Shown here one piece after another: positions 1 to 64,000 of a DNA stretch of 64,000 nt (within the stretch, counting starts at the first letter, position 1; each line of letters starts with the position of its first letter). Under the pieces are notes generated by a model. The model did not search any database. It saw only the letters and a list, made by a program, of their open reading frames with translations, and had not been told where the DNA came from. The position numbers and the translations under genes are program-made. The stretch is from Dinochytrium kinnereticum (taxonomy: Eukaryota > Chytridiomycota > Chytridiomycetes > Chytridiales > Chytridiaceae). The stretch is taken from contig JADGJT010000039.1 of the NCBI GenBank assembly GCA_027604005.1, forward strand, positions 1 through 64,000, written 5' to 3'.

Positions 1-3000
1 AAGGTGGGTGTTTTGAATGTTTGATTGTGGGGAAAATGTAACGAGGTAATAAATGACGGGGGTGGGTGGGGGGAGGGTCGGTACCGTTGCATAATGATTC
101 GATTCCAGAGGCCAGGTTGACGGTTTCTGGTAACGTGAAACAGAAGGAAAGGGTGGGGAATGGTGGGGAAGAATGAGGTTAGAGGTTGTTTTTTTTTTTT
201 CTTCAATAAAATAGTCCAAGAGTGGTGTTGGTTTTCATGGTTTTATCTTCTGGGTTTTCTTGTTGTTTTTTTTTGTTGTTGATGAGAGGGGAGAAGAAAA
301 AAAATCACTCACCTCCCATTAAGAGGAATTTCGGCATGGCTCCAATGACACCTGAGGTTTGAGGGGGAAAAAAAAAAAGGTGATGGAAGGGTGAGGGGTG
401 AGTTTGTTTTAGAAACAGGAGGTTGAAATAGTGTTGAAACTGACCTGCAGTGACGGGCCCACTATGAATCCCAACCCGAACACTAACCCTCGCATCCGTC
501 CCCCCCAAAATATGACTAGCATCCCACTTACTAGCCCACTCCAACAATCTCATCCCAACATCCACCACATCCTCCGCATGATTATCCGTCCTATCCGGTG
601 CGCCACCGACAAGTATACAAGCATCACAGATCCTTTCAACAACATGTACCCTCCCCACACCACCGCCCGTCCTGACACCCTCCGCATCCAGCTCATCAAA
701 CACCTGACGAGGAAGCCGCGTCTCATCCCCCTCCTGAATGAAATTCGGGTAAATGATGGCGGGTCGTGCCACCGCGCTCGCCTCAATCGCGGCATCAATG
801 GCATCGTAATAAGCTTTCAAAAGGTCCAAGAGTAGTCGTGGAGCGGTGGAAAGTTGTTGAATGTATCGATTGAACCCACTGATGGAAGCCACCAGCATCG
901 TCGCGGAATCATAGACAGTCGGTTGAAAAATCATATCAACATTCGGAACCACACGCTCCTCATTCACCTCCTCACCGCCTTCCCCCATCGTCGTCAAAGT
1001 CTGCGTCACAACTACCTCAGCTAAAGGACGCGGTAGCAACCCATTCCTCGCAGCAATCACCTCCCTCTGAAGCCTCAAAACCCTCCTCCGTAACACCAAA
1101 ACCTCCCTCCCACTCTCCTCCAACCCCCTCCTCAACTCCTCCTTCACCCTCCCCAAACTCCTCACAGCAACCTCCTTCTCCGTCGTCAACGTTCCCAGCA
1201 GCTCGGCGACGCGATTCTCAGCCTTGTGTCGAGCTGTCTCTGCCTCGTGACATTTTTGGGAGAGGCTGTCGCGCGTTTGGATGGAGAGGTGGGTGAGGGA
1301 TTGGGTGGTTTGAATGGTGAAGGATGTGAGGTCTTTGCTGTGGAGGTCGAGGAGGCGGGTGCTGGTTTCTGGGGAGTCGAGGGGGTAGGTTGAGAGTCTG
1401 GGGTCGGATTTGGTGATACGGGATAGGAGGTCATCGGCGTTTGGTCTTGAGGAGGAGCGGGGAGACCAAGATTGAGTGATAAGCTGGTGGTTTGATTGCA
1501 GTTGTTTTTTGAAGAGTGAATGTTGTTGTTTTGGAAGTTGTGGTTTGTTGCATAGATTTTTTAGAAGGGGGGCGGGGGTTCGAAAGTAGGTGTTTTGGGT
1601 GATGGAGTAGTAACGGTGAAAGATTTCAAATGACGAGCCGCGATAAAAGGGTTGTTCAAAGCATAAAGTCAGTATTTTCAGCCTCCACCATCAAAATAAT
1701 CACGAAACCAAACATTCCACATTGACCAACCCCACCTACCTTTCTAATGTCCTCACTCACATCCTCAGCAACACGAGGCCGAACCCTTCCCTCATTTGAA
1801 TCATCCATCAGGCTGGAAACGGCATCAGCAGGGTGCTTGAATCGATCCGCGAATGGCATCTCGCCGTTTGAGAAGATGTAGTTTAGGATCATGCCGCATC
1901 TATTACCCCAGAGAACAGTAAAGGTGGTTGAATGTCAGATGAGTCAGATGGCCAGCGGAAGGTGTAAAGTTTTAAAAGGTGACGAAGAAGGGAAAGCACG
2001 CAATATCCATTCGCGAAGAAGGTTAAGGCCTCCAGAAGATGAGGAGCGGTGATGAACAGTAAAAAATCCCCTCAAATCCAAGCAGTCAACAAGAGAGGAA
2101 GAAGAAAAAAAAAACTACGCTCACCCATAAACATCCGCGGCTGCCGTCACAGCTCCACCCTTCAAACACTCTGGTGCCAAAAATACCTTATGAAATCCTC
2201 TTCCCCCCTCAATCCCAACCCCCTCTTCCCATCCCCTCAAGCCACCAAGATCCAACCCCCACCCGCCACCCCTCTCTTCACCCTCGCCAATCTCACAAAC
2301 CCGCGCCCCTCCAACGCCACCAACCCTTACCCGAAACCCCTCGCCGACCAAACAAAAAAACGGGGACAGCAATCCGTGCGGACCAACGTCACTGTACTGA
2401 AGGTAACTAATGGCGGCAGCCACGTCGCGACACATTGACATTTTGATGATCGGGTTCAATGGAAACCGAATCGTTGCAAAGAGATCGACCAAGGTGCCTT
2501 TCGCGGAGAGGGAATGAACAAGGGAGATGGTGGGTGGGGTGTCAGGAATGGATGGAGCGCATGCTAGGAGGAGTGGAGAGATGGTTGGGTGCTGAATGTT
2601 TCGAAGGTTCGTTAAAAGGGTTCGTAATTTCTTATCACGGATAGAGGCGGACACGGCAGACATCTCCCCCCCACCATCCCCACCACCCTCCTCATCCTCA
2701 TCAAGAGCCGAAACCCTCCTTTTCCCACCCCCTTTGCTCGCTCCAAACGTGTAAAGCGAATCCCTTGAGACCCCCCCTTTGCTCCCAACCTCCCCTCCAA
2801 ACCTCCAAACAACGGCAACGCCTTCCCTCCTACCTCCAATTTTAACAACCTCACAAGCCAAAGGGCACATCTTAACACACTCTGGAATCCCTCTCCCTCT
2901 CATCGCCTCGAGCGCATCATTGTCAAACAGGCAGCTCCCTTGCTCCCACAGTGACGGGTTTTTGGTTGGCGTCAGGGCTGAAAGGGATTTGGCGTGTTCG

Positions 3001-3137
3001 TGTGCGGCTTCTCGAAGGGTTTTTTGAGGAGGTGGTAGCCAGTGCGGGAGGGCTGTTGGGGTTGGGTGGAGGATGGAGAGGGGGAGAAGGAGGTCACGAT
3101 CTTGAGCCTTTGGCATTTTCTTGCCCCCACATCCCAT
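1..3137 (-). CDS. Receptor guanylate cyclase-like protein (pseudokinase + degenerate class III cyclase domain), 3' part missing
   Basis: Exons by splice signals and phase: 3137-2125, 1899-1740, 1483-445, 351-313, then 126 down to the window edge (a further donor is likely near 80). In order: a start with an in-frame stop upstream and an N-terminus MGCGGKK, a kinase-homology domain, a coiled-coil linker, then a class III nucleotide cyclase domain. The kinase part looks like a receptor-cyclase pseudokinase: 'GPHGLL' replaces the catalytic HRD loop, no DFG is visible, and the C-lobe ends with 'LITQSWSPR...RPNADDLL'. The cyclase part reads 'VASISGFN', 'VVERICDAC', 'VRVGIHSGPVTAGVIGAMP', 'GETVNLASGIES'. 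Relative to active cyclases the first metal Asp is Ser and the transition-state Arg is Gly; the purine-selecting Glu, second Asp and Asn remain. No transmembrane segment is seen. Signalling role is inferred; catalysis is doubtful. Confidence 0.82.
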
Positions 3138-4197
3138 CGCCTGGGAGAGATATCTGTTCGACGGTTATAAGGCGAATGAAGAAATCAGTCGGTGGATGAT
3201 TCTTTGATGGTGTCTGTTTTCATGAGCCCGCCCTTTACAGTCTCCAACAGCCTCTTTCTTGCCTGGCACGCCTTCAAACAACGCTAAGTATCCAGCCAAT
3301 TCCGTCCTTTAGTATCCAGTTTCAAAAAAGATCCCTTATTCCTTTCTTCCCTCTATCTCTCTCAAAGAGAATGCTCTGTTGAAGTCAAGGAAGAGCGCGA
3401 GCAGCACCTTTGTGAGCAGCTTGTTTGAGATGATGCAAATTGAGGAAGAAAAAAAAAAAAGAACCAAAAAAAGACTCAAAGGGAACAATGCGACGGATTG
3501 AAGGTAACGGAATTCTGGTCCTCCTGTTTATCACTATCGTCAACGCGTCTCCGGCAAAGGTCGGGGTCTGGGGAGTCGCAACATTGTTTTTGGAGACAAT
3601 GACTTTGAGATACAATAGTGAAAGACTTTTTGGTGATACAATTTGATGGAATGTTACAATGTTACAGTGTGTCGCATAATAATAATAATAAAATATCCGA
3701 AAACTGCACTTGCAAAGCAAATTCCAGAAAATGATGGATTCCCAGTAAACAGGAGAGCCCTCGTTCCATACCAAAATAACCAGACCATCTTTTAAAAGAA
3801 CGAACTTTTGGTGCGCAATAGAGAATATTGGATGCTTGCATGCAGAAGGGGACAGGGAGGTGCGCTTGCTTTCCCTCATCCATGCTCTTTCACTGAATCT
3901 TGGTTCGACATGCTCTTCTCCTTCCCCTTGCCTTGGATAATCCAATCTTCCAATACGCGTCATTTGCCTTTTTTCTTTTTTTGGTACACTCTTTTTATTC
4001 ATCAGTCAAAAGATATACTCAATGAAAAGCACTTTTAAACCGCATTTCACAGAAAGTAGCAGCAGACCTGTTTGTTTTTTGTATTTTTAATGTTTTTCTC
4101 ATCACTCCAATTAATAAAAGAGATTCATTGAAAAGCTAACCAAAATTAAAGCAAAAGACCAACATTAAAAAAAAAAATTAAAACGGAAAGATACTCA
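3138..4197. other. Intergenic region, no gene seen
   Basis: About 1.06 kb between the start of the cyclase-like gene and the stop of the GH26-like gene, both on the minus strand. The open frames here are short, overlap on opposite strands and show no family resemblance or splice-linked continuation. It should hold the cyclase promoter and the GH26 gene's 3' UTR. A (TAA)n-like microsatellite lies near 3678-3692. Confidence 0.6.
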
Positions 4198-6309
4198 TCA
4201 AAACCAGCACAAACCCCCCAAAACAACAGCAACCAAAGCACCCCCAACACCCCACCCGACCTTTTGTCCAGAACTAGGCTTTGAAGTCGTAGAAGTAACA
4301 ACTACCGACGTCGTCGTCGATGTCGCAGGAGCACCCGCCGTGGTGGTAGTGGTCGCAGTCGACACCGCAGCCGTCGTAGTCAAACTAGCGGCTTGCGCCC
4401 ACTCAAATCCCGCATCAAACACATTTAGCTGAGCTTTGAAAGCCGCCAACGATTCTGGGTCACGGGTAGTTCGGAAATCACGTAAAATAGTGGTGGTGAC
4501 CTCTGTTTCTTCCTTTTCGAATTCAAACATGTTGGCCATCTTGAACAGAGGGTAGGCCGCGCGGAAGGTTTCGGAGAAGAGGAAGGTGTTCCAGAAACTC
4601 TGTTTTTGAAATAGGAAGGGTTAGGAAAGAAAGAGAGTTGATGAAGATAGATTTGGAGGATGGGGTTTACCATTTGGACACCGGAACGAGTGGTGTCTTG
4701 GATGGAAGGAGAGAACGCGGCGTTCCCGACCTTGTACTCAATGTTATAAGTGCCGGCCCCCTCGCTAAGCTGTTTGATTGAGGTATAGGTTTAGATAATC
4801 AACGAATAGCGCAATGAAACGAAGAAAACCGTACCACAAAAGGCTTCTTCTTCTGGCGACAGTAAGTTTCGTAAAACGAGTATGTGGGGCCTTCACCACC
4901 GAGCCCATCAATGAGTTCAGCAAAGTAGTTGGCCGGGCAAACAGTTGTGCGGATCCACGGGTAAGTTCCTTTCATGCCTTTATAGTAGACAGAAAGGCCA
5001 ACCCAGTCGACGTATTCGTCTGTAAAGGGGGGGGGGGGGGGATTGTGATAGATAGAAGAAGTTAGCGATTAGCAAGGGCTTACGATGTGAAGAGTCGTTA
5101 GTACCTCCAGGATAGTAGGAAGTAAATATAGACTCAGCGTCATCCTTATTTTCGAGATTTGGGGACCAGACCATGGCAGCATTAGGGGTAATAGCATGGA
5201 TGGCAGTAGCGACCTTACGGAAAGAGGCGATGAATGCTTGAGGCTTTTACGAATGAAGGAGGGAGCGACGAGCATTAATAAAAAAAACATTTCATTGCAG
5301 AACACAAAAGCACAAACCTGTCCGCCATATCTCATCCACTTTTAAAAAGAGAAAAAAAAAAAGGAGTGTAAATTTATAATTGATACATCAACTGTTGTTC
5401 TAAAGTGAAAGGCAAATGACAAAATGAATAGAAAGCCAACTCACGTCTCCCTGCATCTCAGGTGCGTACCGGACAAACACGCTTCGTCCAGATTTAGTGA
5501 TGTTATTAACCTGGCTAGCAAGATACTCGATGTCGGAATCTTGAACGGCTTCGAATCCCTGAGCAGGGTCTACAGAAAGTAAGAAAGAAAAACAAGTTTA
5601 AAAACAAAACTAAACCCAGATCACGAGGTTAAGAAAAAAAAACTCACAAACAGTTAAAAACAGGGAAGCGTTCGACCCGTCATCAAATAGCGACATATTA
5701 GCATAGAGGAAATCGCCTGATTGAAGGTAAGCACAATTGGTATGTTGAACAAGATTGGTGTGTCTGACTGAAACACAGTAATGGCAATCTTTCGCACTTG
5801 CACCAGCATACAACATTCATGCGTATCCATGAAGGTGAGGCGGTCAAACGCAGATAAAGCCACCAGAATCGCTAACACGTCTGCGATCCCCCCATTGTTG
5901 CCCAACGCAGTTGCAACACCACCAAGCAGTAAAAAATACAAAGTACTCACCAGGAGCATACGGGTTAGGCGCCAAAGGAATGTCCTGAGTCAACTGGAAG
6001 GCACCTGCCATCCGCCCGATTCGAGAGTTGAAGAGGCTAGGCTTGTCATTGCCAACGGGCTTGTCTTCAGTGTCGATCCATCCTGATAGGATGACCTTAC
6101 CGTCCGCAGGCTCTCTAAAAAGAGCATAAAAGAGCATAGGGTGTGAGAAGAACGGGTTGCGGTAGATGTATGGGGGTAGGGGGAGATATTGGGATTGAGG
6201 TGGAAAAGAGGGAGTTGACTCACAGCCTGGCAGCAGCAGAGACGGAAGAGACGATGGCAGCGAGCGGTAGCAGCGCCAGCGCCAGCGCAGAGGCGAAGCA
6301 GGGCGTCAT
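4198..6309 (-). CDS. GH26-like glycoside hydrolase, secreted, likely GPI-anchored
   Basis: Multi-exon gene. The first exon (from 6309) encodes an Ala/Leu-rich signal peptide ending near SVSAAA. Later exons follow in consistent phase: 'EPADGKVILSGW' (6114-5951), 'GDFLYANMSLFDDG', 'FVRYAPEMQGD', a 21-nt exon 'WMRYGGQ' (5318-5338), 'MVWSPN...SYYPGG', 'EYVDWVGLSVYYKG', 'LSEGAGTYN', and the last exon. This motif order resembles GH26 beta-mannanase-type enzymes; the Glu in PEMQG is the likely acid/base and the Glu in SEGAG the likely nucleophile. The last ~60 residues are Ser/Thr-rich and end in a hydrophobic stretch closing LGGLCWF, as expected for a GPI signal. Likely acts at the cell surface on mannan or a related glycan; substrate is not readable. 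Divergent from the WSC-like gene. Confidence 0.8.
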
Positions 6310-6756
6310 GACGGGATGGGGTAGGGATGGGGTAGGGATGCGAGGAGGGATGCGATGGGATGGGGTGGAATGAATGGTGAGGTGGCCGTGGGAATCTTTC
6401 TTTTTTATTTGCCTGCCTGCTGGGCGAGGTGAGGGGGGCTAAGAGACGGTGACACTCAAAAGAAGTGCGACGCTCCAGAAAGCAGTCAGCCTGTCACACC
6501 ATCCATCTTGGCCGCGCCAGCCCCACTGTCACATTTCAACTTTGACAGTGGCCACTGCTGAATGAATGCCACTGTCGATTTCAGAGTGTCGCACAAGGTC
6601 ACAAACAGGAAAAACTTTGAAGGACGCAGACAACCTTTGCCCGCCTCTCCTCCCCACAGGCAATCATCATCCCCGTCGTCGAATCGAAGCAACGAGCGAC
6701 GGTGAGAAATCAGACAAGCAGGAAAACAGACCGACGACTACGAACGACGACCACGC
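6310..6756. promoter_or_regulatory. Divergent promoter region between GH26-like and WSC-like genes, with inverted repeat
   Basis: A 447-bp interval between two genes read outward from it. It contains a perfect 8-bp inverted repeat CACTGTCA (6524-6531) / TGACAGTG (6543-6550) with an 11-nt spacer, and a further CACTGTC about 20 bp downstream. This could be a dimer-binding site; function is inferred. No clear TATA box was seen. Confidence 0.45.
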
Positions 6757-8487
6757 ATGTCCTGCAGATTCTTTCCTGACGGGACGACAACCCGTGTCTC
6801 CCAGTTCGTGTCGGCGTTCCAAGGGTGCGCCAATGCCTGTCTACGAGAGGATCCGAACTTCGCCTACTCTGGCTTCTCCGACAGAGCAGTTGCCTGTTTC
6901 TGCGCCACTCAGGATCAGTATGACTTATCACTGGAGAGGCCCAACGAAGCATGCAGTAGATGCGAATTCCTCTCATTCGACCCAGATTGCGAGGACGGTG
7001 GTTTGTTGTTGTCCAATGTGAGAGCTTTGGACGGGAGAGTGACTGTTACGACCACGGCTGAGACGACAACTACCACGACGACTTCTTCGTCGACCACTTC
7101 GATCACTGCCAGGGTTACGCTTGGTGCTCCAGTGGTTGTGACTGAGCAGCCCACCCTGACGTCGGGGACTTTTAGGCCAACTCTTCGTCCTGCTACCAAT
7201 CCTGTAAGTTTTGGAAGAAACCTGCCGTTCATTCAGCGGGCGCAATTGAGATTCATTTCCATCTGCTATCCACGGGCTATCGCTTACGCTCTTTTTGTCT
7301 CACTCACAGTCGACAACGGTGTCTCCCACTGGTGGCTCCTCCCAAAACTCTGATTCATCGGCCCAAAGCTCAGCTTCAAATGGCCTCTCAACAGCCGCTA
7401 TCGTTGGAATCGTCTTCGCTCTCCTGCTCCTTATTATGGCAGCAGTCGTTGGTATCCTCGCAATCCAGCGTCGTCGGAAAGCCATCTCCAAGACAGGCGC
7501 CTTGTCCACTACCCCACCACCGTCTTGGTCCCCAACCTCTAGCAAGCCTTCTCCCGCAGGCGGGAAAGGCTTGATCTCAACTGCAGGCGGTTGGTTCAAA
7601 GGAAGTTCAAAGCCAAAGCCTACTACCCTTACAGAGCTTCTCACTCCGTCAAATAGTCACTTTCCATCCAAGGCCGCCCCAGAGCCCAAACCTGATTTCG
7701 ATGCACCTCTGCCCCCAGTTCCAGGGGAGCAGCCGGTTGGATTAGAGAGGGAGGTGACGGTTGCTTCGGGATTTAGTGATTTTACGTCTGCGACCCACCC
7801 TCTTGAGCGAGGGGAGTCCCATTACCAGCGACAAATCCAGGCGGCAGGTGGAAGCCCTCCCATGCCTGGGACGATAGCGGCTGGGGGCGGGGGAGTGGTA
7901 ACATCTGTTCCTACGCACATGGGGACTGAGAATGAAGGGGCTGGAGCCTATGCACAGGAGGCACAGCAGGCTTATTATGACCCGGCATATTATCAGCAGT
8001 ATGGCTATTACCAGCAAGGTCAACAGGGCATGGTATGTTTAACGGTTGATTTATATGGCTCTTCTTTAGAATTTTAGGCGCTTTTCTGATCTTACACTCC
8101 ACTTCATAACAGGACTCTGCACAATGGGCAGCCCACGCCGCCTACTACCAAAATGCCTATAATAACGGGAACTGGTACCCTGCCGCCGCAACGGTAGGTT
8201 GTTCTTTGTCGCTTCATACCCTATAACACTTCGCTAAACCCTTCTCTTCCCCTACAAAACTGCAACTGCACTTAAAGCAGCACCCTGCACCCTCCGAAGC
8301 TTACGACCCATCAATGTATCAGCAGTCCTGGGCGCCATCAGTCCCTCCCACCCCTGCACATGCGGAAGTTGTTAGACAGGAGACGGGATTCTCGTTTTCA
8401 CCGTCTAACGCTCACCCAGTTGCTGGTGGGGTTGGAGAGGATGGGAGGAGTGGAACGGTTGCGGGTACGGGTGGAGCGAGAGCGTAG
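6757..8487 (+). CDS. WSC-like single-pass membrane protein (candidate cell-wall sensor)
   Basis: Four exons: 6757-7203, 7310-8032, 8113-8193, 8281-8487; all junctions are GT..AG and keep frame. The N-terminal part is Cys-rich with a WSC-like pattern ('CANACLRED', 'CFCATQ'), followed by a Thr/Ser-rich stalk, one transmembrane helix ('STAAIVGIVFALLLLIMAAV...') and a basic stop-transfer RRRK. The cytoplasmic tail of about 270 residues is Pro/Gln/Tyr-rich ('YYDPAYYQQYGYYQQ'). WSC proteins monitor wall stress and feed Rho/PKC signalling in other fungi; that role is inferred. The first in-frame ATG (6757) gives no signal peptide, which is odd for this topology; an upstream exon may be missed, or the Cys-rich start may be shorter than the real protein. 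Confidence 0.75.
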
Positions 8488-9226
8488 GCTGGACTTTTTT
8501 CCTTTTCTGTTTTTGGCTAATTCGCTCTGACCTTTTGTGAGTGTTTTACATATGGTGAACTATTTTCATTCTTTTGGGCACCCTTTTTTTTCTTTTCTTT
8601 TTTCTCTTTCCTACTATTCTGTTGTTATTTGCTTTTTTTGTTGTGACTGTACTTTTTTTTGTTAACAGTGTTGCGCCATAGTGGCCCTTATGTCAATCTT
8701 AAGGGTATCCTTCACCATATTCTTCTCCTTTTTTTTTTTGTTGATTATAGTCCAGTTTTTTTTTTTCCCCATCTTGGACGTGAAAGTTGACATTCACTGC
8801 ATTTCTCTTTGTAGACCTTTTTTCTACAGTTTTAATATACATAAGAAGTATATTCATCATTATTCAACTTGTTGCAATACCATTTATATATTCAAAGATA
8901 TCTTTTCTATCTTCAATCAGCACAACTCTGAATCCACGGAGTCAACTGAGTAACGGGCTGCCTGGGTTCGAAAGCTTAACTGGGTGTATAAACGAAGAGA
9001 GACTGGAAGAGAGAGTGTGCGAAAAGAAAAAGGAAGAACGTACTTAAATGAAGATATAGGAATCGAAGGAGATAAAACAGACGCAGTTAAATAGGTAGAA
9101 AGTGGGTATCCCACGAGCAAAAAATGCTTCACGTCATGGTATAGCAACAACAAGACCCAGTGAAGCAATACGACTTATGAATGCCTGACCAGAAAAGGAA
9201 TTGATAATACAAAAAAATAACTTCCA
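8488..9226. other. Convergent intergenic region
   Basis: 739 bp between two converging stop codons. T-rich after the WSC-like gene, then mixed. No gene supported; a tRNA B-box-like string near 8965 has no matching A box. Confidence 0.55.
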
Positions 9227-12200
9227 TCAAAAAATAGGATGAGGTAGGCCCCCCATATCAACCTCTAATAGTTTCTGCTCACCCCCACCATCTCCCTTAC
9301 CTCTTCCATCCCCTCTCCTTAGTCCGTCTCCACTCGCTGCCCCCTTCTTCTTCCCAAAATCTCCTAACGGCACTGGAGAAATTACGGCCCTTTTCCCCAC
9401 AAGCTTCAGATCCCTCAATGAGCTCGAGACTCCTCTATCACGTTCCCACCTATCGTTCAATAGCGCTCCATCAGGGTTCCCATCCCTCCAAGACATGGTC
9501 GGTTCTTCATCGTCGTCGAGTCGAGTTGGGTCGGTTACGTGACGTTTATGGCGGCGAAGGTTGGGGTTATCACCATCCCTTTCATCCATACCTCGACGTA
9601 AAGAACCGGCGGATGCAGCTCGCCCTCTAACTTTATCATTCTCCTCCCACTCCGAGTCTTCATCATCCGACGGAACAGACCCACTCAATTGCCGGGAATG
9701 AATTTTCGGAAGTCGTGGCATAGAGGAAGAAGGGGACAAGAACACACCCTCAGGAGCGTTCATGAACGTCCGTTCTGTCATGTCATAGGTGTGAACAGAG
9801 AATTTCTTTCCGGTAAAAGGTGCCTGAAGGATTCGAGTATTGGGATCAACGAAATGGACTTCAGATTTTGGGGGGGATGACGGCCGGGATCGAGATTTAT
9901 GGTTTTGGGGAATGCGATATGGGTTGTATGAGGATGGACCTGGCGTACTTGCCAGGGAGCGTTTTGTTGCGTCGTGGGAGGGTTTTGGATTTGGGCGGGA
10001 TAAGTCGGATTGGTTTGTGGTGGATCGTTTACTCATACAAAAGGAATCGGCGGGAGGGTCGGATCCGTTAAACCGACTTACTTCGACGTGATTGACGTCA
10101 TTCACTTCCTTACTTGACCGACTCAGTTCAACTCCTTCACTCCCGTTCACCCTCTTATTCGACAAGCTTGGGTCAACAGATTTCGACCTTCCCCTTACCT
10201 GCCGATATCGATCCTTATCCCGGCCCCTATCATCCACCTGTTTTCCCTCCTCCTCATTAACCTCCGGCTGTTCGTTCCCATTCTGCAAAGGAAACGGGGT
10301 TGTCATCCTTGAACCCATAAACCTTCCTCCGCCACCTCCTACAACGGTTCCAGCAGCCGGGGTGGTAGCGAGACTCTCCAACTCCCCATCCAATTTCGGC
10401 GGTTTACCATCAACCATCAGCTCCAGATGCGGGTTGATGAGAAAGAAGACAGAGCTTGGTGGCATCCGGCGTCGAGTTGACTTATGAAGCCAAGACATGG
10501 CGTTCCTCATCGCAGCGTGGGAGGGTGCATGGGAGTCGGAGAGGAGCAAACCGGAGGTATCAAAGACTTGGGGGCTTAGGATACGTTGGTCCAGTGATTG
10601 TTTTTGAGGGATAAAGTGTTGGCGTTGAGCTCGTGTTGGAGGAGGTCTTGGAAGCGGAGGAAGTAGGGGTTTTCGAGCGATTCGTCGCTTTCCTGCAGAC
10701 TGGGTAGGTCGTGGTGCGGGTTCTTCCTCAGGTGGAGCGTCGACAGCCGGCTCCATATAATCATCAATATCCCCACCTCCTTCCTGCTCAACAGATAGAA
10801 CCTCCTCTACTGGCTTCTTCAATAACCCCCCCTCTAATTCCGGAGGTCTAGGCATCGCTAACTCAGAATCAATATCAATCATCGTGACTCCTCGACTATA
10901 AACATGAGCAGGGTTATCACTTTCTCTCCAATTGAACATTCCTTTAAGTCGATCGGGATCTTGTGTGCTTCTACGCTTTTCAAGGATGCCTAGCTCCTTA
11001 TCGGTGTATTCGTGGCGGGATTTTGAGGAGCGGTGAAGGGGGATAGGGGCGACTTTATTTGGGTCGATGTCGGAATCGACAGCTAGCATCATGTCTTTGA
11101 AGAGTTTTGAGTCACGGGGAACATCGCAGGAGATGAGGTGCTCTTCGTAAGCTTTCTTAGCGTTGCTGTTATGGAATTTATACATAAAATGTCGGGTAAG
11201 TCGATACGAAAGGTAATTGAGGCAGAATTTAAAGAAAAAAACAAAAAGGAACTAACCAGATAAAACAAAAAAAAGCAGTCCTCACCTCAAACCCTCAAGC
11301 TCCTCATCAGCCTCCCTCAAAAACAGCGCATCTCTTACCACATTCTCATCCATAGTTCTCTCCAAATTCTTCATGGCCACCAAAGCCATAGCCATCTTAA
11401 CCTTCTGTCCAAGCCGATGCAACTCAACAGCCTGCGAAGGCGTCAACCCTACCGAAACATCCATATAACTTGGCTGACTGCTTCCAACTGATTCCATCGA
11501 TCCTCCTTCCACCGCCTCATAAATCTCACCATTAGAACGATGAGCTCGTGTGTCGTGATGCTGATGGTGTCCATTCTTTGATTCGTGGACAGTGTCTGCG
11601 GACCGATGGGTCCCGAAATCTTCTAGACTATGCTGGAGGGATGAGATGGAATGGTCCGGAGAGTCATGTGTGGCTTTTGATGACCGGTGGTAGCGATGGT
11701 GGTGCTCGCTAATAGAGGTAGAGCTGAGATCCACGTTTGAGTGAGAATAACTATTCTGATAAACGCTTTCGTGTGTGCCGTGATGGGAGCTTTTGTTATC
11801 ATAGCGAGAGTTACGGTGGGCTCCTCGGTGGGATTCACTCTCATCATGGTGGTTGTTGCTGCGAACCCTATCCCCGTTTTGAGACGCTACCGACGCTCTA
11901 TGATGGTCGGGTTCATGACCTCTATAATAGCTGTTTCGCTTACTGGCACCTTCGCCTTCCAGGTTATCACTGCTACGTCTCTTTGCCCCCAGTTGAACAA
12001 TTGACCCATTCCGACTTGACCTGCTGGCTTTGCTGGCCCTTTCATCGTGATCATCATGATGAAGATGATCCTGATGCTCCTCATGACCATGAAGTGTTCC
12101 ATTTGAGCCGCTTCCATTATTGCCCATACTCTGATCATGATTGTCTGGCAGATACTCGCGGCTCAACCCCGATCGAGCCCCAGCAGCCCCTCCTTTGCCT

Positions 12201-12772
12201 CCCTTTCTCCCAACTCGATTCGATTTGCCTTTACTTGAAGGAACAGAGTTCCAATCTGGCTCTGCATCGTCATCCCCAAGCTCGCGAGACCCAGACCCAC
12301 GGTGACCAGCACCAGATCTGGGTCGACGGCCCACATGAATCCCATGGCCTTTCGCCTGCATTGGAAACTGAAGAGACGGAAGTGCATTACCAGAAGTATC
12401 TTGCTGTTGGTGCAGAGACTGTCTCGCTATTGCCTGCGAGAATCTCCCAGACGCCGTCACAGAGGATCTGTTGCTTCCTCCATGGTTCGTCAGTGACATC
12501 CTGCCTCCCCCAGATCCACCCCCGACACCCAAGATTGGTGATGCCATGACTCCACGGCCCATTGAAGCTCCCTGAGATACTGAGTCGGGTGCTTTCCCCC
12601 ATCTATCTCCGAGCCAGGAATCACCGTCATAGGTGATGGCTCCAGTGGCTCCAAACTTTTGTCGGAATCGCTCCACGTTGGTTGACCGTCCTCTCCCCAC
12701 TGGAAGTTCCAGCGGCGCGAAGCTACCCATTTGAAGGTGAATCCCTTCCACAAGATGTCTTGATACCGACAT
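9227..12772 (-). CDS. Large, mostly disordered protein of unknown function
   Basis: Two long open frames join through one 120-nt intron (11166-11285): exon 1 ends ...EGL with phase 2 and exon 2 resumes at the codon for S in SNAKKAYEEH. The product is about 1,135 residues. The N-terminal third has a short ordered-looking segment ('RFRQKFGATGAITYDGDSW') followed by Gly/Ser-rich sequence. The middle is rich in His, Asp and Ser ('HGHEEHQDHLHHDDHDE'). Around the splice site lies a helical, probably conserved core ('VVRDALFLREADEELEG', 'LFKDMMLAVDSD', 'GMFNWRESDNP'). The rest is Pro/Ser/Arg-rich. An in-frame stop just upstream supports the start, though an earlier exon cannot be excluded. I do not recognise the family. 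Confidence 0.72.
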
Positions 12773-13670
12773 GGTTCACGGGAAGCTGCAGGTAGTAGTT
12801 CCTTTTTTGAGAGGTTGCAGACGCGTACCAGCGTCGCCGTCAGCATACGTGCTTTTGCGGGAGCCTCGAACGCAGACACAACAATGTATTGGACCCCTTC
12901 ACAGAGTCGCCACTCGCGCTTTTGCTGTCACTAACTCTGTGTGCAGTCTTATTCTGGTGTTAGGACGGTGCTGTTTCATGGGCAGGGCCACTTTTTCTCC
13001 TACCGCCTTTACCTGTGATCTGGATCCATTAGGACTGATTGTTGCCCCTTCAATCCCATTCCATCCGGTGGGCTGGAATGCAAAACTCTGTGGACGGAAG
13101 TCATCCAAGATTTGCAACGCATGGTTCCTTTGTTCAGATACTTGAATATCGAGCACATCTAACAAATATCTTTTCAGCATGTTGCGCATGCGAGGTACAT
13201 ATTTTACTGTGTGTATATATAATAGGTAATGATAATTCGGACGTGATCAAGCGGCCAAGAGAAAAAATAATAATAAAGAAGCGGCGGTAACTCAGCTTAT
13301 GATAACTGCGGTGCATCATATGGGTGTGTCTGGTGGATATCGCTTTGCATCCGGTTGCTGACATTATTACAGGAAAGCATGGGCAGCGCGCATGATGAAG
13401 ACGGCGCCTGCCTGTGGAAGCTAAAAGAAAAAGGGCTCTTGCCTGAGCAAGAGAAAATAAAACTTTGGTGGGCAGGAGGGAATTCTTGACCAACCCCTGA
13501 CACACAAGACAAACACTTGGAAAAAAAGACAACTCTGGCAACTGGATGGCGTTCAACGTCTTTTATAAAACCCCCGTCCTTCCGTCTTTCCTTCTTTCGC
13601 TGTTTGCATTTATTTAGAAGAGGAACGGATCGAGCGAGTAGACATCACCAGCAGAGACTTCGCACGCAGT
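12773..13670. other. Divergent intergenic region with TATA-like box
   Basis: About 900 bp between the disordered-protein gene (-) and the Ser/Thr/Pro-rich membrane protein gene (+). TATAAAA at 13564-13570 lies about 100 bp before the + strand start codon. No other gene is supported. Confidence 0.5.
13564..13570 (+). promoter_or_regulatory. TATA-like box
   Basis: TATAAAA about 100 bp upstream of the ATG at 13671, preceded by pyrimidine-rich DNA. Position suits a core promoter; inference from sequence only. Confidence 0.5.
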
Positions 13671-14854
13671 ATGTCTGAAGACTCATCCTCCGCCGCCTTT
13701 CCTACCGAGACGCCAGCCCCGACTGTCACGACAGATACGCCGGACACGTCCTTACCACCTTCCCCCACACCCGACCCCGTCATCACCACAACTCAGCAAC
13801 AACAGCAGCCAACTGACGATCCAAGTCCAAATCCGAATCCGAATCCGAATCCAAACCCGAACCCGAACCCGAACCCAAACCCAAACCCAGAACCTTTACC
13901 ACCCTCGCCTGACTCTCCTTCCGTCACTGAATCTGAATCTGATCCGACCGAGACTTCAAATGCAATCGGGGAAGGCGAGGTGTTGATTCCAGGAGCTGAG
14001 GTACTGAGGCCTTTTTACGTTCTTTTGGTTGCATCAAGCACTTCTTTATTCGCTTCATTCCTGTTTCCACATCGTTCTAACATTTTGAAGCCTCCTGCCT
14101 CGTTCATCAGTGGCCGACCAGTGGCTACAGGCAGGGCAACTTCAGGCAACAGCGCAGGCATTGTTCAAAACCCAACAATAAATGCCCCCATGGCATCCAA
14201 CCCGGCAGACAACTCTCAACGTAGCTCCAGCGGATTCCCAATTGGTCTTATCGGCGGTGTGGCAGGGGCTATTGCTACTGTGCTTGTGATCGTAGCCGCC
14301 GTCTTGTTCTTTGTCAGGCGTAGGCGGACGTCCAGGAAGGTTGTGCACGCGAGTGTTACTAAGCCTTCGGCCTCAGACGATGGTGATGCTGGCCTTCCCG
14401 TAAGGAAAAACACTGCCAACTTCAACTCCATGTTCAGAAATGTTGGTGCAGTCGTTAGAAAGCCGACGGATCTGATGAGGAAGCAAGCACACAACAGGGA
14501 CTCAAATATTTCTTTGGAATCTGATAGCTCTTTGGAAGAAGGTTATGTCGTTCGTCAAGACTACCAAATGAACAGAATTAAAACGGTATGTTTTTTTTCT
14601 TTCACCTTTGTGCCGTCCTAGCTAGCTCTTCCAATGTACTAATGCTTTGTACTGCTCAGGATCCCAAACGAACAGCAAGATACCATGGTGCGTTCGAGCA
14701 AGGGCAGGGTAGTTCAACAAGAGGTCGAGTTACCCAACCGGAGCGAGCCGCTGTCAAGCAGGAGGCTCATGTCGGACGGTCCGTCACAGGCAGGAGAAAC
14801 GATGGAGCCTACGACGTAAGCGAGTTTGACGGCCATCGTGAGCCTATTGTTTGA
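13671..14854 (+). CDS. Ser/Thr/Pro-rich single-pass membrane protein
   Basis: Three exons: 13671-14000, 14091-14585, 14660-14854. The first intron (90 nt) is a multiple of three with no stop, so it reads through as coding, but it has a CTAAC branch-point-like string just before its AG and is better treated as an intron. The extracellular part is Thr/Pro-rich and contains about eleven Asn-Pro dipeptides in tandem. One transmembrane helix follows ('IGLIGGVAGAIATVLVIVAA') with RRRR after it, then a basic and Ser-rich tail. No signal peptide precedes the mucin-like part, so it may insert as a type III protein. The layout parallels the WSC-like gene at 6757 but no Cys-rich domain is present. Function unknown; surface or wall location is inferred. 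Confidence 0.72.
13827..13889 (+). repeat. Short tandem repeat encoding (Asn-Pro)n
   Basis: A 6-nt unit (AATCCG / AACCCG / AACCCA variants) repeated about ten times inside the coding region, giving a run of Asn-Pro dipeptides. Unit variants suggest a history of slippage and point mutation. Confidence 0.85.
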
Positions 14855-14930
14855 AAAAAGAAGATGTGCTTTATTTTCCGGCAGCATGCCTTTAGAAGTT
14901 TATAGAATACAGTTAAAGACTTGAAACCTC

Positions 14931-15848
14931 TCAAATCTTTGCCTTTGGAGCCCAGTTTGGCCTCTGTTTCTGCATGAAAGCTGACATCCCATGCGAAGCC
15001 TCGTCTGATACCAGCATGGCCTCAAACACTTTCTTTACGTGAGCTACCCGAATTTCTTCTGGGATTCCAGCTCCTCCAACAACTCTAATCAACTCCTTGA
15101 TAACTCCTTGAGTATTCGGCCCGCCTTCTCTTAGCATTCCAACAAATTCGTCCACCACCTGGTCCAAATGCTTTCCAGAGGCTGTCTCGTCGACAAACCC
15201 AACGGCGTCAACCACTCCCAATTCCTTCAACTTCTCGCAGGGAACCTTCTCCCCTGTCATGAACCATCTCCTAGCAACTCTAGGACCGATCTCAGGAACG
15301 ATTCTTATCGAGATAATTGCCGGGATAAGGCCTCTGCGGACCTCTGCGAGTTGAAAGAAAGTTGACGGATCCGCGCAGCGAATGTCACAACTGAAGGCCA
15401 GGCCAACACCGCCACCGAGGGCTGGGCCATTGAGCCTTGCGATGGTGGGTTTTGGAAAATCAGAGAGACGTTGGAAAAGCTTGAGGGATGCGTCAAATGG
15501 AGTTGCGGCCGATGAGTTCGATGCGGTCGCGAGGTCCATACCAGAGCAGAAGTATTTTCCTAAATGATTAGGGGTTTAAGTTGGTAAACACGACTGTAGA
15601 CCCTGAGTTCGCTGAAGAGTCGCGAATAGGAGGAATATTCAAAGTTACAAACACGATGAATGCAAACCTGAGCCCGTTAAGACTACCACCCGAACGCGGA
15701 CATCCTTCTCTGCCAGATCTAAAGCCTCAAGGAATGCAGAGCACATCTCCTGCGACAGCGCGTTCGCCCTCTTAGGATTGTCCAAGGTGATTCTCATGAC
15801 GCCGTCATCGCTCACATCGGCCTTCAGCTGCTGCTTCTTTGCACTCAT
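14931..15848 (-). CDS. Crotonase-family hydratase, LiuC/methylglutaconyl-CoA hydratase type
   Basis: Two exons: 15848-15668 and 15559-14931; the junction gives 'VLTGSGKYFCSGMDL'. About 270 residues, usual for crotonases. Seen: the acyl-CoA oxyanion pocket 'LNGPALGGGVGLAFSCDIR' and 'LAEVRRGLIPAIIS', then 'IGPRVARRWFMTGE'. The second catalytic Glu is present (AEVRRG); the first is replaced by Gly in GGGVGL. From family knowledge this GGGVGL / GLIPA.IS / ARRWF.TGE combination is typical of LiuC-type 3-methylglutaconyl-CoA (or gamma-carboxygeranoyl-CoA) hydratases, not of classical enoyl-CoA hydratase. The product of the divergent neighbour would be its substrate. No clear mitochondrial presequence before the Met chosen; reading upstream in frame gives a longer option that would overlap the neighbour. 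Confidence 0.85.
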
Positions 15849-15923
15849 GCTGGTGCTGTTTAATGAATTTGTCCAAAACACAAGATCACGAGTGAAAGTT
15901 AAACCGAAACGGGCGCGGTGAAC
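15849..15923. promoter_or_regulatory. 75-bp bidirectional promoter
   Basis: Only 75 bp separate the start codons of the LiuC-like hydratase (-) and the carboxyltransferase (+). Both genes must share promoter elements here, which suggests co-expression. No TATA box seen. Confidence 0.6.
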
Positions 15924-18394
15924 ATGCAGAGTGCAAGCGCTTACCCGCGGTTCAAGTCGAGCATCATCGTCGAGAGCGATGAGTATAAGGCCAACCATGC
16001 GGAGATGGTCAAGCTGTGTGAGGGGTTGCGGGAGGCGTTGACAGAGGCTATGGGACAGGGGTCTGAGAAAGACATTGCGAGGCATCTCAAAAGGAAGCAG
16101 CTACTGGGTATGCTTTGCTTTCCTTTGTCCATCACAATCCACAAAGGGATCAACTCATCGACTTTCATCTTCGTTTTTATTTCATTTTTTCTTTCCTCAC
16201 TGGGACTGATACCTGTTTGTTTTCATGGCGTCCATCAAACTGAGCAGCTCGTGACCGCATAACCCTCCTTTTGGATCAAGACTCTCCATTCCTCGAGCTT
16301 CTACCTCTGGCTGGCTACGGCATGGATGATATGACATTGGGTGGTTCAGTTGTTGCGGGTATTGGATTCGTAAAGTAAGCAATGCCAAACGCTCTTGTCA
16401 TTAAGTAATATGGTAGCGGCGTTGAAGTATTGGTGTCGGCCAACGTTCCAACTATGGCAGGTGGAGCTTCAAACGAAATCTCTGTCCAGAAGGCTATACG
16501 TTTAAATACGATCGCTGTTGAGAATCGGTTGCCGAGCATTAACTTTACTCAGACGGTAAACTTCTCTGTCTGCTGTTCTGTTCCTCAAGCCCTTGGAATA
16601 ATTAAACCCATGGGAAAGCGCTTATTAACGTTTATCTCCTTCACATTCCATTTATAGGCAGGCGCGAACCTCGGCCAGCAATCCCGAGTTTTTCACGCCG
16701 GCGGCGCAATGTTCAGGAACCTTGCTCTCAAGTATGTTACATTCTCTCTCTTCTACCACTTCCCTTCTCCATTTTTCATCGACTCTATATTATTCATTCA
16801 GCTCTACTTACTAAGCCACTTTATTAAAAAATCAACTTAAGGTCGAAACAAAACATACCAACTTGTAATGTTGTCTTCGGTTCGTCGACAGCCGGGGGTG
16901 CCTACGCACCGGGAATGAGCGACTACGTCATTATGGTTAAGGGGCAAGCGCAGGTGTTCTTAGGCGGCCCGCCTCTTGTTAAAATGGCAACTGGAGAGGT
17001 GGTAGATGCAGAGAGTTTAGGTGGAGCCGAAATGCATAGCAGAATTTCTGGTAAGTTCAATATCTTTAAGATTCATATAATTCATTCACATATTATATAT
17101 TGATAAGGAATAATTTGTTTTCTGTCCCTCTTGTTTATAAGCTTTTAATTTTATTTATCTGCCTTTTCCTCCTACTTCGAAATTATAGGGGTCTCCGACC
17201 AGCTCGCTGCTGACGAGCTCGAAGCAATTCGCATGGCGCGCGAATGGGTCGTCAGCCTGAATTGGTCTCGCCGCACGCCGCTGCCCGCCTCTGTGACGTC
17301 TTACGCTTACGAAGAACCCATCTATGAACCCGAAACGCTGCTTGGGGTTGTTCAAGCAAACATCAGAATTCCATTCGATGCTAGGGAGGTGATTGCAAGG
17401 ATGGTGGACGGGTCGAGATTTTTGGAATTCAAGTCGCTGTATGGACAGAATCTTGTTACTGGATGGGCGGGATTGCGAGGTATCTTGTTATACATCTACT
17501 TACTCCAGGCTTTTTATATTGGCTTAATTGATTTTTTGAGTCAAACTTGTGGCAGCTCTTTACATTCATTGATAGTTACTCATCCATTAAATAGGATTCC
17601 CTATCGGTATCATTGCCAATAACTCAGTCTTATTCCCTGAAGAATCAAACAAGGCGACTCAATTCATACAACTCTGCAATATGCGGTAGGTTTTCTTTCT
17701 TGAGCCCAGACCACAAATAAAGGAGAAAAATAACGCTAAGTTTACCCATTCACTTCCTTGTAGGAACGTCCCTATTCTCTTCCTTTCCAATATCACAGGG
17801 TTTATGGTTGGACGATCCTATGAAGAAGGAGGTATCATTAAGGCTGGATCAAGGTTTATCAACGCCGTCTCTAATTCCAGAGTTCCTCACATCACGCTCG
17901 TTATGGGCGCCAGTTATGGGGCTGGTAATTACGCCATGTGTGGAAGGGCTTATGCACCAAGGTTGGTCTTCTATATCGAAGTTATATGGTTTTATCATGC
18001 GGCTAAGTCTAACTTTTTCCTATACAAGATTTCTTTTCTCATGGCCAAACTCCAAATGCTCAGTGATGGGTCCTGACCAGCTAACTGGTGTAATGGAGAT
18101 CGTGATGAGGGAGGCTGCCCAGAAGTGAGATCCTCCTATTCACATTTCTCCACATACTCATTTATTCACTTTAGGGCGAAGCGCAAACTTGATGAAGATA
18201 TGATCAAGCAACGTCTCGAGATGTTCCGTTCTGCCGTAGACGCGGAGCAGGAGGTGTATTACACGTCCGCTCGATGCCTTGATGATGCCGTCATCGACCC
18301 TAGGGATACTAGAGACGTCCTGGCCTTATGTTTGCAGGTCATTCATGGAGGCGAAGTGCTGGGAGGGAATCTGTATGGGGTTTCAAGGATGTGA
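15924..18394 (+). CDS. Acyl-CoA carboxylase carboxyltransferase subunit, methylcrotonyl-CoA carboxylase beta type
   Basis: At least ten exons; early ones are 15924-16107, 16248-16374 and from 16417, with an intron of only 42 nt (16375-16416). The product, about 530 residues, shows the full carboxyltransferase fold: '[17 protein letters not shown]', '[19 protein letters not shown]', '[19 protein letters not shown]', '[19 protein letters not shown]', '[14 protein letters not shown]', '[11 protein letters not shown]', then the C-terminal '[14 protein letters not shown]', '[12 protein letters not shown]', '[19 protein letters not shown]'. This subunit moves carboxylate from biotin to a branched acyl-CoA; the biotin-bearing partner is not in the window. 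Several central motifs look closer to bacterial acyl-CoA carboxylases than to animal MCCC2, so subtype (methylcrotonyl, geranyl or other) is open. A transferred origin is possible but the introns show long residence. Confidence 0.85.
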
Positions 18395-18456
18395 CAGGAT
18401 ATGAGCCCTTTTTTGATGCTTTCTTTCCTTCTCATTCCTCCCAACCCCCAAAGAAG

Positions 18457-18483
18457 AAAAAAAAAAAAAAAAAAAAAAAAAAA
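18457..18483. repeat. Homopolymer A tract (27 nt)
   Basis: Uninterrupted run of 27 A about 60 bp after the carboxyltransferase stop codon. Lies in the 3' flank; length may be unreliable in the assembly. Confidence 0.85.
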
Positions 18484-18658
18484 GGAATTGCAGACTATTC
18501 TATCATAAAACCAGCCAACCATTCACATTTAAGAGATCTAATAGTATTGAAATATATATTCAAAAATAAAGCCAGGCCAGATGATTGATAGCCCATGTCG
18601 GGGCTTCCTTAAATACATGAAAAACAAAGCGTGCAATGGGCGAGCAGAAAACCATGCT

Positions 18659-20458
18659 TCAGAAGTTTAGCAAATCGTCCGTTATCAAGCTTCCCTGCTT
18701 TGACTTCTCCAACAGCTCCTCCGTCGTAGGGACCTGCTTAGCCAGACTTCTGCCCATCTCCCCAGCAGCATCTGACGCCTTGCCACCCCTGCCAGCTTGT
18801 ACCGGAGTTGGACCCCTCGCCCCCATAGCATGTCCGGGCGTAGCCTTAGGAGTCCTAGAAACTGATGAAGGCCGCCGTACGCCTAACCCCGTCGGCGTGT
18901 GCGAATAGCTCGCTCGAAGCTGTGCGTCCCCCCCAAATCCTCTCGCAGCCGCCATGGCCAAGAGTGATGAAGATCCTGGTCGAGAGCTTTTGGAAAGAAG
19001 GTCTTGTGCCGCCTTTGACAGAGGAGTCCCCGCACGTATTAGTGGTGTTGAGGCGTTTCTTTTAGGGGTGAGGTCTGATCGCGACGCCCCTGCGATAGGA
19101 GTCCTTGATGTTCCTGGACGTAGAGGGGTCATAGGTTTAATAAAAGAAGTTTTCCCCGTCGCCCTTTTCCGAAGGGACTTAGAAGCTTCTTCGGCAAGCT
19201 TATCCAGAATCTGTTCCCTTTTCGGTGTAGGTGCGATGGAAAAGGCCGGGCCACCTCCAGAATGATCTCTCCCGCTATCAAGCAGCAACGGCGTGCCGTC
19301 TATCATACCCCAAGTCATAAGATCTGACGGGTCAATGTCGCGGTGAGGTTCAAGGGAAGGTGTGTTTGGGACCAGACTGAATCCGTTTACTTTTGACGAG
19401 GCAGGTGTTTCGGATCCGGCATCCGGAAAGAGTGCCGGGGTGGCTTTTGCCATTTCGCGCCACACTTCTTGCGTCTGAAGGCGCTCCGCAGCGTCTCTCG
19501 AGGCTTGAAGAACGTCTTTTGTTGTGTGGGTGGGGGCAAATCGTGTCGATGCGTGGCTGATGGATTTAGGAGGGCCTCGAAGCTCTTTTAAGTCTCCTAA
19601 CGTCTCGGGAGCACCGTCTATCGGATACATCAAATCATTCTTGGCCTTTAAGATATAAGTAACAGGAATACACTAAAAAAAACATTACTTTGAACTTCCA
19701 GGTGGCGACTGACTTGGTCTCTAGCGATCCTTTACCTTCCAAAAGCCCTATCGGCTTTTCTCCGCCATCTGTTTCACCCCCATTCCCTAGACGCAGCCTC
19801 CCACTTTCCTTCTCAAAGTACCAGTGATATCTCTCTTTCCGGTCCTCATTCTGCTTCTTCAGGATGACTGAAAAAGAAGCATTGTCCTCACTCGTGTATC
19901 TCGACTGAAAAGCATCCAATGATAGTGAGGAGTCCAGAGCCTTCTCTTTTGTATTGGTATTGCTGGCGGGTTCTGGGGCAGGTGGGTTGCGGATCTCCGT
20001 TGATTTTGGAGTCTGAGATACGGGGGTTGCTGATGCGTTGGCCTCGGAATAAGGCGTAAAGCCAGTGACAATGGGTGTTTCCACTCGAGATGGTGTGTTT
20101 GACCCTGGAGCTTCAGAAGAACTCGCTGTCAACTTATGGCAAACATGCCTCCTCAGAACAAACCTCTTTCTCTTCCTGGGGCACCGGTTGCCATCCTGTG
20201 AAGCTCGATTCCAAGAGCCTTTGCCTTTGCCAGATCTGCGGACTGCACGGCATCCAAGAAGTCATTTTGGAGTTTAAGACGCTTTAGACCCGGGAAAAAG
20301 TCCCGCTCGATGATATCGCTGACAGTGTCAATGTAGCTGTCTTCATCCAGTATCTCTGGAGACGGTGCTCGCTTCAAGTAAACCTTGTGGGGATCAGTGA
20401 CGCCCGTGAGAGCAACTGCGGTCTCCGACGACGACGCCTTCACCACAGACTGTTGCAT
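18659..20458 (-). CDS. ESS2: ESS2/DGCR14-like spliceosome-associated protein
   Basis: Three exons: 20458-20185, 20125-19689, 19639-18659, with introns of 59 and 49 nt. Diagnostic segments in family order: 'VLDE'-like 'EILDEDSYIDTVSDIIERD', 'FFPGLKRLKLQNDFLDAV', 'YTSEDNASFSVILKKQN', 'ERYHWYFEKE', 'KFKNDLMYPIDG', 'PLMTW'-like 'PSDLMTWGMIDGTP', 'FSIAPTPKREQILDKLAEE'. ESS2 (DGCR14) associates with the late spliceosome (C complex) in animals and fungi; nuclear. Length near 560 residues is usual for the family. The C-terminal third is Ser/Thr/Pro-rich and disordered. It lies upstream of nothing related; its minus-strand neighbour is the CCP-like gene 300 bp away. Confidence 0.92.
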
Positions 20459-20765
20459 CTTCTGGAATCCAAAATGGAAGCGCTTCTAGAAGCCTCTATC
20501 AGAATTTTTTGTTGAAAACCAAGAATTCATTTGGGTTGACTGTCACGACTCCAAAAGGACGCCCTCACGGCTGATAGTTGATTTATTTCGTTTCTCCATG
20601 CAGCAAGACCTGCAAGATACTCTGATCCCTCTTGCCTCCCCTTGAGTGCGCACATCAGTCAAGTAGTCCCTTATTCAGTAATGTTTGAATTTTGTCAAAA
20701 GTTGCAAATAATAACACCATACTACTGTAATGATCATAACACTATTGCGTGCGTTTATTATTTGG

Positions 20766-23700
20766 CTACTTTTCCTCCCCAGAAGACGAGGAATCCTTGG
20801 AATCCTGTCGCGATTCCTTCTTAGTGCTGGTTGACGCGCTGGCAACTGGAACCTTCCCGTCGAAAATATGAATGGCGCTCAAAATCGCGCAGCAGAAGTC
20901 GGCCCCTACCCTCTCTAAGTCCTGAATCTGAATCTGCTGGCCCTATAGATGAACGTTATTTCAGCGCATTTCGTGTAAAGGCAAATTAAAACCTTTTTCT
21001 CCCCAAAATCGGCTCCACAGTATGTGCTCTCGAGAGTATAACTCCCTACCACCCCCATTTCACGCCACAGTACAACTCTGGCCGTGGCTTCTTTGGATCT
21101 CTCCACAGAGTACTTGCAGGAAGATGTATCAAAAATCGGATTGACAGATGCCATGAGTGACGGGAATATCTAGTAAACGTTAAAACATTTTTCGAGAATT
21201 GGAGGTAAAGTTACCTTCTCCAAACCCTCGGCATGACCAGACACATTCTCACAACCAAAAATAAAAACGTTCTTTTTCCTGGAATGCCCGTGAAAGTCAC
21301 AGGCAATCTTCACTGAGTTAGAAGCAAATGCTTTCCCAAACCCACCAGAGGCCTCTGCCCGCCATCAACAAGAAACTTCCAAAGCTGCTTTGTCCAATAT
21401 ATAGTTGGCGATCTTCTTTTACACGGGTTTCGCCATTCTCGATTGAGGTCTGTTCCTGCAAGGCCACAACGATGGCTGATACAAGGAAAGGACTTTTAGT
21501 ATGATAACTTTTCTTTAATCTGGCCCTACCTTCCATTTATGACTCCGTCAGGATTTAGCATCGGGACAATCTTAAACACGCAACATTTTCGCAATGCTTG
21601 GGCTACATCATCATCTCCCATCAGGAACCGTATAAGACCTTATTTGTATGGATCAGTTGCTTCAAAAATGCGATCTGGTAGTACCTTGCATGATGTAGTT
21701 CGAATTGGACTCCCCTGGATGTACCTAACAAAAGTGATTAAAAAGGATCCAATACGATTGCTTACCCTTGAGCTAAGAAAGATGTACACTCTTCCAGACA
21801 CTGGATGACTAATTGCACTCTCTACAAAATACATATTTTAACGACACCTTCAATAAGATAAATCACCTTTATCGAATGCGGTCACAGTGAGTAGATCAAC
21901 TTCGTTCCCTCCCTCCGACAAGCAAAGAACTTGCCTCCGACACCTATCATCAAACTTCGGCGAATTGGAAGGCGAAATGATAGGAAGGTCCCCGAAATCC
22001 CGCGACTCACTATCTCGAAATTGTAGGGAGTTCAAGAACCGTGACAAGTCGCTCAGGGTGTATGGATAATGGTACGCAACATAGATTACATCCTGTGGAG
22101 TTGATACCGTTAGTGAGAATGATAAGGTTGAATAGGTTGAGCAAGTAGATCCCAGTCTTCCAGCTGAGTTCGTGGATGGCGGAGTTCCGTTTCGCTTAGG
22201 AGGTGTTCTAGGTTTACGGTAGTGGTTTCTATGGAATCGGTTATATAGCTGAAATTAATGTTCACTAACTTGTAAAAGCAAACGGAATCCCCTCCTCTCC
22301 GCCATACTTTCTCGTGCATGGAATAGATAACTGGCTGCATGCCTAAGAGAATTATCAATGCAAACAACCAAATAAATTCGCATACCCTCGGAAAACTGGC
22401 TATGTGCCTTGCTCATATTGATGATGTTGAACTTATAAGGCTGATTTATTGCCATATTCGCGACAGAGAAGTAAAACCACTGACATGGAAGAAAAATTTA
22501 AGTTAACATTTTCGAAAAAAACAAAGAAATACTTGATTATGCTTTCCAGGGGCAGAGCCAATGTCCGTCTGCAGTATTAAATCATACTCTGTTTCAGAAG
22601 CCTTTATAGCAAGTTGCAAATTCCCACTCTCAAACCTCGATTCAAATAAAAGCACACTGCAAAGAAAGTCTCAGAAAACACTCAGTTAAAAGGGTTCAGA
22701 GTAACATACGAGGAATCCGATTCGATAGCCTCGGTAGCAACACTCTCATCCATAACATCATAAACAACAATATCCGTAAACATCCCTGGCTTTAAAATCC
22801 TCGTCGTCTGCTCAAACACCGTTCTTCTTATGGCGTTCGTCGATCGACGCTGAAGTGGTTCCAGCTCTGGAGGATTTTCAGACACATTCGCCGGAGCACT
22901 CGTTGCTGCTAATGGAGAAGCAGATGGAGGCAAAGACGAATTCGACCCTGACGATTGGATCTGTAAAGCCGGCTCATTTGCCATCGATGCCGTAGACTGT
23001 TGCAGAGAAGTAGCTGCAATCGAAGAAGGTGGTAGAACCCCAGCAGCTGTTGGCGAAGGTTTTATAGGCTCCATGGCTCTCGCTACATTCAAATTGGCAC
23101 CAGCTAGCAAAATGTCGGTAGGTGAGACAGCTCGGTGCGATCTCCCAACAAAACGACTTGGCTCTGGTCCACCGCGTTCAGAGATCTCGAATTCCGGGCA
23201 AAGTGATCTTAAGTGCGAGGCCTCTACCTCCTCGTCTTGCGGTTCATCGCGAGTAAGGCATAAAGGGTAGTTTAAGGACGATGCTGAAGGGGGTGGAGTT
23301 GAGATTTGAGAGGGAGAAGATGGAATAAGGAAAGGGTGGAGTGGGGTGTTAATTTGGCCAATGCCGCTGTAAGGGCGTCGGTTGCGAAGACGAGATCTCA
23401 GAGGCGTTACTTGGGGTGGAGAATGGTCGTTAGAAGGAGTCGTGCGGACGGAAACATCTGTGTAAGACACCAGGTAAGATTCCAATGGGGAGATGCGATG
23501 TCTGATGAGGTCGAGATGTGGGAGGTCTGTTTCAGAAACGGCTGCGCGTAGGACGCTTATGAGTAGAGATGGGATCGAGTTTATTGCGGTCGTGTTTTGT
23601 AGGGTTAGAGAGCATTCAGATTCTAAAAAAAAATTATTATTTTTAGAGAAAAACAGTACGGGATAATACTTACGGAGTGCCATTAATTCTAAAGATGAGG

Positions 23701-25942
23701 TCAACACATCTATTCCATCTGTCAAGGCGAATGCTCTTCGTCCTTCATCTTAAGTATGACCCGTTAGACCTCAAAGACAAATCATCGCAAGCTAACCTGT
23801 CTCTACAATCGCCCTCAGAAGCTTTAAGCAGCATCTCTGCAAAGATTCACAATGACTGGCTGAAGAGAACAAGCTAACAAAGAATCTAGTACCGAATAGT
23901 TTTAATATGTCTCTCAGTACAATTTCTGAACGAGAAAAAGGGGGGAAAGAAAGGGAAAGAAAACCGTCCAGTTAGCCTCTTAAGCAACAATCAACCCCTC
24001 GTACCATTCCGCGAGAAGACTGTCAGAAGATCAAGAAGCGCTTCGATATGCGAAGTTTCCTTAATGGAACTAAGTGGAGTTCCCTTTAACACACCCGCTA
24101 AAACATCAAGAACGCCCTTTTTGTGCATTGCAGAAACGTTTACTTCTGATAGTGGCGGTTATTTGATAAGATAGTAGGAACCAATCTTACCGGCTTTATG
24201 GCAAAACACTTTCATTGCTTGTAAAGCAAGGAGAACTCCATTTCCATCTCTACGTTCATGCCATCGTCTCAAAACGTCTACTATAGATTCCACTGCTCCA
24301 TGCAAACGAGCGATCAAAGGTAGCTTTGTGTCTATTTCCAACATGTTGAATGAGTCAAATGATGCACATCATAGCAAATAACAGAAAGTTAGGTTACCGT
24401 GCTTCGCCAGCTTGCATACTAGCGTCAAGATATTCGACAAAAGTTCATCCACTCTACTATTCGCTAGCGCAGTGGGTGAGGGCCCCGCCACAGAAACGCA
24501 TTTTGTCACGACATCTCCCGCGCCCTCTTTCCCACCAGTCGTCGAGAACGACGATGAGGAATCGGACTTTGCCAAAGGCACCATCGGCGGGGTTCCTGGG
24601 GAAATATGAGAAGCGACGCCTTGAAGGTTTCTTAAAATAGACGTAACCGCGTTCCTCCGTGCGAGAAAGGAGAGACCATGCTGGTTGCTTTCATTGGTAC
24701 CCGCCATCCTCAGTATAAGGTTAGTCACAATTATTGATACGTCGACGTCATGCAGTATCTTTATAAAAAGTGGGTATAGGTTAAAGAATAGTCGATAGTT
24801 TACTGAACTCACTCTTAAACACTTAAGCAAAACCCCAACCCCGCAAGCCCCAGGAGTTCTCGAAAACAGGGTCTTATAAAGCGGTGAATCCGAGGACAAA
24901 TAAGCCCCCTCCTTATCAACGTGTCTCTTAACCTCCAAGCACTGTTTAATGATTCTTCTCCTCAAATCTCGTTCCGGTTGAGGTTGAACGACCAGTGATC
25001 CAGGGAGAATCTGCGGCGCGTTCAGATTTGACGGGAATAGAGACGGTTCGGAAAAGTGTCTGGGAATGGGTGGTGGAGTTGCCTTGACACTGGGTCGACG
25101 CGAGTTTGGCGCAGAGGTTGTAGTTATTAATGAGGACGTTGGGCCTGGTATCACGATAGATCCACCTGGCGAGGAGCTTGCTGCGCCATTGACATAGTAG
25201 GATTGCATGGTATTAAAAGGAAGCGTGGCTGGCACGCTGTTAGAAACTCCATGTACTTGTTGTTGGGATTGACCAGATGGAGTGAGGGGCCGTGGGTTGT
25301 TGACGGGGTTCAGGGGAGAAAGGCTAAAAGAATTCAAGGAAATCGAGGCAGCAGCAGGCTCATCCATCACGGGTGGGGTCAAACTCTTTGCATAAGCGGT
25401 CAAAGCAGGGTCGGATAGCAGGATCGCCAAATTTTCCAAAGCTCGCTGAGAAAGCGACGACGCTGTCATGGAAAGCGTGGAAGAAAACTGCGATGATAAA
25501 GATCCAAACTCCCGAAGTTTTCTAAAACAAAACAAAAAGAATCCAGTCAGCCGGCGAAAAGACCCCCTCCCCATAATCAAAAGACAACTCACATTCTCGG
25601 TAATAGTCCTCCAGTCGCGCTTCGACCAGATCCACCATCCCTGACCGACTCCGAGCCCCTCCTGCTCCTCCCAGTATCAGCCGTAGTCTTTTTAGATCGC
25701 ATCACGGGGCTCTCCCCTTTCGCAGCTCCTAAAGATCCATTCGCCGTTTGCGTCGGCGTTGACGCCAACCCCCCTGTCTTGGCATTACTTGCTACACCTT
25801 TCTTCAGCTTCAAAGGCTTGCTTCCCTTGCCCTTAGCCTTCACAGTCCTGGCAATGCCACTGGTCGATCCGAGACCCTGCTTTCCGCTCTGCGGTGGAGA
25901 CGGGGTGCTCCAAGTGTTCTTGGAGCCAACTGTGGCAACCAT
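20766..25942 (-). CDS. AGTPBP1: Cytosolic carboxypeptidase, CCP1/AGTPBP1 type (tubulin deglutamylase)
   Basis: A single gene of many exons. From the N-terminus: a basic disordered region (25942-25593), a helical ARM-like region ('[19 protein letters not shown]', '[16 protein letters not shown]', '[19 protein letters not shown]', '[16 protein letters not shown]'), the CCP N-domain ('[14 protein letters not shown]', '[10 protein letters not shown]', '[14 protein letters not shown]', '[12 protein letters not shown]'), and the M14 peptidase domain. Zinc ligands are seen in '[12 protein letters not shown]' (H, E) and '[12 protein letters not shown]' (H). Substrate-binding residues are in '[10 protein letters not shown]' and '[11 protein letters not shown]', and the catalytic region reads '[10 protein letters not shown]'. 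All appear intact. CCPs trim polyglutamate side chains from tubulin, mainly in cilia and flagella, which agrees with a zoospore-forming fungus. The ARM region marks the CCP1 branch. The stop at 20766-20768 follows a Ser/Lys-rich tail. Start is the first ATG of the open frame; an earlier one is possible. Confidence 0.9.
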
Positions 25943-26378
25943 TCCAATCCGTGACAAGGTCGTTAAGTCATTCACAAAAACCAAAGGTACAGTATCGCGT
26001 TTAAGGGACCAGCCGTTCCCTTCCCTCTCTTTATCCCTTTAGCGATGGTCAGTGCTGAGAATGACGGTGATGGTGCCGGTGGAGGCCGCGTTGGTCGGTT
26101 GGTCAGTGGTTGGGGTTGACGGAGATGAGCTGCATGAAGAAATGTCAAGAGCAGGGACGAAAATCCAGGAATTTATAATTTATTATTTTTTGAAAGCTGC
26201 GATAAGAGTGGGTTGGACCGGCGGTTAAAGCACGGAAGGAAGAACTGATAAAAAATACTGCAACTCGTCAGAAAAATATTCAAAGCAGCTCGAAAGTGTG
26301 TGAGTAAAGGAGCCGGTACTTGCTGCCACAGAAGAAAGGAAACAGCTATGTGTGGAGGGGGAGGAGAACACATGGATT
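25943..26378. other. Intergenic region
   Basis: 436 bp between the CCP start and the UGP1 stop, both on the minus strand. No gene seen; includes an A/T-rich stretch near 26170-26200. Confidence 0.5.
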
Positions 26379-28379
26379 CTAATGGTCCAAGATCCTCAGG
26401 TTGCCGGAAACAACCTTATCATCAAGGATGGCACCAGCAGGAATATCAATCCTCGAGCCGTGGTTTGCCACAACAATAACGGTGCCCCGGAGCACAACGT
26501 CAGATCCAAAGGTGACGTCTCCCGATACCGTAAGGTGATCAAGCTCCAAGATATGAGGAGGACTCTTAAATCGTGACAAGAAGTGGCCAACCTTTAATTC
26601 CCACCGTATAGGTTAATTATCACACACTCTGTTAAGAAATACAAAAAAAAACAACAATATATATCGCACCTTCTTAAAGTGATCTCCAAGCTTGACAACA
26701 GGGATACCACCAAACTGCCGCTTAGGGTTCATGAGAAGCTGTCCGTGATGCAAAGAGTACAAGTCACTCGTGATCAAGAACAAGTCACTCGTGCTCTTAA
26801 CGGGGAGGAAACGAGAACGAGGTACGTTCACTCCATGGGCGCCAGCAAAGTGCTTAATAGCAGCACCAACGGCCGTCTCCAATTGAATTACCTTCTCTCC
26901 ACCATCCGTAGCCTTCAAGTTAACAATGATCTCCATGTTGAAAGCGGAATCGTCCAAAAGGCGCTTGATGGCCTTGATATTCACCCAGAGGTTGTTGGTG
27001 TTGAAAATCTTAAACTTCTTGATGGACTTGAAATCATCGACCTTTTCGTTCGATAATTAAGTCAGAAACATGCCCATTCTTCATCAGAAAAAACCCATCT
27101 ACCCACATGCTCGGCCGGGACTTGCGCAATCTCAAGAAGTCGGACCTGCCCTCCATAGTCAATAATCGTTCCGCCCTTAATATCAGCCTTGGTCTTATCC
27201 GTCACCTCCATGATAAACTCAGCACCGGATGAAGCAAAGTGCTGGAGAAGTGCTAGGAAAAAAATCAGCAAGCCCTACATTTAATTAATCTTACAGAGAT
27301 CAACTGTAGCCCCCAAGTTGTCCACATTAGAGATAAAAAGGTATTCTTTCCCCTGCTCCAAAAGCTTATCCAACAACCCAGAATTCCCCAAGCTCTCAAA
27401 AAGGTCACCGTGCCCCGGTGGGTACCAGTTTGAGATATCAGCATCATGGGATTTTGGCATAGGAAGCAACGAGTCCTTTGAAACACGGGGGAACCGAGAC
27501 TGATTGAACGTGAGAATCTGAAGACCATGAGACGAGTATTTCTGAATCGTCCGAGAAGTGTCCTGATCCGTGTTGAATGAGTTCATCAAGATAAGGGGGA
27601 CATTGACACCATGCTCCTTGTTTAGGTACTCTATTTGCCTCACGGTAAGATCGAGAAAAGTCATTCCGTCTCGAACTTCAATAACACTAAGGGAAAAAAA
27701 AAGTGGGCGATTTTAGATGCTTAAAGGGGGGCTCATCAAAAAAAATATAAAACAAAACAAAATACCCACCTCTTAGGTCCAACGCAACCCATGGTCGTTC
27801 CAAGACCTCCATTAAGCTTCAAAACTGCCAACTTCTTCAAATAATCCACCGACTTATCAGGTTTAACCTCCGCAAGCTGCTTGTAAGGAATGATCTGCTC
27901 AGGTTTCGGGGATTTGATCTTATCCCAGTTCCTACGACAAACAAAAGAGAAGCACGTTCCATGAAAACCCCGAACCTCTTCAATAATCAAGCATCATCAT
28001 CCTTACATCTTCTCTCCCTTTGACTTTTCAGACAAGTAACGTGTAAAGAGAGAGTAAAAGCTGTCCATCTCCGCTTTCAGCGTCTCCTTCTGGGGACCCT
28101 CCGGAGCCTGAGAGACAAGCTTGTTCAACTCATTCCTCATAGTCTTCGCAGCCATCGACGAAGTAGTCTCTTGGAATCCCTACCCCACAAAGACCGTCAG
28201 CCCCCAGCAAATCAACGGCCACTCACCATGATGGAAAAAGACCGGTTGTGCTCAATAGAGTTGAACCCACCCGCGTCCAACTCAGGCTCAGACTGCGACG
28301 GCACCTCAGACAGCGCGTTATCATTCCCGTTGCCAGTGCCTGGGATGGACATGAGCGATCCTCCGATCCTGGAAGACAT
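26379..28379 (-). CDS. UGP1: UTP-glucose-1-phosphate uridylyltransferase (UDP-glucose pyrophosphorylase)
   Basis: About eight exons on the minus strand. Start exon '[14 protein letters not shown]', then a helical N-terminal exon, then the nucleotide-binding loop '[17 protein letters not shown]', '[19 protein letters not shown]', '[11 protein letters not shown]', 'FNQSRFPRV', '[13 protein letters not shown]', '[15 protein letters not shown]', '[16 protein letters not shown]', '[17 protein letters not shown]', '[12 protein letters not shown]', '[10 protein letters not shown]', '[16 protein letters not shown]', and a C-terminal beta-helix ending 'NLRILDH'. This is the full UGPase order with the usual length (about 500 residues). 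It makes UDP-glucose from UTP and glucose-1-phosphate in the cytosol, feeding glucan, glycogen, trehalose and glycosylation. Nothing unusual is seen. The last exon ends next to a T/G-rich flank. Confidence 0.96.
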
Positions 28380-29027
28380 GATGGTCAAGAGTTGTTTGTG
28401 GTGAGGAAACGAGTGAGTTGGAAATTTTTTGTTTGTGGATTTTTTCAAAAGGGGACCAGCAACGGAATGCACGGCGAAGGGGCGGTGTGGGAGGCAGACG
28501 GGTAGGGGAGTTGGTTTACTCGGGAGGGAGGGAGGAGGCTGCACGCTGCTTTATTCCTCGCGAGCGTGTTATTTGCAGGGGGCTGACGGCTTCTGCTGGA
28601 CACTCACGCTGAAAAGTCCGAAGGGGGAGCCTTCTCGGTGGACAACCTCCCATCCACATCCGACGAAATGGACGCCCTTCTGAGGCTTAGAGAGCGGCGC
28701 GACGTTGGCGACTTGAACATATCTTTAAAACGGAACGGCATTTGGGCCTACTGCGACTGCGGTGAAGGATTGGGGTGTTGTATAGCAGGGACTGCCTCTA
28801 TGCCTGCCAGGTATGTCAGCCAGCTGTGGAGAGAGCAGAAAAACTCAGCAAGCATCTGTGTTCGGACATCACGTTCCCACTGCTGGCTGGCTGAAGCAGT
28901 GAGAGTCGCAGCAATCGATGCCAGGGGGCTTACCCCATTCAAAGCAAAAAAAATAAAGCCCTTGCCCTACTAAAATTTCCTTATCAGATCTGTATCTGCA
29001 TCAAAAAACATGGACGTGTTTATTCCT
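28380..29027. other. Intergenic region, UGP1 promoter
   Basis: About 650 bp between the UGP1 start and the PRC1-like stop on the same strand. No gene supported; frames present are short and shadow each other. Confidence 0.5.
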
Positions 29028-32000
29028 CTACTTCCTACTGGTTCCAGCACCACCTGTCGTGAACCTTGGCCTCTTCTGCGCATTCCCAACCGCAACAGGT
29101 ATGCTCGAAGACCTCACCGTCATCGGAACACCCGCAGGAGGCTGTCTTCTTAAAGGCCCTGCAGACGAAGAAGAGGGAAGGTTCTGAAGGTTAGGCATGG
29201 TGAGCCTCCGCGACATCTTTTCCCTAGAGCCCACTGGATCCGTCGTCACGGACGCCGTTGAGACCGCCGCATGGTAAGACGACGGTCTCTGCTGCGTTGA
29301 CTTCGCCGTCGGCGGCACCGTTCTCACTCGACTTGAAGGAGCAGGAACAGGACTCAAAGTGTAAGGTTGCGGAGAAGGTGGGGGAGAATAATGCAACAAG
29401 GTCCTCGAAGTCTGACGAGTCATGTCCGTCCCACCCAATCTCCATTCCCCCGACTCTGATCTCCGTCTCGGCAGAGGAGAGGGATCCCTTGCCTTTTCAA
29501 AGTACCGTCTCGGCGATGAATCAGGGCTAAGCGGGTCTCTTCTTCTGGAGTGGGGTTCGGATAAGGGACTATCGGGACGGAAAAGGGGAGGAGTTGGGGA
29601 GTTGCTTCGAACGCTTAGGGAGCTTGGTGACCTTGCGCCAAAGGAGTTTGAGGAGGCGTTTGAAGCGGAGGAGCGGGAGCTTTGGCGGGTAGGGGAGGGT
29701 GGAGGGATGGGGACGCGGGATTGACGGAGGTGGCTGGTGTCGAAGAGGAAGAGGGCCTTGTTGATGAAACGATCCTGGAGCTCTTGGTCCTGTTAGGATT
29801 GGGATAAAAAAATCAGTGAACTCCGCCTCCATATACTATAAAAACCAGCTATACCCACCAAAGTGTGTATCCATCTTCTCCCCTCGAAAAAGAAAGGATA
29901 ATTCTCAGCTAGAGAGTTAAGAAAAAACAAAAAACAACCCAACGATATCTATCAGCATCTCGAAAAACCCCCCAAAATAAATCAACAACACATATCATCA
30001 ACCAAACCGACCTTCAAAATCTCTGACCGCATTCCTCAACTGATTCTCCATCTTCATCAAAATCGGTACAGACGCCTTTCTGAACTTCTCCTCCTCCAAA
30101 AGCCTAAACGAAGCCTTAAACAGCCGATTCGGGTCCGACGCATCAATCTCAAACTCCTTCAGTTTCTTCACATCCAATATCAAAAAAAAAAAAAAAAAGA
30201 CCATTAACCACTGATCCAACCTCACTCACCCTCCCCCAAAACAGTAATTAAAAAGGTACCAAACCTCAATATAAGCATTCCTCTGTTCAATCAACAAAAT
30301 CAAATGCTTCTCCCGCTCATACCGTTCCCCCACCAACGCAATTTCATTTCTCAGAAACTCAACCGTCAGGGGTGAAAAGAAGTCTACGCATCAAAAACAT
30401 GAATTAATAAAAAAAAAGTCTAATCATCACTCATTTCCGTTCAATAAGGGGTTCAATAAAAACCAGATTTCTTACTTGGTGGGAACCCTTTTTTGGTCTG
30501 TTCTTGCTCTTCACGAGATATGTGGCATTTTCTCCACATGGCTTGCATTTTCTCCATGGTCTGATTTAATACACGGGTTAGAGGGCAGGAAAATAGGCAG
30601 ATTGATTGCTCACCTCGATCAGTTCACCGCCCATAAGTCGTTTCCAACCAATACGTAACTTGTCCGCCACGGCTTTAAACTAAACCAACAGCAACAAAAA
30701 AAAGCGTTAGATAAGCGCAATCAAGAACCGTCCTTCTCAATCCCCCAATATCATAAAACACAAACAAAAAAAACCACGCAAGAACCAAACCACAATCTCA
30801 CCTCATCCAACCTCCTCACATCAACCTTCAACTCAAACCTCTCCTCTAAAGGCACCCCAAGCTGATCCCAAAACATTCCCACCTCCTTAACAACAACCCG
30901 ACACTCCGCCACCATCTCCCCCAACCGATTCCTCCCAAAATCCCTCCGCTCCTCCAACTCCGCAATGGTCGATCTCGATAACCTCAGATACCATTCCCCC
31001 TCTTTTGATTCATTAATGGCTCGCACAAATCTTTCTCGGAGGGTTGGGTAGGGGCACGAGAGAATGTCTTTTTCTTGAGGAGGGTGGGTTTGGGTTAGGA
31101 ACGCTTTCAGGGTGCGGTCTTTTGGGGAGGTTGTTGGGAACCCGATTTGGGTGTAGATTAGGATAAGGTCGGTGTGGAGGGTTGATAGGGAGTTCCAGCG
31201 GCGGTCCTGTGGTTTTTGAGGTTGGATTTGGTTATTTTTTTGGTTTTTAAAAAAAGTGCGTTCTTCTTCTTCTCTTTCAATCTTTTACAATGAAACGCTG
31301 TGGGGTATAGGGTTTCATACATACTCTTTCGTTAATGAGGTGGCGGAGGTTTTCTTCGTGAAGGTAGATCGATTTGCGAGAGTAGCCAGTGGCGTGTACC
31401 TGTCGACATGCGGGAGGTTAGTTAGAAAGTACATAGGTTTCAAGTGTCAAGTGAATACCTCAAACTCGAACGGCATGAGATCCATCAACTCTTCCTTAAT
31501 ATTTCTAGTCTTCTTCATAACATCCTCCAAAATCTGTTTACGCTCATTCAACATCTACGATTCAAGAAAATAAAAAAAGTCGGCGTTAAGTGAAAGAAAG
31601 ATTGAAAACCAAGCGACACAATGAACGCCAAGGAACATTATTCTCCTGAAAAGGAGGTGTAATCAGAAGGCAACAAAAAACAAAAATAAAATAAAGTAAA
31701 AAATAGAGGAACATAACGGGAAGAACTTGTGCATACATTCCGTGACGCCTCAAACTGTCTTCTCAGCTTTCCAAGCATTTCAAAAAGCGTCAACCCACCA
31801 AGGTCCTCCACAACCCCTTGCGACTCACTTAACTCAGATATAATACCCTCAAGGTCCATCTGGCAAATCGGCAACAAAAACAAATAAGCATTCACGTGAT
31901 GAATTAAGATAAGTTTCCCAACCTGTAGGGCTCGGATTTCCTCGATCGCTTTTTCACGCCTAGAAATCTCTTCTTGAATTAGACGTTCGATGGTGTCAAC

Positions 32001-33042
32001 GATCGGCTTTTGGGTGAGAAAGGGTGAGTTTGTAAAAGGCGAAAGTAAGTGATGATCAGAATGTTGGCAAATATTCCCAACAGAAGCGCAGAAAAGGCAT
32101 GGCGGGGAAAAAATAACAAACGAGTGGATAAAACATTAAATAAATAGATAACCAACAAAGAAACAATGAACAGATAGACCTAGCCCTTACCCCCAACGAC
32201 GGATTTTTCCTCATAACCTCCGGAAAAAGGGTAACAGCCTTCATCCACTCAACCCTCTCACCATCACTATCCCCACCATCAAAACCCATCACATCACCAC
32301 AATCCCCCAAAACTTCCATCAAAGCCGTTCTCAAAACCCCCACATCTAAATCCCCCTCACCAACACCTCCAACTCCCCCAACCTCTCTCCAGAGCCTTTC
32401 CAGCCTCTCCAACCCATCCATAGCTCTATCCAACAAAAAGGGTCCATGAAGGGTTAAAGGCGATGTCAAGAAGGAGGGTGGGGGAGCTGTGTGTTTGGAT
32501 TTTGGTGTGAGGGTTGTTGGGATGGTGCAGGGTCCATTGGTGGAGGGTGAGGGGCGAGGCTGGCGATTGGATTTGGGGGGTAAAGATCGGGGTCGTTTTG
32601 AATGGGTGATGGGGTGGCGATGGTTGAGGTGTTCAGTTTTCGGTGGACATCGTGGTGGTCCTCCATCTAAAGAATACAAGGAGGCCCGGGACTCTGACCG
32701 CCTCAAATCCCGTTGAATGAAGTCACCATGCATTCCATGAAAGGGTGCATTCCAACCATCACCATCATACTCCGTGAAAGAAAACGAGGAGAATCGGTTG
32801 CCGTAAGGTTCGGAAGAGGTGGGACGTTCTGCATGGACATCGTCGGCATCCAGCAACGAGGACGACTGGAACCCAGTCCAAGATCTCCGCCTCGGATGAG
32901 CAGGTCTAGACTTCGTCGACCAGAAGCTGTACTCCCTCTCAATCCTGGGGTCAATCGCAGCGCCTGCACCAGCGCCTCCAGGAACGGCCTCAACCATCAT
33001 GACTTGCTGACCATTAAAACCAAACTCGCATTTCCCAATCAT
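29028..33042 (-). CDS. PRC1/Ase1/MAP65 family microtubule-bundling protein
   Basis: Large gene with about ten exons and many short introns. A Ser/Arg-rich N-terminal region (33042 to about 32190) precedes the predicted rod: 'FPEVMRKNPSL', 'TIERLIQEEISRREKAIEEI', 'LTLFEMLGKLRRQFE', 'ERKQILEDVMKKTRNIKEEL', 'LHTDLILIYTQIGFP', 'FWDQLGVPLEERFEL'. The microtubule-binding spectrin-like domain follows: 'MWRKCHISREEQEQ', 'LTVEFLRNEIALVGERYE', 'LILLIEQRNAYIE', 'EIDASDPNRLFKASFRLLEE', 'EKFRKA', 'MENQLRNAVRDFEGRFG'. The C-terminus is a long Ser/Pro/Arg-rich disordered tail with many S/T-P sites, typical of cell-cycle kinase targets. These proteins cross-link antiparallel microtubules at the spindle midzone. 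The long N-terminal extension before the dimerisation region is unusual for the family; another gene start inside it cannot be excluded. Divergent from TAF10. Confidence 0.82.
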
Positions 33043-33132
33043 CGAACACACCTTCCATCAGCAAACAAAGCGAGTTTCCTGTTCTTTTCGGGGGGACAAA
33101 AAATTCACTTTTCACAGCTCAAAAAAAGAATC
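33043..33132. promoter_or_regulatory. 90-bp bidirectional promoter
   Basis: Only 90 bp separate the start codons of the PRC1-like gene (-) and TAF10 (+). Any promoter elements must overlap. No TATA box. Confidence 0.55.
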
Positions 33133-34294
33133 ATGGGTGAGCTGGACGGCGACGTTGCGATGGACGAGGGCCACGGCGATACCGTCACGGAGGGCACCGC
33201 GACGTCAATGCAGAATGGCTCTGCGGGGCAGGAAATGCAGCAGCAACATCAAGAGGCGATGGATAAGAGGGCTTCCGATGGGGTGGAGGAGGGGGAGGAG
33301 AATGGTCAGGAGGGCAGTGGTGGGGAGGAAGAGGAGGAGGAGGAGGAGGAGGGGGAGGAGGAGGAGGAAGAGGAGGAGGAACGAGAGCAGGCACAGGAGG
33401 GGGAGAGGGAGGAAGCTGTTGAGTATCCTCATAAGAAGAGACAGAAGACAAAAAAGGAGAGAGAGGAAGAAAGAAGGGAGAAGGGCCTCGGAGAGGTGCT
33501 TTTGATGATGGATGATTATTGCCCTATTGTAAGGATATTATTTTGATTTTTATACTGCTGTTTTATTTCTTTTATGAGATATTGGGTCGCTTCTGTTATT
33601 TTATTTTTGTTGCGTTGGGTCTTCCATGCGTCTTCTGGCTCTGTTTTTTTTTGTTTATCCCAGGGACAGGACTATTGAATGTGTAGATGCTGACTGCTCA
33701 ATTCCATTATCATTTTTGGGTTCCAGATACCCGATGCAGTGACAGATTACTACCTTGCGAGATCAGGTTTCGAATGTGACGATATCCGAGTGTGAGTGGG
33801 ATGAATGTTTTTGTTATCATGCCCATATTCCCGTGTTTACGTGTTGGAGGATCATCAAACCCAGGAGACGGACAGTATCATGGTCCAAAGGATCAATGGG
33901 GCTTGGAAACTAATTATTCCACAGTCCTCGAAGCAATAACATCCAACCACCAAAAAGCATTACTTCATCACCTCATTGTACCGCCTTACCGCTTCCTAAA
34001 AAAAAACAACAACATTTAATGCAGCAAACGCCTGCTCGCCCTTGCCGCGCAAAAGTTCATAGCCGACATAGCGTCCGACGCCTACCAGCATTGCAAGATC
34101 CGCCAGCAGGCCACGCAAGGCAAAGAGAAGAAGGGGAGCGCTAAGGTGAGAGCTCTTGTGTTCTGGGTTTTGCGAGCAAGCATTTAGTTTTTTACGTGGC
34201 TGGTGTTTAGAAAACGGTGTTGACGGTGGATGATCTCTCTGGAGCGCTTGCAGAGCATGGGATCAATGTGAAGAAGCCCGAGTACTTTAGCTGA
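33133..34294 (+). CDS. TAF10: TAF10, TBP-associated factor of TFIID (and SAGA)
   Basis: Four exons: 33133-33528, 33727-33791, 34025-34145, 34211-34294; all junctions keep phase. The C-terminal half is a textbook TAF10 histone-fold: 'IPDAVTDYYLARSGFECDD', 'LLALAAQKFIADIASDAYQ', 'HCKIRQQATQGK', 'KKTVLTVDDLSGALAEHGIN', 'VKKPEYFS'. TAF10 is a structural subunit of TFIID and, in fungi, of SAGA; nuclear. The N-terminus is unusual only in its run of Glu (33319-33400), an acidic low-complexity segment followed by a basic 'PHKKRQKTKK' that could serve as a nuclear localisation signal. Confident call. Confidence 0.96.
33319..33388 (+). repeat. GAG/GAA codon repeat encoding poly-Glu
   Basis: Near-continuous GAG/GAA codons in TAF10 exon 1 giving a Glu/Gly run. 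The reverse strand is an open frame of Pro/Leu only by shadow. Confidence 0.85.
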
Positions 34295-34519
34295 GAGAAG
34301 AGACGGATGCCTGCATGGGCAGATGAGAGGTTGTTGTTATTGTTAAATATTATAATTATTATTTGTCGTCTTTTAAATATGAATATGTACATATGTGCAG
34401 CTTTGCTTTTATCATTTTCATTTATTTCGATATTAATACTCTAGGGCAACGGCAAAATCCCTGTAAAATCATAATTAAAAACTTATAAAAACAATCTAGT
34501 ACGGGACAAAAAACGCAGT

Positions 34520-34824
34520 GTTTGGCAGCACCTGAAGATTTTGCAACTGGTGTTTGGTAGAATTAATAATAGCCGTTTTTTTTTCACTCTGTGAACAGCA
34601 AATAAAGGGGTGGCCAAAAAAATGCTGCGCGGAACTTTCATGCCTTGCAGAATTGGTGTTTTTTCAGGAGTTGCAAAGTTGGAATCTCCACACCATGCAA
34701 AAACATGGAAACTGCACAGACTGGAGAAATGAAAATATGCAGATGCTGCAGTTTCTTGAAATCTACACGATACTGTCTGCAGAAACCAAAATTCCTAAAA
34801 ATTTTACACACTGTGCTGCCAAAC
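34520..34824. mobile_element. Candidate non-autonomous element (MITE-like) with 12-bp terminal inverted repeats
   Basis: GTTTGGCAGCAC at 34520-34531 and its exact reverse complement GTGCTGCCAAAC at 34813-34824 bound a 305-bp segment that holds no gene. Internally there are related short strings (TTGCAACTGGTGTTTGG near the left end, GCAGAATTGGTGTTTTTTC further in). Just outside, GGGAC occurs on both sides. No transposase is encoded and no clear target-site duplication was seen, so this is a candidate only. It sits upstream of the first member of the secreted-protein cluster. Confidence 0.45.
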
Positions 34825-35066
34825 GGGACCCTATTGAACTTTAAGGACGTTCCTTCTTTCCTTACAGGGAGGGGCAAGCTGCAACCAGCCATAATTGTAA
34901 TTGTGTGTGACTGTGAGCGGCCTTGTGAAACACCCAGCCGTCTTTGCGGTCAACCTCCATCTGCTTGTGCTACTTCTTGCAACCCACATAAAGCATCCGT
35001 CTCCTGCCCCCTCCTCCCCTCCAAACACACCTCCCTCACCTCCCTCACCACCACCACCCCACGCAG

Positions 35067-36269
35067 ATGATGATGCTCTACTCCGCAAGCAACTCCTCGC
35101 GCAAGGCATGCCGTCGCCCTATGCTGATGCTGGCAATGCTCCTGGTCGCCACCCTCTGCATCGTCGGCCGTCCCGTCGACGCCCTCCCAAAGAAGGCCGC
35201 CGCCATCTCCCCCGCCGCCGCTGCACCCGCCGCCCCCATCCAAGACGACATTGCAGCAACCATTGAGGAGGCCGCCGAGGCCGCCGTCTCGTCCTCTGCG
35301 AGGCTCGCCATTGCCGCCGACGCATCTGCTCCCACCGTCAATTCTGATGAAGTCTCTCCTTTGGACACTTCAGCCTACGCTGAGCAACTGAAGGCTGACT
35401 GGGCCACCATTCGATCCGCCATCACCACAATCCGAAAGGCTTCCTCGATGGGTGCGATTGACCCAGACACCGCCTTGGCGGCCCTGACTGCCATCTCTGA
35501 CCAGGTCAGCAAGCTGAACGAGAATGCTGCTTCCCTTGCCGAGGCCGATGAGGTTGTGAGCGATGCCAATGTTCTCAAACAGGTCAAGGCTGGGTTGGGC
35601 TGGATTGATGGTGTCAGCAAGAAGACGGCCAAGGAGCTTTCAAAGGTTGCTCCAAATGCGGTTGCCCCTGCTGCTGAAACGGGTGGGAACAACTTCTTGG
35701 GCCTCGGCAACCCACTCGACATTCTCAAAAAGGGGATTGATGCCGTCAAGAACATTGGAAAAGCCATCACGAACGTTGCCGCCAAGCCTGAAGTCAAGAA
35801 AGCCGCCAACGGTGTCGCGAATGTTGCTGAAAAAGTCGCCTCCATCTCGGACGTCATTGGCAATGTTCTTGGGGTCGTGGGATTGATTCCAGGAACTCAG
35901 GCTGTCACCGTTCCCGCCATTGGTATCGTGACGGCTGTCGGTGAGATCGCCAAGGTTGTTGACCAGATTGCACAGGGTGTCTCATCTGCCAGCGAGGCTG
36001 CTGCTGAGAGCCAAGCTGAGGAGACTGCATCTTCTCCTGCTCAGGAGGAAGCCGCTGCCACCGCTCAAGCCCCTGTTCAGGAGGAAGAGGTTGCTTCTCC
36101 AGCTCAGGAGGATGTTGTCGCCACTGCTGAGCAGGTGGCCAATGTCACCGAGGTTGAGGAAGTCCCCACCGCCACCTCTGATGCCATCACTTCGACCATC
36201 ACTGTCCAGCCCAAGAAGAAGGCCGGCAAGAGGTCCAAGAAGAACAAGATGGTCAGCACCGCCGCTTAA
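35067..36269 (+). CDS. Secreted helical protein, family member 1 (divergent, no Pro-rich tail)
   Basis: Intronless, 400 residues. N-terminal signal sequence ('MLMLAMLLVATLCIVG', cleavage near VDA-LP). The mature part is Ala/Val/Glu-rich and helical: 'DWATIRSAITTIRKAS', 'GLGWIDGVSKKTAKEL', 'LDILKKGIDAVKNIGKAI'. A hydrophobic segment 'DVIGNVLGVVGLIPGT' then 'VGEIAKVVDQIAQG' aligns by eye with the core of the three genes downstream ('EIAGTVLDVAGKVTGT', 'AGECAKIVESLAG'). It lacks the two cysteines of the others, the dibasic site after the signal peptide and the Pro-rich tail; it ends with a Glu/Ala-rich segment and a Lys-rich 'KKKAGKRSKKNK'. Function unknown. Membership rests on the core alignment and tandem position. 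Confidence 0.8.
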   Translation: MMMLYSASNSSRKACRRPMLMLAMLLVATLCIVGRPVDALPKKAAAISPAAAAPAAPIQDDIAATIEEAAEAAVSSSARLAIAADASAPTVNSDEVSPLDTSAYAEQLKADWATIRSAITTIRKASSMGAIDPDTALAALTAISDQVSKLNENAASLAEADEVVSDANVLKQVKAGLGWIDGVSKKTAKELSKVAPNAVAPAAETGGNNFLGLGNPLDILKKGIDAVKNIGKAITNVAAKPEVKKAANGVANVAEKVASISDVIGNVLGVVGLIPGTQAVTVPAIGIVTAVGEIAKVVDQIAQGVSSASEAAAESQAEETASSPAQEEAAATAQAPVQEEEVASPAQEDVVATAEQVANVTEVEEVPTATSDAITSTITVQPKKKAGKRSKKNKMVSTAA

Positions 36270-37324
36270 ATCATTTTTGTTTATTCTTCACAAGCAAACA
36301 CAAGACGTTCCATCAGCATTAGCTGATAACTATCTTCTATTTTTTTAATCGCAATCTCTACATGTACAATGTCACTTTTGTTTTATTCACCCTATTCAAT
36401 TATTTTTGGTCCAAGGACTTTGTGATCTTTACTTTGCTATGTATTGCGATTGATTAAGTCGCTTCCTTTTCTATTTTTTTTTTTTTTTTTTGTTATTGTC
36501 GTTGGTTGTGAGTGTAAGGTCCTGGATTATTATAGTAGTACAGCCAGCAGACCAATACTGACTCTTTCATCGATTTAAAATGTATGCAATAAAATGGCTG
36601 TGACTCTTATTATTATCCTGCCCAACACTACTTCTTCAACTTATTCCAGCAACCATATTTACCGACTGCCATGATAAGCGTATCCTGTTTCAAGAAGACT
36701 ATTATTATGGTCACTGGTCTATCAGTAGTAGCATGCTGGCATGAAACCTTCTCAAGATTCTGCCGTAATGTGTTGGAGTTTACACGGCGTCCACCGTCTC
36801 ATTCTCCTCCACTGCGCATGCGTGGCGTCCACCATCTCACCATTCCCTGCATGCACGCGACAGCACAGTTTGATAAGCCAATGGTGCATGCAGGCGCTAC
36901 AGCCACACTCTGTTTCATCATCACGCATTGACGGCCAAAGCCACAATTGATTCCAGCAGCAGCCGCTCTGCCCATGAGCACCAATAGCGTATGCAACGGA
37001 CCGCTCACCCGCGCAAATCAACCAGAAACAAGATGATGGAGAGCCTCAACCAACGCAACGAATGAAAGCTGCAGCGCACCTGCGGTTTCATTTTCTGTTT
37101 CGGGAATTTCATCGAATGTTTCAACCGGTCACGCAAATTGGAGAGCAACCAACCAGCCCAGTCAGGCAAGCAACAACGTGTCGGCGTCACGTCCGTCAAC
37201 TGAACGCGTATAAAAGGGAGACGGCCCCCTCAGCTGGACTCCCATCTCAGAACATCGCAACAACAACTTCAGCTCTTCTTAAATTGTACAGTATCCAGGC
37301 GCACAGCAGCAGAAAGAAACAAGA
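36270..37324. other. Intergenic region with short repeats; promoter of secreted-family member 2
   Basis: No gene supported. Contains two near-copies of GGCGTCCACC(G/A)TCTCA (36787 and 36824), GCATGC-containing palindromes, a 16-bp string CATGCTGGCATGAAAC (36732-36747) that recurs inverted upstream of member 3, and 'GGGAATTTCATCGAATGTTTC' -like sequence at about 37102 that resembles DNA upstream of member 4. Confidence 0.55.
37209..37214 (+). promoter_or_regulatory. TATA box of secreted-family member 2
   Basis: GCGTATAAAAGG context, 116 bp before the ATG. The same string precedes member 4 and a close version precedes member 3. Confidence 0.65.
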
Positions 37325-38989
37325 ATGCATCTCAAAACCCTCTTGCCACTCCTTCTGGCCCTCCATTCCGCCATCGCCATCCCCCTCCAACCCCAACGAT
37401 TGGAGAAACGCGAGATCTTTCAACCCAGCGGAGCGTCAACCGCCACCCCATCCGTCATTGACCCTCTTCCAACTCAAGACACCAACACCCTCGCTCAAGA
37501 ACAAGACGAGGAAGAGAATTCTGTCAACTTTGTCGATGACGAGGTTGACAATGCTGAGTTTGATGAGTCTTCTGACCCCGACACGGCGTTGAATGAAATC
37601 GGAGATAATAGCTTTGAGGTGGAGGAAGACGGTGAGGACGAGGCTGGTCCAGCCGAGTCTTCTGATGTCGGTCCAACCGAAACCTCCAACCCAGAACCCG
37701 TCTTGACCTCCACCGTCGTCCCAACGACAGCCCCGTCCGGAAACCCCAAACAAGAGCTCGACGCCTGCATCCGCAAGATCAAGTCCGGGGTTTCCAAGAT
37801 CCGTCAACGCGGCGCCAAGATCGACACCGCCATGGCCTCCAAAGCCTGGGCCGACATGAAAGCCAATGGAGGCTTCATGCAAACCCACGCCACGGCTCTC
37901 ATGTCCGCTGTCAAGGGAGCCAAAGTGAAGGGCCTCATGGGCCTAGTCATGAAACCCATTCAACTCGCCATGCCGATGCTCGGGGCCGCCATCAACACCA
38001 TCGCCCGGATCGAGGCGACCAAGCTCTCACTCCTGGTGGGCGCCGCCGCCAGCCCGGCAATGGCAGTCGCGGACATGGCGATGGCGGTTGTGAAAGTTTC
38101 CGAGATCGCTGGGACCGTTCTTGATGTTGCAGGAAAAGTGACTGGCACCAAGAGCATGATGGTGCCGATCTCGATGATGGTGAAGGTTGCCGGGGAGTGT
38201 GCGAAGATTGTGGAAAGCTTGGCGGGGAGCGTGAAGGTTTTGGCTGCGCGTGAGCCTGGCGGGAAGATGAAGAAGGAGAAGGAGGTTGAGCATCCCATGG
38301 GAATGCCGCCTGCTCCTGTCAAACCTCATCCCATGCCTCCTGCTCCAGTCAAGCCTTCACCCCCCACTCCCCCACCTCCAGTTCACCCTATGCCCGTCCC
38401 CCCCGTAAAGCCAGCTGCCCCCGTCAAACCCGCGAACCCACCCGCACACCCTATGCCAGCACCTCCCATCAAGCCAGCGCCCCCCCCTCCAGCAGCTCCA
38501 ATGCCTGTTCCCCCAGTTAAACCCGCGCCACCTGCTAAACCGGCTCCTCCTGCTCCTTACGTTAAGCCTGCACCTCCCGCACCTCCAGCTCATCCTATGC
38601 CTGCCCCACCTGTGAAGCCTGCTCCCCCAGTTCACCCAATGCCTGTTCCTCCCGTTAAACCCGCCCCACGACCCGTGCACCCAAAGCCTGTTCCTACCGT
38701 AAAGCCCGCCCCACCTCCCGTGCACCCCGCTCCTCCCGTCAAGCCAGCGCCTCCTCCCGTGCACCCCGCTCCTCCCGTCAAGCCGCCTGTTAAGCCTGCT
38801 CCTCCCGCGAAGCCCGCTCATCCTGTTAAGCCTGCTCCCCCCCCCGCCCATCCTATGCCTGCTCCACCTGCTAAGCCAGCGCCTGCTCCTCCTGCTCATC
38901 CCATGCCCGCTCCGCCCATGAAGCCCGTCCCGGCTCCCCCTGCGAAGCCTCAGTGGCCAGCAAAAGACTCCTATGGCTACACTTATTGA
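37325..38989 (+). CDS. Secreted protein with helical core and Pro-rich tail, family member 2
   Basis: Intronless, 554 residues. Order: signal peptide 'MHLKTLLPLLLALHSAIA', short propeptide, Kex2-type site RLEKR followed by EIFQPS; an acidic Ser/Thr/Glu-rich linker; the core from about residue 141 to 305; and a tail of about 240 residues built on PAPPAHPMPAPPVKP-like units. The core is amphipathic to hydrophobic with many Ala/Met/Val ('GLMGLVMKPIQLAMPMLGA', 'SPAMAVADMAMAVVKV') and has just two cysteines, C148 and C292, conserved in members 3 and 4 at about the same spacing. No known domain recognised. The tail resembles hydroxyproline-rich or adhesive wall proteins in composition only. Core DNA is about 99% identical to that of member 3 (see findings). 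Extracellular or wall location is inferred. Confidence 0.85.
   Translation: MHLKTLLPLLLALHSAIAIPLQPQRLEKREIFQPSGASTATPSVIDPLPTQDTNTLAQEQDEEENSVNFVDDEVDNAEFDESSDPDTALNEIGDNSFEVEEDGEDEAGPAESSDVGPTETSNPEPVLTSTVVPTTAPSGNPKQELDACIRKIKSGVSKIRQRGAKIDTAMASKAWADMKANGGFMQTHATALMSAVKGAKVKGLMGLVMKPIQLAMPMLGAAINTIARIEATKLSLLVGAAASPAMAVADMAMAVVKVSEIAGTVLDVAGKVTGTKSMMVPISMMVKVAGECAKIVESLAGSVKVLAAREPGGKMKKEKEVEHPMGMPPAPVKPHPMPPAPVKPSPPTPPPPVHPMPVPPVKPAAPVKPANPPAHPMPAPPIKPAPPPPAAPMPVPPVKPAPPAKPAPPAPYVKPAPPAPPAHPMPAPPVKPAPPVHPMPVPPVKPAPRPVHPKPVPTVKPAPPPVHPAPPVKPAPPPVHPAPPVKPPVKPAPPAKPAHPVKPAPPPAHPMPAPPAKPAPAPPAHPMPAPPMKPVPAPPAKPQWPAKDSYGYTY
38315..38965 (+). repeat. Degenerate Pro/Ala/Met/His/Lys repeat region in coding sequence
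   Basis: Imperfect repeats with units such as PPAHPMPAPP, PVKPAPP and PPVHPAPPVKP. Unit length varies and codons drift, so it is an old repeat still under length change. Confidence 0.85.
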
Positions 38990-40187
38990 TATGTGTGTGT
39001 AATCTAATATGTGTATACGATAATAAAGTGTAGTATGTATATAGTGTCAATCATCGCGTACTGTGGCAGTAATCGTTGTGAGAGGTTGATTTGGGAATGG
39101 TAGACGAGCCCCGCTGTTTGCGTGGTCAACGGGTCGTTTGACATTCACCATACCTAGTATTTTTCGATAACACTGACGCGTTCGAACCTTTTTCCTGAGC
39201 TTCAAATCATGTGGCTGACGCGTTACTCCCACTGAACTCGTTGATTGAAAGGCCCAACATCACATTTTGACGCAGAAAGTCGCCGCAAACGCCCTTTCAT
39301 ATCATAAATCCCCAGTGACAATATGATCCTCGAACCAGTTTGAAGGCCGTCATCATGACTGCAGGGGATCAATACTAAAGAGTTTGAGATAAACGTTCAA
39401 CCTGCATGATTAGGCTTATCTAAGCAGGGGTTCTTTCAGTGGTTTATCGATTAATGGGAGTTTATTCGTAAGTGCGCTTAGACATCGTAATGGCTGCAAA
39501 AAACTTAGGGTTACTCTGCACAAGGCGGTGTCGATTTGACCACATTGGATGCAATGCCACATTCATTAAAGGCGTGACCGCAACGCCGCTACACCGCAGC
39601 GAATAAGTGAAAGTCCTTTTGAAATGAATAAAGGCTGGAAAGCGCAAAGGTTAGCCCAAAAACTCTTTCCAGCGGCTACTTCTCGAACAAAAAAACTAAA
39701 GCCACATTCGATTTAACCCCTTCAAATGAACCAATAAATGATGGGGGTTCTATTAACAGCTGACCCAAACACACTTGGAGGTGAGGCGAGGCGAATGTAA
39801 GCGGGTTGATGGCGTATACGACAAACGTTCGCTGTCAAACACCTTGAACACGAATTAGACATCCCAGTAAAGCATTGACGAGCCGTTACGCCACTGCGGC
39901 CCGTAGAGTAAGGATATTAGGATAAACCTTAACGTTGAAAGCACTTCATCTCTTGTTTCATGCCAGCATGTTGTTTCCGACTTGCTGCAATGTGGCACAG
40001 GCACTTTAAATGAAAAAATGAACCAACTACACGTCCTTGCAGGTCCGAATTGCAGTCGAACCAGAGCCATTGAAAGTCTTAGAATAACACCACTTGGGCA
40101 TATAAAAGGCGGTGTAATCTTCTCCCCTTTTCCATATCCAAATTTCTCCACCCTCATTGCACGTAGCAAGTACCATCGTTTTTCCAA
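38990..40187. other. Intergenic region; promoter of secreted-family member 3
   Basis: About 1.2 kb with no supported gene. Contains GTTTCATGCCAGCATG (39955-39970), an inverted copy of a string upstream of member 2, and 'ATGTGGCACAGGC' (about 39990) shared with the region upstream of member 4. Confidence 0.55.
40101..40108 (+). promoter_or_regulatory. TATA box of secreted-family member 3
   Basis: TATAAAAG 87 bp before the ATG at 40188, followed by GCGG as part of a context similar to members 2 and 4. Confidence 0.65.
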
Positions 40188-41747
40188 ATGCACATCAAAA
40201 CCCTCCTCCCAATCCTCCTGGCACTCCAGGCAGTCACAGCTGTTCCAGTTGAAAGACGACTTCTCGAAAAACGAGCCATCCTTCAACCTGACCCATCAGC
40301 CACCGTTGACGCGTCCAACCCACCGCTTGGCCAATCCCCTTCGATGCAAGTCATGAGCAACATCCCTGCCGAGGTCGACGACGAGTTTGAAGACCCCACC
40401 CCTCCTCCCCCTATGAACGAGGTCGCGGCCTCAAAACCACCGGCCGTGGTCAAAAACCCCAAACAAGAACTCGACGCCTGCATCCGCAAGATCAAGTCCG
40501 GGGTTTCCAAGATCCGTCAACGCGGCGCCAAGATCGACACCGCCATGGCCTCCAAAGCCTGGGCCGACATGAAAGCCAATGGAGGCTTCATGCAAACCCA
40601 CGCCACGGCTCTCATGTCCGCTGTCAAGGGAGCCAAAGTGAAGGGCCTCATGGGCCTAGTCATGAAACCCATTCAACTCGCCATGCCGATGCTCGGGGCC
40701 GCCATCAACACCATCGCCCGGATCGAGGCGACCAAGCTCTCACTCCTGGTGGGCGCCGCCGCCAGCCCGGCAATGGCAGTCGCGGACATGGCGATGGCGG
40801 TTGTGAAAGTTTCCGAGATCGCTGGGACCGTTCTTGATGTTGCAGGAAAGGTGACTGGCACCAAGAGCATGATGGTGCCGATCTCGATGATGGTGAAGGT
40901 TGCCGGGGAGTGTGCGAAGATTGTGGAAAGTTTGGCGGGGAGCGTGAAGGTTTTGGCTGTGCGTGAGCCTGGGGGGAAGATAAAGAAGGAGGATGACCTT
41001 AAGTATAAGGATGATCATCAGAAGGACGACAAGAAGGATGGCAAAAAGGACGATAAAAAGGACGACAAAAAAGATGATAAGAAGGATAAGGATGACAAAA
41101 AAGGCGACAAGAAGGACGACAAGAAGGACGATAAGAAGGATGACAAAAAAGGCGATAAAAAAGACGACAAAAAAGGGGATAAGAAGGACGACAAGAAGGA
41201 CGACAAGAAGGATGACAAAAAAGACGACAAAAAGGACAACAAAAAGGACGACAAAAAGGACGACAAAAAAGGCGATAAGAAGGACAACAAGAAGGACGAC
41301 AAGAAGGACGACAAGAAGGATGACAAAAAGGACGACAAAAAAGATGATAAGAAGGATAAGGAAGACAAAAAAGGCGACAAGAAGGACGACAAAAAGGATG
41401 ATAAGAAGGACGACATGAAGGACGACAAAAACGGTGACAACAAGGATAAGGACGACAAAAAGAAGAACACCACTCTTATGCCTCCTGCCCCAGTCAAGCC
41501 AGCGCCTCCCCCTGCTTTCCCAGGGCACTCAATGCCTCAACCACCTGCTCACCCTATGCCCGCCCCCTCTCCTCCGATGAAGCCTGCTCCACCCGCTCCA
41601 GCCCCTCCGATCCACCCTATGCCAGCTCGTCCTGCTCATCCTATGCCTGCTCCACCTCCCAAACCTGCGCCTGCTCTTCCGGCTCATCCCATTCCCGCGC
41701 GTCCTGCCTGGCCGGCTCCTTGGGGTCATCCCAGCAACCGTCATTAA
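40188..41747 (+). CDS. Secreted protein with helical core and Lys/Asp-rich plus Pro-rich tail, family member 3
   Basis: Intronless, 519 residues. Signal peptide 'MHIKTLLPILLALQAVTA', Kex2-type site RLLEKR then AILQPDPS, a shorter linker, then the same core as member 2 (about residues 90-255, cysteines C98 and C242, 144 residues apart in both). After the core comes about 155 residues of KKDDKKDDKKGDKKD-type repeat, very highly charged, then a Pro-rich tail ('PAPPIHPMPARPAHPMP') shorter than in member 2. The family thus keeps the core and swaps the tail. Function unknown. The charged stretch could bind polyanions, metal ions or chitin-associated polymers; that is speculation. Promoter resembles its neighbours. 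Confidence 0.85.
   Translation: MHIKTLLPILLALQAVTAVPVERRLLEKRAILQPDPSATVDASNPPLGQSPSMQVMSNIPAEVDDEFEDPTPPPPMNEVAASKPPAVVKNPKQELDACIRKIKSGVSKIRQRGAKIDTAMASKAWADMKANGGFMQTHATALMSAVKGAKVKGLMGLVMKPIQLAMPMLGAAINTIARIEATKLSLLVGAAASPAMAVADMAMAVVKVSEIAGTVLDVAGKVTGTKSMMVPISMMVKVAGECAKIVESLAGSVKVLAVREPGGKIKKEDDLKYKDDHQKDDKKDGKKDDKKDDKKDDKKDKDDKKGDKKDDKKDDKKDDKKGDKKDDKKGDKKDDKKDDKKDDKKDDKKDNKKDDKKDDKKGDKKDNKKDDKKDDKKDDKKDDKKDDKKDKEDKKGDKKDDKKDDKKDDMKDDKNGDNKDKDDKKKNTTLMPPAPVKPAPPPAFPGHSMPQPPAHPMPAPSPPMKPAPPAPAPPIHPMPARPAHPMPAPPPKPAPALPAHPIPARPAWPAPWGHPSNRH
41004..41465 (+). repeat. 12-15 nt tandem repeat encoding DDKK units
   Basis: About 35 repeats built on GACGACAARAAR with GGC/GAT insertions (GDKK). 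Synonymous codon variation among units shows they are not freshly expanded everywhere. Its antisense frame codes a hydrophobic string by accident. Confidence 0.9.
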
Positions 41748-42576
41748 ACGCCATACATGTGTTTATGTACATAATTAAAATAAATTGTGTAAATACTGCA
41801 TTATTATTGTTTTACGTGTATCAGAAAGAAAAGGCGATTGAGATAACTCGAATGGTTGAGGAAAGCTACAAAACTTGAATATCTGCAAGACACTCCTGAA
41901 TGACTAAATCAATACATTTGGTGTGAAGAACGATCCTTTACCTTCATTGCGCTCACGCTCTTTTCTTTTTCCATTGGCCTGTATTGATCGTAGAATCCGC
42001 CACATCTTGTAAGCACTCGACACAAATCACTTAAGAACTATGTTCATCTTTCCTTTTTAATCTGATGGCGTACACGATGTCTTGATATTTGACCATTTTC
42101 ATTCATGCTGCGGGCAGTTAAATCCTTCCCAGTTTAGCTTAAACCAATGAACCAATTGAAACCACACCGTCTGTGCATCTGTTGTCGGGTCCTTGACGGC
42201 AACATGTTGATGCGTTCAGGCATTGAATCGCTTACATACATGTAAAGCCGCCGCCGCTCCGCTAATTGATGAGCTGTTGACCGCTGATTTCAGTCGTTTC
42301 GGGAATGATGAAGGAGCTAGACGAACCAGCAGCGTCCAGGATATGCACCCTGCTTTCATGATTTGTTTCAGTGTGTGTGAGCGGGATTTCATCCAACGTT
42401 TCAAACGATGTGGTGGTGTGGCACAGGCGAGGTCAAATGAAGAAATGCACCAACAAGACGATACGTCCACTCTCACTCGATGAATCAAATGCTCAGTTCA
42501 CGCGTATAAAAGGAGGCTTACTTTTGTGGTTCAGAAGCATCTCAGCATCTTACTTTACTTCGCATTAATCGCAAAC
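41748..42576. other. Intergenic region; promoter of secreted-family member 4
   Basis: About 830 bp without a supported gene. Holds 'GTGTGGCACAGGC' (about 42417), a 'ATTTCATCCAACGTTTCAAA' block (about 42385) related to the member 2 promoter, and the TATA box. Confidence 0.55.
42505..42510 (+). promoter_or_regulatory. TATA box of secreted-family member 4
   Basis: CGCGTATAAAAGG, 72 bp before the ATG at 42577; the same string as at member 2. Confidence 0.65.
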
Positions 42577-43986
42577 ATGCACATAAGAGCCCTCCTTCCA
42601 CTCCTATTGCTGGCCCCCAGAGCCATTGCAGCCCCTCTCCAAAGCATGCCTGTTACACTTCAAGAGCGTGCCGTATTCCAACTCCCTCCATCTGTCGTAT
42701 CCGACGCGTCTGCCCCTGCAGTCATCGACAATCTCCCCATTGGAGTGACAAAGCCGATGAAAGATCTCAACGACAACATGGACACCGTCAACAGGGTGAA
42801 TAGTGTCGACATCAACTCCGCCAACAGCCAGGTCGAAGAGCCCGTCACGCCCGTCACGCCCACTGAGGTACCACCTCCCATCGTGGACGCCAGGATAGAG
42901 CTTGATGCTTGCATGATCAAGATCAGGGCAGGAGTCACAATCATTCGACAACCCCAAGTCAAGGTCAACCCAGAGATCGCGAAACAGGCCTATGCAGACA
43001 TCAAGAGGAAAGCAGCCAGCGTTCAAGCTCACGCAACCCAATTGATGACGTTTGCGACGAGATCTAAATGGACTGGTGTGATGGCTTTGGCTATGAAGCC
43101 TATTCAAGTCGTCATGCCAGTGCTCCAAATGGCAATCAAGACAGCTGGCGCCGTTGAGTCCACCAAGCTTTCAATTATTAACGGCGTCGCTGGGGGTACT
43201 TTTGATGCGGTTGCTGGTGTGGCCGATACCGCTATGGCCGTCGTCAAGGTTTTGGACGCCGCCAAAAAGGTAGTTGATGTTATGGGAAAGGTGACTGGAT
43301 CAAAGAAGACGATGAAAGCCCCGGTCGCATTGATGCTTATGGCTGCAAAGGAGTGCGCAAAGATCGTGGAGAAGATGGCTGCAAGTGTCCAGGTGGTTCC
43401 AATCCATCCTCCGTATGCAGGAAAGCAAAAGCCTACTCTACAACCTTCTTCTGAACCTACCATGAAGCCGGCGCCTGCTCCTCCTGCTCACCCCATTCCT
43501 CCTCCTCCCGTGAAGCCGGTGCCTACTCCCCCCGCTCATCCCATGCCTGCCCCTCCTGCTCACCCCATTCCTCCTCCTCCCGTGAAGCCAGTGCCTGCTC
43601 CTCCCGCACACCCTATGCCAGCACCTCCTGCTCATGTGATGCCTGCCCCTCCCGCTCACCCTATGCCTGTCCCTCCTGCTCACCCCATTCCTCTTCCCGT
43701 GAAGCCGGTGCCTGCTCCTCCCGCTCATCCCATGCTTGTCCCTCCGGCTCACCCCATTCCTCTTCCCGTGAAGCCGGTGCCTGCTCCTCCCGCTCATCCC
43801 ATGCCTGCCCCTCCTGCTCACCCCGTACCTCCTCCTCCTGCTCATCCAATGCCTGCCCCTCCCGCTCACCCTATGCCGGCACCCCCTGCTCACCCTATGC
43901 CTGCCCCTCCTGCTCACCCCATTCCTCCTCCTCCCGCCAAGCCGGCGCCTGTACCTATAGCTCGTATTGAAAACTATTCTTACTAA
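42577..43986 (+). CDS. Secreted protein with helical core and Pro-rich tail, family member 4
   Basis: Intronless, 469 residues from the ATG that begins the signal peptide 'MHIRALLPLLLLAPRAIA'. Here the processing site is 'TLQER' before AVFQLPPS (single Arg, not Lys-Arg). The core is clearly homologous to members 2 and 3 but diverged: 'ELDACMIKIRAGVTIIRQ', 'HATQLMTFATRSKWTGVMAL', 'MKPIQVVMPVLQMAIK', 'AVAGVADTAMAVVKVLDA', 'KVTGSKKTMKAPVALM'. The two cysteines are kept (C112 and C260). The tail is about 180 residues of PAPPAHPMPAPPAHPIPPPP repeats. Function unknown; a secreted or wall-bound role is inferred. The divergence here compared with the near-identical cores of members 2 and 3 dates the conversion after the duplications. 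Confidence 0.85.
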   Translation: MHIRALLPLLLLAPRAIAAPLQSMPVTLQERAVFQLPPSVVSDASAPAVIDNLPIGVTKPMKDLNDNMDTVNRVNSVDINSANSQVEEPVTPVTPTEVPPPIVDARIELDACMIKIRAGVTIIRQPQVKVNPEIAKQAYADIKRKAASVQAHATQLMTFATRSKWTGVMALAMKPIQVVMPVLQMAIKTAGAVESTKLSIINGVAGGTFDAVAGVADTAMAVVKVLDAAKKVVDVMGKVTGSKKTMKAPVALMLMAAKECAKIVEKMAASVQVVPIHPPYAGKQKPTLQPSSEPTMKPAPAPPAHPIPPPPVKPVPTPPAHPMPAPPAHPIPPPPVKPVPAPPAHPMPAPPAHVMPAPPAHPMPVPPAHPIPLPVKPVPAPPAHPMLVPPAHPIPLPVKPVPAPPAHPMPAPPAHPVPPPPAHPMPAPPAHPMPAPPAHPMPAPPAHPIPPPPAKPAPVPIARIENYSY

Positions 43987-44082
43987 TTGAAAAAACAGAA
44001 AATGTATATAGTAGAGTGCTATAATCATGTAAATAAAAAAGCTACAGACAATAATGAAGCCATTGCACACAATAAGTCTTCT

Positions 44083-46092
44083 TCAAAACCCCTCCAGAAG
44101 TGCCTCACGTCCCAAATCCAAATTCATTGATGGGCTTGTTAAGAGAATCTTCACCATATCTGCATTCTGCATGTAGATACCAGCTGTCCTCAAAATAAGG
44201 TTGTTTTCTGCAGATAAATTCATATTCGAAACCTCTATCAAGGCCTTAACGATACCCGGATGTCCGCTATTGCAAGCTAAAGACATCATATAGGTCCCGA
44301 ACGCAGGCGGCGGAATCTCTAGGCCCGATACTCTTAGGAACAGCCTTAGAATCTCCTCTTTGCCATCCATAATCAAGCGATGAAAGATATTATTCATTGC
44401 TGAGGCGCCGCGAGCCATGCTTGAACACGTGGCCATATTGTTCAGAAGAACTCGAACAACTCCAGAAAAGTTAAGCTTACAGGCGAGATCAAGCGCATAA
44501 CAGAGTGCGGTCGCTGTAAATTGTGAATGATCAACAAGACGCTTCGCAAAGGAAGTATCGATGTTTCCCCACATGACGACTGCACTTCCATAAGCCTCAT
44601 CATTTAGAGTGGTTATAAAAGAGATGACGAGTTCGAACCATTCTGCATTTGACATCGACTTCCAATCAGGTACCGGCTTCGAGCTTGCGAATTCAGGAAT
44701 GTGTTTTTGGAACAGGCACTTGATGACGTCGAGATTTCCTTTTGCAAGAGCCGAATGTAAACAATTCAACACTATATTGGAACCCGTTCTGGCCTTGGAT
44801 AAAATCTGCTCCATGATGCCCAGCATTCCCATGTCAGCTGCTTTGATAGAAGCGCTTAGAAGTTGTTCAGGCGCGAAAGAGAAGTTTGGGTGCGAGAAGA
44901 GCTCCTGAAAAATGCTTTCGTTTCCCGTCAATATTGCGCTAACGAGTGCGTTGCCACGAAAATGGTAATTCACTCCATGGCTTTCCGGGATGAGTAGCTT
45001 GATGCATTCCAAACTTTTGCTTTCTATCGCCGAATTCAGAGGGTCTTTCACACGGTCACTGTCTCCAAAAATAGGGAATCTCCCGTCACTTATCAACATC
45101 TCTAAGGCGTTAGGGTGACCGGCTGCAGCATGACTCAGCATTTTTTGCTTTAGCTGATTCTCTAAATCATCCACCTTGGGATCTTTCAGAAGCTCAAACA
45201 GAAACTCAACATCGCCAACGACTGCGGTCTCCAAGATAACCCTCGAAAATAACGGAAGACTATCCATCTGATCATTCAGTGGGTAAAGCAGCTTCACAAG
45301 ATCCATGTTTTTAGTAGATAAGGCAGACCAAATCGCGGTTCTTTTGCAAGCCGCGATGGAGTCGAGGGGTTGGCGTGCGATGAGCAGTTTGACAACGTCA
45401 TTGCGATTACGTGAAGCCGCGAGCTTTAGCGCCTCATGTATACTAGATTCAATAACGAAATCCCCGAGGCTAAGAATGGTCTCAACGGCCTCCAAATGTC
45501 CTCTAGCACAAGCAGCCACCAATGCCTTTCCAATATGATCTGCCACGTCACCAGGAAAAGCGTTCCTCTGCGAAAACATGTCAGCCATATAGGAACTGCT
45601 TCCCAGAGCGGCCATCAATCGAAAATATTCAAATGAAAGCATCTCTCTTCGGGCCAACACCTCCAATGCGTCAATCATCAGAAATCGATGTGTCCTGCAA
45701 GGTGAATCGAGCGGTTTTTGGCCCCCACACAAGATTGCAATAGCATCCGTCTTCTCTCCAATCAATTTGATGCAGGCCGCAACGTAAACTGCCCCAAGGC
45801 CTTTCCAATTCTGTATCCCGAGAAGAGCAGGGTGAGAGAGGGACGTACGAAGATTGGCCAATGAGAAAGAGTAGGACGTGGTCAGGTTCTGCAAAGCGGC
45901 TCTTATACTTTTTGAAAGTAGCCGGAGCTCTAACATCTGATTTGGAGATATCCACACGAAGATCGAACGGGAGATGTCGGGAGGGAGGGTTTCAAGACAC
46001 GATGCTCTGGCCTCGCGTTGCGATGGGGACATGGAGGCAAGTGAAAGTTTTTTGGAAGGATGTGTTTTTGTTTGGGATGGATGAATGGGCAT
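44083..46092 (-). CDS. F-box protein with ankyrin-like repeats
   Basis: Intronless, 669 residues. Residues near 35-65 form an F-box-like segment ('LETLPPDISRSIFVWISPNQ', 'MLELRLLSKSIRAAL'). The rest is about twelve helical repeats in the ankyrin style, for example 'ALVAACARGHLEAVETILSL', 'ALKLAASRNRNDVVKLLI', 'SLACNSGHPGIVKALIEV', 'LHSALAKGNLDVIKCLF'. Many lack the TPLH core, so they are diverged ankyrin repeats. A role as a substrate adaptor of an SCF ubiquitin ligase is the usual reading, not shown here. Many fungi and chytrids have large, lineage-specific families of such genes. Converges with secreted-family member 4, 96 bp apart. Confidence 0.78.
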   Translation of the reverse strand: MPIHPSQTKTHPSKKLSLASMSPSQREARASCLETLPPDISRSIFVWISPNQMLELRLLSKSIRAALQNLTTSYSFSLANLRTSLSHPALLGIQNWKGLGAVYVAACIKLIGEKTDAIAILCGGQKPLDSPCRTHRFLMIDALEVLARREMLSFEYFRLMAALGSSSYMADMFSQRNAFPGDVADHIGKALVAACARGHLEAVETILSLGDFVIESSIHEALKLAASRNRNDVVKLLIARQPLDSIAACKRTAIWSALSTKNMDLVKLLYPLNDQMDSLPLFSRVILETAVVGDVEFLFELLKDPKVDDLENQLKQKMLSHAAAGHPNALEMLISDGRFPIFGDSDRVKDPLNSAIESKSLECIKLLIPESHGVNYHFRGNALVSAILTGNESIFQELFSHPNFSFAPEQLLSASIKAADMGMLGIMEQILSKARTGSNIVLNCLHSALAKGNLDVIKCLFQKHIPEFASSKPVPDWKSMSNAEWFELVISFITTLNDEAYGSAVVMWGNIDTSFAKRLVDHSQFTATALCYALDLACKLNFSGVVRVLLNNMATCSSMARGASAMNNIFHRLIMDGKEEILRLFLRVSGLEIPPPAFGTYMMSLACNSGHPGIVKALIEVSNMNLSAENNLILRTAGIYMQNADMVKILLTSPSMNLDLGREALLEGF

Positions 46093-46554
46093 TCTGCAGC
46101 AACACAGCCTTGAGGACTTGCCTACTCAATCGCGTTGAACAGGGCATCGCAATGACGGCAGTACTTTAAGACGCTGCCCGTCGGTCATAGATTCAACATC
46201 AATAAGCAGATATCTGATGGATGGAGTCTGCCTCTCAAAATGCCTTTTTTGTACATTCCCCAGCGTCGGATGTGCCGACGTTCTCTTTCTCTGTTGAAAA
46301 GGTGATAAATGATGTTAAATGGACGCGGATCGGCGCCAGCAATGAATATTGATGCACAAGCCCCACCCGATCACGCACTTTCCTTTGTATTGAGCCATTC
46401 GCAGCCCCTCTCCTCTCCTCGACTTCACATTATTTCGCATCCCAGCCTTCAACAGAGGAGCTTCATAGTCCTTCAACTTTCAGCACTTTGAATTGTTGGT
46501 TCACATCGCATTGGGGTGGGGTTGCTTTGACCACCTACAGTTTTTGCTTGTGGA
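46093..46554. other. Divergent intergenic region
   Basis: About 460 bp between the F-box/ankyrin gene (-) and the cPLA2-like gene (+). No gene supported. Confidence 0.45.
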
Positions 46555-49027
46555 CATGTCACTTTTCACATGGAGTGGCTCACGGAGGGTGCAAGCCCAA
46601 CGCCCCCGAGCACTCTACCTGGCGCTGGCCATGGCCGTCTCAGGTTCATCATTCTTGGGATGGCGATGGCACTCGTCTAAGACCAATCAGCCATCAGGCA
46701 GCAACCCCTCAAAGGTGAAAGGATGGCACTGGCCAACCTCTTTCCCCAAACGAATCTTTGCGGACCTGGATCCGAGGAGCGCTTTCAATCCGGCTCCTAA
46801 AAAGCCCCCAGAAGAATCTTCATCAGATATCGGAGAGTCAGCAGAACGAGCAAAGTTCATAGAGAGAGCGAGAAACATTATTCAAAAGCCTCTGGAGGAA
46901 TCGTGGCGGAATCTGCATCTGCCCGACCGTCTGCGTCTTCAGGAGTTTGTTCAGTCGATCCCGACTCGGATTGGACGTCCTGACCTGGCTGAAAAACTTT
47001 CAGAAGCTGCCGGGAAGGTTCCTTCCCCGGCCGAAGTGTCTAATCTTTTGAAGAAGCTCTTAACCGCCGAGGAGTTGAAGGCCCTCACAGCTAAGGTTGT
47101 GGCAGAGGCTACCAGTAGGGCGTTGGATATGGTGTTTGAAGGTCGGCTTGTCAAGAGGATCAGATATGAGATGAATGATCCTGTAAAGCATCCTGAAATT
47201 GAAATGGAAGCTAGCGTTAGATTGGGCACGGATTTGTCGGAGGATGAGAAGGAGTTCACCACCAAGCGTCGTGTGATTGTTGCGAAGGCTATATCGGGAC
47301 TACTTGAAGAGTATGTTGACCCTGCTGATGTCCCTATTATTGGAATTGCAGCAAGGTAAGGAAATTGTTGCCTTAATAAGCCTAACATCGCTTAAGCGGT
47401 GGAGGATGTCGGGCCATGGTTCAAACCCTTGGTGGAATCCAATCTCTCGACGACATTGGAATTCTAGACGCTTGTACATATATGGCGGGAGTGTCCGGAT
47501 CAACGTGGGCCATGGCACAGCTTTACGGTGTTGAAAAAAGCCCCAAAAGTGCGTTGAACCATACCAAATGGGCACTATCAAGAAACCTTATGAATCCCAT
47601 TGACTTTTTCGATTCATTCACGGGGCCAATGAGCGAACTTGTTCTGACAGGCGCTGTGTATCGGTTTCATTCCCCTCCCCTGCTCAAGTCGCTTGGCATT
47701 GTGGATCTTTTTGGCGTTCTCTTGACTTCGAAGTTCTTAGTTCCGGAGATTGCTATCAGCTCGGGAGCTTCACCTCTTGAAGTGCGGGAAGTGGTTGCAT
47801 CAACTCTCTCGCAACAGAAGGCTATAGTTATGGACCAGGTGCTTCCGTTTCCTATTTATACTGCTGTTACGAGGGTCCTTTCTCAAGAGGCGAAGCTACG
47901 CGGTGACCTATATCAATGGATGGAATTCACTCCATTTGAGGTATTATTTCCACGAAAAAATCTTCCTTAACGCAAGCAGATTGGTATGGTTTCCCATAGC
48001 TATCCTAACGAAGGTTTCTGGATTCCTTCATGGTAAAGTGTTCTGTGCATTGTTGTTTATCATTATTTTTTTTGTACAAATTTTCCATCATATCTAATGT
48101 TCTCATAAAAGGTCTTTTGGTCGAACGTTTGAGGGAGGAATGGCCAAAGATAAACTACCAGAGACAGAAATAGGGATACTTTTAGGAGTCTTTGGTTCGG
48201 CATTCTCTGCAGACTTTTTAAGAATCATGGATGAAGTCGAAAACATTGTCTCCGAAGACGCCCGGGCCAAACTCAAGTCACTCCTGAGAGAACGGCTCGT
48301 ATGTTTTGCTCATATCATTCTTGATTTTTTTCTTTTTTTTCTTTTTTTGTGGGAACCTGCCTGTGGCTGATTATCCCAATCTATAGGAGATCCATCCAAT
48401 CGCCCCTGCTCGTTTTGCCAATCCGATTTATGGACTTGAAGGCGTTAATGACCCTATCCACAAGATTACTTCCATTCAAGTGATGGATTCAGGTAACGTA
48501 ACGAGACAAAGCCTAGCATCTGAAACAGTGGTTCTGCTTTAGGAATGGACAACAGTATTCCGTTCGCCCCTCTTTTACGAAAAGAGCGCGAAATCGATAT
48601 TGTCATCGTTCTAGACGGCTCAAGCGGGATCGGGTCACATCCATTCCTGTCAAAAGCGGAAAGCTTTGCTGCTCGACGTTCAGTAACTCTACCCCTACCA
48701 CACGGCGTAAAAGGCCCCTGCGTGGTCTCGGTTCCACTGATATCAAATCATGAGGCTAAGGAATATAGCGGGCCTACTGGCGTGGTTTACGTTCCTCTTG
48801 TTCATAATGCGACCTTTGAAGATGGAAGGTTTGACCCGGCAAGTGAGGCATTCACGGCCACCCACAATTTTTTCTGGACAGAGGAACAGGTTGAAAGGGT
48901 AGCGTCTTTGGCAGGACATAATTTGAAGAGCGTTAAGGGTGATTTGAAAGAATTGATAAGGAGGGTGGTTCAGGAGAAGAGGAAGAAGAGGTTGGAGGCG
49001 CTGATTGAAGACGACGTAGAGCGGTGA
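46555..49027 (+). CDS. cPLA2/lysophospholipase-like lipase (patatin-fold)
   Basis: About six exons; the first intron is only 41 nt (47356-47396) and splits the glycine-rich loop 'GIAASGGGCRAMVQTLGG'. Seen in order: a hydrophobic N-terminal segment ('RALYLALAMAVSGSSFLGW'), a helical region, the oxyanion loop SGGGCRA, the nucleophile elbow 'AGVSGSTWAMAQLY' (Ser), 'WMEFTPFE', 'YPNEGFWIPSWSFGRTFEGG', and the Asp motif 'MDSGMDNSIPFAPLLR' followed by 'REIDIVIVLDGSSG'. This is the Ser-Asp dyad arrangement of group IV phospholipase A2 and fungal phospholipase B relatives. No C2 domain is seen. The N-terminal segment could be a signal anchor or organelle targeting sequence, so it probably acts on membranes. 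Substrate not readable. Confidence 0.87.
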
Positions 49028-49417
49028 GGGAAAGAGAATCTATAGCATAGCGAGAGGCCGATATCGGGCCAGTTAGAGTCATTAAAACGTTTTGCAAAAT
49101 ATAATATATTAGCATTTGGGTATCCAGTATATGCGCGGTAGAGATATGCACAGACAATAAACATACACGAGCTCAATATCATTACTCCCAACCCTGAAAG
49201 AAAGCTTCCAGAGAGGACTAATCATAAAGTGAATCTCAATAAATTTTAACGAGCTCGTTGAGAGAGTATTTCAACTGCTTTTCGCGTCTAAAACCGGGGA
49301 GTATCAAGACGCTTCCTGTTGGAAGGGTACCAGCAAAATTCTGGAATGAATTTCTGTTAACCAAGGAGTTGACCGCTAGGCGAGACGACGCTGTGCATCC
49401 CCATGTATTCCATCTGT
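49028..49417. other. Convergent intergenic region
   Basis: 390 bp between the cPLA2-like stop and the stop of the multi-pass membrane protein. Nothing supported. Confidence 0.5.
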
Positions 49418-51630
49418 CTAACCAATACCATACAGTTGATGGATGCCCATATAAACCCCCAAAAGTCCTACCACAACAGACGAAACAGCCGCAACATAAA
49501 TCGGCACCGTCAAAGTTCGTACATGTCCCAACGGAATATCTGTTCGACACAAAAAAAGGTGAGAATAAATAAGTTAAATAAACATCAGGACCACCCAACC
49601 AGCTCACTTTTAAACCCGGTCTCAACGACAACAAACCCAACCTCCAAAAAAGTTTCAAACCCAAAAAAAGCCACAGCAGCAACCCCCACATTCCCATTCG
49701 AAACCCCCCTCAACCTCTCCGGCAGCATGAGCGTGCAACTCGTCGCGCAGAGCATGGAGAGGTAGGCAGCCATCGCCTGGTCGTTCCTTGAGGCGGCGTA
49801 AATGGCGGGGGCTGAATGTGGGTGATGGTCCTCTGACTGATTTAATACGGTTGCCATCAGCTTGTGAGCCGTTTTGGAGAGGGTTTTGGTCATGGCCTCG
49901 CTTTCCTGTCCGTTGGATGAAGTGGACTTTGACAGGCATGAGTTGACTTCAGAAATGGAGGATGGAGGTTCTGGGGTGTGGTGAAGGATGGCGGTTGCTG
50001 TGGCGGAGGGTTGGGCTATTCGTGAACTGGCGGAGAGGCTGGAGTGCGTCTCTTGAGTGTGGTGTTGAGGCTGCGTATGAGTGACTGAGATCCGAGCGGA
50101 CAGGTCGCTGGCAGAGATGACGGAAGGACGTTGAAAAGGCGATTCGCAATCAGTCACCGAGAATTGGGGAAGACCATCAAGCCCTTTGTGATTCTCTATA
50201 GTTTGAGATGGCAGAATATCAATCGACAGAGTGGTAGGTTTTGTGGTCGCTGATATCTCTATGGGCCCCGCAGCCGCAACTTTTAACTTTTTCATCTGAG
50301 AATGATAACTCCATATGCTCATTAACCGCAGTATAAGATGATCCCAAAAAAACAGCGAAAGAGATATTGCCCAAAAAACCTCTATGGATGGATGGGGCAG
50401 TTATTCAGAAAGAATCATGAATTTGAAGAAACACTTACCGCTTTTGAGGTTGTCTGCGTTGAGAAGACGCAAAATCTGAAGATGTGATGAATAATCGTGA
50501 GTGAACAACAACTATGGTGCATTCAAACCTTCACCGGCATCTGGGAACAGCTTAATGTAAGCAGCTTCAGCAACGGCATAAAGTCATTGCCAAAGACGTT
50601 GGTCTACCAAAGGAGAGGCAAAAAAAAAAAGAAGTTAATTATTAACCACCAAAGATAACCTCGTTACCCATTCGTGAATATAAACAAAAGTCAAATGTGA
50701 TATGGGAATACCAACGACACTAAGAAAAATCTGCAGGCCCGCTGAATTCAACTGAATCAATGCTGCATTGACGAAGAGAAAAAGGTAATATTCTAGCGAT
50801 TGGAGCCAGCTCTTTGAGACAAGCCCCAAATGTACATTAATGTGAGTTGGAATAGAGGACGAAGAATGTCGCTCACCACAATCAGGAACAAAGCAACCTT
50901 CTTTGAAACAGGCATTTCATTCACCCCGATCAAAGGAGTCACCGACTTTCCTCGCACACTCGCCGCATATTCGGCCAGACTCAATCCGTCGCAAATAACA
51001 AGCATGATAATGATCTCACCTAAGCCAGAAGGTTATAGACAACCAATTAAAGAAAAAGGGGGCCGTCAGGTAACAAAAAACTTACTAAACCAAGCGGTCA
51101 CACTCCTTCCCAACACCATGACGACGCGAAGCCATCTTTTTGAGATAAGCATGGTGCAAACCATAACGGTTGTTTGAAGCGTTAACACGAAAAGGCTTCC
51201 CATGAAAGCTTGTTTGAAAACTCCATTCCATCCACGCTGGAACCAAAAGTCAATTAAAAAAAAGGAAGCTGATTGAAAGCTGCTAATTGAAAAAATTATA
51301 AAATATATATAAGAATGAAACTTCGTTCTAACCAACTCATATGAGTAAGCAGCAAGCGTTGCCATCTCAGACCAAAAGCATCCCACAATAACTGTCATCA
51401 ATCAAAGAAACAAACCATAAGGGCAAAGGTCAGCAAAAGAAAGAAAGTGATGGACAGAACCAACTTGCAACAGCCCCAGCGTTAGCAGCTCCCTTATCCC
51501 ACCAATTTAACCCTGCAACCCCGTCGCAAACTACAAAACTAACCCAAAGACACCCCGTCACAAGCACAGCCAAGAAGCCCGCAGCCCCTAAAATCCGTAG
51601 CTGCAAACCTAGAATACTTGAACCATTCAT
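49418..51630 (-). CDS. Multi-pass membrane protein of unknown family (about 7-9 TM)
   Basis: About eight exons read on the minus strand from 51630. Hydrophobic segments in order: 'AAGFLAVLVTGCLWVSFVV', 'VGCFWSEMATLAAYSYEL', 'FMGSLFVLTLQTTVMVCTML', 'GEIIIMLVICDG', 'KKVALFLIVV', 'LEYYLFLFVNAALIQL', 'IFLSVVGIPISHLTFVYI', then a soluble Ser/Thr/His-rich stretch of roughly 150 residues (50280-49860), and finally 'AAYLSMLCATSCTLML', 'NVGVAAVAFFGFETFLEVG', and 'VPIYVAAVSSVVVGLLGVYM'. The last exon joins after 'ETGFK' and stops at 49418 with 'QLYGIG'. Splice choices in the middle are less certain. Could be a receptor or transporter; no motif allows a call. Confidence 0.6.
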
Positions 51631-51935
51631 CACAAGAGAAAAGATCCTGAACCCATTGGATGTTCCTATTTTTTTTTAAAAAAGTATTGAGGCCTTTACA
51701 TATCCATGTGTCGAGGGAAATCGACGGTATCTGTAAATCACCATTTCCGAAAACTGGTTATGCGTAAAAGCAGATCTGCATCGGCAATTGCCATTGTTGG
51801 TTTGGCTTAAAGTCTTGAGCTATGGAACAAAACGAGGATTGGCTTTAAGAATGCAGGAATCGATATGTTCGGAGGTCGTGAAGACCTGCAACGAGTCAAG
51901 TATTCGCTGCAGAGACAGTCACCATTTGACAACCC
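51631..51935. other. Divergent intergenic region
   Basis: About 300 bp between the membrane protein (-) and the tRNA synthetase (+); no gene seen. Confidence 0.45.
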
Positions 51936-53793
51936 ATGCATGCCCTCGTGTCACGTGATTCTTTGTTTTTTTCGAGCAAATTGATGGCGTCGCTCACAAT
52001 CCGACCCTCTCAGCTGCGCTCCCGATGCGCCCTCCTCTCCATCCCAACGCCCCACCGCTACACCACCGCCACCACCGCCCCTCTCCAACCCCCACCCGCC
52101 CCAAAGCGCACCTTCCCCCGCACAATCCTCTCGGGGATCCAACCCACTGGGATCCCGCATCTGGGTAACTACCTGGGGGCCTTGTCGAATTGGAAGAAAC
52201 TCCAGGACGATGTTGCGGATGGGACTGGGGGAAGGCATGATAAAGTGATTTATAGTATTGTTGATTTGCATGCGGTGACTGTGCCGCAGGATCCGGGGAA
52301 TTTGAGGAGGAATGTGGTGGATATGGCGGTTGCCTTGTTGGCTTGTGGGATTGACCCGGGGAAGAGTGTTTTGTTTAGGCAGTCTAAGGTGAGGGGAGGG
52401 CGGGGTGTTTTTTTGTTTGTTTGTTTTTTTTTTTNNNNNNNNNNNNNNNNNNNNNNNNNNNNNNNNNNNNNNNNNNNNNNNNNNNNNNNNNNNNNNNNNN
52501 NNNNNNNNNNNNNNNNNNNNNNNNNNNNNNNNNNNNNNNNNNNNNNNNNNNNNNNNNNNNNNNNNNNNNNNNNNNNNNNNNNNNNNNNNNNNNNNNNNNN
52601 NNNNNNNNNNNNNNNNNNNNNNNNNNNNNNNNNNNNNNNNNNNNNNNNNNNNNNNNNNNNNNNNNNNNNNNNNNNNNNNNNNNNNNNNNNNNNNNNNNNN
52701 NNNNNNNNNNNNNNNNNNNNNNNNNNNNNNNNNNNNNNNNNNNNNNNNNNNNNNNNNNNNNNNNNNNNNNNNNNNNNNNNNNNNNNNNNNNNNNNNNNNN
52801 NNNNNNNNNNNNNNNNNNNNNNNNNNNNNNNNNNNNNNNNNNNNNNNNNNNNNNNNNNNNNNNNNNNNNNNNNNNNNNNNNNNNNNNNNNNNNNNNNNNN
52901 NNNNNNNNNNNNNNNNNNNNNNNNNNNNNNNNNNNNNNNNNNNNNNNNNNNNNNNNNNNNNNNNNNNNNNNNNNNNNNNNNNNNNNNNNNNNNNNNNNNN
53001 NNNNNNNNNNNNNNNNNNNNNNNNNNNNNNNNNNNNNNNNNNNNNNNNNNNNNNNNNNNNNNNNNNNNNNNNNNNNNNNNNNNNNNNNNNNNNNNNNNNN
53101 NNNNNNNNNNNNNNNNNNNNNNNNNNNNNNNNNNNNNNNNNNNNNNNNNNNNNNNNNNNNNNNNNNNNNNNNNNNNNNNNNNNNNNNNNNNNNNNNNNNN
53201 NNNNNNNNNNNNNNNNNNNNNNNNNNNNNNNNNNNNNNNNNNNNNNNNNNNNNNNNNNNNNNNNNNNNNNNNNNNNNNNNNNNNNNNNNNNNNNNNNNNN
53301 NNNNNNNNNNNNAAAAAAAAAAAAAAAAAAAAAAGCCTCAGAGAGCGCCAAAAAGATCATGTCCCTCCGCGTCCCCACCTCCAAAATGTCCAAATCCGAT
53401 CCATCCGACGCCTCCCGCATAAACCTCGACGACACCCCTGACTCAATCCGTCTCAAGATCCGTAAATCCGTTGTGGACTCCCATCGCGGTATCACCTACG
53501 ACCCAACCAACCGACCCGGGGTGGCGAACCTTTTGCGTATTTACACTGCAATGGGTGGAGGAGGGGATGAGGAAATGGCTGCGAGGGAGATGGCTGAGCT
53601 TGGGAATTTAGAGTTTAAGGAGAGGGTTGCTGAGAGGGTTGTTGAGGGGTTAAAGGGGGTAAGGGGGGAGATTTTGAGGTTGAGGGCTGATAAGGGGTTT
53701 GTGGAGAAGGTGTTGGAGGAGGGGGAGGAGAGGGCGAGGGAGATTGCGGGGAGGACTATGAGGGATGTTAATAGGGTGATTGGGTTTAGATGA
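51936..53793 (+). CDS. Tryptophanyl-tRNA synthetase, mitochondrial type (interrupted by assembly gap)
   Basis: Exon 1 (to 52388) holds a Ser/Arg-rich, acid-poor N-terminus suited to mitochondrial import (a second Met at 51984 starts '[14 protein letters not shown]'), then '[20 protein letters not shown]' with the HIGH-type motif (HLGN), '[14 protein letters not shown]' and '[12 protein letters not shown]'. Then a donor, T-rich DNA and 878 N. After the gap an acceptor (about 53341) opens '[20 protein letters not shown]' with KMSKS, '[15 protein letters not shown]' and a C-terminus ending 'VNRVIGFR'. This is the class I TrpRS order with about half the middle lost in the gap. It charges mitochondrial tRNA-Trp. 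Frames that run through the N region are artefacts. Third-position G bias is strong in the final exon. Confidence 0.9.
52435..53312. other. Assembly gap (878 N)
   Basis: Unknown sequence, bounded by T-tract on the left (from about 52420) and 22 A on the right (53313-53334). It removes the middle of the tRNA synthetase. Whether the flanking homopolymers are real or the cause of the break is not known. Confidence 0.99.
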
Positions 53794-54349
53794 GCTTATA
53801 GGTTATGAAGGTCTTTTGAGATTTGTGAAAGCCTTTTAAGCGGGTCGATCTTGGTGACATGAAAAAAGTCTTTAATAAAGCAATGGAGTTTCAGAGAGTT
53901 TTTTCAGCATTAAAGGTTTTAAGCTTTGATATTAAGGACAGTTCGTTGCTATCAATATCACATAAGCCCTATATACCAGAATGTAGACTGATCGCTTCGC
54001 ACTCTGACCTTTGGCAGTCTACCCCTGCCCCTCCATGTATCTCCTAGGCCCCTGTGAATATTTAATTGACGGGGCTAACCAATACCACAGTTTCCACACG
54101 AACGTCAAAAAGTACAAAGAGTAACTGAAAGGAGATACCTCAAACGGGTGATTCAGTTAATTAAATGTTGGAGTCTTTCACGGTCTGGGTGGCTTTGTGA
54201 ATCATCGCAAAAACTGCGATCCTGTTTTATTTACATGTGCGGGCCTTCAAAAGAAAGCATTCATTGCCAAGGTGGGGACAAGAAACAAAACAGAGAAAAA
54301 AAGAAAAATGGCGAGAGCAGACAGGAATCTATAAAACTGGATTCTTGCA
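53794..54349. other. Convergent intergenic region
   Basis: About 550 bp between the synthetase stop and the end of the USP gene. No gene supported. Confidence 0.5.
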
Positions 54350-55295
54350 TTAAACGGCTTTTTTGGCCGCGTCGACGCGGATGACGGCGATAGGTAGGGA
54401 GAAGAATGAATGAGGTAATCTATGAATAGGGAGTGGTCATCAGAAATATTGGATGGAAAGCAATAAGCAGCGCAATACAAAGATGCCATCAGGACCATAC
54501 AGAATGGGATTAGGAGAGGAGATGAGAGAAAGAAAAGAAAAAAGAGAAAGGAGGCTCACCCGAAACGGATCCAAGCAACAACCGATTCAACGTCCCCAAC
54601 CCTCTAGATCCAACAACAAGCATGCAATCCGCCATGGGCACCATGGCAGGTCTGCTTGGAACATGCTTCAAAATCTCGTCCTTCCTAGACACATGATCAA
54701 GGATGGCCGACTCTGGGTCGTCACTGACGACGGCCACAAGCTCATAGGACAGCGGTGACGTGGCAGAGGGAGGGTAGATTTTGCTAATGTGGTCCAGCAG
54801 GCGGGTTTCGCTTGCGTCGAGGGTGAGTATGGCTTGCTCGAGAGCAATCTTTTCGGTGACGGTCCGGTTTGTGGGTTCCTCTGAGCCGAGGAGTCTGTCT
54901 GAAGCATGGTGTGAGCATTTTAAAGAAGGAAGGAAGGAAGGACAATAGGTGGAACGGACCAAAAGATTCCTGGAGGACATCGCTGACGTCAAGGTCGAGC
55001 AGCCCCACCGACAAGAGGATGAGGTGGTCCTCACCAAAGCGAAGGACATTGTCTACGGCCCACTTCAGCGCAGCGTCAGCGTGGGCAGAGCCGTCAATTG
55101 CTGAGTGTGTTGCGCGTGCGTCGCGGTTGAGCAGTTATTTGATGTTCGCGCGGTGGTGAGGAGACGGCAGGTCGTTTGTGCAAACTCACCCACATAGATG
55201 TACCTCCTTGGCGAGTCCAGCCAAGGCCGTGACAGCCTGACGGCGCTGCGACGGGTGGCTGCCCATGAGTGATCGGCCATCGACATGAATTGCAT
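54350..55295 (-). CDS. Universal stress protein (UspA-fold) with probable C-terminal frameshift
   Basis: Four exons on the minus strand. Exon 1 ends 'SPRRYIYV' and exon 2 continues 'AIDGSAHADAALKWAVDN', the start of a Usp fold (VAIDGS). Later 'DHLILLSVGLLDL', 'YELVAVVSDDPESAILDH', and the ATP-loop-like 'DCMLVVGSRGLGTLNRLL', 'LGSVSDYLIH', in family order. After 'DYLIHSS' the expected last strand 'PIAVIRVDAAKKAV' is present in the DNA with a stop at 54350-54352, but in the -1 register relative to the spliced exon; no intron fits between. So there is a 1-nt deletion (or 2-nt insertion) or a sequence error near 54395. Read without correction, the protein has a different, longer tail. Function: nucleotide-binding stress protein, role unknown. 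Confidence 0.75.
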
Positions 55296-55435
55296 GCAGG
55301 TCGGGCAGCATTCGACACAGTTATATACGCGTGGGGAGGAGGAGGTGGAGCAGGATGAGTCGACATGACACTCCTCTCATCAGCACTGCTGCTGACCACT
55401 GGGCTGGGACCAGAGCTTCCCCACCCAACCACAGC

Positions 55436-55700
55436 AATTTAATTAAAATACTATGAATTATGTATTTATTTTATTTTATTGTTTTCACTTTCCCACACTC
55501 ATCAACTAAATAATTAATAATAAAATGCCATATTTTGAAATCATGCACAGATGTACACCATACCATACCTCTAATTAATTTCAATTAATTATTGCATGTG
55601 AACAGAGGTGCATTTAATAATAAAATAAAATTAAAATAATATTTTTGAAATTAATTGGTTTGTTGTTGTGATACAAGCGCAAAATTATGATCATGGATGC
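55436..55700. other. AT-rich interval upstream of Argonaute
   Basis: A/T-rich, with many AATTAAT and ATTAATT strings, in the divergent space between the USP gene (-) and Argonaute (+). No gene. Confidence 0.6.
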
Positions 55701-55704
55701 CAGG

Positions 55705-55710
55705 TATAAA
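55705..55710 (+). promoter_or_regulatory. TATA-like box, possible Argonaute core promoter
   Basis: GGTATAAAAAGGAC lies about 590 bp before the Argonaute ATG. The distance implies a long 5' UTR, possibly with an intron. Confidence 0.4.
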
Positions 55711-56295
55711 AAGGACCCCTTGCCCCTCCATCTAAACGTCAACGAGAAGGATTCGACAGGATCCATTCTTTGCTTTGGTTGTTGTTGTCGTTGTTGGGAG
55801 AGAGCATAGCATCACTGCAACAGGTACCCCCACCCCTCTCCTCTCCTCTCCTCGCCTTTCCTCTCCTCCGCATCTCTTCCCGCACCACACTCCCCTCCTG
55901 CCGTCACTGTCATCAGACCTGCCCGTTCAGAGTTCAGATGCAGAATGCTTGCTTGCGTGCCATCCCTCCCCGTGTGATGTGACGTGGCAACAATCTCCAG
56001 TCTTTTCTTTATTCAAGAAAGCAATCCCCCTTTAGCAGCTTGGTGCAGGACTGTTTCAGCACTTTACGCATGACCTTCTTTGGCTCCCCTACCACCAAGA
56101 TTCCCATCCCTTTCTCCTTTGCTGTCTCTCGCCTTTACATAACGTTGCTCTCCTCCCATCCCACCTTCTCACACGCAGATCGCCTGCTATTCATACTTTG
56201 TTGCTCAAGTCATTGTCAATCGTCTACGGCCTTTTTTTGCACCGACCTGTTTGTTCTCTTAGAGATTCATTTGTGTAAACTTGAAGCTTGAAAAC

Positions 56296-59200
56296 ATGTC
56301 TGATCGTGGTGGACGCGGCGGACGTGGGCGCGGTGGTGGTGGTGATCGTTCAGGATCTGCTGGAAGAGGCGGAGGCGGCGGAGGCGGGGGGAACCGCGGT
56401 GGAGGTCGCGGGGGAGCCGGCGGCGGGGATCGCGGAGGTCGAGGTGGAGGTCGTGGGGGAGGTGGAGGTCGAGGTGGAGGAGGAGATGGCGGCGGCGGTC
56501 GTGGCGGCGGACGTGGTGGTTACTCTGCTCCTTCGACGGCTGCCTCCTCCCGTCCCCAGAGTGCCGTACCCCCGGCGGCTGAGGAGTTCCCAAGTTTTGG
56601 AGCAGCCCCTCCTGCTCGTCCTCCAGCCCAGGCGCCAGCGGCTAGTGTCCCTCCTGCTGCTCCCGCGGCTCATCCTCCCGCTGCTCCGGGCTTACCCGCT
56701 CCAGCCCCGAAGGTTGACCCAGTCGAAGAAGTGACGTTTGAGCTGGACACCACACTTGTGCTCCGTGATCGTGTGCGCCCTGCCCGTCCAGGCGTTGGTA
56801 CAAAGGGCAAGGCTATTAAGCTCTTTGCGAACCATTATGGAATGGCCATTCCGGGTAGTGACTGCTTCCATTATGGTTAGTTACATCTCTTGTCTGCTTT
56901 TCCCCCCGCCCTTTCTTTTATATATATGGTTTCTCCGAAAACTCAACTCTTTATCAACCAGATGTCGACATCCGTCCAGAGACCACTCCTCCCATTAATC
57001 GCAAACTCATCGTGATTTGGCAGGCAATGATTGGCGCCGAAGCCCGTCTTGCTTGCTACGACGGGAGGAAGAACCTTTACTCTCCAAAGAAGATGAAGCT
57101 TCGAGATGGAGATTCCTCATCCGACCAGGTCATTTACAAGGATGATCAGGATAAGTCCGAAGCTCGGTGAGTTGTCTTTGGTCTTGAAGATTTCGTATTG
57201 TGTCTTTTTTGAGAAGTGATGGGAAGCCATTATGTTTTATTTACCTTTTGCCTTCTACAATAGCGAGCAAAAGTTCACTGTGACGGTGAAGCTTGTTGCA
57301 ACCGTGAACATGGAGAGGTTAATCCGCTACATCAACGGAAAGGGCGAGCAGGAAGCTCCTCGAGACGCTATTCAGGTTCTTGATGTTTTGCTTAAGGCAA
57401 AGCCGTCAATGCTCTTTATGTCCATCTCGAAGCGCACCGGGGGCGCGTTCTACGGCGATCGTGACGCCGTTTTCATCTCGGATGGTTTGGCCGCCCATCA
57501 GGGTTGGAAGCAGAGCATCAAACCCACCTATAAGCAGCTTCTCTTGAATATTGATGTGGCTACCTCATGCTACTACCAAGCTGGTGAGTCCATTGTATTT
57601 TTAGGAAAACTGCTGGTTTTTTTTTCTTTTTAGAAGATTCATGGCAATTGCTTATAATTCATAATTCATCCCCTAAAAGGTCCTGTACTTACTGTTGTGG
57701 CGAGGTTTTTCAACCGGAACACCATTATGGATGTTCTTAGGGACAACCGAACAGCAGGTGCAATTACCAATCCTCAATCACGAGAGTTTCAGCGACTCTC
57801 TAAGTTTCTCGCGAGCGTTGTAATAGACATTACGTACCGCAATACGGGTCGACGCCGATACAAGATTAAACGTCTTGGGCGAGCCGGTGCCGACCGCGCT
57901 GAGGTTAATCTCGAGGGCCGCAAGATATCTGTTGAGAAGTACTTTAAGGAGACTTTCAACATCAAGCTCCAGTACCCCCAGCTTCCTGTTCTCTGCGCCG
58001 GATCGGACGGGTCTATTTTCATACCCATGGAACTCGCCAATATTCGGCATGGACAGCGTCATATTGGCAAGCTTAGCGACGTCCAGACGGCAGATGTCAT
58101 CAAGGTTACTGCTGTTCCTCCACCTGAGAGGCTGCGAAAGATCAGAGAAGGTCGCAGGTGTGTGTGACTCAGTGTTTATTTTTTTCTGTTTTCGTGTTTG
58201 CTGTCACAGTCGCTGATACTGGTGCTTGTTTTTCGTTCATTCTGATATCTTCTCCCTCGGATCTCTAGCGTCCTTCACGATGAGCCAATGACAACCAAGT
58301 TCCTGAAGGAATGGGGAGTATCCATCGATCAGAACATGAAGGAGGTGGATGCCCGAATTTTGCCTCCACCGGTCCTCACTGGCTCGATGGGCCAGAAGCA
58401 AGCCGATATCAGGCCCCAGAATGGCGCTTTTGATTTCAGCAAAATCCGCGAGCAGTTCTTCGCCCCAAAGTCGCTCATCGCCTACGGTGTTGCAGTTTTC
58501 GGCAAGCCCCGGCTCTATGAGGACCAATTGATGAGGTTTTTGGATGACTTGATGAATGGTTGCCGTTCTAAGGGGATGCATGTTGAGAATCGGAAGTGGG
58601 GTGATCTTATTGTTTGGCAGGAGAACAAAAGCGTTGAGCAGACGCTAAGGGAGGCCAATGAGTGGGCTATTGATGCTGCCATCACACCCAAAACTACCGT
58701 TCGGCCCCCAACTGCTCAGATGATCTTTTGCGTTTTTGAGAGGACTGCGGTGGGTACTTTACTTTTATGCGCCACTCACTGACCTTGTGCTGTCACTCAC
58801 TGATTTCGTGCTGTTTACTGATTCAATCACCTCATCATCTCCATCATTGATCTAGGGTGTTTACGAGGAGATCAAGCTCGTAGCCGAGACGCGTTTGAAT
58901 CTCATGACTCAGTGCTTCCAGGCCAAGCATTGCGGCAACACGAAGCCGGGCGTCACCGTTAATCTCGCTCTTAAAATCAACGCCAAGCTTGGAGGTGTGA
59001 ATGTTGTCGTAGACCCTCCTAAGCAGCTTAATGTTCTTGGAAATCTGCCGACCATGGTAATGGGGGCGGACGTCACTCACCCGCCGCCTGGTGCTGAAGG
59101 TGGAGTGTCTATTGCCGCCGTCGTAGGATCTATTGACCAAAAGTAAGCGTTCTGCAACCGTTTTTTATAACCTTAGCTATTTCCGAAACACTGACCCTTT

Positions 59201-60169
59201 CTTGCTTTTTTTTTCTCTTTTTTTCTCTTTTTTTCTTCTTCTTTGCGATCAGGTTCGCTGAATACCGCGCAGCGATCCGGGTTCAAGGCCCGCGCGTTGA
59301 GATCATTGATGGTCTCGGGAGCGTCTTTAAGGAGCTCGTTGGACACTTTAAGGCCAAGAACAACTGCTTTCCGAAGAGGGTGCTGTTCTACCGCGACGGT
59401 GTTTCGGAGGGTCAGTTTGGGGAGGTTGCCCTGCAGGAGGTGCAGTCTCTCAAGAAGGGATTCAGGGACATGGGGCTCCATGACATCACTTTGACGTTTT
59501 TGGTGGTGAATAAGCGACACGCCACCAGGTTTTTTGTGAAGAATGACCAGGATGGCGATAGGAAGGGTAATGTGCTTGCTGGCACGGTTGTTGATACGGG
59601 TAGGTTCTTTTTTTGCGTGGTTCTGTTTGGTTTTTCTCCTCTTTTATTTTTCTTCCTTTATTTCACTCGGTTTTTGTATTGACGAGTGGAAGCTATTGCC
59701 GTTCTTTGTGTGTGTGCTGATTTTGTTGCGTCCAGGCATTGTCCACCCGTTCGAGTTTGACTTTTTCCTCAACTCGCATCAGGGACTTCAGGGGACGTCC
59801 CGAGCGGCTCACTACCATGTTCTCTATGATGAGAACAAATTTAACGCTGACAATCTCCAGGAGATCACCTACAGGATGTGCTACCTGTACGCTCGAGCGT
59901 GAGTATCTTTCTCCTACTTCACCACTCTTCTGTTTCTGAAGATCCCTTCTTTTAAATCATTATCTTCTCTTAGCACCCGATCGGTCTCGATTATCCCACC
60001 GGCCTATTATGCTCATTTGGTCGCCGCTCGAGCTCGATGCTTCCGGCCTGGCGGGACTGGAAGCGACACCATGTCGATGATATCAGGAGGTTCTGGGGGC
60101 GATAGGATCTCTGCTGAGCAGTTTAGTGAGGTGTTGCCACCGATGAGGAGCAAGATGTACTATGTCTAG
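56296..60169 (+). CDS. AGO: Argonaute, slicer-competent, with RGG-rich N-terminus
   Basis: About ten exons. An N-terminal RGG/GGR-repeat region (residues 4-75) is followed by a Pro/Ala-rich linker and the N, PAZ, Mid and PIWI domains. Read in frame: '[20 protein letters not shown]', '[12 protein letters not shown]', '[17 protein letters not shown]', '[14 protein letters not shown]', '[18 protein letters not shown]' (PAZ), '[12 protein letters not shown]', '[14 protein letters not shown]', '[11 protein letters not shown]', '[12 protein letters not shown]', '[13 protein letters not shown]'. The PIWI catalytic tetrad is intact: Asp in '[12 protein letters not shown]', Glu in 'RVEIIDGLG', Asp in '[12 protein letters not shown]', His in '[11 protein letters not shown]'. 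It ends in 'RSKMYYV', usual for the family. It binds small RNA and could cleave target RNA. The N-terminal repeats could be methylated by Arg methyltransferases. A second Argonaute follows 475 bp downstream. Confidence 0.95.
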
Positions 60170-60643
60170 TCCCAGGGGGGTGTACTTTTTGTTTCGTGTT
60201 GTTGTTGTTGTTGGGTTTGAGTGGTTTGTTTCGTTTTTTTCTTTCCTTTTATTTTTCTTTTTCTTTTTTTTTTTTGTTCTGTGGATGTTGTCCTTTATGC
60301 TTTCACGCCCTTTGCATGTGGGAGGATTATTGTTGTTGAAGGTTTGGTGTGTTTTTTGTGTGAGGGTTGAGTTGGTTGCCTTTGCAGTGTTTGTTTTACC
60401 TAGCTGGAGGTGTTGTTTTGCAGAAAGAATAAAAGGAGTTGGAATGGTCGATGCACCCTTTGCTGCCTGTCGGACGCGCATGTCCGACAGATTGCTGATC
60501 AGCCCATCAAAACAGCCTCCCATCACCATCACTCCCCGTCTCCCCCCAACACCTTGATAACCGCCAAAGGCAAAAGGCAAGACCAACCACATAAAACCCC
60601 TCCCTCCCCTTCCCTCCCCACGAGCACCGACACCCACACGCAA
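60170..60643. other. Intergenic region between the two Argonaute genes
   Basis: 474 bp, strongly T-rich just after the first stop, then mixed. No gene. It holds the second gene's promoter. Confidence 0.5.
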
Positions 60644-63600
60644 ATGGCTCATCCCCCTCGTCAAGTCCCTGTCACGACACTGGAGGCCGAAGGAGGAGCA
60701 GAGGTGGAGGTGATTCACGTTCCGAGCGCTGCGGCTTTCGAGGAGGAGGAGAGGGAGGGGGAGGGGGAGGGTGAGGGTGGTGCTGGTGGTATTGGTGAGG
60801 TAACTTATCATTTACCTGAGGTTGGGGAGGAGATGACTGGGGTTGGTGTTGGGGAGGGAGAGATGAGGAGGATTTTTGTGAATGCGTTTGAGGTTAAGGT
60901 TGGTGGTGGGGATGTGTATCAGTATGGTGAGTGGGGTTGTGTTTTTTGTTGGATTTTTTTTTGAGCGAGAGAGAGTTTTGTGGTTTTGCGGTTTTATTTC
61001 TGTTTTTGTTTCTTTATGTTTGCGTTGTTTCTTTTGCCAGTTGAAGATTCCAACTGACGCTTTCCCCATTCTTCCTCCACTCCCCCCTCAAACAAATCAC
61101 GATAATCCTTCGACATTCACAAGACGTCTCCATCCACCCCGAAACAACCTGGCTGATGCGACGCAAGATTTTCGAGACCTGGAGAAAGATGGACACGCCT
61201 GCAAGCCGAGACGCTTTGGACGCTTGCTTTGATGGAGGGAGTGTGCTGTTTGCGCCAAGGAGGTTGAGGTTGAGGTTTGGGGATCGAGTGCCTGTTGCTT
61301 TCAGGGTTGTTGTGGGTGGGGAGGGGGATGATGGGGAGGGAGGGTGAGTTCTTTCTTCCCTTCTTTTCTATTACTTCTTTGTTTGGTTTCGGGTTTTGGG
61401 GATGGCGTGAAACCACTGATCTAACCACCACAACAGACTTAAACCCTACACCCTCCGGTTGGCTCTCGTCAAGACACTCTCCCTACGCGCGCTTCAGGAC
61501 CACGTTGAGGGCGTGACACCGCTCGCCAAGATCCTTCCGCAGCTTCAAGCGCTTGATGTTGTTTTGAAGGAACGTCCAACGGTTTCACTCATGTCGACTG
61601 CGAAGAGGATCAAGGGGAATGGAAGAATGTTTTCGGGGGTCGCTGCGCCTTTTGTGATTTCCGGGGGGTTGGCTTTGCATCCTTTCTTTGGGGAGAGTTT
61701 GGGGGTGGGGGTTGGGGTGGGGGTTTTTGTTAAGGTGGATGTGGGGTTTGTTACGCTTTATCAGGATGGTGGGTTGTTTGTTTTTTTGTTCTTTTTCTTT
61801 GGGTTGTTTTTTTTTTGGTTGTTGTTTTTGATGGTTTGTTTTTGTTCTTGTTTGTTGGCTTGGTTTTGGTTGTCGTGTGATGCGTTTATGTTTGTGGTGT
61901 TTTTGTTTTTGTTTTTTGTTGTCGAGAAGGGGGTCTTGCACCTTTTTTAGTTCTTTTCTTTTCTCTGAGTTTTTCATGGAGTTTTGGGCAGCCGTTTCTT
62001 TTTTTCTTTTTTCTTCCAATGACCTGCTTGACTAACACTCAACCTCAGGCCCGCTTATCGACCTCATCGCCAACTTCTTCAACGAGGAAAGCATCACTCC
62101 CATCCTCGAATCCCCCGAAACCCACCTGATTCCCCCCCACCCAAACTTCACACGTCTCTCCAACTTCCTGACGAACCTAACGATCCAAATCCCGCCAACA
62201 CCTCCTCACCGCCGCCCACGAAAGCACCGCATCATGCGCCTGAGCCCCGCCACAGCCTCTCAGGCCCAGGTGAAGGTGAAGCACAAGTCAGGGAAGGTTG
62301 AAAGAATGAGTTTGGAGAGGTACTTTGAGACGATCGTTGGGAGGAAGTTGATGTACCCTGGGTTACCTGTTGTTTGTGTTGGGAGGGAGGGGAAGGTGGT
62401 TGTGCCTTTGGAGGTTTGTGAGGTTGTTGGGGGGCAGAGGTTTGTGGGGGCTTTGAGTCTGGAGCAGATGGCGGAGGTTGCTAGGGAGGCGGCGATTGGG
62501 GCTGGGGATAGGAGGGATTTGATTTTGAGGGGGGTGAGGTGAGTTGTGTTTTTTGGGGAGTTTTTTTAATTTTATTTTTATTTGACTTGGTTTGCTTGAG
62601 GTTGTTCTGTTCTCTTCTTTTCTTTTTTTTTTCTCTTTTTTTTCTCTATTTTTTTTTTTTTGCAGTCGTGAATGATGAGAATAACGCGTTTCGCGGCCAA
62701 ACATCAAACTCTAACCTTCCCACCCCACCAGAACAATCCACGAAAACCCCACCACAGTCCAACACCTCACCTCGTGGAACCTAAAGATAACCCCAACGAT
62801 GGCATCCGTCCCCTCCAAAGTCCTCCCCCGTCCAAAAATACACGGCATCAGACCCCTCGCCCACCTTCGCTTGGAAAACCCCACCGCGCCACCAGGAACC
62901 TTTGGAATCCCCCAATTCCACACCCCATCGCCACAGCGCCTTACCAGTTACAGTCTGGTGATACTTGACGCGGAGATGAGCGACGAGCTGGTGGATGTTG
63001 CTGTGAGGTTTGTTGGGGACCTTGTTGGGGTTTGTGGGGATATGGGGATGAGGGTTGTTAAGAGAGATGTTGGGAGGGTGGTTGTGAGGAGGGAGAGGGG
63101 GTGGGATGTTGAGAGGTGCTTGGTTTTGGGAAATAGTTTGGGAATTGAGGCGGCTTTGGAGGGGAGGAGGGGGGGTGGGGTGCCTGGGAATACGCAGATG
63201 ATTTTTTGTGTGCTTGGACCCGAGAAGGTATGCAAGAGGTTTTCTTTTTTTTCTTGTTTTCCTTTTCATCTCGTTGAGGGTGTATATTGGAGTGATCTCA
63301 GGGAAGATGGCCCAGCATTCACCCACGCAGATGGACAAAAAAAAAACCATTAATCTTCTAACGGTTCTCTTCACTTCACCTTGAAAAAAATAACCAAAAA
63401 AAAAAAAAAAAAAAACCACAGGGCCTCTACAACACGGTCAAAACCTTATCAGAGACCAAGCTGAATCTCATGACCCAATGCATTCACAGCAAAACCCTCG
63501 CGAACCTTCGTCCAATTTCAACAACCTCATTGGATTACAAGCGGGTTCATCTTGCCGCTTTGAGAACTTTAGCGATGAAGGTTAATGTGAAGTTGGGAGG

Positions 63601-64000
63601 CGTGAATAAGGTTGTTGAGGGTGGAGTGGGGGTTGGAAGGGGGACGCTTGTTGTTGGTGCGCATTTGGAGGTTGGAGATCGGAAGGGGGGTGTTAGGGAT
63701 TTGGGGGTTGGGGCTGTTGTGGGGGCCGTGGATGGGAGGTGGGTTTCTTTTTTTACTTTTTTTTTCTTTTTTTTTTTAATGGCTTTTGCTGAATTAAAGT
63801 GGGATTAAACGCGTTCGTTCAACCTATTGATTTTGCTTGTTTGTTCTCTATTTTTTCGTCTGGTTAAACTAACAACAAAAAAAAAAACTTCTCTCCTCAC
63901 CAGCACCTTCCGTTCCTCCATTAAAACCCAACCCCCTGGCATGGCCTTCCTCGGGTTTCTAGGTCAAAGCATCTCCGACATTCTGACTCAACTTTCCTCG
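60644..64000 (+). CDS. Second Argonaute, diverged, slicer motif degenerate; partial at the window edge
   Basis: Exons by signals and by alignment with the first gene: 60644-60926, 61124-61343, about 61437-61768, about 62050-62538, 62732-63227, about 63421-63738, about 63904 onward. It has 'VNAFEVKVGGGDVYQY', 'DVSIHPETTWLMRRKIFE' (paired with DVDIRPETT), 'LMSTAKRIKGNGRMFSGVAA', 'PLIDLIANFFNEESITPILE', 'MSLERYFETIVGRKLMYPGL', 'HENPTTVQHLTSWNLKI' (paired with [13 protein letters not shown]), 'QMIFCVLGPEK', 'KLNLMTQCIHSKT', 'VNVKLGGVNKVVEG'. The first catalytic Asp is His ('VVGAHLEVGD') and the Glu position reads Ala ('GMAFLGFL'). The N-terminus is short and acidic, with no RGG repeats. A slicing function is unlikely; the rest of PIWI is outside the window. 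Third-position G bias is heavy. Confidence 0.87.

What the first reader, a model, noticed from the sequence alone, without database searches (positions are those of the whole stretch)
35067..43986. Tandem family of secreted proteins with an unrecognised helical core and interchangeable low-complexity tails
Four intronless genes in a row encode proteins with a signal peptide, a helical core of about 150-170 residues rich in Ala, Val, Met and Gly, and tails that differ completely (Pro/Ala/Met/His in members 2 and 4, DDKK repeats then Pro-rich in member 3, Glu/Ala then Lys-rich in member 1). Members 2-4 carry an Arg or Lys-Arg site just after the signal peptide followed by a shared (I/V)(F/L)Q(P/L) motif, which suggests processing to a mature N-terminus. 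I do not recognise the core. The modular tail swapping on one core looks like a surface or extracellular material system, or a secreted interaction family. This is the best candidate here for an undescribed system.
Basis: partly seen in the sequence, partly recalled or inferred. Interest (0 to 1): 0.85.

Follow-up and report, generated by a model that had tools for sequence, protein, structure and literature searches.

The report
Fungal secreted helix-bundle gene array
Four neighbouring genes in an aquatic (chytrid-type) fungus encode secreted-looking proteins that share one unrecognised helical domain, and two of the genes have recently copied just that domain from one another while the rest of each protein kept changing, which suggests an undescribed, probably abundant, extracellular material rather than a known enzyme.

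Summary
The four intronless ORFs are one family; searches of the 22.4 Mb assembly found no fifth copy. The core has no significant Pfam, NCBIfam or PDB-sequence match. The only outside relative found is a Chytridium lagenaria hypothetical protein, an evident orthologue of member 1 (64% over 209 columns). Members 2-4 look like lineage-specific derivatives: smaller core, two cysteines, Pro-rich tail. AlphaFold models member 2's core as a five-helix bundle (pLDDT 79.5), resembling apolipophorin-III and pectin-methylesterase inhibitors only within helical-bundle background.

(1) Tails are not completely different: members 2, 3 and 4 share one Pro-rich tail, not convincingly found elsewhere in the genome; member 3 has a DDKK block inserted. 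(2) Missed: members 2 and 3 are 98.9% identical over 538 bp that coincide with the folded core (1 of 100 fourfold sites differ), against 13 of 20 before it and 31 of 49 in the tail. That is domain-limited gene conversion. Codon bias suggests high expression.

Most likely an abundant secreted wall, mucilage or adhesive-type family (about 0.4, inferred); lipid- or membrane-active and interaction roles remain possible.

The parts
35067..36269 (+). M1: secreted-type protein, 400 aa (377 aa in the protein database's version, i.e. starting at the Met at window 35136); core about residues 98-305, two helical inserts relative to M2-M4, acidic then Lys-rich tail
   Evidence: relative P0003 64% identical over 209 columns
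37325..38989 (+). M2: signal-type N-terminus, LEKR processing-like site, acidic linker, core residues about 140-305, Pro/Ala/Lys/Val/His/Met tail ending YGYTY
40188..41747 (+). M3: same plan, core residues about 90-255, DDKK repeat block, then a Pro-rich tail homologous to those of M2 and M4
42577..43986 (+). M4: same plan, core residues about 104-273, Pro/Ala/His/Met tail ending NYSY
37741..38278 (+). M2 copy of the gene-conversion tract (538 bp, 6 mismatches to M3; 380 bp exact at 37757-38136); the predicted bundle, residues 141-301, lies inside it
40454..40991 (+). M3 copy of the gene-conversion tract
41020..41446 (+). 12-bp tandem repeat encoding the DDKK block of M3
41484..41720 (+). Pro-rich tail of M3 matching that of M4
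38522..38953 (+). Pro-rich tail of M2 matching that of M4
43396..43983 (+). Pro-rich tail of M4 (24/48/72-bp repeats)

Best explanation
A small chytrid-lineage family of secreted proteins in one tandem array, most likely abundant components of an extracellular coat (cell wall, cyst coat, mucilage or adhesive). Shown by computation: a gene (M1) with an orthologue-like relative in Chytridium lagenaria; three further copies (M2-M4) with a compact core (predicted five-helix bundle for M2), two cysteines and one shared Pro-rich tail; near-identity of M2 and M3 confined to the core, best explained by gene conversion; codon bias towards that of histones. Inferred: M1 is closest to the founder; after signal-peptide removal a Kex2-type protease cuts behind LEKR / LQER; helices 1 and 5 are joined by a disulphide; the nearly Ser/Thr-free Pro-rich tail forms a stiff extended rod that embeds in or binds wall or mucilage polymers, with the DDKK block of M3 acting as a hydrated polyampholyte spacer; the bundle is the shared functional or packing unit, kept alike by gene conversion while linkers and tails drift.
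For: ORFs and alignment; no fifth copy found in the genome; relative P0003; fourfold sites that differ between M2 and M3: signal region 6 of 11, linker 7 of 9, core 1 of 100, Pro tail 31 of 49, Fisher p 1e-11 and 3e-18; five-helix model of the M2 core, pLDDT 79.5, pTM 0.75; exactly two cysteines in each of M2-M4, at equivalent core positions 148/292, 98/242, 112/260, which fall in helices 1 and 5 of the M2 model; tails hold 5 of 249, 5 of 264 and 6 of 196 Ser/Thr in M2-M4; codon bias with histone reference M1 z +9.6, M2 +6.7, M3 +6.2, M4 +5.7 against -2.0 to +1.4 for 14 window ORFs; held-out actin exon +3.0 and mitochondrial EF-Tu piece +4.9.
Against: No expression, proteomic or localisation data. 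No wall-binding domain and no hydrophobic C-terminus of GPI type, so retention in a wall is assumed. Cores alone score lower on codon bias (histone reference: M2 +2.7, M4 +2.6, M1 +6.4), and with an 85-codon actin-only reference M1 core is +0.7 and M4 core -0.8, while background reaches +2.0; that reference also fails two of five histone pieces. The M1 core is not confidently modelled (pLDDT 59), so a shared fold of M1 and M2-M4 rests on sequence. The cysteine distance was not measured. M4's site is ER, not dibasic.
Confidence: 0.4

Rival explanations
1. Lipid- or interface-active helical protein working like an exchangeable apolipoprotein or a foam/surfactant protein: the bundle opens at hydrophobic surfaces (air-water, lipid, cuticle), the tail keeps it soluble.
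Confidence: 0.2
2. Secreted interaction proteins (effector-like) acting on algae, other microbes or a host, diversified by duplication.
For: Narrow distribution, secreted type, tandem, fast-diverging linkers (dN 0.58-0.82 among M2-M4 on uncertain linker alignments, against 0.40 for the M2/M4 and M3/M4 cores), Kex2-like site.
Against: High codon adaptation and recent homogenisation of the core favour a conserved bulk role over escape from recognition; synonymous sites are saturated or nearly so, so positive selection was not testable; M1 has a relative in another genus.
Confidence: 0.2
3. Membrane-inserting helical protein: a hydrophobic helical hairpin near the C-end of the core (clearest in M1, about residues 257-298) inserts into target or own membranes.
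For: M1 hairpin with 19-residue mean hydropathy 1.71 and 1.73 on either side of a Pro-Gly turn.
Against: Core windows of M2-M4 peak at 1.10-1.61 and carry charges; no Pfam match to any pore-former; weak structure model for M1.
Confidence: 0.1
4. Assembly or annotation artefact: the M2/M3 core identity is a collapsed repeat, or the ORFs are repeats read as genes.
For: A 538-bp near-identical repeat 2.7 kb apart is hard for short reads; the protein database holds M1 and M4 of this contig but returned no M2 or M3 (in one search their lengths were outside the range searched, inside it).
Against: Six mismatches within the tract; codon bias, long open frames and a relative of M1 support real genes. 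A chimeric join could swap the M2 and M3 tails but could not create a near-identical core.
Confidence: 0.06

Closest known systems
Chytridium lagenaria hypothetical protein BC829DRAFT_385630 (P0003)
   Same: Core 64% identical to M1 over 209 columns, hydrophobic N-terminus, Lys/Arg-rich C-terminal segment
   Different: Three N-terminal repeats of the DAxDFxDIQ type not evident in M1; no Pro-rich tail of the M2-M4 kind; no M2-M4 type relative was returned for that species
Apolipophorin-III / exchangeable apolipoproteins (1aep, 1eq1)
   Same: Five-helix bundle of similar size
   Different: No Pfam match; two cysteines and long tails here; fold similarity within helical background
Pectin methylesterase inhibitor fold (1x8z)
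   Different: No Pfam match; two cysteines rather than the conserved set of that family (set recalled)
Fungal FLO/ALS-type adhesins (recalled, from no call)
   Same: Folded domain plus tandem-repeat low-complexity stalk
   Different: Stalk here is Pro-rich and nearly free of Ser/Thr; no GPI-type C-terminus; helical, not beta, domain

Membership tests
Exchangeable apolipoprotein (apolipophorin-III) | Sequence match to the family model (PF07464, accession recalled) | tested here: not met
   Not among Pfam-A rows listed up to E 10 (HMMER filters drop most weak matches)
Exchangeable apolipoprotein (apolipophorin-III) | Five long amphipathic helices in an up-down bundle | tested here: inconclusive
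Exchangeable apolipoprotein (apolipophorin-III) | Lipid-induced opening | not testable with these tools
   needs purified protein
Pectin methylesterase inhibitor family | Family model match (PF04043, recalled) and its conserved cysteine set (recalled) | tested here: not met
   No such Pfam row; two cysteines in M2-M4, and in M1 only residues 15 and 31, at or before the signal segment
Pectin methylesterase inhibitor family | Four-helix bundle fold | tested here: inconclusive
Hydrophobin | Eight cysteines in a set pattern (recalled) | tested here: not met
   Two cysteines each
FLO/ALS-type GPI adhesin | Ser/Thr-rich stalk (recalled) | tested here: not met
   16 Ser/Thr in 709 tail residues of M2-M4; M1's tail has 21 in 95
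FLO/ALS-type GPI adhesin | Hydrophobic C-terminal GPI signal (recalled) | tested here: not met
   Tail ends as printed; none of the top four hydropathy windows of any member is C-terminal. No GPI predictor was available
Family of C. lagenaria BC829DRAFT_385630 | Homologous core | tested here: met
   M1: 64% over 209 columns. M2-M4 only by way of M1 and a profile that contained M1; direct blastp E 0.31 and 0.18

The most novel reading that the evidence does not exclude
A new building block for an aquatic fungal extracellular material: an apolipophorin-like, interface-active helical bundle fused to stiff Pro-rich rods, in which the genome edits the material by copying the folded cassette between neighbouring genes (gene conversion bounded by the domain) while polymer tails evolve separately.
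Probability: 0.15. Interest if true: 0.7.

Novelty: new variant of a known kind. Interest (0 to 1): 0.43.

Why it matters
Chytrid zoospores and cysts must stick to surfaces, yet the proteins involved are poorly known (general knowledge, not searched exhaustively). A small, four-gene, probably well expressed secreted family with a relative in another genus is a testable candidate. It is also a clean natural example of concerted evolution confined to a folded domain: the conversion tract (M2 residues about 139-318) brackets the predicted bundle (141-301), while synonymous sites on both sides are close to saturation.

Tried and rejected
Pfam, NCBIfam and PDB sequence searches gave only rows below cut-off or at E 0.03 or worse (none): for example SKA1, HemX, HcgC, Lyase_8_N, designed helical proteins; taken as helical or compositional chance. 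BFVD fold search: no row at E 0.001 or better. Foldseek PDB: none at E 0.001 or better. The M1 model (pLDDT 59) was not searched for folds.

'Interchangeable tails' rejected. Positive selection not pursued: synonymous divergence is saturated or near it outside the M2/M3 core (pS 0.61-0.75, the one lower value being 0.49 in a 22-codon signal-region alignment of M1 and M2). Protein-level selection alone as the reason for core identity rejected: fourfold sites are identical too (1 of 100 differ).

A search with window 43455-43970 used the wrong frame and is discarded; one search replaces it. The species was not identified: the 18S searches failed. Eight paper searches (only listings seen, plus passages of PMC12115818 and of PMC9926174) showed no description of this family in what was listed; papers outside the library were not searched.
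Full report
What is there. Four uninterrupted ORFs lie in a row on the + strand: M1 35067-36269 (400 aa), M2 37325-38989 (554), M3 40188-41747 (519), M4 42577-43986 (469). M2-M4 align with each other (best blastp E 7e-36 to 7e-108); M1 aligns weakly with M2 and M3 (E 3e-7 to 1e-5) and hardly with M4 (0.03-0.06). Six-frame searches of the 22.4 Mb, 558-contig assembly that holds the window found no other copy: an M4 query gave 4 rows (M4, M3 and M2 in two pieces; 4 of 4 candidates scored), the M2 core 4 rows (M2, M3, M4, M1; 4 scored), the M1 core 4 rows (M1, M2 twice, M3; 6 scored), every row inside the array. The method scores only the best candidates and ignores introns, so very diverged or split copies could be missed; a profile search of this genome was not possible.

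Relatives. Three searches of 5.8 billion proteins gave, outside the window, one protein: P0003, a hypothetical protein of Chytridium lagenaria (lineage). Searches scored only the roughly 8,000 candidates sharing most words, and each search is limited in length. P0003's core is 64% identical to M1 over 209 columns, and it ends in a similar Lys/Arg-rich segment. Direct blastp between P0003 and M2 or M4 is weak (E 0.31 and 0.18); the link runs through M1 and a profile that contained M1 (E 1.2e-33). The database returned window proteins for M1 and M4 but not M2 or M3, so its gene models are incomplete for such genes, and how many chytrid proteomes it holds was not checked: absence elsewhere is weak evidence.

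Anatomy. M2-M4: hydrophobic start, then LEKR|EIFQP, LEKR|AILQP, LQER|AVFQL, an acidic or Pro-rich linker, a core of about 166-170 residues, and a tail. M2 and M3 have the dibasic KR; M4 has ER. M2-M4 hold exactly two cysteines each, at equivalent core positions, which fall in helices 1 and 5 of the M2 model; M1 has two, both at or before its signal segment. M1 and P0003 have two extra stretches in the core. The Pro-rich tail is shared by M2, M3 and M4: an M4-tail query found M2 (E 2.5e-7), M3 (E 0.048) and one row on contig C339 at E 0.048 with 31% identity and three stops inside, taken as chance. The M3 match is no better than that row by E-value; it is accepted for its 65% identity, open frame and place, and because blastn matches M2 and M3 tails at 78% over 123 bp. 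M3 has a DDKK expansion of 12-bp units at 41020-41446 in front.

Gene conversion. M2 and M3 are 98.9% identical over 538 bp, six mismatches at 37756, 38137, 38218, 38247, 38260 and 38269, with 380 bp exact. On both sides the alignment collapses. Fourfold-degenerate sites that differ: signal region 6 of 11, linker 7 of 9, core 1 of 100, Pro tail 31 of 49; Fisher p 1e-11 (core against signal plus linker) and 3e-18 (core against tail). M4's core differs from M2 and from M3 at 29 of 41 fourfold sites each, so it took no part. The tract (residues about 139-318) brackets the predicted bundle (141-301). A plain reason for the bounds may be that only the core was alike enough to pair. Direction of copying is unknown. 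Caveat: assembly collapse could inflate identity, and a chimeric join inside the tract could swap M2 and M3 tails.

Structure. With a five-sequence alignment, AlphaFold2 gave the M2 core pLDDT 79.5, pTM 0.75, helices 12-30, 39-69, 75-102, 115-140, 147-172 plus a short one at 105-110. The M1 core model is weak (pLDDT 59) and was not searched. Foldseek against PDB: none at E 0.001 or better; first row apolipophorin-III (E 0.08). VIA-align: pectin methylesterase inhibitor 10.8, apolipophorin-III 10.5, talin R4 10.3, a designed bundle 10.0; these are tied and under the tool's caution of about 13 for helical bundles. So: a helical bundle, no family assignment. No solved chain matched significantly by sequence (none; best E 0.44) and no Pfam or NCBIfam family reached its cut-off.

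Expression proxy. With histone codons as reference and 14 window ORFs as background, M1-M4 score z +9.6, +6.7, +6.2, +5.7; background -2.0 to +1.4 (centred near zero by construction, as the same ORFs supply the expectation); held-out actin exon +3.0 and mitochondrial EF-Tu piece +4.9. Parts alone are lower: M1 core +6.4, M2 core +2.7, M4 core +2.6, M3 N-part +2.0. With a mixed histone-plus-actin reference the 11 M segments (overlapping) lie at +2.8 to +12.9 and 11 window ORFs at -1.4 to +2.2. With an 85-codon actin reference whole genes score +1.9 to +4.5, but M1 core +0.7 and M4 core -0.8, background reaches +2.0, and two of five histone pieces are below +1. Reading: likely well expressed, not proven; the repetitive tails add to the whole-gene scores.

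Reading. High expression, secretion, a stable bundle and long, Ser/Thr-poor Pro-rich or polyampholyte tails fit a bulk extracellular protein better than a trace effector. Lipid or interface activity is the main alternative and would give the Met/Ala-rich helices a purpose. All functional steps are inference.

Noticed in passing
44083-46092 (-): Ankyrin-repeat protein of 669 aa with an F-box-like start (Ank_2 E 1.9e-30; F-box below its cut-off), convergent with M4, 96 bp between the two stop codons.
   Followed up: partly
47386-47967 (+): Open frame matching the lysophospholipase catalytic domain PLA2_B (E 9.8e-15), probably an exon of a neighbouring gene.
   Followed up: no
52435-53312: Run of 878 N (assembly gap or withheld stretch) downstream of an ORF matching class I W/Y tRNA synthetase; it explains the several long open frames listed there.
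   Followed up: partly
P0003 residues about 56-200: The Chytridium lagenaria relative has three N-terminal repeats of the type LDAxDFxDIQxTIxAxYPGN, absent or degenerate in M1.
   Followed up: no
M2 and M4 C-termini (about 38970-38989 and 43972-43986): M2 ends SYGYTY and M4 NYSY, with 3 of 4 and 2 of 4 of their tyrosines in these ends; possible cross-linking sites.
   Followed up: no
40993-41418 (+), 41018-41416 (-), 38357-38899 (-), 43438-44028 (-): Long alternative-frame and antisense ORFs over the tails, most simply by-products of the tandem repeats.
   Followed up: no
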